64,000 nucleotides of DNA from an uncultured Candidatus Nitrosopumilus sp. (GTDB taxonomy: Archaea > Thermoproteota > Nitrososphaeria > Nitrososphaerales > Nitrosopumilaceae): positions 21,148 through 85,147 of the forward strand of contig CAJQRN010000013.1 in assembly GCA_905612295.1 (NCBI GenBank), in the 5' to 3' direction. Both the position numbers and the translations under genes were made by a program. Each line of letters opens with the position of its first letter. Positions within the stretch are counted from its first letter, which is position 1. The notes below the pieces were generated by a model. It ran no database searches. It was not told the DNA's origin and saw nothing but the letters and a program-made list of their open reading frames with translations. Below, in pieces: positions 1 through 64,000 of this stretch.

Positions 1-204
1 TTTTTAAATAGACTTGTTTCTTCTGTTGGTACTTTTGTTTTTGTTACTATTCTTGTTTTAAGTTTTACAAAATCTGATCCTACTTCCTCTGGTGTATTTT
101 TGTATACTTTTTATCAGGCTGGAATTGTTGGTGGTGCATTTTATGCTATGAATAAATTAACTAAAGACAAAAACATGATGTCCGATTTCTCGAATGGATA
201 TTAA
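1..204 (+). CDS. 3'-end of a membrane protein (truncated at window edge)
   Basis: Open frame 1 from the window start to TAA at 202-204: ...FVTILVLSFTKSDPTSSGVFLYTFYQAGIVGGAFYAMNKLTKDKNMMSDFSNGY*. Confidence 0.6.
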   Translation, partial: FLNRLVSSVGTFVFVTILVLSFTKSDPTSSGVFLYTFYQAGIVGGAFYAMNKLTKDKNMMSDFSNGY

Positions 205-272
205 ATTTTTTAATTTAATTCTCTCTTAATTTTATACATAGTTTTAATTTCTAGTGATACTATACATTTTCT

Positions 273-611
273 ATGGGCTTTCTAGATAAAATCAAAAAAA
301 GTATTGAATTAAAACAACGTATGCCTAATGATGAATCTATTAAAAAAGTTGAGAATAAAATAATGGAATTAAAAAAGACATTAGAAAAAAATCCTAATGA
401 CTCTAAAATTATTAGTAAATTATACATGTGCTATGTTGAAATATCTGAGACTGAAAAAAAAATTGAATGTCTAAAAAAACTATCACAACTTTTGCCTAAT
501 GATTTTTATTCATTTCAACAACTTGCAGATATCTATCTAAATGAATTTGGAGATATTAAACAAGCAAAAATTTATCAAAATCAAGCTAATGATATCAAAA
601 ACTCTTTCTAG
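273..611 (+). CDS. Small TPR-like/helical repeat protein
   Basis: 112 aa ORF; LEKNPNDSKIISKLYMCYVEISETEKKIECLKKLSQLLPNDFYSFQQLADIYL resembles TPR helices. Confidence 0.7.
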   Translation: MGFLDKIKKSIELKQRMPNDESIKKVENKIMELKKTLEKNPNDSKIISKLYMCYVEISETEKKIECLKKLSQLLPNDFYSFQQLADIYLNEFGDIKQAKIYQNQANDIKNSF

Positions 612-632
612 TTTTTTAATTATGTGTATGAC

Positions 633-881
633 TTAGTTGTCTAAATCTACGTATATTCCTGAAATTTCAGTGTTGATTCTATCCCAGTATATTTCACATC
701 CGTCTGTTTTGAAATCATTTGCCTTGCATTCATTGAAATGTGCTGTACTGTCTCTGGACATATTATCTGCAAATAAAACATCCTCGCCTATTGCTACTCC
801 CATTATTAGAATTGCCACTAAACTAGCTGAAACAAGAATCATAGAATATCCTACGCCTCTCATATTTTTAGGATCTTTCAT
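633..881 (-). CDS. Small membrane-anchored protein, unknown function
   Basis: 82 aa ORF with N-terminal hydrophobic segment (YSMILVSASLVAILIMGVAI) and two Cys in the exported part. Confidence 0.6.
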   Translation of the reverse strand: MKDPKNMRGVGYSMILVSASLVAILIMGVAIGEDVLFADNMSRDSTAHFNECKANDFKTDGCEIYWDRINTEISGIYVDLDN

Positions 882-998
882 TTATGTGGAATCGAAAACC
901 CTTGAATTTAATCTTTTCAAGTCTGCCTTTTAGTCTTCGATCTTTGACACTAGTATGTTTTTTCCGATAAAAAGAAAAGAGAGTACTTTGAAGTAAAC

Positions 999-1502
999 TT
1001 GTTGAGTATTCAAATTCTACAATATGAATTTCTTGGTCCTATACCAATTACTGAATGGGGTCCTCCAATGGAAAAATTGATTTATTTGATTTTATCTCGA
1101 AACAAGGATAAATTTGATATAATTTATGCTGGAGATTGTCAAAAAACTGATGATAAATCATTTTTCACTGATCATGATAAATTTCAATGCTGGCTTAAAC
1201 AATCTGGATCTGAACAATCTTTACATCTTGCAATTTTACCGTTGTTTGATTCTAGTGATAAAAAAAGATTAAATATAATTCAAAAAATACTGTCTCAATA
1301 CAAACCACATTGCAATTCTGATGATATAGTTAAACCAAAACCTGATTATGTTGTAAGAGTTTCAGAGGAACCTAATGTGGATTCTGATAAGATAATTTGT
1401 GCATGTTGTGGTTCTGAAATGAATTTAGAAAAAAGTCTTGAAAAATCTAATCTTTATCGTTGTACTGGTTGTGGATTAAGTGACACTAGACTTAATTCTT
1501 AA
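999..1502 (+). CDS. Hypothetical protein with C-terminal zinc ribbon
   Basis: 167 aa; CACCGSEM...YRCTGCGLSD (two CxxC pairs). Confidence 0.7.
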   Translation: MLSIQILQYEFLGPIPITEWGPPMEKLIYLILSRNKDKFDIIYAGDCQKTDDKSFFTDHDKFQCWLKQSGSEQSLHLAILPLFDSSDKKRLNIIQKILSQYKPHCNSDDIVKPKPDYVVRVSEEPNVDSDKIICACCGSEMNLEKSLEKSNLYRCTGCGLSDTRLNS

Positions 1503-1725
1503 CTTTATTTTGCACATCAAATAACTGCAATGTTAACAAATCTATTGCTTTTTTCAAATGCTGAAATTCATTAATTGAATGCATTTGCCCTTCTACTAAT
1601 GCTCTCATGACTTTTACTGAACTTTTTTGATGTTCATCTGATGCAACAATTTCCATTGCATTTAATTTTGATAATAAATTGTCTAAATCTTTAATCATTT
1701 CATCTGATGGTTTGTGTTTATCCAT
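1492..1725 (-). CDS. Hypothetical helical protein
   Basis: 77 aa ORF, ATG start, convergent with the preceding gene. Confidence 0.55.
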   Translation of the reverse strand: MDKHKPSDEMIKDLDNLLSKLNAMEIVASDEHQKSSVKVMRALVEGQMHSINEFQHLKKAIDLLTLQLFDVQNKVKN

Positions 1726-1809
1726 GATTATTCTATTTTTTTTTCGTATATGAATTCTTACAACTACATTTCATTAATACAAAATACATAAAACTTGTGT
1801 AATTTCCTA

Positions 1810-1968
1810 ATGGATATGGGATTCAAAAAAGGTATTAACAAATGTGTAGAATGTGAAAAAAAGCTATCTGAGGATCCAAATGAAACAGGCATGTGTAGTA
1901 AATGTGGTTCAGGTGCTAGAATTGATTCAGAAATACAAAAAGAATTAAGTGATTTGGGAATAATCTAA
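1810..1968 (+). CDS. Zinc-ribbon microprotein (52 aa)
   Basis: ORF read manually: MDMGFKKGINKCVECEKKLSEDPNETGMCSKCGSGARIDSEIQKELSDLGII*; CxxC...CxxC. Confidence 0.65.
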   Translation: MDMGFKKGINKCVECEKKLSEDPNETGMCSKCGSGARIDSEIQKELSDLGII

Positions 1969-1991
1969 AAAAATCTGTATATTGAGAATTA

Positions 1992-2144
1992 TTATAATAA
2001 ATCTTCATCAATTTCTTCAATTGGATTGATAAATTGGTTACATGTGCAATCTGGAATTTTACATTCTCCTAATTTTATCATTAAATTACTTTTTTCATCT
2101 GGAACGTGAACTTCATCTGTATGATGACATTTTTTACAATTCAT
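1992..2144 (-). CDS. Cys/His-rich microprotein with CxCNQF motif (50 aa)
   Basis: Manual translation: MNCKKCHHTDEVHVPDEKSNLMIKLGECKIPDCTCNQFINPIEEIDEDLL*. Confidence 0.6.
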   Translation of the reverse strand: MNCKKCHHTDEVHVPDEKSNLMIKLGECKIPDCTCNQFINPIEEIDEDLL

Positions 2145-2171
2145 TTTGATTTCCTTATTGTATCCCTAAAT

Positions 2172-3206
2172 CTATGGAATTAAAACTGCACGTGCATCTA
2201 TTTTTGAATCTTTTAATTTTTGTAGTGCTTCATTTGCCTTCTCTAAAGGAAATATTTCATAAATTACCTCAATATCATTTTCATCGCATATTTTGATTAC
2301 TTGCTCCATGTCTTTTGTTGATCCTATCAATGTACCTCTAATTGTTTTTTCTTCAAATACACTAAATTCTGGATTCTTACCTATTGTTGCAATTACAATT
2401 ATCCCTCCTTTCTTTACTGATTTTATTGCAGTATCTGTAACGATATCTGCTGGAGCAAATACTATTGCTGCATCTAACAATCCATGTTTTTCTTTCACTT
2501 TGCCTAGAAATTCTTCTTGATCTTTAGAAAATACCATTGTATCTGTTGCACCTAATCTTTTTGCAACATCCAGATGATTTTGTGTTCGTGAGAATGCAAC
2601 AACTTTACATTTTTCTATTTTGGCAAATTGTACTGCCATATGGCCAACTCCACCAATTCCAAATATTCCTATTTTTTTATCTAATTTTGGTTCTGCAGCT
2701 TTTACTGCTTTGTATGCCGTTATCCCTGCACAAAATAATGGCGCTGCATATTCTGATTTCATACTATCTGGGACTTTTGTTGCAAAATCTTCTATAACTG
2801 TGATATATTCTGAGTATCCTCCTTTCAGTGTCTCTCCTGTAATTTTTGATGATTCACAAAGATACTCTTTCCCTTCATCACAATATTGACATTTTTTACA
2901 TGCTTCTAGTAATGGCGTTATTCCTGCTCTATCTCCTATTTTGAATTTAGTAACATCCTTTCCAATTTCAATAACTTTTCCAACTAATTCATGTCCTGGA
3001 ACACTTGGCAATGTGTCTGGAATCCCAACATGTTTCCAATCTCCTTCAATTGCATGAAGTTGTGAATGACAAACACCGCAGGCTTCTATTTTTAGTAAAA
3101 TTTCATTAGGTCTTTCAATTTGATGTTTATCGATATTAGTGGGTTTCAAAGGATTTGTTTCAATTTTAGCACATTCTGAAAGTACCATTGCACGCATTTT
3201 TTCCAT
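2172..3206 (-). CDS. Zinc-dependent alcohol dehydrogenase (MDR superfamily)
   Basis: 344 aa; CGVCHSQLHAIEGDW, GHELVGKV, structural Zn Cys cluster CKKCQYCDEGKEYLC, GIGGVG nucleotide-binding motif. Confidence 0.92.
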   Translation of the reverse strand: MEKMRAMVLSECAKIETNPLKPTNIDKHQIERPNEILLKIEACGVCHSQLHAIEGDWKHVGIPDTLPSVPGHELVGKVIEIGKDVTKFKIGDRAGITPLLEACKKCQYCDEGKEYLCESSKITGETLKGGYSEYITVIEDFATKVPDSMKSEYAAPLFCAGITAYKAVKAAEPKLDKKIGIFGIGGVGHMAVQFAKIEKCKVVAFSRTQNHLDVAKRLGATDTMVFSKDQEEFLGKVKEKHGLLDAAIVFAPADIVTDTAIKSVKKGGIIVIATIGKNPEFSVFEEKTIRGTLIGSTKDMEQVIKICDENDIEVIYEIFPLEKANEALQKLKDSKIDARAVLIP

Positions 3207-3308
3207 AAATTCTCATTTTCATTATTATATTTAAAACACTGTACTGATTTTATTTCTAAATATTGTAATTAAGATAAGATTTATTTCTAAAATAATATAA
3301 TTCTGTAT

Positions 3309-3542
3309 ATGGCTGATATTACGTCTGAAGATCGTGAGCGAGTTAAATTACTATCTTTAATTTCTTCATCTAAAAATGAATTTGATAAATTATCTTTAGA
3401 ACAATTAGCACGATTAGAAGAACTAGTTAAAAAAAAAGATTATAGTCATGATAAAAAGGCTGATAAAACAAAATCCAAATTTCTTAAAAGAATCAATGTT
3501 AGAATTTATGAAATAACCGAAGGTCGAGGTATTTGGGGTTAA
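3309..3542 (+). CDS. Hypothetical protein
   Basis: 77 aa, charged, ATG start. Confidence 0.6.
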   Translation: MADITSEDRERVKLLSLISSSKNEFDKLSLEQLARLEELVKKKDYSHDKKADKTKSKFLKRINVRIYEITEGRGIWG

Positions 3543-3710
3543 TTTTTACATCTGGGTACAAACATTTTAATCATTTTGATTAGTTATGGTTGGAATCTAA
3601 TTACTAACTTGAATTATTTTGTCTTACCATTCATTTCTTAACAAATTAGTTATATTTGCCAATTATTCAAAATTATTTTGAAATAAATATTGCCTCAATT
3701 CTTTACTATT

Positions 3711-3836
3711 ATGGATAGAAGAGATATTTTGGTTGCATGTTCAATTATTCTAGTAGGTTCTATTCCTGTAACATTAATGATTCTAGTGGCCAATGGAATT
3801 ATCCACTTACCTCTAAGTGACTTTGGAACTAACTAA
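3711..3836 (+). CDS. Single-TM small protein (41 aa)
   Basis: Manual ORF: MDRRDILVACSIILVGSIPVTLMILVANGIIHLPLSDFGTN*. Confidence 0.5.
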   Translation: MDRRDILVACSIILVGSIPVTLMILVANGIIHLPLSDFGTN

Positions 3837-3949
3837 TCCCTTAAATTAATCTAATTTTTAAAAAAGACCTTTTAATTTCCAGCTTGTAAAGTTAGGTCCA
3901 AGCGTATTTTTTTAGAGCAGACTAATTTTAAAAAGATAAGTGGGAAGTA

Positions 3950-4078
3950 ATGAGAAGACAACAAAAACATCTTCTCACTCCATATGTAATGAAATTAGCA
4001 ATTACTTTTAGATTGTTTTCGAATAATAGGTATATGATGAATCTTCAACAAGAGACTAAATCAATAGAATATGTATAA
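3950..4078 (+). CDS. Putative small basic ORF (42 aa)
   Basis: Manual ORF: MRRQQKHLLTPYVMKLAITFRLFSNNRYMMNLQQETKSIEYV*; no recognisable domain. Confidence 0.3.
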   Translation: MRRQQKHLLTPYVMKLAITFRLFSNNRYMMNLQQETKSIEYV

Positions 4079-4156
4079 AGAAAGAAAATTGTTACTTATT
4101 TTTTGATACATCTAAACTAATTTTGTATAAATAGTGTATTTCGTAATGACTGAATA

Positions 4157-6184
4157 ATGGTTGAAAATAACCTCATACATGAAACTAGTCCTTACTTACT
4201 TCAACATGCAGAAAATCCTGTTAATTGGTATGGTTGGAATGATGAGGCATTACAAAAAGCTAAAGATGAAAATAAACCTATTTTTCTGAGTGTCGGATAT
4301 AGTGCATGTCATTGGTGTCATGTGATGGCACATGAATCATTTGAAAATAATGATGTTGCTGAATTTATGAATGAAAATTTTGTAAACATAAAAGTTGACA
4401 GAGAAGAGCGTCCTGACATAGATGATATTTATCAAAAAGCTTGTCAAATTACAACGGGACAAGGTGGTTGGCCTTTGAGTGTTTTTCTTACACCTGATCA
4501 AAAACCATTCTATGTTGGAACTTATTTTCCTGTATTGGATTCCTATGGCCGACCTGGTTTTGGAAGTATATGTAGACAATTAGCACAAGCATGGAAAGAA
4601 AAACCAAAAGACATTGAAAAATCTGCAGAAAGTTTTATTTATTCATTACAAAAAACAGAAAAAATTACTGTTCCTACAAAATTAGAACGAACTTTACTTG
4701 ATGAAGCTGCAATGAATTTATTTCAATTAGGTGATCCAACATATGGTGGCTTTGGTTCTGCACCAAAATTTCCAAACGCTGCAAATATTTCATTTTTGTT
4801 TAGATATTCTAAGATGGCTAATTTGCCAAAATTTAATGAATTTGCACTAAAAACTTTAAAGAAAATGGCAAAGGGTGGTATTTTTGATCAAATTGGTGGT
4901 GGATTTCATCGATATTCAACTGATGCCCGATGGTTGGTTCCTCATTTTGAAAAAATGCTTTATGATAATGCTCTTATGCCTGTAAATTATTGTGAGGCAT
5001 ATCAAATTACACATGATCCGTTTTATCTTGATATTTTACAAAAAACACTTGATTTTGTTATACGTGAAATGACTTCTTCTGAAGGTGGTTTCTATTCTGC
5101 ATATGATGCAGATTCTGAAGGTGTAGAAGGTAAATTTTATGTTTGGACTAAAAAAGAAATTAAAGAAATTCTTGGAAATGATGCCGATGTTTTCTGTCTA
5201 TACTTTGATGTAACTGATGGTGGAAATTGGGAGGGTAATACCATTTTATGTAATAACCTTAATGTTTCTACGATTGCATTTAATTTTGGAATTTCAGAAC
5301 CAAAAGTACTTGAAATTATAAATTCATGTTCTAAAAAATTATTGGAAGTACGTTCAAAAAGAATTTCTCCTAGTTTGGATGATAAAGTTTTAGTTTCATG
5401 GAATTCATTAATGATAACTGCTTTTGCAAAAGGTTATCGTGTTACAAATGATATTCGATATCTAGATGCCGCTAAAAATTGTATTTCATTTATTGAAAAA
5501 AATCTTTTTGTTGATGGTAATTTATTGAGAACTTACAAAAATAACACTGCAAAAATTAATGGTTATCTTGAGGATTATTCCTATTTTGCTAATGCGTTAT
5601 TGGACGTATTTGAAATTGAACCTAATTCTAAATACCTTGAACTTGCCTTAAAACTAGGTAATCATTTAATTGATCATTTCTGGGATTCAGAAAGTAATAG
5701 TTTCTTTATGACTTCTGATGATCATGAAAAATTAATTATTCGTCCAAAAAGTAATTATGATTTATCACTACCTTCTGGAAATTCTGTTTCATCTTTTGTC
5801 ATGCTAAGATTGTATCATTTGTCTCAAGAACAACTTTTCCTTGACATTTCAATGAAAACCATGGAATCACAGGCACAAACTGCTGCTGAAAACCCATTTG
5901 GATTTGGGTATTTGCTAAATACTATTTCTTTGTATTTGGAAAAACCTACTGAAATTACTATTATAAATTCTGAAAATTCTGAACTTTGTAATTCTTTATT
6001 TAAAAATTATTTACCTAATTCTTTTATGATAACCATTCAAAATTCTGATCAATTAAAAACTCTCTCAAAATATCCTTTCTTTGCTGGAAAATCTTTTGAG
6101 GATAAAACATCTATTTTTATCTGCAAAAATTTTACTTGCTCTTTGCCATTACATACTTTGGATGAAGTAAATTCAACACTCTAG
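4157..6184 (+). CDS. Thioredoxin-domain protein of the YyaL/DUF255 (Spata20-like) family
   Basis: 675 aa; [19 protein letters not shown]...[20 protein letters not shown]...DREERPDID family signature. Confidence 0.93.
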
Positions 6185-6501
6185 ATTATTTTCAAGTTTA
6201 CGTCTATAATGCTACCTACTTGTGGTCTACCCATACCATCATATCTTGATTTTGGCATTGCTATTGTAATTTGTGTTTGTTGATACGATTTAATATTTAC
6301 AGTTGGCTGTGCTTGTAAAATTGCTTCTAACAATGGCATTACTTGTTCTTTTGTTTCTGCATCTAATTTTTTAGAAACATTTTCTATAATCATTTGTTTC
6401 TGTGAAATTGGTTCTGTAGATATATTTTCAATTAATGTCAATTGAATTATTTGGCCATTATCTACAATTTGTGTAATTTTAAATTCATTTATTGCAGACA
6501 T
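6181..6501 (-). CDS. Hypothetical protein
   Basis: 106 aa ORF, ATG start. Confidence 0.6.
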
Positions 6502-6532
6502 TATTTTATGACGTTCTCCTTATGATTTATCT

Positions 6533-6625
6533 TTAACGAATTGAAAAATATAATGCAATAACTGCAGTTGCTACAGCTGATGTTACCCCTAAACCAAAAA
6601 TAATCTTACTACCGTCTATCTTCAT
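6533..6625 (-). CDS. Single-TM micro-ORF (30 aa)
   Basis: Manual translation MKIDGSKIIFGLGVTSAVATAVIALYFSIR*. Confidence 0.35.
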   Translation of the reverse strand: MKIDGSKIIFGLGVTSAVATAVIALYFSIR

Positions 6626-6739
6626 GATGTATTTTTTTTATAATTCAAATTAAACTGTACTGATTTTCAAATTAATTTAATTTTAATTTATTACCACTAT
6701 TTTTTTATATTTATGCCTAATTTTGATTTAAATTATAAT

Positions 6740-7054
6740 TTAATCTATTTTTTCTTTAGTTACGTTGTCTATTTTTGTTTCCCCTAAGATTGATTTTTTA
6801 ATTAGTATTGCATTTTTTTTAATTATTTGATTAAATTCATTCATATCTTCTAAACTAGGTGTTTGTTGCTGATTTTGATATGTTTGTAGAAATCCTGAAT
6901 ATACACATCCTGTAATTATTCCAAATACTGTGTCTGAAATTGATTCTACTTCTGGAAGAAAATTCTCTGCAATTTGTTTATATGATTCAGATTCACTAAT
7001 GTAATATTCAATTAGACTATTAACAAATTCTTTATTCTCTTTTGATATTACCAT
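6740..7054 (-). CDS. Hypothetical protein
   Basis: 104 aa ORF, ATG start. Confidence 0.6.
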   Translation of the reverse strand: MVISKENKEFVNSLIEYYISESESYKQIAENFLPEVESISDTVFGIITGCVYSGFLQTYQNQQQTPSLEDMNEFNQIIKKNAILIKKSILGETKIDNVTKEKID

Positions 7055-7252
7055 ATCTTTACATTAATTCTTAGTTTATTTAATTATTTTTTTAAAATGA
7101 CAAACTTATCTAAATGATGATTTTATTCTGAATTTTGTTAGGATATCTTTCCTTCCTAAATAAGAAAATCTTTGAGATAAATTAAGAAACAAACTTTAGC
7201 TCTACAATCTGTGCGTCAGTTAAATTAAATTCAAAAATTAATTTGGTTTGAA

Positions 7253-7393
7253 ATGGCAACACAGGCAACTGAAATTGATGTTAGTTGTATATGCTATGGC
7301 AACAAATTCTTCAATCTCACTGTATATGATATTAGAAATTCTAAATCCTCTGTATTACTTTGTACTAGTCATGTAACACAAAAATATTTTTAA
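7253..7393 (+). CDS. Putative small ORF (46 aa)
   Basis: Manual ORF MATQATEIDVSCICYGNKFFNLTVYDIRNSKSSVLLCTSHVTQKYF*. Confidence 0.3.
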   Translation: MATQATEIDVSCICYGNKFFNLTVYDIRNSKSSVLLCTSHVTQKYF

Positions 7394-7525
7394 AAGATAT
7401 TTTGAAGTTAAAATGCTGGATAAAAAATTAGTACACTCCCATACTTTTTAGTTCTATTTTACTTTCATTTTATGTGCCTATCTAAAATTGTAATGTAAAA
7501 ATAGGCTGTTATCTTTTATTTTATT

Positions 7526-7657
7526 ATGGATATTAATGAAATACTTACTAGGGAACGAGATTCCTTACGAGATGAAAATATTGAACTCCGAAAACGAATT
7601 AATGAACTTGAAGTATCTTTGCAAGAAGCCTTGAATTTATTTGAAAACAACAATTAA
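7526..7657 (+). CDS. Coiled-coil microprotein (43 aa)
   Basis: Manual ORF MDINEILTRERDSLRDENIELRKRINELEVSLQEALNLFENNN*; leucine heptads. Confidence 0.55.
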   Translation: MDINEILTRERDSLRDENIELRKRINELEVSLQEALNLFENNN

Positions 7658-7734
7658 TTTTTTTAATTACCTGCACTTTTAGTAATTCTGAAAATTATAT
7701 TTTTAAATAAACATTTAGTAATCAGTATTTCTGT

Positions 7735-8205
7735 ATGTTTTCCTTGGCATCATGGAAATTAGAGTTTGAAGATGGGTATTTTCGAATATATGATTCTAAA
7801 AAATTAGTTGCTGGTTATTTTGATCCTGATTATGGTGATCTTTCTACTGTAAAAGATCCTGAGGATGTTATTCTATCTAAAATAAAAAACCATGATGTAA
7901 TCTTGGGTGGCATGCTGATGATTCCTCTTGTTAAATTCAAATTATTTGATACTGATTTGAATACTGTTCTTTCTGAAGTAAAACAAAATATCTCTCGTGT
8001 ATCTGTTCATTTAGAAAAATGGACTACTTTTCTTTCTGAAATACATAACACTCGTCATTTTATTGGAATTTCTCATACTGATCAAGATATGTTGACTATG
8101 ACTTTTCCTGTAAAATTTTCAAAACCTACTATTCTTGAAAAGTCTAAGTTGTTAGATGAAGTTTATCCTATTTTGAGTTTATTAGAAAAATCTGAATTAC
8201 TATAG
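7735..8205 (+). CDS. Hypothetical protein
   Basis: 156 aa ORF, ATG start. Confidence 0.65.
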   Translation: MFSLASWKLEFEDGYFRIYDSKKLVAGYFDPDYGDLSTVKDPEDVILSKIKNHDVILGGMLMIPLVKFKLFDTDLNTVLSEVKQNISRVSVHLEKWTTFLSEIHNTRHFIGISHTDQDMLTMTFPVKFSKPTILEKSKLLDEVYPILSLLEKSELL

Positions 8206-8221
8206 TTTTAATATTTTTTAT

Positions 8222-8911
8222 TTATGGCATGTGTTGTATTTTCCATTCTTTTGCTTCATTGTTACAATCAAACCATTCTATTTCTATTTGATTAGAATCA
8301 AATTCTCCTGATTCATTTCTAAACTGTTCACTGCACTGTTTTTGCATTTTTTCATACACTTGTAGTACTTTTTGTGGTGATACTCCCTGTGGCTCTTCAA
8401 ATTTTTCTCCACCTTCATAATATTTTATGCCTACTTTTGCTGTTTGAAATTCAACTAAACCTAGATTTTGATATTCATATGATTCTTGGAATAGTGCATC
8501 TGATCTAATTTTAGCCGATTCATCTCCTGTTTCTATCCATTGAATAAATTGTAAATCACTTTCTAGTTGAGTCTCAGCTGAAATTTTTAATAATGCTACT
8601 GAACTATTGAATAATTCTGGTGGTGTTAATTCATCATACTTTGATATATTTTTTTTAAAATTGTCTACATGAATTTTATAAAAATTTAACAATTCTATTT
8701 TTGAAATGTCTCCTTCTACCCATTTTATTTTTTCCGAATAAAATTTTTCTTGAATGTCTGAAATATTATTTTCTATTTGATTTAATTCATTTCCAAATTG
8801 CAATCCTTTTTGTTTTGTAATGTCTACTGAATAATTATATGCAATAATTGAACCGATTATTAAAATGGCAATAGTAAGAATGCTAATATTTTGAATTTTC
8901 TTTTTTTTCAA
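8222..8911 (-). CDS. Membrane-anchored hypothetical protein
   Basis: 229 aa; N-terminal TM (ISILTIAILIIGSIIAYNYS); 4-nt overlap with the upstream gene. Confidence 0.65.
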   Translation of the reverse strand: MKKKKIQNISILTIAILIIGSIIAYNYSVDITKQKGLQFGNELNQIENNISDIQEKFYSEKIKWVEGDISKIELLNFYKIHVDNFKKNISKYDELTPPELFNSSVALLKISAETQLESDLQFIQWIETGDESAKIRSDALFQESYEYQNLGLVEFQTAKVGIKYYEGGEKFEEPQGVSPQKVLQVYEKMQKQCSEQFRNESGEFDSNQIEIEWFDCNNEAKEWKIQHMP

Positions 8912-9198
8912 AGATAATCTACATAATTTCCATTTTCATCTAATTTTAATTCAATATTGAATTCAGAACCGCTAATGAATGAATCATTTCTAGTTGTTCT
9001 TACTCTGCCTATAACTAACTCATATGGCCATATTTCAACCACAATTTCCCCCACTGCAACATTTGGTGTTTCTGTAATTGTCATATCTTCACGTTTGACC
9101 CCGTGCTTTTGTAGCATGTGAATTGAGTGATCTAATAGTGGTTCTGGATTGTTATAATTTAATACCCATACTGTTCCTTCATATTCAATTTTTTGCAA
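8908..9198 (-). CDS. Hypothetical protein
   Basis: 96 aa; overlaps the downstream gene by 4 nt (ATGA). Confidence 0.6.
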   Translation of the reverse strand: MQKIEYEGTVWVLNYNNPEPLLDHSIHMLQKHGVKREDMTITETPNVAVGEIVVEIWPYELVIGRVRTTRNDSFISGSEFNIELKLDENGNYVDYL

Positions 9199-9309
9199 TT
9201 TGAAACAATCATCGTTTACTCATATAACAATTATTCCCTTATTTTTATTTCATTTTACCCGTTAAGACTACTATGGTATTTTAGGTGTATTTCAAAATTT
9301 TAATTAAAA

Positions 9310-10080
9310 TTATGCCCACGAAAATATTTTTTTACTTTTATTTTGAATTCCAAAAAACATGCCCAATGTGATTCTATCTGTATTTCCTTGAATTTTTGTA
9401 ATTTCATGAAGATAATTTGGATTAATTATTACTAAATCACCTATTTTGGCTTCTACTGTATTTACTTCTATATTTTTAGTCAAAATAGAATTATATCCAA
9501 ATTCAATCTCCCTAAATTCTTCGAATTTTTTTTCCCATTTTTTATTATATATTAACAAATTTCCTCCTTTTTCTGTTTCTTGTAAATGTAAAATGCATGA
9601 TATCTGATTATCTATTTTTGATACATTGTATTCTACCCCTTCATATGTTACATTGTCTTTGTGTAGTGGAACCTTCTTTCCTTTTTCATGTCTTCTAATT
9701 GTACATGATGCATAACTCATTTTATTTTCTTTTATTTCTAAAATCTCATAATTTGGGTAAATTTTTGAAATTATCAATTTTATTTTATTTATTGGGTTAT
9801 CTACATTTAGAAAAATCTTTTTAAAAATCATATTTGCTTTTTTTGCATTTTGAAAATATTTTTCTTTTGTTGTTGTATAGTTCATCAAAAAAGGACCTAT
9901 ATGGTTAAACTTTTTTGAATCATTTTGTATCTTGGTACTGTTTATTTTTTCAATTATTTTTTTGCAATTTCTTTTTTCATAATATTTTTTAATTATTATT
10001 GCTGATTTTTCTCCACTAATTATTTTTTTAATGTCTGTATTACTAATTTCATTATTTGTAATTATTATTGAATCCCACAA
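9310..10080 (-). CDS. 2-oxoglutarate/Fe(II)-dependent oxygenase-like protein
   Basis: 256 aa; RRHEKGKKVPLHKDNV (HxD), ...GDLVIINPNYLHEITKIQGNTDRITLGMFFG (distal His and Arg); TTG start directly after the stop of the upstream ORF. Confidence 0.75.
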   Translation of the reverse strand: MWDSIIITNNEISNTDIKKIISGEKSAIIIKKYYEKRNCKKIIEKINSTKIQNDSKKFNHIGPFLMNYTTTKEKYFQNAKKANMIFKKIFLNVDNPINKIKLIISKIYPNYEILEIKENKMSYASCTIRRHEKGKKVPLHKDNVTYEGVEYNVSKIDNQISCILHLQETEKGGNLLIYNKKWEKKFEEFREIEFGYNSILTKNIEVNTVEAKIGDLVIINPNYLHEITKIQGNTDRITLGMFFGIQNKSKKIFSWA

Positions 10081-10368
10081 TTAGTATCCTGCTGCCCCTG
10101 AATGTGACACTTTAGATATTAAATCCCCTTCTGATGTTTTTGAACTAATTTCACATTTTAGAAATGAGCCTACGATAACTTTTTCAAGATCATCTATTTT
10201 CCAATTAGATTTGTCATCTGATAATCCTGGCAAGTCTACTCCTGAAATTATTATTTTTACTGAGTCTTGGTATTCTTCAGAATTTCCATTTTGTCTGTGT
10301 GTTACAGTCAATTCAAAACTATCTTTAGAAATAACGTTTTTACCGTTACCCCAAATTATGTCTGGCAT
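10081..10368 (-). CDS. Hypothetical 95-aa protein coupled to the 2OG oxygenase
   Basis: ATG start; TAA stop abuts the TTG start of the next gene with zero gap. Confidence 0.6.
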   Translation of the reverse strand: MPDIIWGNGKNVISKDSFELTVTHRQNGNSEEYQDSVKIIISGVDLPGLSDDKSNWKIDDLEKVIVGSFLKCEISSKTSEGDLISKVSHSGAAGY

Positions 10369-10542
10369 ATTTGTCTCCTAATAGTATATTTTTTATTCAT
10401 TTCAAATTTTATTCTCTTTAAACTATTTATTTTAAATTTTATTTTTTTACTGGTGCTAACATCTTTTTTATTTTTATGATTATTTTGAGTTATAATTGGA
10501 AATACCGTAATCATTTTAGGTAAATGCTGAATTAAAAAATTA

Positions 10543-10665
10543 ATGACTGAGGATGTTGATAAAGCTTTTTTTGATGTAATAGTTGAATTGAAAGAAATTG
10601 ATCCTGAAGCATATTATAAAATTCTAGAAAAATTGGGCTATGATTCTGGGGATGATGAAAAATAG
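10543..10665 (+). CDS. Acidic microprotein (40 aa)
   Basis: Manual ORF MTEDVDKAFFDVIVELKEIDPEAYYKILEKLGYDSGDDEK*. Confidence 0.5.
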   Translation: MTEDVDKAFFDVIVELKEIDPEAYYKILEKLGYDSGDDEK

Positions 10666-10718
10666 CATATTTTTTTTGGTAGAAAGATCTAAAAAGAACT
10701 TTAATAATAAAATAAAAA

Positions 10719-10904
10719 TTGATAGAAAAAAGTAATCTTACGGGTAAAGATTCTGGTAAAAAAATCCCTCGCTCATTAAATGACTTATTGAAAGTGGAAA
10801 AGGATTTAAAAAAAATGAATGCAGATCTCAAAAAAGTTATAAAAAAAGTGAAAACACTAGAAAAAGAGAATTTAAAATTATCCAAGAAATTAGATAAAAA
10901 ATAA
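10719..10904 (+). CDS. Lys-rich coiled-coil small protein
   Basis: 61 aa; LLKVEKDLKKMNADLKKVIKKVKTLEKENLKLSKKLDKK heptads. Confidence 0.5.
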   Translation: MIEKSNLTGKDSGKKIPRSLNDLLKVEKDLKKMNADLKKVIKKVKTLEKENLKLSKKLDKK

Positions 10905-10934
10905 TATTTTTTTTAAGATGATGTTAATTTGTGC

Positions 10935-11171
10935 CTATTTGTCGGTATTAATTACATTTAATGTCATTGTACTCACAACTCTTGAAAGTTTTCTAATTAT
11001 TGCCACTACTTTCTCAAATCCTTCTTGATCTTCTGTTTCAATTTCTGCAATTACATCATATGCTCCAAAAGTCAAATATGCGTTATCAATTATTGCCATT
11101 TGCTTTAATTGATCAACAATGTATTCTTCTGCTCCTAAATCACAATTTAATAAAATGAAACCTTTATGCAT
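10935..11171 (-). CDS. Stand-alone Lrp/AsnC ligand-binding (RAM) domain protein
   Basis: 78 aa; GFILLNCDLGAEEYIVDQLKQMAIIDNAYLTFGAYDVIAEIET...TMTLNVI. Confidence 0.85.
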   Translation of the reverse strand: MHKGFILLNCDLGAEEYIVDQLKQMAIIDNAYLTFGAYDVIAEIETEDQEGFEKVVAIIRKLSRVVSTMTLNVINTDK

Positions 11172-11223
11172 TATTTTACCTTGGATTAACTATGGCAGTT
11201 CTTATCTTTAAATTTTTGTAATA

Positions 11224-12588
11224 TTACCATCTACTACGTCCACCGTAGCTGTTTTTACCATCGCCATCAGTGTCTTTTCTTTTTGTTCCTCTATCATCTC
11301 TGCTATTTCTACCGTAGCCGCCGCCACCGCCACCTCTACTGCCGTAGCTACTTCTGCCGCCGCCACCGCCACCTCTACTGCCGTAGCTACTTCTGCCACC
11401 GCCGCCTCTACCGTAGCCACCGCCACCAAATCTTCTTGATGATGATTGTCTTTTTAGTGGGTCTGGAATTGTGACTTCAATATGCATTTCTTGATTTAAA
11501 TCTCTTAACGGTACTTTAATTTGACGTTTAATTATATTCCAATCTCCTATTGATGAATATGATACAAATGTGATTGCTCTACCTTCAGTTCCTGCTCTTG
11601 CTGTTCTACCTATTCTATGGAAATATGCCATTTCTTGATTTGGTACATCGTAGTTAACTACTAGTTCTACTCTTGGTACATCTATTCCCCTTGATGCGAC
11701 ATCAGTTGCAACCAGAATATCTGCTTTACCGTTTCTGAATTTTGCCATTGATTGCTCTCTTCTACTTTGTGACATGTCACCCTCTATTGCAACTGCACTG
11801 TATTTCTCTTGATGTAAATATTTTGCAACATCTCTTGTTCTATATTTTGTTGAACAAAATACAATAATCTGACCTTTTAGTGGTTTAATGAAATCAAGTA
11901 AATATTTGAATTTGTCTCTGTCTTTAATTACTAAAAATGATTGGTCTATTCCTTCTCCACTTAGATCATCTGCATCCAATAAGATTTGTTTTGGATTGTT
12001 TAGATAATCTTCAGCTAATCTCAAAATTGAAGTTGGCATTGTTGCTGAGAACAATGACATTACTCTGTCTTCAGGTGATAAATCTAAAATAAATTGAATA
12101 TCATCTATAAATCCCATATCTAGCATGGTATCTGCTTCATCCAGTACAATGTGTGTGATATCCCCTAATTCTATTGAGCCTCTTTTAAGATGGTCAATGA
12201 GTCTACCTGGAGTTGCAACAATAATTTCTACTCCTCTGTGTAATGCATCTAGTTGAATTCCCATTCCTTGTCCTCCATAAACAGTTGCAATTTTAATTCC
12301 AGTATGTTTTCCCATTTTTCTAATTTCTGTACTAATCTGTATTGCCAACTCTCTTGTTGGTGCCATGATTAATCCTTGAATTCCTTTTTTTGGTACAATA
12401 TCGTTTAACATTGATAATGCAAATGCTGCTGTTTTACCTGAACCTGTATGGGCTTGTCCTACAACGTCTCTTTTAGAAAGTAATATTGGAATTACTGCTT
12501 CTTGAATTGGAAATGCCTCTTCATAACCTTGATCAGTAACTCCTCTTAGTACGTCGTCGTTTAATCCTAAATCTTTAAATTTTGTCAT
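11224..12588 (-). CDS. DEAD-box RNA helicase with Gly/Arg-rich C-terminal tail
   Basis: AHTGSGKT, PTRELA, DEAD, SAT, HRIGRTARAG motifs; likely start MTKFKDLGLN; tail GGGRSSYGSRGGGGGGRSSYGSR. Confidence 0.95.
   Translation of the reverse strand: MTKFKDLGLNDDVLRGVTDQGYEEAFPIQEAVIPILLSKRDVVGQAHTGSGKTAAFALSMLNDIVPKKGIQGLIMAPTRELAIQISTEIRKMGKHTGIKIATVYGGQGMGIQLDALHRGVEIIVATPGRLIDHLKRGSIELGDITHIVLDEADTMLDMGFIDDIQFILDLSPEDRVMSLFSATMPTSILRLAEDYLNNPKQILLDADDLSGEGIDQSFLVIKDRDKFKYLLDFIKPLKGQIIVFCSTKYRTRDVAKYLHQEKYSAVAIEGDMSQSRREQSMAKFRNGKADILVATDVASRGIDVPRVELVVNYDVPNQEMAYFHRIGRTARAGTEGRAITFVSYSSIGDWNIIKRQIKVPLRDLNQEMHIEVTIPDPLKRQSSSRRFGGGGYGRGGGGRSSYGSRGGGGGGRSSYGSRGGGGGGYGRNSRDDRGTKRKDTDGDGKNSYGGRSRW
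11317..11394. repeat. Two perfect 39-nt tandem copies (gccgccgccaccgccacctctactgccgtagctacttct) in the helicase tail
   Basis: Units 11317-11355 and 11356-11394 identical by reading; encode Gly-rich RSSYGSR units on minus strand. Confidence 0.9.
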
Positions 12589-12690
12589 TTTTTTTTGTTC
12601 TCTTAAGCCATGACGATAAAGCATAGTGGCTATTCGTCATTATTCCGATACTGGAAAAAATTGTTACAGGACTAATAAACGCTTGTTATT

Positions 12691-13491
12691 TTAATTCTTT
12701 AATTGACTATCAATAACTTTTTTAAAATTTTCAAAAGGTTGAGCTCCTTTTAATTCAATAAATCCAATTTGATCATTTCCTATAAAAAATCCTGGTGTTC
12801 CTGTAATCCCATAGGTCCTACCATCATCCAGATCCTTTTGAATCTCTTCAACATACTTTGCATTTTTCAAACAAGAATTAAATTCCTCTTCTAATCCCAT
12901 ATCTGATGCATATTGAATAAATGTATTAATTGCATTGTCTGTGTTTTGATTATTCCATTCCTTCTGATTTTCAAATAATATGTCATGCATTTCTTTAAAT
13001 TTTCCTTGTTCATTTGCACATTCTGATGCAACTGATGCTGCTAATGCATTTGAATGGATACTCTGAATTGGGAAATCTCTGAATACCAATTTAACTTGTC
13101 CATCATTGATATACTCATTCATTATTGATGGAAGTGTTTCTACATGAAATCTTGCACAAAACGGACATTGAAAATCTGAAAATTCTATTATTGTAATTGG
13201 TGCATTTGGATTTCCTATGACTGGATCATTATCTGCTGATATTTTTAATTCTATAATTGGTTGGTTTGAAGGTAATTTGTTTTGAAGAATTTTTAATTCC
13301 AATTTTGCAATTGCCTCGTTTAGTTCTTCTTGTGAAATTTTATCTGAATTTAAATTTGTTGTATATGACCCTGCAAAAAATATCGCAATTCCTATTGCAA
13401 TTGCCACGATTATGATTAGCATATTGTATGTTGATTTTTTGATCATTTTTTCATCTTTTTTAGGAAATTCTTCAAAATTTTCTGATGCCAT
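12691..13491 (-). CDS. DsbA-family thioredoxin-fold oxidoreductase, membrane anchored
   Basis: 266 aa; N-terminal TM; IIEFSDFQCPFCARFH (CPFC), GITGTPGFFIG cis-Pro region. Confidence 0.9.
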   Translation of the reverse strand: MASENFEEFPKKDEKMIKKSTYNMLIIIVAIAIGIAIFFAGSYTTNLNSDKISQEELNEAIAKLELKILQNKLPSNQPIIELKISADNDPVIGNPNAPITIIEFSDFQCPFCARFHVETLPSIMNEYINDGQVKLVFRDFPIQSIHSNALAASVASECANEQGKFKEMHDILFENQKEWNNQNTDNAINTFIQYASDMGLEEEFNSCLKNAKYVEEIQKDLDDGRTYGITGTPGFFIGNDQIGFIELKGAQPFENFKKVIDSQLKN

Positions 13492-13554
13492 CGATCTTTT
13501 TTCGTAATAGTCTACTTATTCGTACTGTAAATTCTTTATTTTTAAAATTAAAAG

Positions 13555-13628
13555 AGCCAATGACGGGATCTGAACCCATGACCTACTGATTACAAATCAG
13601 TTGCTCTACCAGGCTGAGCTACATTGGC
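13555..13628 (-). tRNA. tRNA-Thr(TGT)
   Basis: Minus strand GCCAATGTAGCTCAGCCTGGTAGAGCAACTGATTTGTAATCAGTAGGTCATGGGTTCAGATCCCGTCATTGGCT; acceptor GCCAATG/CATTGGC, anticodon arm ACTGA-TTTGTAA-TCAGT. Confidence 0.93.
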
Positions 13629-13742
13629 ACGAAATAAAATAAAATTTTTCAAGCTTTAAAGTGTTACCTGAGTCACTCTTTTACTTTTAAAATAATTCAT
13701 TTACCTGTCAACTTATAATATTGCATCTTTTTGATATTTTAT

Positions 13743-13979
13743 ATGAGATATATCGAGCCAACTAGAGTCAAGGTTCTAATGATGATGTTTTTTGCAACTG
13801 GGGCAGTTGGTATACTTATTGGACTTTCTGGTATTACTCCGCCTAATTTGAAAATTATGATTACTCTCATGAGTATAATCAATATTGGACTTGGTGCTTT
13901 CTTCACATTCATCTATCTGACTCAAATTCAAGGCCAACCTGATGCAAGAAAGAAAAAGAAAAAGAAAAAATTAGATTAA
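13743..13979 (+). CDS. Small two-TM membrane protein
   Basis: MRYIEPTRVKVLMMMFFATGAVGILIGLSGI...INIGLGAFFTFIYL, poly-Lys C-terminus. Confidence 0.65.
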   Translation: MRYIEPTRVKVLMMMFFATGAVGILIGLSGITPPNLKIMITLMSIINIGLGAFFTFIYLTQIQGQPDARKKKKKKKLD

Positions 13980-14042
13980 TTCCACATTTTAAGTTCTTAG
14001 AATTAAAGTATAAATAATAATTATTTTGTTTGAAATTCAGAA

Positions 14043-14594
14043 ATGCTGGATTTAGTAGCTAAGGAGTTATTTCTTACAAAAGGTAAGGGTGTACATGAAG
14101 ATAGATTAACTAGTTTTGAATATGCATTAAGAGATGCAGGTATTGCTGGAACTAATCTTGTATTGATTTCTAGTATATTTCCACCACAAGCTAAATTGAT
14201 TTCTCGTAAAGAAGGTTTAAAAAAAATTAAACCTGGACAGATTTTATTTACAATATATTCAAAGAATCAAACTAAGGAGCCTCATCGAGTTTGTTCTGCA
14301 TCTGTTGGAATTGCACAACCAAAAGATACTGAAAGGTATGGGTATCTATCTGAATACGAATCTTTTGGTCAAAATGAAGTTCAGGCTGGTGATTATGCTG
14401 AAGATATTGCTGCACAAATGTTGGCATCCTCATTAGGAATTCCTTTTGATGCTGATAAAGACTGGGATGAAAAAAGACAACAATGGTTAATTTCTGGTCA
14501 AATTTACAATACTCATAATATGACTCAATCTACCAAGGGTGACAAAGATGGAAAATGGACTACTGTTTTTGCAGCTGCCGTACTTTTAGTTTAA
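14043..14594 (+). CDS. pdaD: Pyruvoyl-dependent arginine decarboxylase
   Basis: 183 aa; GTNLVLISSIFPPQAKLI with Ser-Ser self-cleavage site, plus GDYAEDIAAQML and C-terminal TTVFAAAVLLV. Confidence 0.85.
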   Translation: MLDLVAKELFLTKGKGVHEDRLTSFEYALRDAGIAGTNLVLISSIFPPQAKLISRKEGLKKIKPGQILFTIYSKNQTKEPHRVCSASVGIAQPKDTERYGYLSEYESFGQNEVQAGDYAEDIAAQMLASSLGIPFDADKDWDEKRQQWLISGQIYNTHNMTQSTKGDKDGKWTTVFAAAVLLV

Positions 14595-15758
14595 TTATTT
14601 TTTATATCCTTTAAGATAAAATATAGCTGCCCCGATTGAAACTATTGTTATTATAATTACAACTGCTGTGGATTCATCTAATTCCATCTCTTTTGATTGA
14701 AGGTTATTTCCTCCCAATGAAAATTTTAATTCATTTTTGTTTACTGATGTACTTTCACCAAAAATAAATTTCCCTTGAATTAATTCTCCTCTCTGAGGAT
14801 CAAAAATCCATCCTTTTTTTGTAACCTCTGTTGGCATTTCAATTCCATCTATAGTTTGTGTTGGAATGATAGTCCCCTTAACGTCTGATACATTTGTTTC
14901 ATTATTTGATATTATTATTATTTGAAATATTGAATTTAGTGGATAATTCCCTGTAGCAAAATAATTTGATCTATTGATATTTTCTATATTAAAAAATCCA
15001 AGAGGACTAATTTTTGATATAGTTTCATCCATTTGAGTTTCTACTGGAATTTGATTGTCTACTGAAACTCTTAGTTGTAATAGTGATTTTGATTCTATTG
15101 GAATTATTGAAAATGACATTTTAGCATTTTGCTCTTTGGATAATACTTTTGCAATGCTGTAGAAGCCCTCTCCATCTCTGATTGATTTTGAAATTAACAT
15201 TGATGATAATTCATCATACATTAAACCTGTATCTTCCATTGGCATTGTGTATACTGCTGAAATTACTCCCCCACCTGAAATAATCCCTGATGTATCTAAT
15301 ACCTGATTTGTAGCGTCATTTGTGTGGATGTACACTTGAAGAAATTCCGCATTTGTATCAAAGACTTGATTAATTTCATCTATGTATGAGTCTGCTAATT
15401 TTCTACTTGAATCTTGTATGGCATTAATTCCTTTATCTTCTGGATTTCTTTCTATGTTGATAATTATGCATGATTGATCATAGACTCCTAATATGCAATT
15501 ATTTTGATTTGTTATGATGATTGCTTGAATTCTTTGGTTTTCTCTTATTCTTTGTTCTAATTCTGATGGAATTTTAATTTCTTGAAGATTAGAACTTAGT
15601 AATGTAATTGATGTTGTGGTCTTATTCAACATTTTTTTGTCTATGATTATCTGTGCTGATTCTTGAAATGTGGCTAAACCTATTTCTTGTGAATATGCAT
15701 AATTTGTTGAAATTCCAACAATTCCAATTATGGCAAGAATAAATATTATTTTTAACAT
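14595..15758 (-). CDS. Secreted/surface protein with signal peptide and C-terminal TM anchor
   Basis: 387 aa; N-terminal IIFILAIIGIVGISTNYAYS, C-terminal VVIIITIVSIGAAIFYLKGYKK. Confidence 0.75.
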   Translation of the reverse strand: MLKIIFILAIIGIVGISTNYAYSQEIGLATFQESAQIIIDKKMLNKTTTSITLLSSNLQEIKIPSELEQRIRENQRIQAIIITNQNNCILGVYDQSCIIINIERNPEDKGINAIQDSSRKLADSYIDEINQVFDTNAEFLQVYIHTNDATNQVLDTSGIISGGGVISAVYTMPMEDTGLMYDELSSMLISKSIRDGEGFYSIAKVLSKEQNAKMSFSIIPIESKSLLQLRVSVDNQIPVETQMDETISKISPLGFFNIENINRSNYFATGNYPLNSIFQIIIISNNETNVSDVKGTIIPTQTIDGIEMPTEVTKKGWIFDPQRGELIQGKFIFGESTSVNKNELKFSLGGNNLQSKEMELDESTAVVIIITIVSIGAAIFYLKGYKK

Positions 15759-15882
15759 GTGATAACCCTCTGATTATGAAATATTAAATTTACTTATCTT
15801 TAATTATGCTATTTTTAATGCAGTCATATGATTATCTGTTTTTTAGAAACTTCTATTTTGATGTGTGCTGATCTCTAAATAA

Positions 15883-16455
15883 ATGGCATTAATTCCTATA
15901 CTTGTTGAAAGTTTCAATGATCCTTTAATACAATTAATTGTAATTTTAACCACATTTGGGATTGGATTGTCACAAGGAATTATTCTAGGTAGAGCCATTC
16001 TTCAAAGATTCCCTCGTCTACAAAATCATGTAAAAACTGTATCATTCACATTATTTATTTTATTTTTAATAAATGCAGTTCTTAGTGTTCCGCGTTTTCA
16101 ATCCCCTACAAAAATTGATTTAACTAATTTATCTGTGGCCAGTAGTGGAGATGTAATTTCTTCACTATTTCTAATTTTTGGAATGAATACTGGATTTCTA
16201 ACTGTATTAGCTATTTCAATTATGGTCATGACTTTTGTTGTTTTAAAATTTACAAATCTGCATGGAATTGTAAAGGGATTTGTTTTCTTTTTTAGTGCCC
16301 TGTTGCTAATTTTTACAGCTTTGAGTAGATTCACTGATCTTACTCCAAGTACTTTTGAAGTTCTACTTTATTTTCTTTATCAACTGGGAATTACAATTGG
16401 AATTTTATTAGGCACGATAAGAAAAATTAAACCCAAAAAATTAGACTTAAAATAA
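15883..16455 (+). CDS. Polytopic membrane protein
   Basis: 190 aa with five or so hydrophobic segments. Confidence 0.7.
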   Translation: MALIPILVESFNDPLIQLIVILTTFGIGLSQGIILGRAILQRFPRLQNHVKTVSFTLFILFLINAVLSVPRFQSPTKIDLTNLSVASSGDVISSLFLIFGMNTGFLTVLAISIMVMTFVVLKFTNLHGIVKGFVFFFSALLLIFTALSRFTDLTPSTFEVLLYFLYQLGITIGILLGTIRKIKPKKLDLK

Positions 16456-16510
16456 TTCAAAGGTTTAAATCATATTATTTTTGATACAGAAATGACATCG
16501 AATTCAAACC

Positions 16511-16555
16511 GTTCGGGGAACAAGCTGGCAGTCCATGCGTTGGACTGCCAGCCCC
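16511..16555. other. Intergenic GC-rich double hairpin (candidate structured RNA or terminator)
   Basis: GTTC-GGG-GAAC (16511-16521) then perfect 12-bp stem GCTGGCAGTCCA-TGCGT-TGGACTGCCAGC (16524-16552). Confidence 0.6.
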
Positions 16556-16624
16556 ATTATTCTAAAATTCAATAAAACTAATTTCTTGCAATCCTTTATA
16601 GATAAAATAATTTTAATTAGAATT

Positions 16625-17083
16625 ATGAATAAATTTATCACAATTGGTGATGAAAAAGTGAACATTACTGAAATAGAAAATGCAAAAACTATCCCTGAAT
16701 TATTGCAATCTAGAGTTCAATATGCAATTTTGGATCAACTAAATGACATGGTTACTCGAACTGGAATGGGAAATCCTGATGAAGTTAAAAAATTAGTTCT
16801 TCGAGATGTTGTTTTTACGAGAGGTGGATATTCTTCTTCTTTTATTTTTCAAATGGCTAATCAGGCAGTAAATATGACTGAAGTTGATTTTACAAGTGAA
16901 AAAAGTATTGCTGAATTATTGACATTAAGAGTTCAATATGCTATTTTGGATCAACTTAATCATTTACTTTCTCAATCTGACAATCCTGATGACTCGTTAA
17001 AAAAAATTAAAGATTCACTTGTTTTAGATATTTCAAAAATTATTGATACTTTTACTCCGCCAAAAAATAGTGATGACAATTAA
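16625..17083 (+). CDS. Hypothetical protein with internal duplication
   Basis: Start taken at MNKFITIGDEKV; IPELLQSRVQYAILDQLNDM and IAELLTLRVQYAILDQLNHL repeat. Confidence 0.7.
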   Translation: MNKFITIGDEKVNITEIENAKTIPELLQSRVQYAILDQLNDMVTRTGMGNPDEVKKLVLRDVVFTRGGYSSSFIFQMANQAVNMTEVDFTSEKSIAELLTLRVQYAILDQLNHLLSQSDNPDDSLKKIKDSLVLDISKIIDTFTPPKNSDDN

Positions 17084-17124
17084 ACTAATTTAAAATACAA
17101 TTTTCTATAATTTTAAACTTAGAT

Positions 17125-18897
17125 CTAATTTAATGATGATAATACTTTGACTTGCTGACTAACATAATCAAAACCTTCTTGCCAAAATTTAGGTGATTTG
17201 ATATCAAATCCATGTTCTAATAGTAATTTTTCTGGTTTTTTTGAACCACCTGCTGCTAGAATATCCATGTATGATTTTACAAAATCACTTCCTTCTTTTT
17301 TGTATCTTTGGAATAAGGACAGTGCTAATAGATTTCCAAATGAATACGCATAGCAATAAAATGGCGTGTGGTAAAAATGTGGAATACAACTCCATTCAAT
17401 TGCAAAATCTTCTGAAAGATTTACAGAATTACCAAATTGCTCTTTCAAGTTTTGTAAATATGTCTTTGAAATTTTGTCTATTGTGGTTCCTTTACCAATT
17501 TGTTCATGTGCATCAATTTCAAAAATTGTAAAATATGATTGTCTAAGTATTGTTGCATAAAGGTCATCAATCTTTTCAGATAACATGATCTTCTTTTGAT
17601 CATCTGATATCTTATCTGACAAGTTATCATAAAGTAATAATTCTGAAAATGTTGATGCTGTTTCAGCTAATGGTAATGGTGCATCTTGAACAAGAATTGA
17701 TCTGTTTTGTGCTGCCTGACTATGCACTGCATGACCTAATTCATGAGCTAAAGTAAAAACATCTCTTGATTTACCTGTAAAATTTACCAAAACATATGGT
17801 GTGATTTTTGGAGTAAGTGTGCTACAAAATGCACCATCTCTTTTTCCTGGTCTAATTGATGAATCAATATGTTTCTCATTGAATACTTTTCTGGCATATT
17901 CTTCTAGAGTACTGCTAAACTTTCCAAGTGACTCAAATACTAATTTTACAGATTGATTATACGAATAATTTTTTTCTTTAATCTTTGCTGCTGCTGGCGC
18001 ATAAAGGTCATATCTTTGTAATTTCTTCATGTCTAGCATTTTTGCTTTTTGAAGAAAGAATTTTTGAAATACAGTTGAGTTTTTTCGACAAATTGAAAGA
18101 AGTGATTCTATTGTTTTATCATCTATGTCATTGGCAATGTTTCTCATTGATACTGGACTTTTGTACCCTCTAAGTTCTATTCCTTCATCTTTCCAATTAA
18201 GAACAATATTTTGATAAATTTCACCAATAACTCCTTTATTCTCTTCATATTTACTTAGAATAGTTTTGTAAGCTGTTTCTCTAATTTTTGGATTTGTACT
18301 TCTAACATAATTTGTTAACTCTTCTCTTGTCATTGTTTTTGTTTTATTACCAATTTTCATTTTGTATTCATAGACATTAGTTATTTTATCATACAATTTT
18401 ACCAGTGCTGAAATTCCTGTAACATCTAATGTGTTTATGATTTTTTCTTCAGATTCACTTAATGCATATTTTGCAAATAATCTTTTGTATGCTAAATATT
18501 CTTTTAGTTCTCCTGTGTCCTCCATTAGTCTTTTAGCATTTTTATCATCTACTTTTGTTTTCCACCATAAATCAAAAAATAAAATTTTATTTGAAATTTC
18601 TGAACCTAATTTTGACATTTGAGTCATTAACGAAGTTGCTTCATCTGATTGGGTATCTGATGAATATGCAAGTGATGCATATCCTCCAATTTTACTCATC
18701 TTATGGGATATTTGTTCAACTTGCTGTAGGATTATTTTGAATTGCTTGGATGTCATTTTTGAGTTTAGACTAGTTTTAATTTTTTCAAATTTCTTTGCTT
18801 GATTTTCTAAATCTTTAATTTGTTTTTTAAATGCAGGACTTTTTGGATTTTTTGCTAATTCTGATAAATCCCATTTACCTAATTCATACTCCGACAT
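17125..18897 (-). CDS. pepF: M3-family oligoendopeptidase F-like metallopeptidase
   Basis: 590 aa; FTLAHELGHAVHSQ (HExxH), PLPLAETASTFSE. Confidence 0.92.
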   Translation of the reverse strand: MSEYELGKWDLSELAKNPKSPAFKKQIKDLENQAKKFEKIKTSLNSKMTSKQFKIILQQVEQISHKMSKIGGYASLAYSSDTQSDEATSLMTQMSKLGSEISNKILFFDLWWKTKVDDKNAKRLMEDTGELKEYLAYKRLFAKYALSESEEKIINTLDVTGISALVKLYDKITNVYEYKMKIGNKTKTMTREELTNYVRSTNPKIRETAYKTILSKYEENKGVIGEIYQNIVLNWKDEGIELRGYKSPVSMRNIANDIDDKTIESLLSICRKNSTVFQKFFLQKAKMLDMKKLQRYDLYAPAAAKIKEKNYSYNQSVKLVFESLGKFSSTLEEYARKVFNEKHIDSSIRPGKRDGAFCSTLTPKITPYVLVNFTGKSRDVFTLAHELGHAVHSQAAQNRSILVQDAPLPLAETASTFSELLLYDNLSDKISDDQKKIMLSEKIDDLYATILRQSYFTIFEIDAHEQIGKGTTIDKISKTYLQNLKEQFGNSVNLSEDFAIEWSCIPHFYHTPFYCYAYSFGNLLALSLFQRYKKEGSDFVKSYMDILAAGGSKKPEKLLLEHGFDIKSPKFWQEGFDYVSQQVKVLSSLN

Positions 18898-18947
18898 TAT
18901 TTTTAGTATTTTTTAACTATTAAAAAATGAATAGCTCTTTATTTTTT

Positions 18948-19484
18948 TCAGATAACTTGTTCTTCTTGTTCTTTAATTATGTTCAATGTCATGCTAGTTT
19001 TGAGATTTGGCAATCCTCTGATTGCTCTAGTTATCACATCTTGTAATACCTCTTCACATGATGCCTCAATTCTACAAATTACATCATAATATCCAAAAAC
19101 TACATCTGCTTCTTTTACTTCTGGTATTTTACAAATATTTTTTAATATTGTATATTCTTGACCCTTTTCACAATGAAATACGACGTATGCTTGACTATTA
19201 TTTTTCCCAAGCATTGCACCTATCAGTTTTTCTGATATTTGGAATAACTCTCCCGACTCTGAACTTGTTAACGTCATACTGGTTTGAATTTTTGGTATTT
19301 TTCGAATTTTCTGTGTAACAATTTCTTGAATTTTTTCATCTGTTGTACATTCAATTTGTGCTACAATATCGTACAATCCAAATGTTCCATGAGCCTCTTT
19401 TATTCCCACTATTTTTTTTAATTCTTGAACGACCCCTTTTTCTTCCCCTAATTTACAATTCATCATAATGTATGCTTTTGACAT
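18948..19484 (-). CDS. Tandem Lrp/AsnC ligand-binding (RAM) domain protein
   Basis: 178 aa with two RAM-like halves: AYIMMNCKLGEEKGVVQEL...GLYDIVAQIE and AYVVFHCEKGQEYTILKNI...GYYDVICRIE. Confidence 0.85.
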   Translation of the reverse strand: MSKAYIMMNCKLGEEKGVVQELKKIVGIKEAHGTFGLYDIVAQIECTTDEKIQEIVTQKIRKIPKIQTSMTLTSSESGELFQISEKLIGAMLGKNNSQAYVVFHCEKGQEYTILKNICKIPEVKEADVVFGYYDVICRIEASCEEVLQDVITRAIRGLPNLKTSMTLNIIKEQEEQVI

Positions 19485-19600
19485 TAAAATCGAATTCCTT
19501 TGTAAATTTTATTTTGAATAATCATCTAAAACTTTATACAAAAATAGCATAAAAGTTTTCATAGATACTTTTGTAATAATTACAAGTTTTCTAACTAAAA

Positions 19601-19858
19601 TCAATAATATTCTTCATGAATATAACACCATTTCCAAATGTTTTCTGGAATAGATTTCATTACTGCATGACCTGTCTCTTCAAAATGCTTTGTTGCATGT
19701 TTTCCTATTGATGAATCACAGCAACCTACATGCCCACATGTTAAACACATTCGAATAGCAACTGTAGGTAGGTGCTGTTTTTCACATTCCTCACATTGTT
19801 TTGTATTTGGTAAAATGTTTTCTTTTTTTTGTAGAAAATGATGACACTCTTTTTGCAT
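19601..19858 (-). CDS. UBP-type zinc finger protein
   Basis: 85 aa; CEECEKQHLPTVAIRMCLTCGHVGCCDSSIGKHATKHFEETGHAVMKSI. Confidence 0.88.
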   Translation of the reverse strand: MQKECHHFLQKKENILPNTKQCEECEKQHLPTVAIRMCLTCGHVGCCDSSIGKHATKHFEETGHAVMKSIPENIWKWCYIHEEYY

Positions 19859-19862
19859 TATT

Positions 19863-20402
19863 CTAATCTTTTTTTAAATCATCATTGTATCTTTTAATAG
19901 ATTCAATGATTACCGTCTTGGCCTCTTTTGCTGATTTCCATCCTATAATTTCTACTTTTTTTCCTTCCAAGTCTTTGTATACTTGGAAAAAATGAGCAAT
20001 TTCTGAACGATAATGATCTTCTACATCTGCAATATCTTCTTTACAATCATATCTTGGATCATTTGTTGAAACACAGATGATTTTATCGTCTGATTCTCCA
20101 TCATCTTTCATTTGTAGTAGTCCTATTGGTCTTGATTCAATCAAAACACCTGGATATGTTGGATTTGTAACTAGTACTAGTGCATCCAATGGATCTCCAT
20201 CTTCAGACAATGTTTGTGGGATTAGTCCGTAATCTCCTGGATAGTGAAATGGTGAAAATAATACTCTATCTAATTTTATTATGTTATATTTTTTATCATA
20301 TTCGTATTTGTTCATTGATCCTTTTGGTATCTCCACTATGACGTTGATTTTTTCTGGAACGTCAGCACCTGTTTCAATGTCATGCCAAAGATTTTTACTC
20401 AT
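19863..20402 (-). CDS. ppa: Inorganic pyrophosphatase
   Basis: 179 aa; VIVEIPKGSMNKYEYDKK, DYGLIPQTLSEDGDPLDALVL. Confidence 0.96.
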   Translation of the reverse strand: MSKNLWHDIETGADVPEKINVIVEIPKGSMNKYEYDKKYNIIKLDRVLFSPFHYPGDYGLIPQTLSEDGDPLDALVLVTNPTYPGVLIESRPIGLLQMKDDGESDDKIICVSTNDPRYDCKEDIADVEDHYRSEIAHFFQVYKDLEGKKVEIIGWKSAKEAKTVIIESIKRYNDDLKKD

Positions 20403-20519
20403 TTTCTAGATGTCTTGATTATTACTTGGTATATGAATTCTGTGAATGTTTTAAAAATTTCTTGAATAACTTATATTTTTTATATAAAATTATTGATAAA
20501 CCGTGGATTTAATCTAATT

Positions 20520-20948
20520 TTATGCTGTTGGATTTGTATTTGGAATTACTTTGAATATTTTTACAGTATAGTCTCCATAAAAGATATCTTTTGATTCTCC
20601 TGTATTGTTGTCTATTGTTCTAGCTCTGAATTTGTACTCATATGATCCGTCGCCTTTGGTATCTACTTGTGCTACATGAACGGGTTCATTTTCTTTGTAA
20701 AATTGAATTATTACTGGATATCTTTCAACTACCTCTGAAGATGTACCCCATACTTTACCCCATGGTAATTTGTTATTTTCAGGAACGGTCATAGTAACTG
20801 TAGTTACCTCTAAACTCATTTTATCATTAATTGGTCTTACATTGATTTTATTTTGATCTGTTTCTGCAATTACATCACTTGGAACCATCATTACTGCAAA
20901 TACTGTCATTATTGATGCTACTATGAGGAGATTCATTTTTGTATTCAT
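20520..20948 (-). CDS. Secreted hypothetical protein
   Basis: 142 aa with signal peptide-like N-terminus. Confidence 0.7.
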   Translation of the reverse strand: MNTKMNLLIVASIMTVFAVMMVPSDVIAETDQNKINVRPINDKMSLEVTTVTMTVPENNKLPWGKVWGTSSEVVERYPVIIQFYKENEPVHVAQVDTKGDGSYEYKFRARTIDNNTGESKDIFYGDYTVKIFKVIPNTNPTA

Positions 20949-21014
20949 TTCAAATTATGTTCCCTTAAACGTACTTAAATAATTTATTATCAACTTCTAC
21001 TAGTTCTCTATTTT

Positions 21015-21680
21015 TTATTCCAAAATATCATAATATTGATTTAGACGTTGTGTTAGCAATTCTTTGTAGTCTTCCGTATTTTTTACAAATTCCATTCTTG
21101 AATTTTTTTCACTGCTAACCAGGATGACCACTTGTTTAACTTCAATTCCTGTTAATTCTTTGAACATTTTTGCATATGCTGTACCTTGAATGAAATGATC
21201 TGTCATCCATTCTTCTTTTTGATTACTTCTTTTTGTTTTATAATCGATAATTGATAATTCCCCATCATATTTTGCTATACAATCTGAAGTTCCAGCAAGT
21301 TTCATTGCATAACTGTAAAGTCTTAATTCTGTTCCATGCACATCATCAATTTTTTGTAAAAACGGGATTAGATTATTAAAATGTGCCACTGTTAGTAATC
21401 TTACTTCATCTGTTTGTCTTACGTCATTAATGTAATTTTCAATTAATTTGTGAGTTTCTGTACCTATAGTTGCTGCTTCACTAGTGATGTACTCTGCTGC
21501 TACTTCTCTATCTTTCCAATTTTGTAAACTTTCTTTTTTTTCAATTGACATTGTTTTTTGTAGTATTGTTGTAATTGATGGAAAAATTTCTCCACGTGGT
21601 GTTTCATAATAATGTGAATTATCTTTTTCAATTAATTTCGCTTGTTGAAAATTAATTGGAATGTGGTTATACGATGACAT
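21015..21680 (-). CDS. PD-(D/E)XK nuclease-like protein
   Basis: 221 aa; SITTILQKT, GTETHKLIE, GTSDCIAKYDGELSIIDYKTKR (D...DxK core), QGTAYAKMFKELTG. Confidence 0.75.
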   Translation of the reverse strand: MSSYNHIPINFQQAKLIEKDNSHYYETPRGEIFPSITTILQKTMSIEKKESLQNWKDREVAAEYITSEAATIGTETHKLIENYINDVRQTDEVRLLTVAHFNNLIPFLQKIDDVHGTELRLYSYAMKLAGTSDCIAKYDGELSIIDYKTKRSNQKEEWMTDHFIQGTAYAKMFKELTGIEVKQVVILVSSEKNSRMEFVKNTEDYKELLTQRLNQYYDILE

Positions 21681-21770
21681 TTTTATAATTATTTTATTGG
21701 TTCATATAGTTATTTTGTATTTTTATTTTTTTAAAAATATTCTAATTTATGAATATTAAATTAAAATAAT

Positions 21771-21863
21771 GGACCCGATGGGATTTGAACCCACGACCTT
21801 TGCGGGAATTTCTTCCTTACGCAGTGTGAGTGCGTCATCCAAACCAAACTAGACGACGAGTCC
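21771..21863 (-). tRNA. tRNA-Val(CAC), with an intron in the variable region (inferred 21799-21817)
   Basis: Acceptor GGACTCG/CGGGTCC, anticodon arm ACGCA-CTCACAC-TGCGT, T arm GTGGG-TTCAAAT-CCCAT. Removing AGGAAGAAATTCCCGCAAA leaves a 5-nt variable loop AGGTC. Confidence 0.85.
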
Positions 21864-21992
21864 GATTAATTTATGACAATACCTGTTTTTTATCTTTAGT
21901 TTTTTGATATTTTGTAATTACCTAACCTTTTTCTATGAATTGTTGAAAGATATTTCATATCTCTAAAAGAATTTGACACTGTAATTGATAGA

Positions 21993-22205
21993 ATGAATTT
22001 AGCCTTTGACTCTGCTAATAACCTTGGTCAATTTATTGCTGCAGGAAGAATTCTATTTCAAATGAATGAAGTCTTACCTAACGATCTACAATTATCTCTT
22101 GAAGAAATAGATGATCCCAATGCTGCAAAATCTTTCATTCTTGAAAATGAATCAAATTTAAAAATTGCAATTAGAGAATATCGTGAAAGTTTAATGTTAC
22201 TTTAA
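21993..22205 (+). CDS. Hypothetical protein
   Basis: 70 aa ORF, ATG start. Confidence 0.6.
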   Translation: MNLAFDSANNLGQFIAAGRILFQMNEVLPNDLQLSLEEIDDPNAAKSFILENESNLKIAIREYRESLMLL

Positions 22206-22207
22206 TT

Positions 22208-22375
22208 CTACTTCTTTACGCCGAGATTTCTGTTCTTTAATCTCAAATATGGATTTCTACATTTTCTGCATCTTGTTGCACTAATATCATTTCTGCCACC
22301 ACATTTGAAACATATTTTCATAACTAAACGTGCTTGTTGTGCAATTCGTTTCTTTTCAGGGTCTGTGATAGGCAT
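22208..22375 (-). CDS. rpl40e: 50S ribosomal protein L40e
   Basis: Manual translation MPITDPEKKRIAQQARLVMKICFKCGGRNDISATRCRKCRNPYLRLKNRNLGVKK*. Confidence 0.93.
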   Translation of the reverse strand: MPITDPEKKRIAQQARLVMKICFKCGGRNDISATRCRKCRNPYLRLKNRNLGVKK

Positions 22376-22411
22376 TTAATTTTATCCTCAATCTCTTCCT
22401 TTTATTCTAAT

Positions 22412-23323
22412 CTATTTTTCCATTTTTCCTGCTAATAAAACCGGAACTTCAGATGGTCTTTTTGCTACTGGAATGTTTGCTTTGTTAAACATTGATACTT
22501 TTGATTCTGCAGATCCATAATTCCCCATTACAATCGCACCTGCATGACCCATTCGTTTTTCTTTTGGTGCGGCTCTTCCTGCAATGTATGCAACAGTTGG
22601 TTTCTTAAATCCTAAATCAATAATTTTTTGGGCTAACATCTCTTCAGAATCTCCTCCAATCTCTCCTACAATTACTAATCCTTCTAGATCCGAAATATCT
22701 TTTACCATTTCAAATGCGTCAATTAGTCTGGTACCGTTTACTGGATCTCCTCCAATCCCAATTGTGATTGATTGTCCAAATCCTGCATTAGTTAGTGCAT
22801 CTGAAATTTCATAAAGTAATGTTCCACTTTTTGATAATACTGCAATTTTACCTGCTTTGAAAGGCATTGGCGGCATAATTCCAATTTTAATTAATTCTGG
22901 AATCATTATTCCTGGAGTATTTGGTCCGATAATTACTGCGCCTTTTTGTTTTGCTAAATCTAATGCTTCCATTGTATCTCTAATTGGTACGTGTTCTGGA
23001 ATTGCAACTAGTAATTTAATTCCTGAATTTAATGCATCTTTTGCTGCCCCTAAGAAAAATTTTGCTGGAACAAAAAGAATTGAAATTTTAGCATTTGTTG
23101 CATCTACTGCTTCTTGCATTGAATTGTATATTGGAACTGTTTCTTCAAATTTCTGACCTCCTTTACCTGGAGTTACTCCTGCAACTACGTTAGTTCCATA
23201 AGATATCATTTGTTTTGCATGAACTGAACCGTATGAGCCTGTAATTCCTTGAACAATAACTCCTTTTTTCTCATAATCTGCATCTCCTGGTTTTCCTTTT
23301 AGTAATTCAAAAATATCTGTCAT
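22412..23323 (-). CDS. sucD: Succinyl-CoA ligase alpha subunit
   Basis: 303 aa; VIVQGITGSYGSVHAKQMISYGTNVVAGVTPGKGG, KMGHAGAI-type His region (KRMGHAGAIV). Confidence 0.94.
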   Translation of the reverse strand: MTDIFELLKGKPGDADYEKKGVIVQGITGSYGSVHAKQMISYGTNVVAGVTPGKGGQKFEETVPIYNSMQEAVDATNAKISILFVPAKFFLGAAKDALNSGIKLLVAIPEHVPIRDTMEALDLAKQKGAVIIGPNTPGIMIPELIKIGIMPPMPFKAGKIAVLSKSGTLLYEISDALTNAGFGQSITIGIGGDPVNGTRLIDAFEMVKDISDLEGLVIVGEIGGDSEEMLAQKIIDLGFKKPTVAYIAGRAAPKEKRMGHAGAIVMGNYGSAESKVSMFNKANIPVAKRPSEVPVLLAGKMEK

Positions 23324-24426
23324 TTTTTTGTCCCCATTACTGCTGCATTAATTGCTTCTTCAATTGTATCAAATATGTTGGTTCTAGAACCTTGCAACAT
23401 TTCTTTTGCTTTTTCTGACTCAGTACCTTTTAGTCTTGAGAATACTGGTATGTCAATTAGATTATTTTCATATGCTTTAAGAAATGCTTCTGCAACAACT
23501 GTGGTCTTAACAATCCCTCCATACAAGTTTACCAGTATTCCTTTTACCCTGTCCAATTTACTTATCAAAGTTAATGCTTCATAAACTGATTCTGTAGTGG
23601 CACCGCCACCGACATCTAGAAAACATGCTGGTTTTCCACCGTTATCTGATAACATATCTAGTGTTGACATTACAAGTCCTGCACCATTGCCTACAACTGC
23701 TATGTCTCCATCCAACTCTACTAATGAAAATCCACTTTTTTCAGCTTGCTCTTCTATCTCTGTTCTTTCTTGATATTTTTGTAATTCATCATGTCTGAAA
23801 TTTGCATTATCATCTGTTACAAATTTACCATCTAATGCCATAACTGTATCATCTTGCATAATTGCAAGTGGGTTAATTTCTACTAATTCCGCCTCTTTTT
23901 CAATTGTTAATTTTGATAATTTTTTCAGTGTATCTACAACTCCTTCTGCAGTTATTCCTTCTAATCCCATTTCTTTTGCAACTTCTCTTGCAACTTCATC
24001 AGATACATCCCCTAATCCAATTTCTTTGATAATTTGAGTTTTAACTGATTCAATTTCAACCCCTCCTTCTGCTGATGCGATGATTGTATAGCATCTTTTT
24101 GAACGATTTAGAAATATGGATAAGTATAATTCTTTTTTAATGTCTGCCATTTTTTCTAGTAAAATTGCTCTTGCTTTTTCACCTTTAATTTCTAAATCCA
24201 TTACCTGTGGATATTTAATATCAAATTCATCGTCATTTTGACATTTTTGAATACCTCCTGCCTTACCTCTACCGCCTACAGGGACTTGAATTTTAATTAC
24301 AAATGGATATCCTAATTGTTTTGCATGTTTTCTTCCTTCTTCAATATTTGTTGAGGATATACTGTCAAGTAGACTAATTCCATATTCTCGAAAAATCTCT
24401 TTTGCTTGAAATTCTAATAGTTGCAT
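23320..24426 (-). CDS. sucC: Succinyl-CoA ligase beta subunit
   Basis: 368 aa; ATP-grasp, LLEFQAKEIFREYGI, VPVGGRGKAGGI; 4-nt overlap with sucD. Confidence 0.94.
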   Translation of the reverse strand: MQLLEFQAKEIFREYGISLLDSISSTNIEEGRKHAKQLGYPFVIKIQVPVGGRGKAGGIQKCQNDDEFDIKYPQVMDLEIKGEKARAILLEKMADIKKELYLSIFLNRSKRCYTIIASAEGGVEIESVKTQIIKEIGLGDVSDEVAREVAKEMGLEGITAEGVVDTLKKLSKLTIEKEAELVEINPLAIMQDDTVMALDGKFVTDDNANFRHDELQKYQERTEIEEQAEKSGFSLVELDGDIAVVGNGAGLVMSTLDMLSDNGGKPACFLDVGGGATTESVYEALTLISKLDRVKGILVNLYGGIVKTTVVAEAFLKAYENNLIDIPVFSRLKGTESEKAKEMLQGSRTNIFDTIEEAINAAVMGTKK

Positions 24427-24466
24427 GCAAGTGAAGGGAATTTTACGGTCTTTATTAACTATGAGG

Positions 24467-24796
24467 CTATTTTAATTGCTCTTGAAGAAAATCAACCATT
24501 TCTAAAAACCGATCTTTACTTTTTCTCAATAGCTCTTGTGGATATTCTTCAATCCTAAAAACAAATTGTTGATGAAAACTTGGAACTAATATTCCTCCCG
24601 ATGTGACCATTTGTTCAATTACATATCCTTTGGTAAGACTGCAGACAATTTCTTCATAAGACTCATCTTCTTCATCTAGAGTTTGTCTGTACAAAATAAT
24701 TGGCCTATTTGTTTTGGCAACAATGTCTGATCCTTTTTTTAATAAATCTGTTAATTGTTGAATTTGCCAGGCATCTAGACTAATCTGTTTTACCAT
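24467..24796 (-). CDS. Hypothetical protein
   Basis: 109 aa ORF, ATG start. Confidence 0.65.
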   Translation of the reverse strand: MVKQISLDAWQIQQLTDLLKKGSDIVAKTNRPIILYRQTLDEEDESYEEIVCSLTKGYVIEQMVTSGGILVPSFHQQFVFRIEEYPQELLRKSKDRFLEMVDFLQEQLK

Positions 24797-24907
24797 ACTT
24801 TGACTATGTAATTTTCTATTTAACCATAATAAAACAAATCTTCTTCACACCTTGTCATCAATAAAATTACTTAATTTTTAATTAAAATAAAGAAAATGAT
24901 TTGGCAC

Positions 24908-25492
24908 TTATGCCATATCTAATGCTCTAGAATGCTTGCCTGTATGTGGTCTTTCTCCTGCATATTTTCTTCTCATGTGTCCTGATGGTCTTCCGTAGAT
25001 TAACTCTAAGAACCAAGACTCATGTTCAATCTCTTCAGCAAGAATATCTTTTGCAATGTCGTATGTAACTGGATCTTTTCCAAATGTCATTTGACAAATT
25101 TTATTCCAATTAACAATTGCACCTTGTTCTGCTTTGAGGCATTTTTCTAGAATTGCTTTATGATCTGTTGGGTTTGCTGGAAGTTGTAAGAATTCACAAC
25201 CTGACATTTTAATAAATGCAGTTGCATCATTTGGGAGAATTCCTCCTAATTGATAGATTCTTTCAAGACATGATTCAAAATGACTAAGATCTTCTAATCT
25301 TGCATCTTCAATAATTCCCTTGAGTCCTTCTCCTTCCATACCTGTACAATGTGCTCTGAGATTAGTAAAGTAATAGTATGCTGTAAATTCAACTGCAGCA
25401 TTTTTGATTAATTCCTTTACTAACGCATCCACATCTAGGCCGTTTTGTTTTAAAACGTTAATTCCAACAACGTTTGGGTTTGAATCAGACAT
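24908..25492 (-). CDS. Ferritin-like/Dps-like protein
   Basis: 194 aa; NAAVEFTAYYYFTNLRAHCTGMEGEGLKGIIEDARLEDLSHFE, AEEIEHESWFLE ferritin-like metal ligands. Confidence 0.85.
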   Translation of the reverse strand: MSDSNPNVVGINVLKQNGLDVDALVKELIKNAAVEFTAYYYFTNLRAHCTGMEGEGLKGIIEDARLEDLSHFESCLERIYQLGGILPNDATAFIKMSGCEFLQLPANPTDHKAILEKCLKAEQGAIVNWNKICQMTFGKDPVTYDIAKDILAEEIEHESWFLELIYGRPSGHMRRKYAGERPHTGKHSRALDMA

Positions 25493-25795
25493 TTCTTTAT
25501 GTAGTAAATGATTCTAATAAAAATATTACATTAAATTTTATCCATTTTAATAAATTATTGAAAGGATGTATGTCTTTTTTTGATGGTTTTCTAAATAAAT
25601 TTAAAGAAAAATTAGGGGAGAACCTAAATGACAGAAAAACATTATTGATTAATGAAAAACCCGTGGATATCTGGCTTTGAAAGAAAGGTATTTTGTTTGA
25701 TCATGGATTTGCCAGAATCTAATTCAAGCAAAAAGATAGAATCTAAAGTGCAATGTAATCTGCCTGAAGATTACTACGCATTTTAGATTTAGAAC

Positions 25796-26062
25796 TTAAT
25801 TGTTAGTTTTATCCTCATTGAATCCACACATACATTCAGGATCATGAGGTTTACCTTCTTTCTTATCCTCTAAGGCAAAGACGTTATGTTGAAGTTCAAC
25901 CCAAGTATCATCTAGGGATTCAATTTCTTTTCTTAATTTAGGATCATCCCATTCCTTGTCGTTAATCAATTCCTCTAATTTCTCATGAAGGCTATGCTCA
26001 TTTTCAAATAGTTTCTCATAGATGTCTTCAATCTGTTTGTCTATTTGCTTCAAATCAACCAT
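25796..26062 (-). CDS. Hypothetical protein with C-terminal CxC
   Basis: 88 aa; ends HDPECMCGFNEDKTNN. Confidence 0.6.
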   Translation of the reverse strand: MVDLKQIDKQIEDIYEKLFENEHSLHEKLEELINDKEWDDPKLRKEIESLDDTWVELQHNVFALEDKKEGKPHDPECMCGFNEDKTNN

Positions 26063-26223
26063 TTCAATTACTGTAATTATTTTTGAATCTATAAACCCAC
26101 TTCATCTTGCAATAGTTTTAGTTATTCATAATTTTTTTAGCAGTTGTAAAATCTTTTTAAAACATTATTTTAAGAAATTATTTTTATAATATACTTTAAA
26201 TTTAATTCCAATAGTTAACATCT

Positions 26224-26415
26224 ATGAAAGTCAAAATGTGTAACCATATTGATGTCTCTGGGATCAGAATAGAATCATCTCAATCTGTTTTTGCACTTTG
26301 TACTGTTGATGAGAACCAATTTGTTACTTATTCCTGTAAGAAATGCTTCAATGAAATTAAAGAATTAGAACATGAAATTATTTCAAAAGAAGAATTTGAA
26401 AAATATCTAAATTAG
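26224..26415 (+). CDS. Hypothetical Cys-containing small protein
   Basis: 63 aa; MCNHIDVSG...YSCKKCFNEI. Confidence 0.6.
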   Translation: MKVKMCNHIDVSGIRIESSQSVFALCTVDENQFVTYSCKKCFNEIKELEHEIISKEEFEKYLN

Positions 26416-26532
26416 TCAATTTTCGTGCATCCAGATATTGGACCTACTCATACAAACACTCTCAATTTATTGACTCTCATAAAAATAAAATAACAAGACA
26501 TTGACTTCCTGATATGGGCCAAATATTAAATT

Positions 26533-29500
26533 TTATTCTACTGATATTTTGATTTTTTGACCATCAATATCATCTTCTTTGTACTCTTTACACGATTTTT
26601 CAAAATTTACTTTTTTCACTCTCACTAGAAATGCTAATTCTTCGTCTCTACCTTTAATCATCTCTAATGATTCGTCATCTAATTCTAAAATTGATGCTAC
26701 TTCTAACACATCTGTTGGATTGTACCCTCTTTCTTTTCTCAAAGTTTGTAATCTTCTTGCAACATCTTTTACCAATCCTTTTGCCATCATTTCTTTATTT
26801 CTCAATGTTGAAATGAATACTATGAAATCGTCTCTTTTTGCTACTGCAAAATTATCATCTGCATCAAAATTTACTATGAAATCTTCTTTATCTAATGAAA
26901 TTTTTTGATCATCAATGTTAAAATCATATTTTCCATCTTTTTGTAATATTGGAATAATTTCATCAGGATTTGTTTCTAAAAATGTACTTACTAGTTTTCC
27001 CATGTGTTGTTTTGCTTTTGGACCTATCTTTTTTCTTTCTAATTCTAAAGTTGCTTTTACTGGTAACCCTAATTCTTTTAATTCCAATAGTTGTTCTAAA
27101 CCGCTATCTTTTTCTGTTTCAATGATATTGAATTTTTCAACATTAAGTTGTGATTTCAGTAAATCTGATAATGATTCTAGTTTTAATTTCTGATTTTTCT
27201 TTACACAAATCTGTGCTTCATTTAATGGCCATCGTCTTTTTAATTTCCCTTTCATTCTTGCTGCTGATGAAACTGATACTACATCTTTCATAATGTCAAA
27301 TGATTCTTCAATTTCTTCATTTACCAACGATTCTTGGTATTGAGGCCATTTATCTAATAGAATACTTTGTTTTCCTTCAAATACTGTTTGGTACAGATGT
27401 TCACTGGTATATGGGCAAAATGGGTGAATTAGAATATCTAGTGTTTTGAGTACTTCACTTAACACTGCATAAATTGCAAGGCGTCTATTTTTTTTCTCTT
27501 CAGATTCATCCCATAACTCTCCTCTAGTAATTGGAATGTATATCTGACTAAGATTACTAATTATGAAATCATCTATTGCTTTTGCTCCCTCATGGAATTT
27601 ACATGTCTCATTTTTTTCTGTCATTTTTTGAATTAATTTTTGAAGTTTTGATAATAACCAAATATCTGGTGATGTTAGGGAATTGTTATTTTTAGCCCAT
27701 TCTACTGTGTTTGTTTTATCAAAATTATCATATTGACTATTTTGTTTAAAGTACAGATGCAGATTGAACAATGTGTTGATTACTTGATATGGTCTTGACA
27801 TTAATTCATCCGTACTGAAACTAAGTGGTTCAATCGGACTTGCTTTCCACATGAAATAGAATCGTATCAAATCGACTGGATATTTCTTTAGTAGTTCTGC
27901 ACCTTCCAAAACATTACCTTTGCTTTTACTCATCTTTCCTCCTTTTTCATCCAGTACGTGCCCTTGAAACAAAAATGACTTGTATGGTGGAGTGGCACTA
28001 TTGTTTAGAATTACATTTTCAATTAGTAATGTGTATGCCCAGCCTCTTGTTTGATCAATACCCTCAGTAAAAAATGGCGCTGGGATTTCTTTTTCATATT
28101 CTTCATTTGTTAGTGATGCGTATGGTGCAGCCCCACTATTATGCCATGTATCTAAAACATACTCTTCTCTTTTTGTTTTGACACTATTACATTTTTTACA
28201 TTTTACTGTTATGTTATCAATCCATGGTCTATGTAATTCAAAGTCTGGTCCATCTGGTAATTTATCTGCAGAATCTACAATCTCTTTTCTTGTAAAAAAC
28301 CAATTTTTTTCACCACAATCTTCACAATTCCATACTGGTAATGGGCAACCCCAAATCCTTTCTCGTGAAATACACCATGGATGTTTTTCTTTAATAATTC
28401 CTAAAAATCTATTTTTTGGTTGTTCAAAAAAGTATTCTACACTTTCTGCAGCCTCTATTGCTTTGTTACCTAATCTATCTAATTTGTAAAACCAGCCCCT
28501 TCTTGCCAGCCATACAATTGGATGATGTGATCTCCAACAAAGTGGATACTTGTGTTTTATTTTTCCAATTTTTACTAATGCTTCACATTCTTTTAGATCT
28601 TCTACAATCACTCTATCTGCATCTCTAACAAACATACCCTCATATTTTCCTGCCTGATTGGTGAATTTCACTTCGTCATTTATTGGACTAAAAATTTTTA
28701 CTTTTCTTTTATTTGCAATTTTGATATCTTCTTCTCCGTTTGCTGGTGATAAGTGCACTAATCCACTACCTGTACTTGCATCAACAAATGATTCTGACAC
28801 TGCAACGTGGTAGTTATCTAATTTTGAATATTCCTTTAATTCTGGAATTACATCTAGCAATGGATGGATGTATTTTTTTCCTTCAAATTCAGAACCTTTG
28901 AGTGTTTTTTGAATTTCATATTTCTCAATTTTTACTTCTAGCATGAACTCTTCTAATCTTGTTTTTCCTATCACCCATGTTTCATTTTCTACTTTGACAT
29001 ATGCATAATCTTCTTTTGGATTTAATCCCACCATTGCATCTGTAACAAGTGTAAATGGCATTGTAGTCCATACAACTAAAAATGCATCTTCGTTCACTAA
29101 CTTTACTTTGTAGTATAGTGATGGATCCTTAACTTCTTCATATCCTTGATTAACTTCTGCATGACTTAGTGATGTTTGACAGCTTGGACAATATGCGATA
29201 ACTGTAAAGTCTTCTTCTAGAATTTTATTTTCATATGCTTTTTTGAGTACTTGCCATTCTCTTTCTATAAATTCATCTTTAAACGTCCAGTATGCTTTTT
29301 TATGATTAAAAGACATTCCAAGTAAATCATCTACTTCAACCCATGTTTTGTTAAATTTCTCTACAACTTTTTTGCATTCTGAAACAATTCTTTCTACTCC
29401 AAATTCTTTGATGGCTTCTGTTTTTCCACCTGAAACTCCTAATTCCTTTTCAACTTGTAATTCTACTGGTAGTCCTTGAGTGTCCCATCCACCATTAAAT

Positions 29501-29730
29501 TCAATTTTTTTACCTTGTAATGTGTTAAATCTATACCATAAATCCTTCATTACTCTGCCTCTAAGATGACCTGCATGTGGAATACCATTCATTGTTGGAG
29601 GTCCTTCAATGAATCTAATTTTTTCAGGCTTATCTGATGCAAAAATTAGTTTTTCAATATCTATGGATTTGATATATTCTTTAATTTCTGATTCTATTGC
29701 TTTTGCATTAAATTTTGAATTTAACTCCAT
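26533..29730 (-). CDS. ileS: Isoleucyl-tRNA synthetase
   Basis: 1065 aa; PPTMNGIPHAGHLRGR (HIGH-type), GGKMSKSKGN (KMSKS). Confidence 0.97.
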   Translation of the reverse strand: MELNSKFNAKAIESEIKEYIKSIDIEKLIFASDKPEKIRFIEGPPTMNGIPHAGHLRGRVMKDLWYRFNTLQGKKIEFNGGWDTQGLPVELQVEKELGVSGGKTEAIKEFGVERIVSECKKVVEKFNKTWVEVDDLLGMSFNHKKAYWTFKDEFIEREWQVLKKAYENKILEEDFTVIAYCPSCQTSLSHAEVNQGYEEVKDPSLYYKVKLVNEDAFLVVWTTMPFTLVTDAMVGLNPKEDYAYVKVENETWVIGKTRLEEFMLEVKIEKYEIQKTLKGSEFEGKKYIHPLLDVIPELKEYSKLDNYHVAVSESFVDASTGSGLVHLSPANGEEDIKIANKRKVKIFSPINDEVKFTNQAGKYEGMFVRDADRVIVEDLKECEALVKIGKIKHKYPLCWRSHHPIVWLARRGWFYKLDRLGNKAIEAAESVEYFFEQPKNRFLGIIKEKHPWCISRERIWGCPLPVWNCEDCGEKNWFFTRKEIVDSADKLPDGPDFELHRPWIDNITVKCKKCNSVKTKREEYVLDTWHNSGAAPYASLTNEEYEKEIPAPFFTEGIDQTRGWAYTLLIENVILNNSATPPYKSFLFQGHVLDEKGGKMSKSKGNVLEGAELLKKYPVDLIRFYFMWKASPIEPLSFSTDELMSRPYQVINTLFNLHLYFKQNSQYDNFDKTNTVEWAKNNNSLTSPDIWLLSKLQKLIQKMTEKNETCKFHEGAKAIDDFIISNLSQIYIPITRGELWDESEEKKNRRLAIYAVLSEVLKTLDILIHPFCPYTSEHLYQTVFEGKQSILLDKWPQYQESLVNEEIEESFDIMKDVVSVSSAARMKGKLKRRWPLNEAQICVKKNQKLKLESLSDLLKSQLNVEKFNIIETEKDSGLEQLLELKELGLPVKATLELERKKIGPKAKQHMGKLVSTFLETNPDEIIPILQKDGKYDFNIDDQKISLDKEDFIVNFDADDNFAVAKRDDFIVFISTLRNKEMMAKGLVKDVARRLQTLRKERGYNPTDVLEVASILELDDESLEMIKGRDEELAFLVRVKKVNFEKSCKEYKEDDIDGQKIKISVE

Positions 29731-29816
29731 CTGGATTTTGATGTGTGTGTGGCATTATAAACATAAACAGATTTTTTGAGAATTGGAATATATAATTGAG
29801 TAACTGATATTTTTTA

Positions 29817-31085
29817 TTGGTAAATATTCTTGTAATTGGATCTGGTGGACGGGAGCATGCATTATCATGGAAATTATCTCAAAGCAGTAAGGTTGAAACT
29901 GTTTTCACTGCTCCTGGTAATGGTGGTACTGAAAACAATGTTCCTATTGACGTTAATGATTTAGATGGATTAGCTGAATTTGCACAAAAAAATAATTGCT
30001 TTACTGTAGTTGGACCTGAAGATCCACTGGCTGCTGGAATTGTTGATAAATTTAATAAATTAAATCTCAGAGTCTTTGGACCTTCACAAGCAGCTGCACA
30101 ACTTGAATCCAGTAAAATCTGGGCAAAAAATTTTATGAAGAGAAATAATATTCCTACTGCAAGATTTGAAATATTTGATGATCCTCAAAAAGCAGAAGAT
30201 CATGTAAACTCAATTGATTACAATGTTGTAGTAAAAGCTGATGGATTAGCTGCTGGAAAAGGAGTGATTGTTTGCAACAATAAAGATGAGGCTATTTCTG
30301 CTATACAAACAATTTTGGTAAAAAAAACATTTGGTAATGCTGGAAATAAAATTATTATCGAAGAGAGAATTGACGGTATTGAGGCTTCTTACATTGCAAT
30401 ATCTGATGGAAATGTGGCAATTCCAATGGCATCTAGTCAAGACCACAAGAGAATTTTTGATAATGATAAAGGCGGCAATACTGGTGGAATGGGTGCATAC
30501 TCTCCAACTCCTGTTATTACTGACATATTGGCAAAAAAAATCCAAGAGGAAGTAATTGAAAAAACCATCCATGCCATGAAACGTGAAGGAATTTCCTTTA
30601 AGGGATTTTTGTATGCTGGAATTATGCTTAAAGATGGTGTGCCATATGTTTTAGAATATAATGTTCGCATGGGTGATCCTGAATGTCAACCAATTACGAT
30701 GAGAATGAATTTTGATTTGTATGATTATTTTGTTGCAAGTGTTGATGGCACATTATCTTCTATGCCTTTACTTTCTTGGAAAGATCAATTTGCTGTATGT
30801 GTTGTTTTAGCAGCTAGTGGATATCCTGATACATATCCTACCAATGATGAGATTACTGGATTTGATTCTATTTCCAATAACACTCATGTTTTTCATGCTG
30901 GAACCACGAAATCTGATGGAAGAATTTTTTCTAATGGCGGACGTGTTTTGGGAGTTACTTCTTTGGGTGATTCTTTGAATTCTGCAATAAACAATGCTTA
31001 TTCTGCAACTGAACAAATTATTTGGTCTAACAAATACTGTAGAACTGATATTGGCAAAAAAGGCCTATCTTATTTTTTAGACTGA
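29817..31085 (+). CDS. purD: Phosphoribosylamine-glycine ligase
   Basis: 422 aa; LVIGSGGREHALSWKL, GPEDPLAAGIVD, GGMGAYSPTP; TTG start. Confidence 0.96.
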   Translation: MVNILVIGSGGREHALSWKLSQSSKVETVFTAPGNGGTENNVPIDVNDLDGLAEFAQKNNCFTVVGPEDPLAAGIVDKFNKLNLRVFGPSQAAAQLESSKIWAKNFMKRNNIPTARFEIFDDPQKAEDHVNSIDYNVVVKADGLAAGKGVIVCNNKDEAISAIQTILVKKTFGNAGNKIIIEERIDGIEASYIAISDGNVAIPMASSQDHKRIFDNDKGGNTGGMGAYSPTPVITDILAKKIQEEVIEKTIHAMKREGISFKGFLYAGIMLKDGVPYVLEYNVRMGDPECQPITMRMNFDLYDYFVASVDGTLSSMPLLSWKDQFAVCVVLAASGYPDTYPTNDEITGFDSISNNTHVFHAGTTKSDGRIFSNGGRVLGVTSLGDSLNSAINNAYSATEQIIWSNKYCRTDIGKKGLSYFLD

Positions 31086-31633
31086 AACATTCTATCTTCA
31101 GTTATGATCCAGTCTATGCTTATATCGTGTTCTGATTTTGGAATATTTTTTATAATTTGTTTTTCTAATGTTAGTGAAATTGTCAATGCATCTTTTTTTT
31201 CTAAAAATTTATCATAAAATCCATGACCATATCCTAGCCTAACTCCTGAAGGTGATATTCCTACAGTTGGAACCACTATGATGTCTAAATAATTATCTAC
31301 TTCACAGTCTTCTTTAGGCTCCATGATGTCAAAATTGCCCCTTTCTAGGCTCGCAAAATCTTTAATTTTTCTAAACTCCATATTTTTACCTATAACTTTA
31401 GGCAAAAATACTTCTTTGCCTTTACTGATTAATTCTTGAATTATATCTTGAGTTAGAATTTCACTTCCTGTTGGATAGTACAGTCCTATTTTTTCGGCAT
31501 CTTTGAATGCATACACTTTGTTTATTCTTTTTTGTATTTTTTTACTTGCAATTTTTAATAAATCAAAAGATGTGTTGTCTCTTCTTTCTAGAAGAAGTTC
31601 TCTTAATGCATTTTTTTTACTATTATCTTCCAA
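31070..31633 (-). CDS. 5-formyltetrahydrofolate cyclo-ligase
   Basis: 187 aa; IGLYYPTGSEI, IVPTVGISPSGVRLGYGHGFYDKFL. Confidence 0.92.
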   Translation of the reverse strand: MEDNSKKNALRELLLERRDNTSFDLLKIASKKIQKRINKVYAFKDAEKIGLYYPTGSEILTQDIIQELISKGKEVFLPKVIGKNMEFRKIKDFASLERGNFDIMEPKEDCEVDNYLDIIVVPTVGISPSGVRLGYGHGFYDKFLEKKDALTISLTLEKQIIKNIPKSEHDISIDWIITEDRMFQSKK

Positions 31634-32486
31634 TTTGAATTCCTAGTGATGTTGCAGTAATTGTATTTTTTAATAACATTGCAACTGTCATTGGCCCTAC
31701 TCCTCCTGGAACCGGGGTAACAAATGATGCTTTTTCAATAATTTTTTCGTAATCACAATCTCCTACCAATTTATCTTCAAATCTTGATATTGCAACATCA
31801 ATTACAATTGATCCTTCTTTAATCATCTCTGGAGTTAGAATGAATTTTGTTCTATCTCCTACTGCAGTTATGATGATATCTGCTGATTGACAAAATTTTT
31901 CAATATCTTTTGTTCTAGAATGACATGTTATCACAGTTGCATTTTTTTCTAATAATAGGTGATAGAGTGGTTTGCCTACAAGGTTACTTCTATTGATAAG
32001 TACGATGTTTTTACCTTCCAAGTTTATGTTATGATAATCAAACATTTCCATAACTCCTGATGGTGTACATGCAACAAGAACTGCTTTTTTCACTGACAGT
32101 AATCCTGCATTATGTGGGGTGAGTCCATCTACATCCTTTATTGGTGATATTCGTGATGTAACTGCAAATTCATTCAAATGTTTTGGTAATGGTAATTGAA
32201 CTAAAATTCCATGTACTGATACATCTGCATTTAATTCATCTATGATATTGTTAAGTTCCTGTTGAGTTACACTCTCATCTAGTTTGTGATCTTTAGTAAT
32301 AATGCCTACTTCTTCACATGCTTTGTGTTTATTTTTCACATATGTTGCAGAAGCTGAATTATTTCCAATTAATACTGTGGCTAGGCATGGATTAATTCCT
32401 TCTTTTTTCAACTCAGATGCTGCTTTTTTTACTCTATCTTTGACTGTTTGAGCAATTATTTTTCCATCAATTTTAATTCCAGTCAT
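31623..32486 (-). CDS. folD: Bifunctional methylenetetrahydrofolate dehydrogenase/cyclohydrolase
   Basis: 287 aa; GILVQLPLPKH, DVDGLTPHNAG, PVPGGVGPMTVAMLL. Confidence 0.96.
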   Translation of the reverse strand: MTGIKIDGKIIAQTVKDRVKKAASELKKEGINPCLATVLIGNNSASATYVKNKHKACEEVGIITKDHKLDESVTQQELNNIIDELNADVSVHGILVQLPLPKHLNEFAVTSRISPIKDVDGLTPHNAGLLSVKKAVLVACTPSGVMEMFDYHNINLEGKNIVLINRSNLVGKPLYHLLLEKNATVITCHSRTKDIEKFCQSADIIITAVGDRTKFILTPEMIKEGSIVIDVAISRFEDKLVGDCDYEKIIEKASFVTPVPGGVGPMTVAMLLKNTITATSLGIQIGR

Positions 32487-32560
32487 GATAATTTGACAAT
32501 TTATTGATATTTAATTCTTGGATATTATTGTCAAGAATTTGAGAAAGTAAATTAAATGGG

Positions 32561-32863
32561 TTGTTTCTTATTTTTTGTATGTTTGTAATGATGGCCGATA
32601 TACAACTCAAAGAGGGTACGGAAGATGATTTCAAAACTTTGTTTTCCCAGTCAAATAAAATTTTATCCTCTTTTCCTGGATTTGTATCTAGACGATTTCT
32701 AAAATCTATTGATGGAACTTATCGAATAATCGTTGAACATGAAACTAAAGAAACTTTTATGACTATGATTCAAAGTCCAGAACATCAGGAATTTCATCCA
32801 AAATTACATTCTTTAATGAGTGTAGAACCTGTGAAAAAATTATTTACTGTATCTGCTGAATAA
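32561..32863 (+). CDS. Antibiotic biosynthesis monooxygenase (ABM)-domain protein
   Basis: 100 aa; dimeric alpha-beta barrel pattern LKEGTEDDFKTLF...PGFVSRRFLKSIDG...SPEHQEFHPKLHSL. Confidence 0.7.
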   Translation: MFLIFCMFVMMADIQLKEGTEDDFKTLFSQSNKILSSFPGFVSRRFLKSIDGTYRIIVEHETKETFMTMIQSPEHQEFHPKLHSLMSVEPVKKLFTVSAE

Positions 32864-32864
32864 A

Positions 32865-33185
32865 TTGAAACTTGAATTTAATTTAAAAGATAATTTAGAA
32901 AAAACTCAAAAAAGCAATTCCTATTTTCATACTTTCATCAATAAGGATAGTCTTGCTGCAGGTGTTTTAATATTGAAACCTGGAGAAGAGGATACACAAG
33001 AACCTCATGAAAATGATGAAGTGTATTTTGTACTTTCTGGAAACGGGTGCCTTAAAATTAAAAATAAAAATTACACAGTTTCAAAAGATAAGTTATTTTT
33101 TGTTGCAAAAGGAACAAGTCATTTTTTTCATAGTAATACGGAGGATCTCAAAGTTTTATATTTTTTTGGTGGTTCTGATTCCTAA
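32865..33185 (+). CDS. Cupin-domain protein
   Basis: 106 aa; EEDTQEPHENDEVYFVLSGNGCLKIKNKNYTV...FVAKGTSHFFHS. Confidence 0.9.
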   Translation: MKLEFNLKDNLEKTQKSNSYFHTFINKDSLAAGVLILKPGEEDTQEPHENDEVYFVLSGNGCLKIKNKNYTVSKDKLFFVAKGTSHFFHSNTEDLKVLYFFGGSDS

Positions 33186-33799
33186 GAAATATGTGTTTTT
33201 CTTCCTGAAACTTTAATTTTTTTTCTAGCAAATAGATTAACTGCTTCTGGATAAATTCTGTGTTCTTCTTTTAAGATTTTCTTTGATAGTGATTTTTCTG
33301 TATCGTTTTCTTTGATTTGTACAACTGCCTGAATTATGACTGGACCTGTATCCATACCTGAATCTACAAAATGTACTGTGCATCCTGAATATTTTGCTCC
33401 ATAATCTAATGCTTGTTTTTGTGAGTCTAACCCTGGAAATGATGGTAGTAATGCTGGATGCATGTTTATTATTCTATTTTTATATTTTTTTACAAATTCT
33501 GGACTAATGATTCTCATAAATCCTGCAAGACATACAAGTCCGTTTTTTGGTGTGACGCCATATTTTACAAGTGTACTGATAATTTTTTCATCATATTCAG
33601 TTCTATTACCTTTAAAATTTTTACTTTCAATTACTTCGATGCTGATTCCTAGCTTTTTTGCTATTATCAGGCCTTTGGCATCTGATTTATTTGAAATAAC
33701 AACTGCTGGATTTATCGGAATTTTTTTCTTTTTAATTGATTTTAGGATGGACTCCATATTACTTCCACGTCCTGAGATTAAAATTCCGAGATTTAGCAA
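33182..33799 (-). CDS. purN: Phosphoribosylglycinamide formyltransferase
   Basis: 205 aa; LGILISGRGSNMESIL, NMHPALLPSFPG, GCTVHFVDSGMDTGPVIIQ. Confidence 0.95.
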   Translation of the reverse strand: MLNLGILISGRGSNMESILKSIKKKKIPINPAVVISNKSDAKGLIIAKKLGISIEVIESKNFKGNRTEYDEKIISTLVKYGVTPKNGLVCLAGFMRIISPEFVKKYKNRIINMHPALLPSFPGLDSQKQALDYGAKYSGCTVHFVDSGMDTGPVIIQAVVQIKENDTEKSLSKKILKEEHRIYPEAVNLFARKKIKVSGRKTHIS

Positions 33800-33857
33800 C
33801 TAGTCAATACTAAATCAAACCTGCAATTTATATCAAATCTATTATTTTTTATTTTTA

Positions 33858-34835
33858 TTGTCCAGTAAAGTTAGGATGACTAAAAATGGAATCCTGTGTG
33901 AGGTCAACGAAAAGCGTGTTTATCTGGATCCTAAAAAAACTGATTTAAATGCAATTAATTTTGTTTCTCATGCTCACTCTGATCACTTACCTTCAAAAAA
34001 TGGCGGTACTATTTTATCTTCAATTGAAACTAGTGCAATATCTAATCTTCGTGGATTTACAATGGAAAATCATGTTGAATCCCTTGATGGTTTTTCACTA
34101 ATTGATAGTGGACACGTTTTAGGCTCTAAAGGATTACTATTTGATGATATTTTCTATACTGGTGATATCTGTACACGTGATAGAGGTTTTTTAAAAGCTG
34201 CAGAAATTCCTTCATGCAAAACACTCATCACTGAATGCACTTTTGGTTTACCTGAATTTAAATTTCCTAAAATGAATGAGATTCAAAATTATGTGAATCG
34301 ATTAATATCTGATCTTTATTCAAAGGGGGTACCTGTAATTTTAATGGGTTATCAGCTTGGAAAGGCACAAACAATTACTCAGTTATTTGGTCATTGGGAT
34401 CCTCTGTATGTTCACGACTCAATAAAAGAAATGAATACACTTCATCAAAAATTTGACATACCCCTTAAGGATTGTATTGGACATTCTGAAGCTCAAAAAA
34501 ATGGATTACTGGATAAAAAACCATGGGTAATGATTACTCCTGTTTTATCTGCAAAAAATGTATTTCTTCAAGAAATGAAATCAAAATATGGTGCAGTAAC
34601 AATTGGTTTTAGTGGATGGGCACAATCTACAAAATTTTCTTTTGGACGACGTGCTGATTACTCTGTTACAATGAGTGATCATTGTGATTTTAATGAACTC
34701 GTTGACATGGTAGTACAATCTGGTGCAGAACAAGTTTTTACTATACATGGTTTTGTTGATGAATTTGCAGCACATTTGAATAAACTGGGAATTGCTGCTC
34801 AACCTTTAATTAAAAATTCTTTAGATTCTTTCTGA
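33858..34835 (+). CDS. MBL-fold exonuclease / mRNA 3'-end processing-factor-like protein
   Basis: 325 aa; NFVSHAHSDHLPSKNGG, DSGHVLGSKGLLF, MSDHCDFNELVDMV. Confidence 0.85.
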   Translation: MSSKVRMTKNGILCEVNEKRVYLDPKKTDLNAINFVSHAHSDHLPSKNGGTILSSIETSAISNLRGFTMENHVESLDGFSLIDSGHVLGSKGLLFDDIFYTGDICTRDRGFLKAAEIPSCKTLITECTFGLPEFKFPKMNEIQNYVNRLISDLYSKGVPVILMGYQLGKAQTITQLFGHWDPLYVHDSIKEMNTLHQKFDIPLKDCIGHSEAQKNGLLDKKPWVMITPVLSAKNVFLQEMKSKYGAVTIGFSGWAQSTKFSFGRRADYSVTMSDHCDFNELVDMVVQSGAEQVFTIHGFVDEFAAHLNKLGIAAQPLIKNSLDSF

Positions 34836-34885
34836 TTTCTACATGTCAATGTGGAAAATTATCTGATGAAGAAATTAAATGGCGA

Positions 34886-35002
34886 AGCCCTCTAAACTGC
34901 AGAACATTAAGAGATTTCCTCTTGTGGTCAAGCGTTAAACGCTTGGTTGCCTTTTTCGTTCTGCGGGGCTACGCAGGTTATTTGTTAGATTTTTTAACTA
35001 AC
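34886..35002. ncRNA. Candidate structured non-coding RNA (strand unproven)
   Basis: AGCCC/GGGCT and GCAGAAC/GTTCTGC enclose two hairpins, AAGAG-ATTTC-CTCTT and CAAGCGT-TAA-ACGCTTG; followed by GTTAG-N9-CTAAC; locally GC-rich in AT-rich DNA. Confidence 0.5.
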
Positions 35003-35116
35003 AATGTATTATTAGTTAAGATATACAACTATTTAATATTTTTATGAAATTTTTATACTTAATTCTCTTTTTTATTGTAATTCCGCTTATTATTTGTTAA
35101 AAATAGTTGTTTTATT

Positions 35117-35260
35117 CTAATCTTCTTTTACTTTTTTTCCTCTTTTCTTTACTTGTTGTTCTTTTTTGTATTTTCTAACTCGTTGATTTTGTTCTGCAGC
35201 TTTTTGGCCCTTCTGCTTCCTTCCTTCCTTCTTCCCTTCTGTTTTATTCTTAAACCCCAT
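35117..35260 (-). CDS. Highly basic microprotein (47 aa)
   Basis: Manual translation MGFKNKTEGKKEGRKQKGQKAAEQNQRVRKYKKEQQVKKRGKKVKED*. Confidence 0.5.
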   Translation of the reverse strand: MGFKNKTEGKKEGRKQKGQKAAEQNQRVRKYKKEQQVKKRGKKVKED

Positions 35261-35310
35261 ATCCAAAATTCTTTAATTTGATTATGATAAAAATTTTGAT
35301 ATGTAATGAT

Positions 35311-35547
35311 TCATTTAGTAAATTGGTTACATTTGCAATCTACCACTAGACATATCTCACTATTTCTAATATGACTGTGAGTAAAATGCATACATAATTT
35401 ATTTTTACAAATTCTTTTCTGTGTTTCTTTTCTTACTATTGTTTGAGCAATAAAATTTGCTTTCTCTTTTGAATATAATTTTTTGTCAATGTAGAAATGA
35501 ACTATTCCATTATACAGTAAATCATGATTAAATTGTTTTTCAAGCAA
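35311..35547 (-). CDS. Cys/His-rich small protein with CxCNQF motif
   Basis: 78 aa; RICKNKLCMHFTHSHIRNSEICLVVDCKCNQFTK. Confidence 0.55.
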   Translation of the reverse strand: MLEKQFNHDLLYNGIVHFYIDKKLYSKEKANFIAQTIVRKETQKRICKNKLCMHFTHSHIRNSEICLVVDCKCNQFTK

Positions 35548-35783
35548 TTAATTTCTCATGTTGCCTCTTCTCATATTTTTTACTTTATGATCGTTGCAAC
35601 TACAATTTTTTTCTACACATAATTCTTGTTCTAATATTCGCATACACTCTATTTGCAATTCTGATATTTCATATTCTCGATACTTTTACTTGTCAAATGT
35701 TTGTTTTTTTATCTTATTTTAAAAATAATTTAAATAATTAAAATAATGATAATGTTTTTTAAAAAAACATTCTAGTCTAAATC

Positions 35784-36080
35784 ATGGGATTTTTATCTAA
35801 TTTTCGTAATGATTTAAAAAATGCAAAAAGAGACAAGGCTTCCAATGTTAATGGAAAAAATCTTAAAGAATTACTTACAAAATTCAAGGATGAACGGGAT
35901 AGAATAGAACTAGAAACAGGGATTAGGCCTCAAATTGATGATACCACTCAAATGTTCATGCAAAAAATCCTGAATGTTTGGATTTCAGAAGGAAAGGAAA
36001 TTGATGAGGAAAAATTTTGGTCTGAAGTTGATTATAACAAACAATTTACTCATTCAGTAGAATATTATGAACGACGTTAA
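35784..36080 (+). CDS. Hypothetical protein
   Basis: 98 aa ORF, ATG start. Confidence 0.6.
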   Translation: MGFLSNFRNDLKNAKRDKASNVNGKNLKELLTKFKDERDRIELETGIRPQIDDTTQMFMQKILNVWISEGKEIDEEKFWSEVDYNKQFTHSVEYYERR

Positions 36081-36106
36081 TAATTTTAAATCTAGGATTG
36101 ATTTGA

Positions 36107-36214
36107 TTGGATAAAGAACGATTACGAGTAAAAAGTGGTAGAAGTAAAGGGTGCAAAGATTGCATTACTCACAGATGTATTCCTAACAGCTGCAAATGTG
36201 ATTGTCATTGTTAG
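36107..36214 (+). CDS. Cys-rich microprotein (35 aa)
   Basis: Manual ORF (TTG start) LDKERLRVKSGRSKGCKDCITHRCIPNSCKCDCHC*; seven Cys. Confidence 0.5.
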   Translation: MDKERLRVKSGRSKGCKDCITHRCIPNSCKCDCHC

Positions 36215-36219
36215 TAATT

Positions 36220-37497
36220 TTATTTTAAAATTATGCCTATATCCATTAGATTCATGTGTGTGAAATCTGTTTTGATATTTGCTTTTTGTTTTTGAAAGAA
36301 TCTTGCTGAATCATTATTTTTTAAAAATTCTTTCATTATGCTTAGATCCACTTTGATATTTTCTATGATTGCCCCTGCAAAATTAGAATTTCCATCAATC
36401 CCATCTGTCCCCATTGATGCAATTGTTATTTTTTTTAATTTTTGAGTATTTTTTAAAAGTCTTAACACTAATTCTTGATTTCTTCCTCCCAGTCCTTTAC
36501 CTGATACTCTAACTGTTGGCTCTCCTCCTAAAATTAAACACGTGTTTTCTTCTTCTGATATGTTTTCTAGAATTTTTTTCACTGTATCCTTTATTTCTCC
36601 AAAAATTTGCATTTTGATCACTTTGTACCCTTTACATTTGGCTGTTTCTTCCATTGCTTTTAGACAATTATTGTTATTTGCAATAATGTAATTTTCAATT
36701 TTGGCTATTTTTGGAGTTTCTGTTTTTTGGTTATGCAATCCATTACCTAAAATCTGTAAAACTTCAATTGGAATTCTCGTTTTTAATCTATATTTTTCTA
36801 TTATGTCCATTGCATCTTGATACGTTGTATCATCCATGTATGTTGTACCTGATGCAATTGATGATAGATCATCATTTTCGACATCTGACATTATCAAACC
36901 AATTCCATCACACTTCATATTCTCTACCAGTTTACCGCCTTTGATTTTTGATAGGTGTTTTCTGACACAGTTGAATTCTTGAATTGTTGCCCCTGACTTT
37001 AGTAGTATGTCTGTAACGTGGACTTTATCGCTAAGTGTAATTTCATCTGGCATTGCAAGTAATGATGATCCTCCACCTGAAACAAGGAAAATAATTAATT
37101 CTCTGCTTTTTCTATTTTGTACAAATTTTATTACTTCTTTTGCTGCTTTTACACTTGTTTTATCTGGCTTTGGATGCCCTGAGTTAAAAATTTGGAATTT
37201 TTTACTTTTGATTTTTGCTTTCGTTCCTTTTGGAATAACAATTATTCCGCTTTTTATTGAAATTATTGAATTAATTGCTCTAGTCATAGAATCTCCTGCC
37301 TTTCCAAATGCTACTGTATGTATGCTGGAGTATTTTTCAATGTTGAATACTTTTTCATTAATCTTGATTTCCTTTGATGTAACATAATTGGATATTATGT
37401 TTTCTGGATTTGCTGCTTGAAGACCTGATTCTAAAATTTCTAAACAATCTTTTTTCTTTTTTGTAATTGCCAATTCCTCAAAATTTTGAATTATCAT
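36220..37497 (-). CDS. Glycerate kinase (GckA/MOFRL family)
   Basis: ELIIFLVSGGGSSLLAMP, LILGGEPTVRVSGKGLGGRNQELVL, ASMGTDGIDGNSNFAGA; start taken at MIIQNFEEL. Confidence 0.92.
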   Translation of the reverse strand: MIIQNFEELAITKKKKDCLEILESGLQAANPENIISNYVTSKEIKINEKVFNIEKYSSIHTVAFGKAGDSMTRAINSIISIKSGIIVIPKGTKAKIKSKKFQIFNSGHPKPDKTSVKAAKEVIKFVQNRKSRELIIFLVSGGGSSLLAMPDEITLSDKVHVTDILLKSGATIQEFNCVRKHLSKIKGGKLVENMKCDGIGLIMSDVENDDLSSIASGTTYMDDTTYQDAMDIIEKYRLKTRIPIEVLQILGNGLHNQKTETPKIAKIENYIIANNNNCLKAMEETAKCKGYKVIKMQIFGEIKDTVKKILENISEEENTCLILGGEPTVRVSGKGLGGRNQELVLRLLKNTQKLKKITIASMGTDGIDGNSNFAGAIIENIKVDLSIMKEFLKNNDSARFFQKQKANIKTDFTHMNLMDIGIILK

Positions 37498-37548
37498 ATG
37501 ATTTACTTCTGTGTAAGATATAATAAACAAACCAATGATGATTGTTTT

Positions 37549-38493
37549 ATGCATACAATACGCATTCCAAAAGTTATTAATTTTGGAGAAAACGCACTTG
37601 GTGAAACAGAATATCCAAAAAATGCCCTAGTTGTTACAACCGTTCCGCCAGCACTGTCTGACAAATGGTTAGCAAAAATGGGAATTCAGGATTATATGTT
37701 ATATGACCAAGTAAAACCTGAACCATCAATTGATGATGTCAATAAGGTCATTTCTCAATTCAAAGACAAAAATCCTTCAGTCCTAATTGGATTGGGTGGT
37801 GGAAGTTCAATGGATGTGGTAAAATACGCTGCACCTGAATTGAAAAAAGAAAAAATTCTAATTCCAACTACATTCGGAACTGGAGCTGAAATGACAACAT
37901 ATTGTGTTCTAAAATTTGATGGAAAAAAGAAATTGTTACGTGAAGACAGATTCTTAGCTGACATGGCTGTAGTTGATTCATATTTTATGGATGGAACTCC
38001 AGAACAAGTTATCAAAAGTTCTGTCTGTGATGCATGTGCTCAAGCTACTGAAGGCTATGATAGCAAACTCGGTAATGACTTGACTAGAACATTATGTAAA
38101 CAAGCATTTGATATTCTATATGATGCAATAATGAATGACAAACCAGAAAACTATCCATACGGTTCAATGTTATCTGGAATGGGATTTGGAAATTGCTCTA
38201 CAACATTAGGACATGCATTGTCCTATGTGTTTTCAAATGAAGGAGTACCTCATGGTTATTCTTTATCTTCTTGTACTACAGTTGCACACAAACATAATAA
38301 TTCAATCTTCTATGATAGATTCAAAGAGGCAATGGATAAACTCGGCTTTGATAAATTAGAACTCAAGGCTGATGTTTCAGACGCTGCTGACACTGTCATG
38401 ACCGATAGAGGCCATTTGGATCCAAATCCAATCCCAATATCTAAAGATGATGTCGTAAAATGTCTTGAAAATATCAAAGCAGGTAATTTATAG
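37549..38493 (+). CDS. Iron-containing alcohol dehydrogenase; candidate malonic/succinic semialdehyde reductase
   Basis: Start at MHTIRIPKVINFGENAL; LIGLGGGSSMDVVKYAA, PTTFGTGAEMTTYCVL, GNCSTTLGHALSY...GVPHG metal ligands. Confidence 0.85.
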   Translation: MHTIRIPKVINFGENALGETEYPKNALVVTTVPPALSDKWLAKMGIQDYMLYDQVKPEPSIDDVNKVISQFKDKNPSVLIGLGGGSSMDVVKYAAPELKKEKILIPTTFGTGAEMTTYCVLKFDGKKKLLREDRFLADMAVVDSYFMDGTPEQVIKSSVCDACAQATEGYDSKLGNDLTRTLCKQAFDILYDAIMNDKPENYPYGSMLSGMGFGNCSTTLGHALSYVFSNEGVPHGYSLSSCTTVAHKHNNSIFYDRFKEAMDKLGFDKLELKADVSDAADTVMTDRGHLDPNPIPISKDDVVKCLENIKAGNL

Positions 38494-38574
38494 AAAATTT
38501 ATTTTTTCTTTTCTTTTTATTTTATATCTAAACTGCGAAATTGGCAGCTTAACTAAACTTTTTATTATAATGAT

Positions 38575-39699
38575 TTGGAACATCATCAGTTGGCAAGTAA
38601 AAAATTAAAGTTTGGTATTCAAAATGGACTAAATGTTGCTAGAGCCGGATTTACTGAGGATCAGATAATTACTGCATGTCAGCTTGCTGATCGAACTGGA
38701 TATGACTCTATTTTCTATATGGATCACACAAATGTCCCACAATGGAAAAATGCAACTGTTTTAGATCCTTGGGTTATGTTATCTGCAATTGCTGCAGTTA
38801 CAAACAACGTTGAATTAGGAACCTGTGTTACTGATGCAATTAGAAGACACCCATCAAATATCGCACTAGCTGCAATTACTCTTGATAGAATTTCTAAAGG
38901 TAGAGCAATTCTTGGTATTGGTGCTGGAGAAGCACAAAATCTTAAAGAGTTCTGTATTCCATTTGAAAAACCAGTTTCAAAATGGGCTGAACAAATTGAA
39001 GTTATCAAAAAATTATATCATTCTAACCCTGATAATACTGTAGATTATGAAGGTCAATATTATCAATTAAAACAAGCATGTCTACAAGCTGCATCAATTA
39101 GAAAACCACACCCACCTACCTACATGGCTTCTGGTGGCAAGCGAACATTAGATTTAACTGGAAAACTTGGAGAAGGTTGGTTACCAATCGGTTATACTCC
39201 TGAATTATTTGAAGATCATAGAAAACAAATTGAAGTTTCTATGGACAAGTATGGTAGAAGTCAAGAAGATAAAGATAATTTTGAAATGGCATTAGATATT
39301 GACGTTTACTTTTCTGAAGACGCAGAAGCTTCTTGGGCAAAAATGAAAGAGGCTGTTAAAGTTAGTTTGTTTAAACCTGAAATTTTGAGAGTCCATGGAT
39401 TAAAAGAAATTGAAGGATTTGATTTTGTAAAGTACTTTACAGAATATTCAATGTCTGATCAAAGTTGGATTGTCAAAATGCGAGAAGCTGCAACTAAAAT
39501 TCCAGATAAAATTGCAAGATCATCTACTGCAGTTGGTACTCCTGAAGATGTTATTCCTACTTTTGAGCGATTTATGGAAGCTGGTGTGAATCACTTTGTA
39601 ATTAGATTCTGGGGTAAGAATTACTTTGGTTCTATTGACAAGTTTGCAAGCCATGTTATGCCTGTATTACGTGAAAAACATAAACAAAAATTCGCTTAA
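38575..39699 (+). CDS. LLM-class (possibly F420-dependent) oxidoreductase, Mer-like
   Basis: 374 aa; GRAILGIGAGEAQNLKEFCIPFEKPVSKWAEQIEVIKKLY luciferase-like family pattern. Confidence 0.88.
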   Translation: MEHHQLASKKLKFGIQNGLNVARAGFTEDQIITACQLADRTGYDSIFYMDHTNVPQWKNATVLDPWVMLSAIAAVTNNVELGTCVTDAIRRHPSNIALAAITLDRISKGRAILGIGAGEAQNLKEFCIPFEKPVSKWAEQIEVIKKLYHSNPDNTVDYEGQYYQLKQACLQAASIRKPHPPTYMASGGKRTLDLTGKLGEGWLPIGYTPELFEDHRKQIEVSMDKYGRSQEDKDNFEMALDIDVYFSEDAEASWAKMKEAVKVSLFKPEILRVHGLKEIEGFDFVKYFTEYSMSDQSWIVKMREAATKIPDKIARSSTAVGTPEDVIPTFERFMEAGVNHFVIRFWGKNYFGSIDKFASHVMPVLREKHKQKFA

Positions 39700-39749
39700 T
39701 CCTAAATTATTATAACATTATTTACTGTGTTAATTTCTTGAATCTTATT

Positions 39750-39977
39750 ATGAACGACGATGTCCCTGACGCTGTCAAGAAATGCCTTGATATTTTGGAT
39801 GATAGTTTAGAAATATTAGTTGACATTGAATTTGCTCTAAATGATGAAAAAAATGATGAACTAATTCCTGACATGAAACTTCATAATTTGTTTGATATGA
39901 CTGAAGATGTAGCAGAGTCTGAAAAAATTAAATTTGCTGAATCTAAATTAGTTCAAAGACAATTTCAGGATATTTAG
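39750..39977 (+). CDS. Hypothetical acidic protein
   Basis: 75 aa from MNDDVPDAVKKCLDILDDSLE. Confidence 0.55.
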   Translation: MNDDVPDAVKKCLDILDDSLEILVDIEFALNDEKNDELIPDMKLHNLFDMTEDVAESEKIKFAESKLVQRQFQDI

Positions 39978-40393
39978 CAATTCCGTGAATTGTGCTGATG
40001 CTTGTTTTTTGCTAACTGCTTTACTTTTCTTTTAGTTCTTTGTTTGAGTATTCTTTTTCTTGTTCTCTCTGTTCCACTTGTCGAACCTTGGACAATTTTT
40101 GTTTTACTTCCATCTTTTAACATAATCACTTTTCCCTTAAATCTAAATTCAACGTCTCTACATTTGATATAGTATCTTTTAAGACTAAAAAATATTCTAT
40201 TGTTAGTTCCATGCATTTCTTTAACTTCCTTTGTTTTTTTTAATTCATTGAGAATATTTCGTAGTAAACCTTTATCGATATCTGTTATTCTATGTAATTC
40301 TTTAAACCAGATAAATTTTGATTGTGATCCCCAATCATTTAATATTTCTATGATTTTATTTGTCGCTTCTTCTGTCTCTTCATTTGGGGTCAT
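39974..40393 (-). CDS. Putative winged-helix-like protein with basic C-terminal tail
   Basis: 139 aa; FKELHRITDIDKGLLRNILNELKKTKEV (HTH-like) followed by RTRKRILKQRTKRKVKQLAKNKHQHNSR. Confidence 0.55.
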   Translation of the reverse strand: MTPNEETEEATNKIIEILNDWGSQSKFIWFKELHRITDIDKGLLRNILNELKKTKEVKEMHGTNNRIFFSLKRYYIKCRDVEFRFKGKVIMLKDGSKTKIVQGSTSGTERTRKRILKQRTKRKVKQLAKNKHQHNSRNC

Positions 40394-40507
40394 TATTTTT
40401 ATTAGATTAATCCTAAATTTAGCAATTTACATTAATGAAAAGTTTGAATCAATCAAGTCAATTTTTAGAATGTTTTATCTTTTTGACAATTTTTGTGATT
40501 ACTTAGT

Positions 40508-40597
40508 ATGAATGATAAATCAAAAGATGAATGTACTGAATTGGGATGTAAAATACTCCAAATACGAGAATTAACAAAAGAATTGAATACTGATTAA
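40508..40597 (+). CDS. Micro-ORF (29 aa)
   Basis: Manual ORF MNDKSKDECTELGCKILQIRELTKELNTD*. Confidence 0.35.
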   Translation: MNDKSKDECTELGCKILQIRELTKELNTD

Positions 40598-40599
40598 TT

Positions 40600-40824
40600 T
40601 TATATTTTTGATTTTTTCTTTCTTTGTTTTAATCTAGATTTTGTTACTTTAACTGACTGTTTTTGATTATTTTCCATTCTATTTGCCAATAAATCAATTT
40701 GTTCTACTATCTCCAGTTGCTCATCTGTAGAATTTGTTTTAACAAGTTTTTTATTTAATTTTTTTAATTGACTTGAATACGAGTTAAACTCTCCTCTCAA
40801 ATCATTTAGGTATGGATCATCCAT
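40600..40824 (-). CDS. Coiled-coil small protein
   Basis: 74 aa; heptad-rich, basic C-terminus. Confidence 0.55.
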   Translation of the reverse strand: MDDPYLNDLRGEFNSYSSQLKKLNKKLVKTNSTDEQLEIVEQIDLLANRMENNQKQSVKVTKSRLKQRKKKSKI

Positions 40825-40911
40825 GATGATTTTGAATCTTACTTGTATTTTAGGTATTTTTTTCTTGATATTTCGATCTTAATTTATAATATTATTTGTT
40901 AGAATTATCCT

Positions 40912-41544
40912 ATGCAACTTGTTGATATTCTTAAAATTAAATCATATGAAAAAATAAAAGAATTTCTTAATCAAGAACATGTTGGAAGAATTTCTAGTAT
41001 CGATGTAAATGGATTCCCTCAAATCATTCCAATGAATTTTGTATTTCTTAATGATTCTGTATACATACACTCTCATGTAAAAGGTGAAAAGTTAGATAAT
41101 ATTTCCAAAAATAATAAAGTTGGTTTTGAGGTCGATAGAGAATTAGAATTTTTGCCATCTTATTTTGAAGATCCTCATAATGCTTCTTTAGCTGATACTT
41201 TGTACATCAGTGTTGTAATCAAAGGACTTAGTTCTCTAGTTTCTGATCGAGATGAGAAAACTTTAGCTCTAAATGGTTTGATGACAAAATATCAACCTGA
41301 AGGATATTATGATCCACTTCAATCTGACATGCGTGTTTTGGATGCAGTCAGTGTGATCAAAATAATTCCACAAACACTTCATGGAAAATATAAGATTGGC
41401 CAAAACATGAATTCAAAAGATAGGATGAATTTAGCTCAAAAAATTCTTAAAAAAAATTCACCTACTGCTAAAAACACTCTCAAGATTATGGGTTTTGAAG
41501 AAATTAATTGTGAATTGAGAATGGTTGATGAACCTATATGGTAA
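40912..41544 (+). CDS. Pyridoxamine 5'-phosphate oxidase-family FMN-binding protein
   Basis: 210 aa; LNQEHVGRISSIDVNGFPQIIPMNFVFLNDSVYIHSHVKGEKLDNISKNNKVGFEVDRE. Confidence 0.85.
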   Translation: MQLVDILKIKSYEKIKEFLNQEHVGRISSIDVNGFPQIIPMNFVFLNDSVYIHSHVKGEKLDNISKNNKVGFEVDRELEFLPSYFEDPHNASLADTLYISVVIKGLSSLVSDRDEKTLALNGLMTKYQPEGYYDPLQSDMRVLDAVSVIKIIPQTLHGKYKIGQNMNSKDRMNLAQKILKKNSPTAKNTLKIMGFEEINCELRMVDEPIW

Positions 41545-41597
41545 TTTTATCATGATATCACCATTGCTTTAAATTCAGTTTTTAGTAATTCTAACTA

Positions 41598-43547
41598 TTG
41601 CAACAAATCTCTAAATTTGAATTAGTTTCTGATTATTCTCCTACTGGTGATCAACCTCAAGCTATTGATGCTTTAGTTGATGGAGTTAAAAAAAAATCAG
41701 TCCAAACTTTACTTGGGGTTACTGGAAGTGGTAAGACTTTTTCAGTTGCCAATGTAATTGCTAGAACTGGTAAAAATACACTTGTAATATCTCATAACAA
41801 AACTCTTGCAGCACAACTTTATACAGAATTAAAACAATTTTTTCCAAAAAATAATGTTGGCTATTTTGTTTCTTATTATGATTATTATCAACCTGAAAGT
41901 TATCTACCTCAAACTGATACCTATATTGAAAAAGATACTCAGATTAATGAAAAAATTGAAAAATTGCGATTAGAAGCAACTGCAATGTTGCTATCTGGAG
42001 AACCTACAATCATTGTTTCAACTGTATCTTGTATCTATTCTCTTGGTAATCCTCAGGAATGGAAAGATTCTTCAATTCTAGTTAGTACTGGTGATGAAAT
42101 TAAACGAACTGATTTAATTCGAAAATTAGTTGATGCCCGATATGAAAGAAATGATGTTGAAGTTGCCCCTGGAAATTTTAGAGTAAAAGGGGATACAATT
42201 GATATCACTCCCGCATATTCTGAGGACATTGTTAGAATTTCTATGTTTGGCGATGAGATTGAAAAAATAACTTTACTTGATCATGTGTCCTTAAAAGAAA
42301 AAAAGAAAATAACTCAAATGACAATTTTTCCTGCAAAACATTATCTAATTGCTAAGGATGCTAGTAAAAGGGCTGTCGCATCAATTAGAGATGAACTAAA
42401 ACATCATTTGCCAACATTGAATGAACTTGAAAAACAACGTCTTGAGATGAGAACTAATTATGATTTAGAAATGATAGAGGAATTAGGTTATTGCTCTGGG
42501 ATTGAAAATTATTCGAGGCATTTTGATGGCCGTAGTGAAGGTGATAAAGCATATTGTTTAATGGATTTTTTTGGTGATGATTATCTTTTGGTGATTGATG
42601 AATCCCATGTCACATTACCACAATTACATGCAATGTACAAAGGTGATTATTCCCGAAAAGATAAACTTGTAACATATGGATTTAGATTACCTAGTGCATA
42701 TGATAATAGACCTTTAAAATTTGAAGAATTTGAAGAATATATTCAAAATACTATTTTTGTTTCAGCTACCCCTTCTGATTATGAAAAGAAAATATCTGCA
42801 AAAATTGTTGAACAATTAGTTCGTCCTACAGGCTTACTTGATCCACAAATTGAAATTAGACCTACTAAAGATCAAATGGATAATTTAATTTCTGAAATAA
42901 ATAAACGATGTAAGAATTCTGAACGGGTTTTAGTTACCACATTAACTAAAAGAATGGCTGAAGATTTAGCTGAATATCTCTCAAAAAAAGATGTTAAGGT
43001 TAGATACATGCATTCTGAAATTGATGGACTACAACGTACTGAAATTCTTCGTCAATTACGACTAGGCGAATTTGATGTTTTAGTTGGAATTAATCTTTTA
43101 CGTGAAGGTTTAGATATTCCTGAAGTTTCACTTGTGGCAATTTTAGATGCCGACAAGGAAGGTTTTTTGAGAAATTTTACTAGTTTAATTCAAACTTGTG
43201 GTAGAGCTGCAAGAAATGTATCTGGAACTGTAATAATGTATGCTGATACAAATACAAAATCTATGAAACATACTATTGATGAAACTACACGTCGTAGGAA
43301 AAAACAAATTTTATACAATCAAGAACATGGAATAACCCCTACAACAATTATGAAATCTGTACCTGAACAAGAAATTGTATTGGATGAATCTAAATTAAAA
43401 TCAATACATGATCTTAAAAATGATGTTATTGATTTAGATGCTCAAATGAAAAAATATTCTGAAGAATTAGATTTTGAACAAGCAATTTCTTGTAGAGATA
43501 GAATTAAAAGATTAGAAAAGGAGATTGAATATAAAAATGATAGATAA
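41598..43547 (+). CDS. uvrB: Excinuclease ABC subunit B
   Basis: 649 aa; LLGVTGSGKTFSVANVI, YYDYYQPESYLPQTDTYIEKD, C-terminal UVR motif; TTG start. Confidence 0.97.
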   Translation: MQQISKFELVSDYSPTGDQPQAIDALVDGVKKKSVQTLLGVTGSGKTFSVANVIARTGKNTLVISHNKTLAAQLYTELKQFFPKNNVGYFVSYYDYYQPESYLPQTDTYIEKDTQINEKIEKLRLEATAMLLSGEPTIIVSTVSCIYSLGNPQEWKDSSILVSTGDEIKRTDLIRKLVDARYERNDVEVAPGNFRVKGDTIDITPAYSEDIVRISMFGDEIEKITLLDHVSLKEKKKITQMTIFPAKHYLIAKDASKRAVASIRDELKHHLPTLNELEKQRLEMRTNYDLEMIEELGYCSGIENYSRHFDGRSEGDKAYCLMDFFGDDYLLVIDESHVTLPQLHAMYKGDYSRKDKLVTYGFRLPSAYDNRPLKFEEFEEYIQNTIFVSATPSDYEKKISAKIVEQLVRPTGLLDPQIEIRPTKDQMDNLISEINKRCKNSERVLVTTLTKRMAEDLAEYLSKKDVKVRYMHSEIDGLQRTEILRQLRLGEFDVLVGINLLREGLDIPEVSLVAILDADKEGFLRNFTSLIQTCGRAARNVSGTVIMYADTNTKSMKHTIDETTRRRKKQILYNQEHGITPTTIMKSVPEQEIVLDESKLKSIHDLKNDVIDLDAQMKKYSEELDFEQAISCRDRIKRLEKEIEYKNDR

Positions 43548-46362
43548 TAAATTAAAAATTAGAGGTGCTCGTCATCATAATTTAAAAAATATTGATGTTG
43601 ATATTCCAAAAAATAAATTAGTTGTAATTAGTGGTTTATCAGGTTCTGGAAAATCTACTTTAGCATTTGATACTATTTATGCTGAAGGGCAACGAAGATA
43701 TGTTGAATCTCTTTCTTCATACGCTCGTCAATTTTTGGAGATGATGGATAAACCTGATGTTGATTCTATTGACGGACTATCCCCTGCAATCGCAATTCAA
43801 CAAAAAACTACTAGTAAAAATCCACGTTCTACTGTTGGCACTACCACTGAAATTTATGATTACATGAGATTGCTTTTTGCTCGAATTGGGATTCCTCATT
43901 GTACAAATTGTAAAAGAAAAATATCTACACAATCTGTTGAAAGAATCTGTGATTCTGTTCTCAAAGATTTTTCGGGACAAAAAATATTAATTCTATCTCC
44001 GCTTATTCAAAGAAAAAAGGGCACCTATGAGAAACTCTTTGAGCAAATCAAAAAAGATGGATACTCTAGAATACGCCTAAATGGCGAAATTTTGAGCCTA
44101 GATGATGGTATTCCTCCTTTGGATAGACAGAAGTGGCATAGTATTGAAATTGTTGTGGATAGAATATCTACAAGTAAATCTGAAAGATCTAGAATTTTTG
44201 AGGCTATTCAAGCTGCAATTAAAGCATCAAAAGGTGACGTGATGATCTCATCAGATAAATCTGAAAAAATCTTTTCACAAAATAATGCTTGTCCTCATTG
44301 TGGATTAACAATTGGTGAATTAGAACCTAGAAATTTTTCCTTTAACTCTCCTTTTGGATTGTGTAAAACATGTAATGGATTGGGAGTTAAAATGGAGTTT
44401 GATCCTGCTTTAGTAATTCCTGATAAATCTAAATCTATTTTAGAAGGTGCCATTGTTCCTTGGAGTGGAAGATTTTCTGCATTCAGAAGACAAGCATTGA
44501 GAACTGTTGGTGAAAAATTTGGATTTGATTTAATGACTCCCATTGAAAAAATAAAACCAAAACATTTTGAAATTATTTTACATGGCACTTCTGATTTAAT
44601 TGATTTTCAATATAGTTCTAAATCTGGAGACTCCTCATGGAAATATACTAATGCATTTGAGGGTGTACTTGTCAACCTTCAACGTGTTTTTGTAGAAACT
44701 GATTCTGAATCCAAACGTGAATGGCTTAAACAGTTTATGCGTGATACTCATTGTACCACATGTGATGGTAAAAAACTAAAACCTGAATCCCTTGCAGTTA
44801 CAATTAATGATTTAGGAATAATGGATGTATGTGATTTATCTATTACTAATTGCTTTGATTTTTTTTCTAATTTGAAATTAACTGAAACTGAGCAACATAT
44901 TGCAAGAGATATTCTTAAGGAAATTAAAGAACGCTTAGAGTTTTTAATTAATGTGGGTCTAAATTATCTTACATTAAATCGCCTTAGTTCTACATTGTCT
45001 GGTGGTGAATCTCAAAGAATTAGATTGGCTACTCAAATTGGTTCTAATCTTACTGGCGTTTTGTATGTACTTGATGAACCTACAATTGGATTACATCAAC
45101 GCGACAATGCACGGTTAATTAAAACGCTAAATAAGCTACGAAATCTTGGTAATACTGTCATTGTTGTGGAGCATGACGAGGAAGTTATACGAAATTCAGA
45201 TTGGATAATTGATTTAGGTCCTGGGGCTGGAGTACATGGTGGAAATATAGTTTTTGAAGGAACCATCAAAAAAATCTTACAGACAACTAAATCTGTAACC
45301 GGAACTTACCTTAAAGATAATTCTTTAATTATTTTAAAAAATAAAATTCGTAAACCTGACGGTTCATTAATTATTAAAGGTGCATCTGAAAATAATTTAA
45401 AAAATATTGATGTTGAAATTCCTTTAGGACTTTTTGTATCTGTAACTGGTGTATCCGGTTCTGGAAAATCTACTTTAATCAATGACATTTTACTCAAAAG
45501 CCTAGAAAATCATTTTTCTAAAACTCATATTAGATCTGGTGATCATAAAGAAATTTCTGGCTTAGATAATATAGATAAAGTAATTGCTATTGATCAATCT
45601 CCTATTGGTAGAACCCCTCGTTCAAACCCTGCAACCTACATTGGTGCTTTCACTCCTATACGTGAATTATATTCTAACACTGCTTTATCCAAAGAACGTG
45701 GATACAAACCAGGACAATTTTCATTTAATGTTGCTGATGGAAGATGCTTTGCATGTGAGGGTGATGGTGTTAAAAAAATTGAAATGCAATTTCTATCTGA
45801 TGTATATGTAAAGTGTGATGAATGTAAAGGAAAAAGATATAATTCTGAAACATTATCTGTGTTATACAAAGGAAAAAATGTTTCTGATGTTTTACAAATG
45901 ACTGTTTACGAAGCATTAACTTTTTTTGAAAATATCCCTTCAATTCAAAGAAAACTACAAACTGTTAACGATGTTGGTTTAGGATATATCAAACTTGGAC
46001 AATCATCTACTACATTGTCTGGTGGTGAGGCTCAACGTGTAAAACTTGCTTCTGAATTGTCTAAACGCGGTACTGGGAAGACTCTGTATATTCTTGATGA
46101 ACCTACCACTGGATTACATTTTGCTGACGTTCAAAAATTATTGGATGTTTTAAACCGGTTAGTAAATCTTGGAAATACTGTTGTTGTAATTGAGCATAAT
46201 ATGGATATCATCAAAAATTCAGATTGGTTAATTGATTTAGGACCTGAAGGTGGGGATGAAGGGGGTCGTATTGTGACTATTGGTACCCCTTCTGATGTTT
46301 CAAAATCACCTGGAAGCTATACTGGAAAATATTTAAAAAAATTATTGAAAAATGACGTTTGA
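43537..46362 (+). CDS. uvrA: Excinuclease ABC subunit A
   Basis: IRGARHHNLKNIDVDIPKNKLVVISGLSGSGKSTLAFDT, two ABC signatures LSGGE, zinc-finger Cys pairs. Confidence 0.98.
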   Translation: MIDNKLKIRGARHHNLKNIDVDIPKNKLVVISGLSGSGKSTLAFDTIYAEGQRRYVESLSSYARQFLEMMDKPDVDSIDGLSPAIAIQQKTTSKNPRSTVGTTTEIYDYMRLLFARIGIPHCTNCKRKISTQSVERICDSVLKDFSGQKILILSPLIQRKKGTYEKLFEQIKKDGYSRIRLNGEILSLDDGIPPLDRQKWHSIEIVVDRISTSKSERSRIFEAIQAAIKASKGDVMISSDKSEKIFSQNNACPHCGLTIGELEPRNFSFNSPFGLCKTCNGLGVKMEFDPALVIPDKSKSILEGAIVPWSGRFSAFRRQALRTVGEKFGFDLMTPIEKIKPKHFEIILHGTSDLIDFQYSSKSGDSSWKYTNAFEGVLVNLQRVFVETDSESKREWLKQFMRDTHCTTCDGKKLKPESLAVTINDLGIMDVCDLSITNCFDFFSNLKLTETEQHIARDILKEIKERLEFLINVGLNYLTLNRLSSTLSGGESQRIRLATQIGSNLTGVLYVLDEPTIGLHQRDNARLIKTLNKLRNLGNTVIVVEHDEEVIRNSDWIIDLGPGAGVHGGNIVFEGTIKKILQTTKSVTGTYLKDNSLIILKNKIRKPDGSLIIKGASENNLKNIDVEIPLGLFVSVTGVSGSGKSTLINDILLKSLENHFSKTHIRSGDHKEISGLDNIDKVIAIDQSPIGRTPRSNPATYIGAFTPIRELYSNTALSKERGYKPGQFSFNVADGRCFACEGDGVKKIEMQFLSDVYVKCDECKGKRYNSETLSVLYKGKNVSDVLQMTVYEALTFFENIPSIQRKLQTVNDVGLGYIKLGQSSTTLSGGEAQRVKLASELSKRGTGKTLYILDEPTTGLHFADVQKLLDVLNRLVNLGNTVVVIEHNMDIIKNSDWLIDLGPEGGDEGGRIVTIGTPSDVSKSPGSYTGKYLKKLLKNDV

Positions 46363-47938
46363 TATTTCTAAAATAATTATTCCTACTGACCCTGGTATTT
46401 ATTTAATGAAAGATTCTGATAAAAAAATTATCTATATTGGGAAAGCAAAAAATTTGAAAAACCGTGTTCGTTCTTATTTCAATAAAAACCAAAATTATAA
46501 AACTCAAAAATTAGTTGAAAATATTTTTGAGATCGAATTTGTTTTAACTGATAATGAAAGTGAAGCTTTTCTTTTAGAATCTAACATGATTAAAAAATAT
46601 AGACCTCGATTTAATATTGAATTAAAAGATCAACAGCGATACACGTACTTACGATTATCTGATGAAAAATTTCCTCGATTACTAGTTGCTCGACGAACAA
46701 GAGACGGCAAATTTTTAGGAAAAGGAAAATTCTATGGGCCTTTTACTCAGGGAAGTTCAAAATTACTTACAATTGGAACTTTACGAAAAGCATTTCAAAT
46801 AAGAATTTGTAAAACTCTACCAAAAAAAGTATGTCTTGAATATCATTTGGGTAACTGTGAAGGTCCTTGTGAATTTAAGAGTGCAGAAGAAAAATATCCT
46901 GAACATGTAAACAAATTGGAGGCTGTTCTTAAGGGTAAAAATGATACTAAAATTTTTACAAAAAAATTAGAAGATGAAATGTACCAGGCTGCTGAATCTC
47001 AACAATTTGAGCGTGCAAAAGATATTCGTGATACCCTAATTAGGCTTGGAAGTCTTCAAACTAAACAAAAAATGGAATATGTCAAAAATTCTGATGAAGA
47101 ATATTTTGGTATTGGAATTCAAGAACAAACTGCAACAATCATGAATTTTAGAATGATTAATGGAGTAATCCGAGATAGCGATAAATTCTTTTTTGATTTA
47201 GTCGGCGATAATTCATTTTCAAATTTTCTTTATCAATATTATTCTACACATAAAATCCCAAAATTTATTATTCTTAATGAACTTCCTGAAAATCAAGAAT
47301 TACTAGAATCGTTATTATCTAAACAATCTGGATTTACTGTAAAAATTATGACTCCAACTAGAGGTAAGAAAAATGATATTATGAATTTAATTTTAAAAAA
47401 TATTCAATTAATTCATTCAAAAGGTGCTAACCCTGGATTAGTTGAATTACAAGAAATTCTAAATTTGCCTACACTACCTAACATCATTGAATGTTTTGAT
47501 ATTTCTAATCATGGTGCTGAATTTGCTGTTGGTTCTATGTCTAGTTTTGTAGGCGGAATTCCAAACAAATCTGGATATAGAAAATTCAAAATTAAAACAA
47601 TCACTGGAAGAGATGATTTTGGAATGATTGGAGAAATTATTAAAAGAAGATATTATCGATTGCTTGAAGAAAATTCTACACTACCTGATCTGATTCTAAT
47701 TGATGGTGGCAAAGGACAATTAAGTGCAGCTTTGAAATCTTTAGAATCTCTTGGAATAAAACTACCTTGCATATCTTTAGCAAAAGAAAATGAAGAAGTT
47801 TATCTTCCAAAAACTAAAGATCCTATTGTAATTCCTAAACATAAAGAATCATTAAAAATTTTACAATATGCTCGAGATGAAACTCATAGGTTTGGTGTTG
47901 CATACAATCGAACTATACGTAAAAATCAAATAAAATAG
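46352..47938 (+). CDS. uvrC: Excinuclease ABC subunit C
   Basis: 528 aa; GIYLMKDSDKKIIYIGKAKNLKNRVRSYF (GIY-YIG), IECFDISNHGAEFAVGSMSSFVGG. Confidence 0.97.
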   Translation: MTFDISKIIIPTDPGIYLMKDSDKKIIYIGKAKNLKNRVRSYFNKNQNYKTQKLVENIFEIEFVLTDNESEAFLLESNMIKKYRPRFNIELKDQQRYTYLRLSDEKFPRLLVARRTRDGKFLGKGKFYGPFTQGSSKLLTIGTLRKAFQIRICKTLPKKVCLEYHLGNCEGPCEFKSAEEKYPEHVNKLEAVLKGKNDTKIFTKKLEDEMYQAAESQQFERAKDIRDTLIRLGSLQTKQKMEYVKNSDEEYFGIGIQEQTATIMNFRMINGVIRDSDKFFFDLVGDNSFSNFLYQYYSTHKIPKFIILNELPENQELLESLLSKQSGFTVKIMTPTRGKKNDIMNLILKNIQLIHSKGANPGLVELQEILNLPTLPNIIECFDISNHGAEFAVGSMSSFVGGIPNKSGYRKFKIKTITGRDDFGMIGEIIKRRYYRLLEENSTLPDLILIDGGKGQLSAALKSLESLGIKLPCISLAKENEEVYLPKTKDPIVIPKHKESLKILQYARDETHRFGVAYNRTIRKNQIK

Positions 47939-47962
47939 AAAAAAGGAAAAATTTTTTTTGGG

Positions 47963-48598
47963 TTAGTTAACTGTAACACTACCGACCATCCAAGGATGGA
48001 CCATACAGAAGTAATCGTAACTACCTGCATCATTGAATGTGAATGAATAATCCAATCCTGCCATTAGTAGACTGCTGTCAAATACTCCAGATGGACCCTC
48101 TGATGGACTACCACCTGTTACTGTATGAGCTGCGTTGTCTACGTTATCCCATTGTACTGTATCTCCAGTACTAATGGTGATGTCTTGTGGTAGGTAACAT
48201 GCATTAGATGTTTCACATCCTGGTGCTCCACTTCCCATTGCAGTTTCCACGATGTGTGTTTGTGGACCTGCGTTAGCTGCTACTGATGCTTTAGCTTGTA
48301 TTGCTGCTGCTTTAGCATCTGCTTCTGCTCTTGCTTCTGCTGCTTTAGAATCTGCTCTTGCTTCTGCTGCTTCGGCTCCTGCTGCTGCTGCTGCTTCTGC
48401 TCTTGCTTCTGCTGCTGCTTCGGCTCTTGCTTCTGCTTTAAGTTCAGCTTTTAATTCGGCTTTTGCATCTACTGCATCGGTATTCATTTGCTGTGTCGGT
48501 GCTGCATTATCGGCAGAATTTGCCACTGCTACAACTCCAACTGCAATTAATACTACTGCTAAAGTAACTACAATTGCTATTTTGTCTATGCTTGCCAT
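47963..48598 (-). CDS. Membrane-anchored type I (blue) copper protein with Ala/Glu-rich stalk
   Basis: 211 aa; N-terminal TM; AAHTVTGGSP...YDYFCMVHPWMVGSVTV (His, Cys, His, Met ligands). Confidence 0.92.
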   Translation of the reverse strand: MASIDKIAIVVTLAVVLIAVGVVAVANSADNAAPTQQMNTDAVDAKAELKAELKAEARAEAAAEARAEAAAAAGAEAAEARADSKAAEARAEADAKAAAIQAKASVAANAGPQTHIVETAMGSGAPGCETSNACYLPQDITISTGDTVQWDNVDNAAHTVTGGSPSEGPSGVFDSSLLMAGLDYSFTFNDAGSYDYFCMVHPWMVGSVTVN

Positions 48599-48890
48599 AA
48601 TTGATCAATTCCTAGATGGATAGTAAATAAATCTAATCGTTCATTTTTTACTAATACTAACAAATTTGCCATAATTATTTACTTCAGAGACTGTTTTTAG
48701 ATATTTTTGAAATATTTACATGAATTTGAAACATCTTTTGCAATTTTCATATGATCGCTGTAATTTAACATTGACTGTTGTTAATCTTGTTTAACAATAA
48801 TTGGTTTTATGGTTTATTGTTTTAATTAAATTTGTAATTACAATTGAGAGATCTCACCGAGTAACTTCTCGTTTTCGGTCTTAATCTCTT

Positions 48891-49274
48891 TCATTCTAAT
48901 TCTTTTGTAGCTAAGTTGTTTTCTAAATTTATTATTTCAAATTCTACTTTTAGTTTTCTTTGTTTTATGAACATTTGAATAAATTTTATTTTATTTTTAA
49001 TGAAATCATCATCTGCAATTATTTTTAATTTTAAATGTTCATACATTATTTTTTCATCTAATTTTATTTTTATGATATCTTCATTTTTTATGATAAATGT
49101 TCCAATCCCCCAAAATAACGCTGCATGCAATGCAACATATTTTGATTGTATTTTTGTAATTTTATTTTTATGATTTTCTGTATGTTTTCTACTTTGAGTC
49201 ATTACTGCCTCATTTGTTTGAATTATCCATGAAATATTGTTAAAATTACCGTCTAAGTATAGAATGTGTTCCAT
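48891..49274 (-). CDS. Hypothetical protein
   Basis: 127 aa ORF, ATG start. Confidence 0.55.
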   Translation of the reverse strand: MEHILYLDGNFNNISWIIQTNEAVMTQSRKHTENHKNKITKIQSKYVALHAALFWGIGTFIIKNEDIIKIKLDEKIMYEHLKLKIIADDDFIKNKIKFIQMFIKQRKLKVEFEIINLENNLATKELE

Positions 49275-49350
49275 TTGTCAACCAAAAAATTCTCTTTAGT
49301 CTATATCTTTTGAATACTCCGTTTATGATCATAGTTTAAAATGTGTACAT

Positions 49351-49557
49351 ATGATCGAATCACAGGCATTCTTTTCAAAAATGGTTGATGAATTAGTTGA
49401 ATTTTCTGAGCATGATCCAGAATTATCCGATGGAATAAAGTGGTTGGACAATCAGGCTCAACAAAAAGGTATCACATTTTATGATATGGTTTTTGAAGTT
49501 TTATACAAACATGATGTTAATTCTAAGGCAAAGGAATGGCTTAGTACAAGAAATTAG
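49351..49557 (+). CDS. Hypothetical protein
   Basis: 68 aa ORF, ATG start. Confidence 0.6.
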   Translation: MIESQAFFSKMVDELVEFSEHDPELSDGIKWLDNQAQQKGITFYDMVFEVLYKHDVNSKAKEWLSTRN

Positions 49558-49560
49558 TAA

Positions 49561-50724
49561 TTATTTTCTTAAATCTAACTCTTTGTATTCGCATCCTTCA
49601 GGCCCACAATATTTTCCTACATACACCGCTTTTGGTCTATAGAGTGCTGTTTTTGGTGCAGCTTCTGCAAATTTTTCTTCAATGATGTGTGCTGCCCATC
49701 CTACAACTCTTGAAATTGCAAAAATTGGAGTGTTAAGGTCCATTGGAATTTTTAGCATATAGTAAATTGATGCACTATACAAATCTACATTTGGATAAAT
49801 GTCCTTATTCTTTTGTAATTTCATTTCAGATATTGTTGCAGTTTCAATTTTTTCAGTTCTTTCAAACCATGGTTCCTTACCTTTAGCAGCTAATTTTCTT
49901 GATAATTCTTTTAAAACTTGTGCTCTAGGATCATATGTTTTGTATACTGCATGTCCCATTCCCATAATTTTTTCTCCTTGCATTAATTTCTCTTTTATCC
50001 ATGATTGCACATTATCAATTTGAGAAATTTCTAATAGCATTTTCATTACTTCTGTATTTGCACCTCCATGTAATTCGCCACTGAGTGCCCCGATTGCTGC
50101 ACTTGCTGCTGAATACATGTGTGCTCTTGTTGATGCCACTTGCCTTGCTGTAAATGTCGATGCGTTAAATGTATGATCTGCATGCAATATTAAGCAGGTA
50201 TCAAATATTTTTTCAACTTCAATATCTGGTTTTTCCCCTGACATCATGTATAGAAAATTTGCAGCGTGACTCAATGATGGATCTGGATTAATCACTTCTA
50301 AACTATTTCTAATCCTTTGCCAACTTGCAATTATCGTTGGAACTTTTGCAATTAGATTTATTGCTTTATCATAACTTGCTTCTTTACTGGAAAATTCTTC
50401 ATCATAATACCCTGCAAGTGCTGATACAAATGCTTGAAGCATATCCATAGGATCTGCATCCTTTCTCCAATTCTCCATATTTTTTTGCATTTGTTTTGGT
50501 ATTTCTCTGGCTTCGATTAATTTTGTATTAAATTCATTTAATTGATTCTTAGTTGGTAGACTATCATAAATTAGCAAATATGCTGTTTCTTCAAAAGTTG
50601 AATTTTTTGTGAGATCTAAGATATCAAATCCTCGATAAATTAATTTTCCTTTTCCACCATCAATATTTGATATTTTGGTATCTGCTACCTCTATTCCTCT
50701 AAGTCCTATATTTTTGGTTTCCAT
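49561..50724 (-). CDS. gltA: Citrate synthase
   Basis: 387 aa; LRGIEVADTKISNIDGGKGKLIYRGFDI, GALSGELHGGANTEVMKML, MGMGHAVYKTYDPRA. Confidence 0.96.
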   Translation of the reverse strand: METKNIGLRGIEVADTKISNIDGGKGKLIYRGFDILDLTKNSTFEETAYLLIYDSLPTKNQLNEFNTKLIEAREIPKQMQKNMENWRKDADPMDMLQAFVSALAGYYDEEFSSKEASYDKAINLIAKVPTIIASWQRIRNSLEVINPDPSLSHAANFLYMMSGEKPDIEVEKIFDTCLILHADHTFNASTFTARQVASTRAHMYSAASAAIGALSGELHGGANTEVMKMLLEISQIDNVQSWIKEKLMQGEKIMGMGHAVYKTYDPRAQVLKELSRKLAAKGKEPWFERTEKIETATISEMKLQKNKDIYPNVDLYSASIYYMLKIPMDLNTPIFAISRVVGWAAHIIEEKFAEAAPKTALYRPKAVYVGKYCGPEGCEYKELDLRK

Positions 50725-50841
50725 AATGAGCCTATCAAAATTCTTCTATTATGTTTTTTCCAAAATTATGTCTACTAAATTTACCAATTAGTCTAATATG
50801 GCAACTTTTGTTCATAAATTTCAATTTTTAATTAAAAATTA

Positions 50842-51024
50842 ATGAATGCTGAAGAACGTAAAAATTTACAACAGTTAGATGAATTGGTCTTAAATGCTTC
50901 TCCTGAAGAATTAGAAAAAATTCAAGAAATTGATTATCAAACTCAACTTGATGGTGAGTCATTCTACCATATTTATGTAAATTCTGATTCATTAATTTCT
51001 CCTAGTATTGAAAAATCTTTTTAA
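50842..51024 (+). CDS. Hypothetical small protein
   Basis: 60 aa ORF, ATG start. Confidence 0.5.
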   Translation: MNAEERKNLQQLDELVLNASPEELEKIQEIDYQTQLDGESFYHIYVNSDSLISPSIEKSF

Positions 51025-51080
51025 AAATTATATTTTTATTTTCTTCATTTAAATGAGGGTATCTGATATTTGATAATATA

Positions 51081-52163
51081 TTGGTAGTATCTAAAAATAA
51101 AATTATTAAAAAAGTAACAACTAAGAAAGTAGCAACTAAAAAACCGGCAACTAAGAAAGTAGCAACTAAAAAACCGGCAACATCACAACGAACTAAAGTT
51201 ATTTGTATTTCCCATAAAGAAGATTGTGATGGAATTAGTTCAGCTGCATTAATTCGACAAGCTTTTGGTGGTGATTCTATTTTAGTAGATTATCCTGGTC
51301 AAATGGAAGCATTAAACCAAGTAGTATCTGATGAAAAATTAAAATCTTTATTCATCTGTGATTTGGGTTTAAGTAAAAAAACACAAGATGAATTTATTGA
51401 TATCATGAGTCGACTTAGAAAAAATAAAGTTTCCGTAACTTACATTGATCATCATGATATTGATCCAACTGTTGTAACTGCTTTGAAAAAACTCAAGGTA
51501 AAAGTTATTCACGATATCAATGAATGTACTACTGTTCAAGTGTATGCTGCATACAAAACAAAATTAAATGATCATGCTTCTTTTGTAGCAACATGTGCTG
51601 CTATTACTGATTATATGGAAGATAGACCTCTAGGTTCAAAATTACTTCAAATTTATGATAGACAATTTGCTTTGATTAGTGCAACTACCATGACATACAA
51701 TATTGTTGGACATCAAAGAGAACCTGATTACTTACAATACTTGGTTGAAGAATTAGCTGATTCTAAATTTCCTCATGATATTCCTAATACTTTTGAATTT
51801 GCACAGATTCAGGTAGAAAAATTATCTCAAATCATTGCTAAAGTCAAAAAAGGAATGAAAACAATGAGTAATCTTGGCTATATGGAAATTTTAGATTCTG
51901 GTGCCAGTGGTGCTGTTAATTTTGTAATGGGTTTATCTGGAAAAGATGTTGGTGTTGCATACAAAGAAAGAGTTGATCATGGAATTTATGCTGTATCTGT
52001 TCGTGGTTCTAAAAATTGTAAAGTTCACTTGGGAAGAATTGTAAATCTTTTAGCTACTAGTCTTGGTGGTTCTGGTGGCGGACATGATAAAGCATGTGGT
52101 GCAGTAGTTCCAAAACCAAAAATTAAGAAATTCATCACTGAATTAAATAAACAAATTAAATAA
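51081..52163 (+). CDS. DHH-family phosphoesterase with Lys-rich N-terminal tail
   Basis: 360 aa; SHKEDCDGISSAAL, YIDHHDIDPT, SLGGSGGGHDKACGA; tail KKVTTKKVATKKPATKKVATKKPAT; TTG start. Confidence 0.9.
   Translation: MVVSKNKIIKKVTTKKVATKKPATKKVATKKPATSQRTKVICISHKEDCDGISSAALIRQAFGGDSILVDYPGQMEALNQVVSDEKLKSLFICDLGLSKKTQDEFIDIMSRLRKNKVSVTYIDHHDIDPTVVTALKKLKVKVIHDINECTTVQVYAAYKTKLNDHASFVATCAAITDYMEDRPLGSKLLQIYDRQFALISATTMTYNIVGHQREPDYLQYLVEELADSKFPHDIPNTFEFAQIQVEKLSQIIAKVKKGMKTMSNLGYMEILDSGASGAVNFVMGLSGKDVGVAYKERVDHGIYAVSVRGSKNCKVHLGRIVNLLATSLGGSGGGHDKACGAVVPKPKIKKFITELNKQIK
51121..51180. repeat. Perfect 30-nt tandem duplication in the DHH-protein tail
   Basis: ctaagaaagtagcaactaaaaaaccggcaa x2 (51121-51150, 51151-51180). 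Confidence 0.95.
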
Positions 52164-52202
52164 TTTTTCTGATTATTTGTTAATTTTTAAATTAGTTTAA
52201 CT

Positions 52203-52658
52203 TTATTCTGAAAATTCAACTATGGCATCTATTTCTGTCATTGAATTTAATGGTAAACAAGATACCCCAACTGCAATTCTAGAATGTTTTCCTTTATCCC
52301 CAAATATTTCAAAGAATAGATCTGATGCTGCATTAATTATTTTAGGATGCTGGTAAAATTCTGGATCTGAATTTACGAATCCTGATATTCTAACAATTTT
52401 TGTAACCTTGTCTAAACTACCTAATTCTCTTTTCATTTGAGCTAAAAGATTAATTGCACACATTTTTGCTGATTTTTTAGCTGTTTCTATATTATCATCT
52501 GTAACTTTTCCTGTAAAGATTACTTTACCATCTTCCATTGGAATTTGTCCGGAGATGAATAGCAAATTACCTGTTTTTATTGCAGGAACATAGGAACCTG
52601 CTGGAGTTGGAGGGGTTGGAAGTGTGATTTCTAATGTTTTTAATTTTTCTTCAATCAA
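52203..52658 (-). CDS. RidA/YjgF-family protein
   Basis: 151 aa; PAIKTGNLLFISGQIPMEDGKV, SRIAVGVSCLPLNSMTEIDAIVEF. Confidence 0.92.
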   Translation of the reverse strand: MIEEKLKTLEITLPTPPTPAGSYVPAIKTGNLLFISGQIPMEDGKVIFTGKVTDDNIETAKKSAKMCAINLLAQMKRELGSLDKVTKIVRISGFVNSDPEFYQHPKIINAASDLFFEIFGDKGKHSRIAVGVSCLPLNSMTEIDAIVEFSE

Positions 52659-52684
52659 TATTATGTTCTTTTTTGGGGCTGTTT

Positions 52685-53845
52685 TTAGTTTTTACTTATT
52701 TTGATGTGTGTTTTTTCCCCTTTAGTGGAATTATTTTGGTATACTGTTCTTGTTTTGTAACCTTGTTTTTGTAAATATTCTTCTAAAATTGAAACCCATG
52801 GTAATGAATATCCATTATTCAGTTTTGATTCTATTGTAATATTTTTTGTATTTGCTTCAAAATTAACATGCCCTGAACATGTAATTTGTATAATTGCGTC
52901 CATTATTTCAATAATATCATCTAGTGATTTTGATTTTAATTGCATTCCATTTTTTTCTAATAATTTTAGAAAGTCTATTTCTAGTTTTTTTGATTCTCTT
53001 GTAGAATTTAGAATATACCTCAAACCTGTTTCATTAATGATTTTTATAATTTTATAAATTTCCTGTGCATCTGCTTTTGTCATGTCGGCTACAACCTTTG
53101 TTTTAATTGAATTTTTCCAAATATTTGAAAATACTTTTTCTTGATTAACTCCTAATATTTCTGTTGATGAAAATATTGCGCCTTTTCCGTTGTCATTATT
53201 TATCATTAATAATTCAGTTTCATCAAAAATAAAACAATTTTGTGTGATGTCTGATGTTTTAATTTCTACCCCATCTGGAATTGCTCTATATGATTCTGAA
53301 CAAATTTGTGTTGATGGAATAATTACTTTAACATCTAGATTTCTACGAATTACTCCTACAAGTTGTTCCTTACATTCAGCTAGTAATCCAAACCCTCCTT
53401 GGTCTGTCATAATTTTAATTGATAATTTTGATCCTTCAATCATTGTTTGAAGTTGAGTCAATACTTTATTTGCACCAATATGGAAATACCTTTTTTCTTC
53501 TGAACCTCTTGACTTTCTACTTTCTTCACTTGTTTTTTTTAAATTAGATACTAGTGTATTCATGGCATTAATTTTATTAATTTGTTCATGAATCACTCCA
53601 TCAAATGCATCCTCTGGTGAAATCGCAGTACACATTATTGGCTTACTTTTTGATATAATGGCTAATTTTTTATTTTCTAATTTTAATAAAGTTGGATAAA
53701 TTTTTGTTCTTGGAACTTCAGAATAATATGCTAATTCACTTGCTGAAATGGTTCCTTTGGAGATTAGTGCTACATATGCCTGAGATTCATATTTACTGAG
53801 CCCAAATTCCTCTAAACTGACTGTTAATACTTGCTCATTTACCAT
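52685..53845 (-). CDS. TrmB-family transcriptional regulator
   Basis: 386 aa; LEEFGLSKYESQAYVALISKGTISASELAYYSEVPRTKIYPTLLKLENK N-terminal TrmB wHTH. Confidence 0.88.
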   Translation of the reverse strand: MVNEQVLTVSLEEFGLSKYESQAYVALISKGTISASELAYYSEVPRTKIYPTLLKLENKKLAIISKSKPIMCTAISPEDAFDGVIHEQINKINAMNTLVSNLKKTSEESRKSRGSEEKRYFHIGANKVLTQLQTMIEGSKLSIKIMTDQGGFGLLAECKEQLVGVIRRNLDVKVIIPSTQICSESYRAIPDGVEIKTSDITQNCFIFDETELLMINNDNGKGAIFSSTEILGVNQEKVFSNIWKNSIKTKVVADMTKADAQEIYKIIKIINETGLRYILNSTRESKKLEIDFLKLLEKNGMQLKSKSLDDIIEIMDAIIQITCSGHVNFEANTKNITIESKLNNGYSLPWVSILEEYLQKQGYKTRTVYQNNSTKGEKTHIKISKN

Positions 53846-53943
53846 GTTATTTCTTGATTTCTTATTAGGTAAAATTGAGAGCTAAATTCCTTTACACAAA
53901 TGCTTAATTTTTTTCAAAATTGTATCCCTTGGTAGGTGTAACT

Positions 53944-54003
53944 ATGGTTACTAAAATAATTGTTACACTGCCCTCAAATACAAAATATGCTTTAACAATA
54001 TAG
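53944..54003 (+). CDS. Upstream micro-ORF (19 aa), possible leader peptide
   Basis: ATG...TAG: MVTKIIVTLPSNTKYALTI*; stop is 1 nt before the next ATG. Confidence 0.35.
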   Translation: MVTKIIVTLPSNTKYALTI

Positions 54004-54004
54004 C

Positions 54005-54568
54005 ATGTTAGTAAAATGTAGTATTGACACATTAGAATTTGAAAATATTTCTCATTCTGTAACGCTTGTACCTCGATTAGATTATTCTATTAATTTACTG
54101 ACTGGCATTATTGACGTTCTTGAAAAACAAAGAATTGATTTAAAAAATTTAAATCAATACCTTGTTACTGATTTTAATGAAATGGATAACTCTCATCTCA
54201 AAAGTATAAGATTGGAGCAACAGGTAGTTTTTTCTTTGGATGTATTACTTCAAATTAAAAATCAAATTGGTTCTATCTCTGGAATACATAGCATTCCTAA
54301 AATTTTACCTTCTTCTATTCCTATGATTAGAACTGTTAGTGCTAAACTATTTGTTATTTCTCCTATTTCTAGTCAAAAACTATCTGAATTATCTGTACAT
54401 TTAGGTAGTATTGTATTGGATTCTGCAGCTCTTACTAAGGCAAGATTTGATTTTAGTAAATATAATGATAAATCTACAATGTTACTTGATGAAGTAAAAT
54501 TGATGGCAGACTCTAAATTAAATAAGCAGTATCCTCTTGTTGATTTTTTTAAATTATCTAATGTTTGA
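54005..54568 (+). CDS. Unknown helical protein in the cdvC cluster
   Basis: 187 aa ORF; overlaps the next ORF by 4 nt. Confidence 0.7.
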   Translation: MLVKCSIDTLEFENISHSVTLVPRLDYSINLLTGIIDVLEKQRIDLKNLNQYLVTDFNEMDNSHLKSIRLEQQVVFSLDVLLQIKNQIGSISGIHSIPKILPSSIPMIRTVSAKLFVISPISSQKLSELSVHLGSIVLDSAALTKARFDFSKYNDKSTMLLDEVKLMADSKLNKQYPLVDFFKLSNV

Positions 54569-55059
54569 CACTGCTTAATTCTAAACGTAATTTTTTAAAG
54601 GATATTGAACGTATTCGTTCACTTTCTTCAATCATTGATAAAAAATTATCTGAAGTAAAATCCTCTGATACTAATAATATTGATAAATTAAGTTTAGATG
54701 AATTACAAGATTTAGACAAGATTGTTGGAATTGCTGATTTCATGCTATGCAAATATGCTGATAAGAAGGAAATGCGTTCAATTTTACAGTATTTTACCTC
54801 TATTATTACAGATACCGCTAATTCCATGAGTAATTTAGATGATGAAATTTCTGAATTAATCCTTTCAGCTGAAGATTCTATTAACAAAGTCAAAGATTTG
54901 CATATGCGCATTGACAATGAATCTAACCTTAAAAAAAATTATTGTGATGGTCCTGACTACAATCAGCATGAAACAGGTGGAATTAATTTAACCAATTTTG
55001 TGACAGAGGTTAACACTGTAGGATACCAACAAAATTCTTCAGAACATAATACAAGGTAA
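54565..55059 (+). CDS. Unknown helical protein in the cdvC cluster
   Basis: 164 aa ORF; TTG start overlapping the TGA of the preceding ORF; 5 nt before cdvC. Confidence 0.7.
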   Translation: MTLLNSKRNFLKDIERIRSLSSIIDKKLSEVKSSDTNNIDKLSLDELQDLDKIVGIADFMLCKYADKKEMRSILQYFTSIITDTANSMSNLDDEISELILSAEDSINKVKDLHMRIDNESNLKKNYCDGPDYNQHETGGINLTNFVTEVNTVGYQQNSSEHNTR

Positions 55060-55064
55060 TTGAT

Positions 55065-56258
55065 ATGAGTTTGGCACCACAAGAATTAGAAAATACAGCA
55101 AGCAAATATGCTTCTGAGGCAATAAAATTTGATTCCCAAGGTGCACGTGGAATGGCTATTACTCATTACCAGCATGCAATTGACGCTCTTGTAAAATTAT
55201 TACAATTATATCCAAATAGTAAATTAAATAATATCTACAAAGATAGATGTAATTCGTATCATAATCGAATTGGTGCCTTACAACAATCACATGGTGTAGA
55301 ACCTGCAGTAGATCCTAAAGCTTCTGAATCTGACCAAAAAGCATCTGTAAAAAGACAAGAAAATGAAAATGATTTTGAAGATCTTGTGATGAAAGAAAAA
55401 CCTGATGTAACTTGGGATCAAGTTATTGGATTAGATGAGGCTAAAAGTGCACTACGTGAATCTATTGTTTATCCTACAAAAAGACCTGATCTATTTCCTC
55501 TCGGATGGCCAAAAGGCATGTTACTCTATGGTCCACCTGGAACTGGAAAAACTATGCTCGCAGCTGCAACTGCAAATGAGATGGATGGTTATTTCATTAA
55601 TGTTGATGCGTCTTCTTTGATGAGTAAATGGTTAGGAGAAGCTGAAAAAAATGTTTCAAAATTATTTACTATGGCTAGAAAATATGCTGAGAAAGAAGGT
55701 AAACCTGTAATTTTATTTGTTGATGAAGTTGATTCTCTACTTGGTGCTAGAAACAGTGAAGTTGGTGGAGAAGTTAGATCTAGAAATCAATTCCTTACTG
55801 AAATGGATGGTGTAAATGGTAAAGGAAAACAACTGATGCTTTATGTTGTCGGAGCTACTAACAAACCTTGGAGTCTTGACACTCCTTTCCTTAGAAGATT
55901 TCAAAAGAGAATTTATGTTTCATTACCTACACTTGAAGCTAGAGAAAGTCTCTTTTCACAATACACTGCACCTCTAAATAAAAATTATAATCTTGACAAT
56001 ACTCAACTTGCCAAATTATTTGATGGATACAGTGCAAGTGACATCAAGGATGTTTGTCAGGCAGCACAAATCAAGACTGTTCATGAAATTTTCAATGATC
56101 CTAATTACCATGAACCTATTGAGGGTGAAGATCCAATACAGCCACGAGAACTCACCACTGCTGATTTCAAAGATATCATGTCTAGACGAAAACCAAGTGT
56201 TTCTACTGAAATGATTCGTGCTTATCATAAATGGAGCGAAGAGTTCCAAGCACTCTGA
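55065..56258 (+). CDS. cdvC: CdvC / Vps4-like AAA ATPase with N-terminal MIT domain
   Basis: 397 aa; N-terminal MIT-like YASEAIKFDSQGARGMAITHYQHAIDALVKL, Walker A GPPGTGKT, Walker B ILFVDEVDSLLG, LRRFQKRIYVSLP. Confidence 0.93.
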   Translation: MSLAPQELENTASKYASEAIKFDSQGARGMAITHYQHAIDALVKLLQLYPNSKLNNIYKDRCNSYHNRIGALQQSHGVEPAVDPKASESDQKASVKRQENENDFEDLVMKEKPDVTWDQVIGLDEAKSALRESIVYPTKRPDLFPLGWPKGMLLYGPPGTGKTMLAAATANEMDGYFINVDASSLMSKWLGEAEKNVSKLFTMARKYAEKEGKPVILFVDEVDSLLGARNSEVGGEVRSRNQFLTEMDGVNGKGKQLMLYVVGATNKPWSLDTPFLRRFQKRIYVSLPTLEARESLFSQYTAPLNKNYNLDNTQLAKLFDGYSASDIKDVCQAAQIKTVHEIFNDPNYHEPIEGEDPIQPRELTTADFKDIMSRRKPSVSTEMIRAYHKWSEEFQAL

Positions 56259-57500
56259 TTGCTTGACTTTTTAGCGCGATCAATTTTTTTATCTGTATTT
56301 CACATAAAACTTAAATTCACTTCGATTAGGACTTTACGAGGGTTCACAATTACTACAAAAAAATCAAATCACGCAAAAAAGTTTGGGAAGCTAATTTTTG
56401 ACGATGGAACTGTTCTTGATGGTGAAGGATTTGGTTTTTCTACAACAACTTTTGGTGAAATTGTATTTAATACTGGAATGGTGGGTTACACTGAAGCTCT
56501 TACTGACCCCTCATACAATGGCCAACTACTGACTTTAACATATCCATTAGTTGGAAATTACGGTGTTCCTGATCCTTCAATTAATGATGAAGATGGAATT
56601 TCTAAATTTTTTGAATCTTCAAAAATTCAAGTTCGTGGATTGGTAGTTCATGAATTATCTTTAACTGCAAGTCATTGGAATCTATCAATGACCTTAGATG
56701 AGTGGATGTATAATGAAAAAATTCCTGGAATTTCTGGAATTGATACTCGTGCATTAACTATGAAGCTTCGAAATAGTGGTGTTATGATGGCTGCATTAGT
56801 TGTATCTGATTCTGAAATTAATGTTGAAGATATCAAAAAACAACTTGCATCTGCAACTCATTATGACTCTGAACAATTTATGGATGTTGTATCTACAGAA
56901 CATGAAAAAATTTACGGTGATCAAGAACAGTGTGTTGTTATTGTGGATACCGGTGCCAAAAATGCAATTATAAGAAATATTCGAGAAATCGGCTATAAAG
57001 TAATTTTAGTTCCTTGGAATACTTCTTATGAAAAAATAATGTCTTACAAGCCAAAAGGAGTTGTACTTAGTAGTGGTCCTGGTGATCCACAAAAATGTCC
57101 TGACACAATTACCGCTGTAAAAAAATTAATTGAAAATAATATTCCTACATTGGGTATATGTTTAGGTGCACAAATTATTGGTATTGCTGGAAATACTGAA
57201 ACTTACAAATTAAAGTATGGTCATAGGGGACAAAACAAACCTTGTGTTAATCTTGAAAATAATCAAGTCTATGTAACTAGCCAAAACCATGGTTACGGTA
57301 TTACTCCTGAGTCTCTTGAAAAATCTGATTTTAATTTATGGTTTACAAATGCGGATGATCATACCGTTGAAGGAATAAAACATAAAAATCAAAATTGTTT
57401 TGCAGTCCAATTTCATCCAGAAGCTTCTCCTGGTCCTAATGATTGTAAATTTATTTTTGAAGAATTAAAAAATTTAATGGAGTTAAAAAAAATTGCCTAA
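56259..57500 (+). CDS. carA: Carbamoyl-phosphate synthase small subunit (start uncertain)
   Basis: GKLIFDDGTVLDGEGFG, GVVLSSGPGDPQKCPDT, LGICLGAQIIGIA, AVQFHPEASPGPND. Confidence 0.94.
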   Translation: MLDFLARSIFLSVFHIKLKFTSIRTLRGFTITTKKSNHAKKFGKLIFDDGTVLDGEGFGFSTTTFGEIVFNTGMVGYTEALTDPSYNGQLLTLTYPLVGNYGVPDPSINDEDGISKFFESSKIQVRGLVVHELSLTASHWNLSMTLDEWMYNEKIPGISGIDTRALTMKLRNSGVMMAALVVSDSEINVEDIKKQLASATHYDSEQFMDVVSTEHEKIYGDQEQCVVIVDTGAKNAIIRNIREIGYKVILVPWNTSYEKIMSYKPKGVVLSSGPGDPQKCPDTITAVKKLIENNIPTLGICLGAQIIGIAGNTETYKLKYGHRGQNKPCVNLENNQVYVTSQNHGYGITPESLEKSDFNLWFTNADDHTVEGIKHKNQNCFAVQFHPEASPGPNDCKFIFEELKNLMELKKIA

Positions 57501-60500
57501 GAATGAATCTCTAAAAAAAATACTTGTACTTGGAAGTGGTCCAATCAAAATTGGCGAAGCTGGAGAATTTGATTATTCTGGAAGTCAATGTCTTAAAGCA
57601 ATACATGAAGATGGAATCAATAGTGTACTGATAAACCCAAATGTTGCTACAATACAAACTGATACTAGATTTGCAGATAAAGTGTATTTACTTCCTGTAA
57701 ATGCTGAATATGTTGAATCCATTATTGAAAAAGAAAGACCTGATGGAATTATGCTGGCATATGGCGGTCAAACTGCACTAAATTGTGGGGTAAATCTTGA
57801 TGATGCTGGAATTTTACAAAAATATGGTGTTAAAGTACTTGGAACTCAAATCTCTGGAATTAAAAATACTGAAGATAGACAACTCTTCAAGGACTCCATG
57901 AAACAATGTGGAATGCCTGTATTGAAAAGTCGTACAGTAAATAATTTTGAGGATGCAAAAAAGACTGCAGAGGAATTATCTTATCCTGTTATTGTCCGAG
58001 TTGCATATACTTTAGGTGGTAGAGGTGGCGGTGTTGCTTATAATGAAATTGAACTTCATGAAATTGTTGAACGAGGTCTAAAGGCTAGTCTCGTTAATCA
58101 GGTATTAGTTGAGGAATACATTGGACATTGGAAACAAATTGAATATGAGGTAATGCAAGATTATGATGGAAACAACGTAATTGTTTGTAATATGGAAAAT
58201 GTTCTTTCTATGAAAGTACATACTGGTGATAACATTGTAGTTGCACCATCTCAAACTATTGATAATCATGAATACCATATGTTGCGTACTGCTGCATTAC
58301 GTGCAACAAAACATGTTGGAATTGTTGGAGAATGTAATATTCAATATGCTCTTGATCCTGATTCTGATAGGTATGTTGCTATTGAAATTAATCCTCGTCT
58401 TTCACGTTCATCTGCACTTGCAAGTAAGGCAACTGGATATCCGTTGGCATACATGTCTGCAAAGATTGGATTGGGATACAATTTATCTGAACTTGTAAAT
58501 AGAATTACACAAAATACTACTGCTTGTTTTGAACCTTCGTTAGATTATATTGTATGCAAACATCCTAGATGGGATTTTGAAAAGTTTGAACTTGTAAATC
58601 GAAGACTAGGACCTACTATGAAATCTGTTGGTGAGGTTATGGCTATTGGTAGAACTTTTGAGGAATCATTTCAAAAAGCAATTCGAATGTTGGATATTGG
58701 AAATGATGGTTTAGTTTTGAATCGTACTAATGGTGTTAGATATACTGAAGAAGAAATTGAACACAAACTTTCTCATCATGATGATCATATTCTTTATCAT
58801 GTTGCAATTGCACTTAAAATGAAAATTTCAGTAAAACGGATTTATGCATTATCTACAGTTGATCCTTGGTTTATAGAAAAAATTCAAAATATTGTAAATA
58901 TTGAAGATAAATTAAAAAATTCAGATCTGGATGAATCTCTGCTTTGGGAGGCTAAAAAAATGGGTTTTGCTGATAAACAAATTGCACGTGCCAAAGATAC
59001 AACTCCTGATGAAATACGCACATTAAGAAAAAATTTAGGCGTAATTCCGTCTGTAAAACAAATTGACACCCTTGCTGCTGAGTGGCCTGCTGTTACCAAT
59101 TACCTGTACTTAACTTATGGTGGACATTCTAATGATGTTACAATACCTAAAGATGAAAAAGCAATAATTGTACTTGGTGCAGGTCCATATAGAATTGGAA
59201 GCAGTGTTGAATTTGACTGGGGTACTGTCAACATGGTTTGGGGACTACAGGAAAATGGCGAAAAAAATGTTTGTGTAGTAAATTGTAATCCTGAAACTGT
59301 TTCAACTGATTATGATATTTGTACAAGACTTTACTTTGAAGAGTTAACTCAAGAAAGAATTTTAGATATTACTGAATTTGAAAATCCAAAAGGTATCATT
59401 ACATGTGTTGGCGGACAAACTGCAAATAATCTTACTCCTGGACTAGCACAACATGGTATAGAAATTTTGGGAACTAGTGCACATGATGTTGATAGAGCTG
59501 AAGATCGTTCAAAATTTAGTGCTGAACTTGATAAACTTCACATTCCACAACCACGTTGGCAAGCATTTTCAAATCTCAATGAAGCTAAAAGTTTTGCACA
59601 AGATGTTGAATTCCCTGTGCTTGTTAGACCTTCATATGTTTTATCTGGAGCTGCAATGAAAGTTGTTTGGTCTCAAGATGAATTAAAAACATATGTCAAA
59701 GAAGCTACTGATGTATCCCCTGATCATCCTGTTGTAATTTCTAAATTCATGTTAAATTCACTTGAAGTTGATGTGGATGGAGTTAGTAATGGAGAACAAG
59801 TTGTAATTGGTGCAATTGTTGAACATATTGATAGTGCGGGAGTTCATTCTGGTGATGCTATGATGGTGATTCCTCCTTGGAGATTAAGTAATAAAATAAT
59901 TGAAACTATTACTGAGTATACAAAAAAAATTGCATTAACATTTAATGTTCGTGGACCATTTAATCTTCAATTTTTGGTTTATGATGAACATGTCTATGTG
60001 ATTGAACTTAATATTCGAGCATCACGGTCAATGCCTTTTGTTTCTAAACTTGTAAAATTAAACTTAATTTCTTTGGCATCTAAGGCTATACTGAATAAAC
60101 CTCTTCCTAACATACCTGAAAATAAATGGCAAAAAATTACTAATTATGGAATTAAAGTTCCTCAATTTTCTTTTATGCAACTAGAAGGTGCAGATATTGC
60201 ATTGGGTGTTGAAATGCAATCCACTGGAGAAGCTGCCTGTTTTGGAAATAGTTTCTATGATGCATTGTCAAAGGGGCTAACCTCTGTAGGCTATAATTTA
60301 CCTAGTAAAGGATCTGCACTTGTAACTGTTGGAGGTTCAGAAAATAAAGAAAAATTACTATCTTCAATTGCAAAACTTAAAAATTTAGGATTTACAATTT
60401 TAGCAACTGAACATACTGCAGAATTTTTTGAAGAAAAAATAGGACAAATTGAAATTGTTCATAAAATCTCAGAACCTGAAAGAAAACCTAATATTTCTGA

Positions 60501-60735
60501 TTTGCTTTATGACCGAAAAATTGATTTTATAATTAATATTCCTAGTACTTCAACTTTAGAAAAATATGTTGGAATGCTAGATGATGAATACCAAATTAGA
60601 CGAAAATCTTTAGAATTAGGTATCCCTGTGTTAACTACAATTGAACTTGCAGATTCTTTTGTAAAAACCTTAGAATGGCTTAAAGACAATAAAACTACTG
60701 TGGAATCTATTGAACCCTATGATGCGTTTGAGTAA
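57493..60735 (+). CDS. carB: Carbamoyl-phosphate synthase large subunit
   Basis: 1080 aa; KILVLGSGPIKIGEAGEFDYSGSQ, duplicated ATP-grasp halves; 8-nt overlap with carA. Confidence 0.97.
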   Translation: MPKNESLKKILVLGSGPIKIGEAGEFDYSGSQCLKAIHEDGINSVLINPNVATIQTDTRFADKVYLLPVNAEYVESIIEKERPDGIMLAYGGQTALNCGVNLDDAGILQKYGVKVLGTQISGIKNTEDRQLFKDSMKQCGMPVLKSRTVNNFEDAKKTAEELSYPVIVRVAYTLGGRGGGVAYNEIELHEIVERGLKASLVNQVLVEEYIGHWKQIEYEVMQDYDGNNVIVCNMENVLSMKVHTGDNIVVAPSQTIDNHEYHMLRTAALRATKHVGIVGECNIQYALDPDSDRYVAIEINPRLSRSSALASKATGYPLAYMSAKIGLGYNLSELVNRITQNTTACFEPSLDYIVCKHPRWDFEKFELVNRRLGPTMKSVGEVMAIGRTFEESFQKAIRMLDIGNDGLVLNRTNGVRYTEEEIEHKLSHHDDHILYHVAIALKMKISVKRIYALSTVDPWFIEKIQNIVNIEDKLKNSDLDESLLWEAKKMGFADKQIARAKDTTPDEIRTLRKNLGVIPSVKQIDTLAAEWPAVTNYLYLTYGGHSNDVTIPKDEKAIIVLGAGPYRIGSSVEFDWGTVNMVWGLQENGEKNVCVVNCNPETVSTDYDICTRLYFEELTQERILDITEFENPKGIITCVGGQTANNLTPGLAQHGIEILGTSAHDVDRAEDRSKFSAELDKLHIPQPRWQAFSNLNEAKSFAQDVEFPVLVRPSYVLSGAAMKVVWSQDELKTYVKEATDVSPDHPVVISKFMLNSLEVDVDGVSNGEQVVIGAIVEHIDSAGVHSGDAMMVIPPWRLSNKIIETITEYTKKIALTFNVRGPFNLQFLVYDEHVYVIELNIRASRSMPFVSKLVKLNLISLASKAILNKPLPNIPENKWQKITNYGIKVPQFSFMQLEGADIALGVEMQSTGEAACFGNSFYDALSKGLTSVGYNLPSKGSALVTVGGSENKEKLLSSIAKLKNLGFTILATEHTAEFFEEKIGQIEIVHKISEPERKPNISDLLYDRKIDFIINIPSTSTLEKYVGMLDDEYQIRRKSLELGIPVLTTIELADSFVKTLEWLKDNKTTVESIEPYDAFE

Positions 60736-60822
60736 TTATTTTTAATATTTTATATTTTTATTTTTTAAAAACTATTATTTTTGAAACATCAAAGTTATAC
60801 CTGTGCTGCATCATAAAGTAAT

Positions 60823-61125
60823 GTGAGTAAAGATCCTGATAGAATTGAATTATTAGTTTCTGAAAAACGTGTAAAACTACATCTTTTTGAGCCTAGTCAA
60901 AGACAAATTTGGACTGTAGTTGGAAAAGGAGAGGAACATTGGATTGATCCTGTTGGTGGTTTTTGTTCTTGTCCTGGATTTTATTTTGGTGATTTACATG
61001 GCAAAACTTCTTGTTATCATTTAGAATCTGCACAATTTGCTAAACATGAAAATAAAATTGAACAAATTATTTTTTCTGATGATGAATTTAGTGATTTTTT
61101 ATCTGGTCTAATTTCTGATCTTTAA
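60823..61125 (+). CDS. SWIM zinc-finger protein
   Basis: 100 aa; GGFCSCPGFYFGDLHGKTSCYHLESAQFA (CxCx(n)CxH); GTG start. Confidence 0.8.
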   Translation: MSKDPDRIELLVSEKRVKLHLFEPSQRQIWTVVGKGEEHWIDPVGGFCSCPGFYFGDLHGKTSCYHLESAQFAKHENKIEQIIFSDDEFSDFLSGLISDL

Positions 61126-61171
61126 TTATTTTTTTTAAAATGTATAATAACTAGAAATTATATGTAATACT

Positions 61172-61423
61172 ATGGATGAGTACAAACAAAATTTAGAAAT
61201 TGAAAAAATTGCAAATCTAATGGTCCACGATGATATTTCTGCTGATGAACAGGATATTATAAAATTAGAAAAATACAAAAATCAAATTAAATCTGATTGT
61301 AATGTTGAAGATGAAGAAGCAATGAAAATTGTTTATGAAACATTACTTTATAGAAAATTAAAAAGTTCAGAATCCAGTGATGTCTTAAAACAAGGCACTG
61401 ATTTTGGTGCTGGATTTAGTTAA
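61172..61423 (+). CDS. Hypothetical protein
   Basis: 83 aa ORF, ATG start. Confidence 0.6.
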   Translation: MDEYKQNLEIEKIANLMVHDDISADEQDIIKLEKYKNQIKSDCNVEDEEAMKIVYETLLYRKLKSSESSDVLKQGTDFGAGFS

Positions 61424-61427
61424 CGAA

Positions 61428-61730
61428 TTATAGTTGAACTGTATCTATATCGTCTTTTGAAACTCCTTTCCAAAGACCCACCATTCCTTCTGGTTCCACT
61501 TGATCAACTTTAGTAATTTGTTGAATCTTTATGTGATCTGGATTTGGTGGCATCCACAACATTGCCATATAATCTCCTACATTGCCAACTTTTGTTGGTA
61601 ATGCCATTATGACTTTTTCATTTGTGAATCCTTTTGTAATTAGAGCATTCATTGCTTTTTCTTTAAGATCCATTCTTCCGTGTAGGAACAAATAAACATC
61701 TTTTTGAGTATCAATTTCTGCCATAAACAC
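61428..61730 (-). CDS. Hypothetical protein
   Basis: 100 aa ORF, ATG start. Confidence 0.6.
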   Translation of the reverse strand: MFMAEIDTQKDVYLFLHGRMDLKEKAMNALITKGFTNEKVIMALPTKVGNVGDYMAMLWMPPNPDHIKIQQITKVDQVEPEGMVGLWKGVSKDDIDTVQL

Positions 61731-61812
61731 TATAATTTTCTAAAGTAAATCAATCTTTCTTGATCCATTGCTTCCCAAAAAGGGTTAAATTAGAATAAAG
61801 AAAATTCTAACT

Positions 61813-62106
61813 ATGAAAATATTTACTGTTGGCAGTAAATCCTTTGTAACAAGTTTCCAATTTGCAGGAATTCCTGGTATAATTACTGAAACTCCTAATC
61901 AGGCTTTAGTGGAAATAACAAAATTAACTGATGATTCTGATGTTGGATTAGTTTTAGTTAGTGATGATATTACGTCATCAATTAATGATGAATTAACTAC
62001 CCTTAGAGCAGAAAAATCTACTCTTGTCTTTGCATTACCTGCTGCAGGAAGTGAAAAAACTGAAGTTAATTATAGATTAATGTTAAAGAAGATCCTTGGC
62101 GTCTAA
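61813..62106 (+). CDS. atpF: A/V-type ATP synthase subunit F
   Basis: 97 aa; GSKSFVTSFQFAGIPGII...DDSDVGLVLVSDDI...LVFALPAAGSE. Confidence 0.85.
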   Translation: MKIFTVGSKSFVTSFQFAGIPGIITETPNQALVEITKLTDDSDVGLVLVSDDITSSINDELTTLRAEKSTLVFALPAAGSEKTEVNYRLMLKKILGV

Positions 62107-62155
62107 TCTCATATACAAGTTAAACATCTTATACTCAATTTCTTAATGTCATACC

Positions 62156-63184
62156 ATGAAAACTGCTTCTGTAAAAGAACCATCTGTTATTTCTGTTGAT
62201 GATACCCAAAAACCTGTTTTATCTTCTGGTGAAATTTTAGTTCAAATGCATGCATGTGGTATTTGCGGTTCTGATTTAGAAAAAGTATTTGGTAACTATG
62301 GTCAACCTTCAATGCGTCTTGGCCATGAACCTGCAGGAATAATTTTAGATGCTGCTTCTGATGTAACTAATTTTAAAAAAGGCGATAGGGTATTTACTCA
62401 TCATCATGTTTCTTGCTACGATTGTAGTTTTTGTAATCACGGTAATGAAACAATGTGTAAAAAATACTCTGAAACTAATTTGTCTCCATGTGGTTTATCT
62501 GAAGAATATGTTGTACCTGCATGGAATGTTTCTCATGGTGGTGTTTTAAAAATTTCTGACTCTCTAAGTTTTGAAGAAGCTGCAATGATTGAACCATTGG
62601 CATGCTGTGTTAGATCTTGGAAAAAATGTTTTTATCAAGAAGGTGATTCTGCTGCAATATTTGGAGTTGGCCCTACTGGAATGATGCATGTTATGCTTGC
62701 CAATGCAAAAAAATTCTCAAAAATTTTCTGTTTTGATCTAAATGATTTTAGATTAGATTTTGCAAAAAAATTCCATATCACAGAATCCATTAATTCTATG
62801 AATGAAAATAGAAAACAAAAGATTCTTGATAATACTGATGGACTAGGTGTGGATGTTGCAATTGTTGCAACTAGTAGTCTAAAAGCTCTTGAAGATGCAA
62901 TTGACATGGTTCGTAAAGGAGGAACTGTCATGATGTTTGGTGTACCTTCAAAGGGTGCTATGATTAATTTAGACATGAGCAAAGTTTACTCCAAAGAAAT
63001 TACTCTTGTAACAAGTTATGCTGCTTCTGATGCTGATACAAAGGATGCACTTGAATTAATTGAATCCTCTCAAATTGATGTCAAACAACTCATTACTCAT
63101 ACATATTCTATTTCTGATTCTCAGAAAGCATTTGATCATGCACGTAGTGGTGATAACGCCATGAAAATTATCATTACTAAATAA
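62156..63184 (+). CDS. Zinc-dependent alcohol/polyol dehydrogenase (MDR superfamily)
   Basis: 342 aa; MHACGICGSDLEKVFG, LGHEPAGIILD, CYDCSFCNHGNETMC. Confidence 0.92.
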   Translation: MKTASVKEPSVISVDDTQKPVLSSGEILVQMHACGICGSDLEKVFGNYGQPSMRLGHEPAGIILDAASDVTNFKKGDRVFTHHHVSCYDCSFCNHGNETMCKKYSETNLSPCGLSEEYVVPAWNVSHGGVLKISDSLSFEEAAMIEPLACCVRSWKKCFYQEGDSAAIFGVGPTGMMHVMLANAKKFSKIFCFDLNDFRLDFAKKFHITESINSMNENRKQKILDNTDGLGVDVAIVATSSLKALEDAIDMVRKGGTVMMFGVPSKGAMINLDMSKVYSKEITLVTSYAASDADTKDALELIESSQIDVKQLITHTYSISDSQKAFDHARSGDNAMKIIITK

Positions 63185-63229
63185 GAAAGGCTTAAGACGG
63201 GTTTTTTTTTATTTCAAAATCGTACAAAT

Positions 63230-64000
63230 ATGGATTGGGGATTAAAAAATAGATTATCTAGAATTATCAAACCTCATAATAATAGAGCACTAATGTTAGC
63301 AGTTGATCATGGTTATTTTCTTGGTCCAACTGAAAAATTAGAAAATCCTAAAAAAGTTATTGCACCAATTTTGAAATACTGTGATTCCTTGATGGTTACA
63401 CGAGGAGTTCAAAGAACATCTGTATCTCCAACTTCTGATACTCCAATGGTTTTACGTGTATCTGGTGGGTCAAGTATTATTGGTGATGATTTATCACAAG
63501 AAGACATCACAGTTTCTATGGAAGAAGCAATTCGTCTAAATGCAAGTGCAGTTGCAATGTCTATTTTTGTTGGTTCAAAATATGAATATCAAACTATTGT
63601 AAATTTAGGAAAATTAGTTAATGAGGCAGAAAAATATGGGATGCCTGTGCTTGCTGTTACTGCAGTTGGTAAAGAACTAGGTAAGGATGCCAGATATCTT
63701 TCATTAGCATGTAGGGTTGCTGCAGAACAAGGTGCACATATTGTTAAAACATACTATTGTGATAATTTTGAAAAAGTTGTTCAATCTTGCCCTGTTCCAA
63801 TTATCGTTGCAGGCGGAAAAAAAATCCCTGAACTTGATGCATTAAAATTAACTTACAATGCAATTAAGGCTGGTGCAGTTGGCCTTGACATGGGCAGAAA
63901 TATTTGGCAATCTGAACATCCTGTTGCAATGATTCAAGCCGCAAGATCAATTATTCATGGTAATTCTAATGTTGAGCAGGCTTACAGTCTTTACAAAAAA
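63230..64000 (+). CDS. Class I aldolase of the LsrF/DeoC-like family (truncated at window end)
   Basis: Open frame from ATG 63230: MDWGLKNRLSRIIKPHNNRALMLAVDHGYFLGPTEKLENPKKV...PVPIIVAGGKK...AGAVGLDMGRNIWQ; no stop before 64000. Confidence 0.85.
   Translation, partial: MDWGLKNRLSRIIKPHNNRALMLAVDHGYFLGPTEKLENPKKVIAPILKYCDSLMVTRGVQRTSVSPTSDTPMVLRVSGGSSIIGDDLSQEDITVSMEEAIRLNASAVAMSIFVGSKYEYQTIVNLGKLVNEAEKYGMPVLAVTAVGKELGKDARYLSLACRVAAEQGAHIVKTYYCDNFEKVVQSCPVPIIVAGGKKIPELDALKLTYNAIKAGAVGLDMGRNIWQSEHPVAMIQAARSIIHGNSNVEQAYSLYKK

Follow-up and report, generated by a model that had tools for sequence, protein, structure and literature searches.

The tRNA-Val(CAC) gene described here is in all likelihood functional and interrupted by a small archaeal bulge–helix–bulge (BHB) intron in its variable loop, between mature positions 44 and 45, which the splicing endonuclease (EndA) of the host is predicted from sequence to excise. 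It lies in a 64,000-nt stretch of DNA, hereafter the window, that belongs to a 0.90-Mb, 73% complete Nitrosopumilus MAG. Nitrosopumilus is a marine ammonia-oxidising archaeon, and the succinyl-CoA ligase protein of the host shares 97–98% identity with its counterparts in named Nitrosopumilus MAGs. A sequence-only reading of the same DNA had proposed a non-canonical intron in the variable region of this tRNA, a proposal now supported by covariation, by intronless relatives and by a pair of EndA alpha and beta proteins.

The gene and its bulge–helix–bulge motif

The pre-tRNA occupies 94 nt on the minus strand (21770–21863, nucleotide 1 being 21863) and is recognized by both ARAGORN and Rfam (RF00005), the latter scoring the unspliced gene at 47.9 bits and modelling the additional bases as an insertion. 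The tRNA-Val(CAC) identity given in the sequence-only reading thus stands, whereas its span (21771–21863) omitted the discriminator base A73, at 21770; CCA is not encoded in the gene. The minus strand of the gene reads GGACTCG TC GTCTAGTTTGGTTTGGAT G ACGCA CTCACAC TGCGT AAGGAAGAAATTCCCGCAAAGGTC GTGGGTTCAAATCCCAT CGGGTCC A, with the anticodon CAC at 21826–21828 in the loop CTCACAC (21824–21830). From the anticodon stem (ACGCA/TGCGT) to the T arm, the variable region AAGGAAGAAATTCCCGCAAAGGTC comprises 24 nt where 5 are expected, as had already been noticed.

The segment UGCG-UAA-GGAA-GAAA-UUCC-CGCA-AAG forms a BHB motif. Before splicing, UGCG on the 3′ side of the anticodon stem (nt 39–42, 21820–21823) would pair with CGCA at the 3′ end of the intron (21801–21804) and not with the 5′ strand of the stem, while the intronic hairpin GGAA-GAAA-UUCC, with its GNRA tetraloop (21805–21816), would hold the other side, leaving two 3-nt bulges, UAA (21817–21819) and AAG (21798–21800). 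Cleavage by a host (alpha-beta)2 EndA two bases into each bulge, between 21818 and 21817 and between 21799 and 21798, would release the 19-nt intron AGGAAGAAATTCCCGCAAA (21799–21817), as delimited from the BHB register and from intronless relatives. Exon 2, which would start with the variable-loop GGUC (45–48) and the T arm (21778–21798), would then be joined to exon 1, probably by an RtcB-type ligase as in archaea; the anticodon stem would re-form as ACGCA/UGCGU next to the variable loop AGGUC, and the spliced tRNA would serve in translation.

Indeed, once 21799–21817 is removed, the remaining 75 nt adopt a full cloverleaf as their minimum free energy (MFE) structure, with a variable loop A44-G45-G46-U47-C48 that is also found, as AGGTC, in intronless relatives. 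The MFE structure of the bare precursor segment is a BHB with a 3-bp central helix (GCG/CGC), in which U39 pairs with G45 and not with the intron A; comparative data on relatives favour the 4-bp register with a U39–A pair. When the 24 nt were shuffled, 0.02% of 200,000 trials produced a strict BHB, defined by a central helix of 4 bp, two bulges of 3 nt, no fewer than 4 inner pairs and a mature loop of 5 nt in whichever of 6 registers; the share rose to 0.12% when 3 or more inner pairs sufficed. This criterion is no general intron finder and served only to rate the tRNA-Val(CAC) motif, since it missed the 37/38 sites of the canonical introns of host tRNA-Tyr, tRNA-Met and tRNA-Leu, taken as positive controls, and returned spurious registers or none.

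Covariation and alternative readings of the insert

Conservation of the fold was assessed on 81 distinct intron-bearing sequences, of which 78 show all 4 pairs of the central helix together with 3 or more inner pairs. The two 3-nt bulges on opposite strands and the 4-bp helix at the exon–intron borders, which had been described together with the GGAA/TTCC inner helix from the sequence of the window, are thereby present both in the window and in these relatives. The first bulge is UAA or UAU in 77 of the 81 sequences and the second is AAG in 64, and changes in intron length are confined to the inner helix and loop.

Covariation was counted on 22 distinct trimmed rows. Paired cells reach 99.4% (versus 86.1% after shuffling and 33.8–62.9% with partners slid) and double-changed cells number 21 (versus 5.1 in shuffles, with 0 of 500 shuffles as high), figures that lean towards the BHB structure because the rows were trimmed to it, and whose cells are non-independent events because the rows come from related genomes. 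By the same count, CGCA is paired with nt 39–42 in 98.9% of cells and the inner hairpin in 100%, and all three tested inner-helix pairs display changes on both sides. The intron base opposite nt 39 covaries with it (UA, AU, GU, UG and GC), a compensatory change in the central helix. Two order-level relatives with inserts (G284 and G288) were excluded from the pair counts, as their register does not fit.

These observations bear directly on whether the insert could be a true class II arm, a long variable arm that stays in the mature tRNA. A GGAA/UUCC hairpin within the variable region would be consistent with such an arm, which would however not require the bases beyond the hairpin to pair and covary with nt 39 of the anticodon stem, as they do. 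Valine is a class I tRNA isotype, and the two other valine tRNAs of the host, Val(TAC) and Val(GAC), are of ordinary length (74–77 nt) and intron-free according to ARAGORN. Moreover, in close relatives the variable loop is the 5-nt AGGTC, and the length of the insert drifts from 16 to 48 nt. The isotype is thus not one with a long arm, and the insert is neither free of pairing with the anticodon stem nor stable across relatives; we consider a class II arm very improbable.

Even less probable, to the point of being negligible, is a decaying pseudogene that has suffered an insertion. The insert does lower the tRNA model score, but every stem is intact, the same insert is found with compensatory changes in nearly all gene-bearing Nitrosopumilus genomes and in most genera of the family, and no intact intronless Val(CAC) duplicate was found in the 73% complete genome. 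A true long variable arm and a pseudogene are both effectively ruled out. The gene is very probably functional despite its low model score, and the likely mature sequence is fixed.

Distribution of the intron and of intronless relatives

Of the 22 sampled genera of the Nitrosopumilus family, 21 include one or more genomes with an insert at the same site, and Nitrosopumilus genomes that gave a full match carry the intron almost without exception, marking small variable-loop introns as an old, stable trait of this family. Its length ranges from 16 to 25 nt, except in a genome of genus g13 (G106; locus L099, G106:C253:4885-5007), in which it reaches 48 nt with the inner helix kept as GGAGTA/TACTCC. 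The intron was also seen next to the succinyl-CoA ligase locus of Ca. Nitrosopumilus salaria BD31, Ca. N. limneticus and Nitrosarchaeum sp. BD3, among many more: of 80 loci fetched via succinyl-CoA ligase, 74 matched the tRNA-Val(CAC) pattern, and 15 of the 18 shown in detail contain the intron. Several g1 genomes, mostly incomplete, gave no match to the search pattern; three of them (G047, G051 and G080) do carry the intron, with a changed T loop outside the pattern, and three others without a match (G091, G065 and G068) are fairly complete. In the window, the tRNA gene adjoins a PD-(D/E)XK nuclease-like gene (21015–21680, minus strand); none was found in the G001 neighbourhood, and a homologue exists in G003.

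Intronless genes occur within the same family. The gene of G245 (L223) reads ACGCA-CTCACAC-TGCGT-AGGTC, an insert-free sequence identical to the predicted exon junction, and scores 68.1 bits versus 47.9 for the unspliced gene of the window. Together with the 75-nt cloverleaf, this precise junction upholds the cleavage sites put forward in the sequence-only reading, as well as its mature variable loop AGGTC. In genus g19, tRNA-Val(CAC) is intronless with a variable loop AGGTC and lies between sucCD and pepF, the same neighbours as in Nitrosopumilus though flipped; this position suggests that the gene was altered in place and not replaced from elsewhere. In genus g9 most genomes lack the intron and a few carry it (G162, G187 and G230), and genus g6 is mixed (G135 with the intron, G099 without). 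Comparison with the tRNA-Val(CAC) of related genomes, suggested beforehand as a check, thus yields a conserved intron with compensatory changes, an insert-free junction and intronless orthologues.

This patchiness also weighs against an intron retained for a second role, such as aiding a modification or regulating splicing, and not as neutral baggage. Its persistence across most of the family and the GNRA loops of 23 of the 81 distinct sequences could suggest such a role, but the intron is absent from g19, most of g9 and some of g6 although the tRNA is kept, its loop varies freely in sequence and length, and it probably falls short of the length needed for a C/D guide RNA. We therefore grant a second role only a small chance.

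Across the wider order and phylum, tRNA-Val(CAC) mostly has a plain 5-nt loop, so that genes without the intron are common beyond the family. In family f9 of the same order, tRNA-Val(CAC) introns with a GGCG/CGCC central helix were observed (G309, G325, G333 and G339; L233 and L234), and, with the register read from sequence, they seem to lie at the same site, 44/45. Presence, size change and exact absence in one family might be regarded, with slightly less than even confidence, as a natural series of gain and loss, the similar 44/45 introns of f9 reflecting either an ancient intron lost many times or repeated insertion at a hot spot. In any case, intron-bearing and intronless orthologues side by side are useful for studies of intron loss in archaea. 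One Nitrosopumilus-type intron-containing tRNA outside the family (G330:C19, L230) was rejected as likely contamination, being on a short contig of a genome with its own intronless gene. Nitrosopumilaceae-type tRNA-Val loci were also noticed in entries titled Acidimicrobiia (L328) and Nitrososphaeraceae (L313), probably through contamination or mislabelled bins.

Splicing endonuclease and known archaeal introns

The host genome encodes two EndA-family proteins (PF01974). EndA alpha matches the crenarchaeal catalytic subunits 2cv8 and 3p1z (PDB) over its length and has a CSL-like loop of the crenarchaeal type, GYYGKPIGIPKPK, with the catalytic Tyr, His and Lys positions kept, while the second protein, encoded elsewhere in the genome, is a divergent beta paralogue. 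This pair is fitting for an (alpha-beta)2 enzyme and, at the level of sequence, for the heteromeric EndA expected for off-site introns. Thaumarchaeota are described as having alpha2-beta2 enzymes (review; PMC4090602), and a lysine-containing EndA loop has been tied to the tolerance of off-site introns (PMC12397907).

The tRNA-Val(CAC) intron is a real and ordinary example of a known intron type, since V-arm, short and non-canonical thaumarchaeal introns have already been described, and no general idea is changed by it. Its length and position, highlighted in the sequence-only reading as notable, are both real, but less notable than thought: published archaeal tRNA introns span 11–175 nt (PMC2738675), and V-arm introns are known, for instance at 45/46 (PMC3293823). 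That intron, in tRNA-Thr(GGU) of Caldiarchaeum subterraneum, is likewise a variable-region intron bounded by BHB-type borders, but in another tRNA and another lineage, one position further 3′. Closer still in lineage are the 107 non-canonical introns counted in Thaumarchaeota, for which tRNAscan-SE 2.0 has a dedicated model (PMC8450103); they share the BHB logic, small size and location off the 37/38 site, and, as the main text of that paper names no individual genes, this count may or may not include the tRNA-Val(CAC) intron. Our literature search retrieved no text naming a 44/45 intron in tRNA-Val(CAC), individual entries being listed in supplements and databases outside this search. Canonical 37/38 introns are alike in enzyme and motif (PMC4090602), whereas the present intron lies at 44/45 and takes half of its central helix from the 3′ side of the anticodon stem. 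Three other tRNA genes of the host carry introns in the anticodon region according to ARAGORN: tRNA-Met(CAT) (40 nt; L027, C42:34521-34635), tRNA-Leu(CAA) (21 nt; L129, C7:42021-42121) and tRNA-Tyr(GTA) (35 nt; L131, C7:26850-26973).
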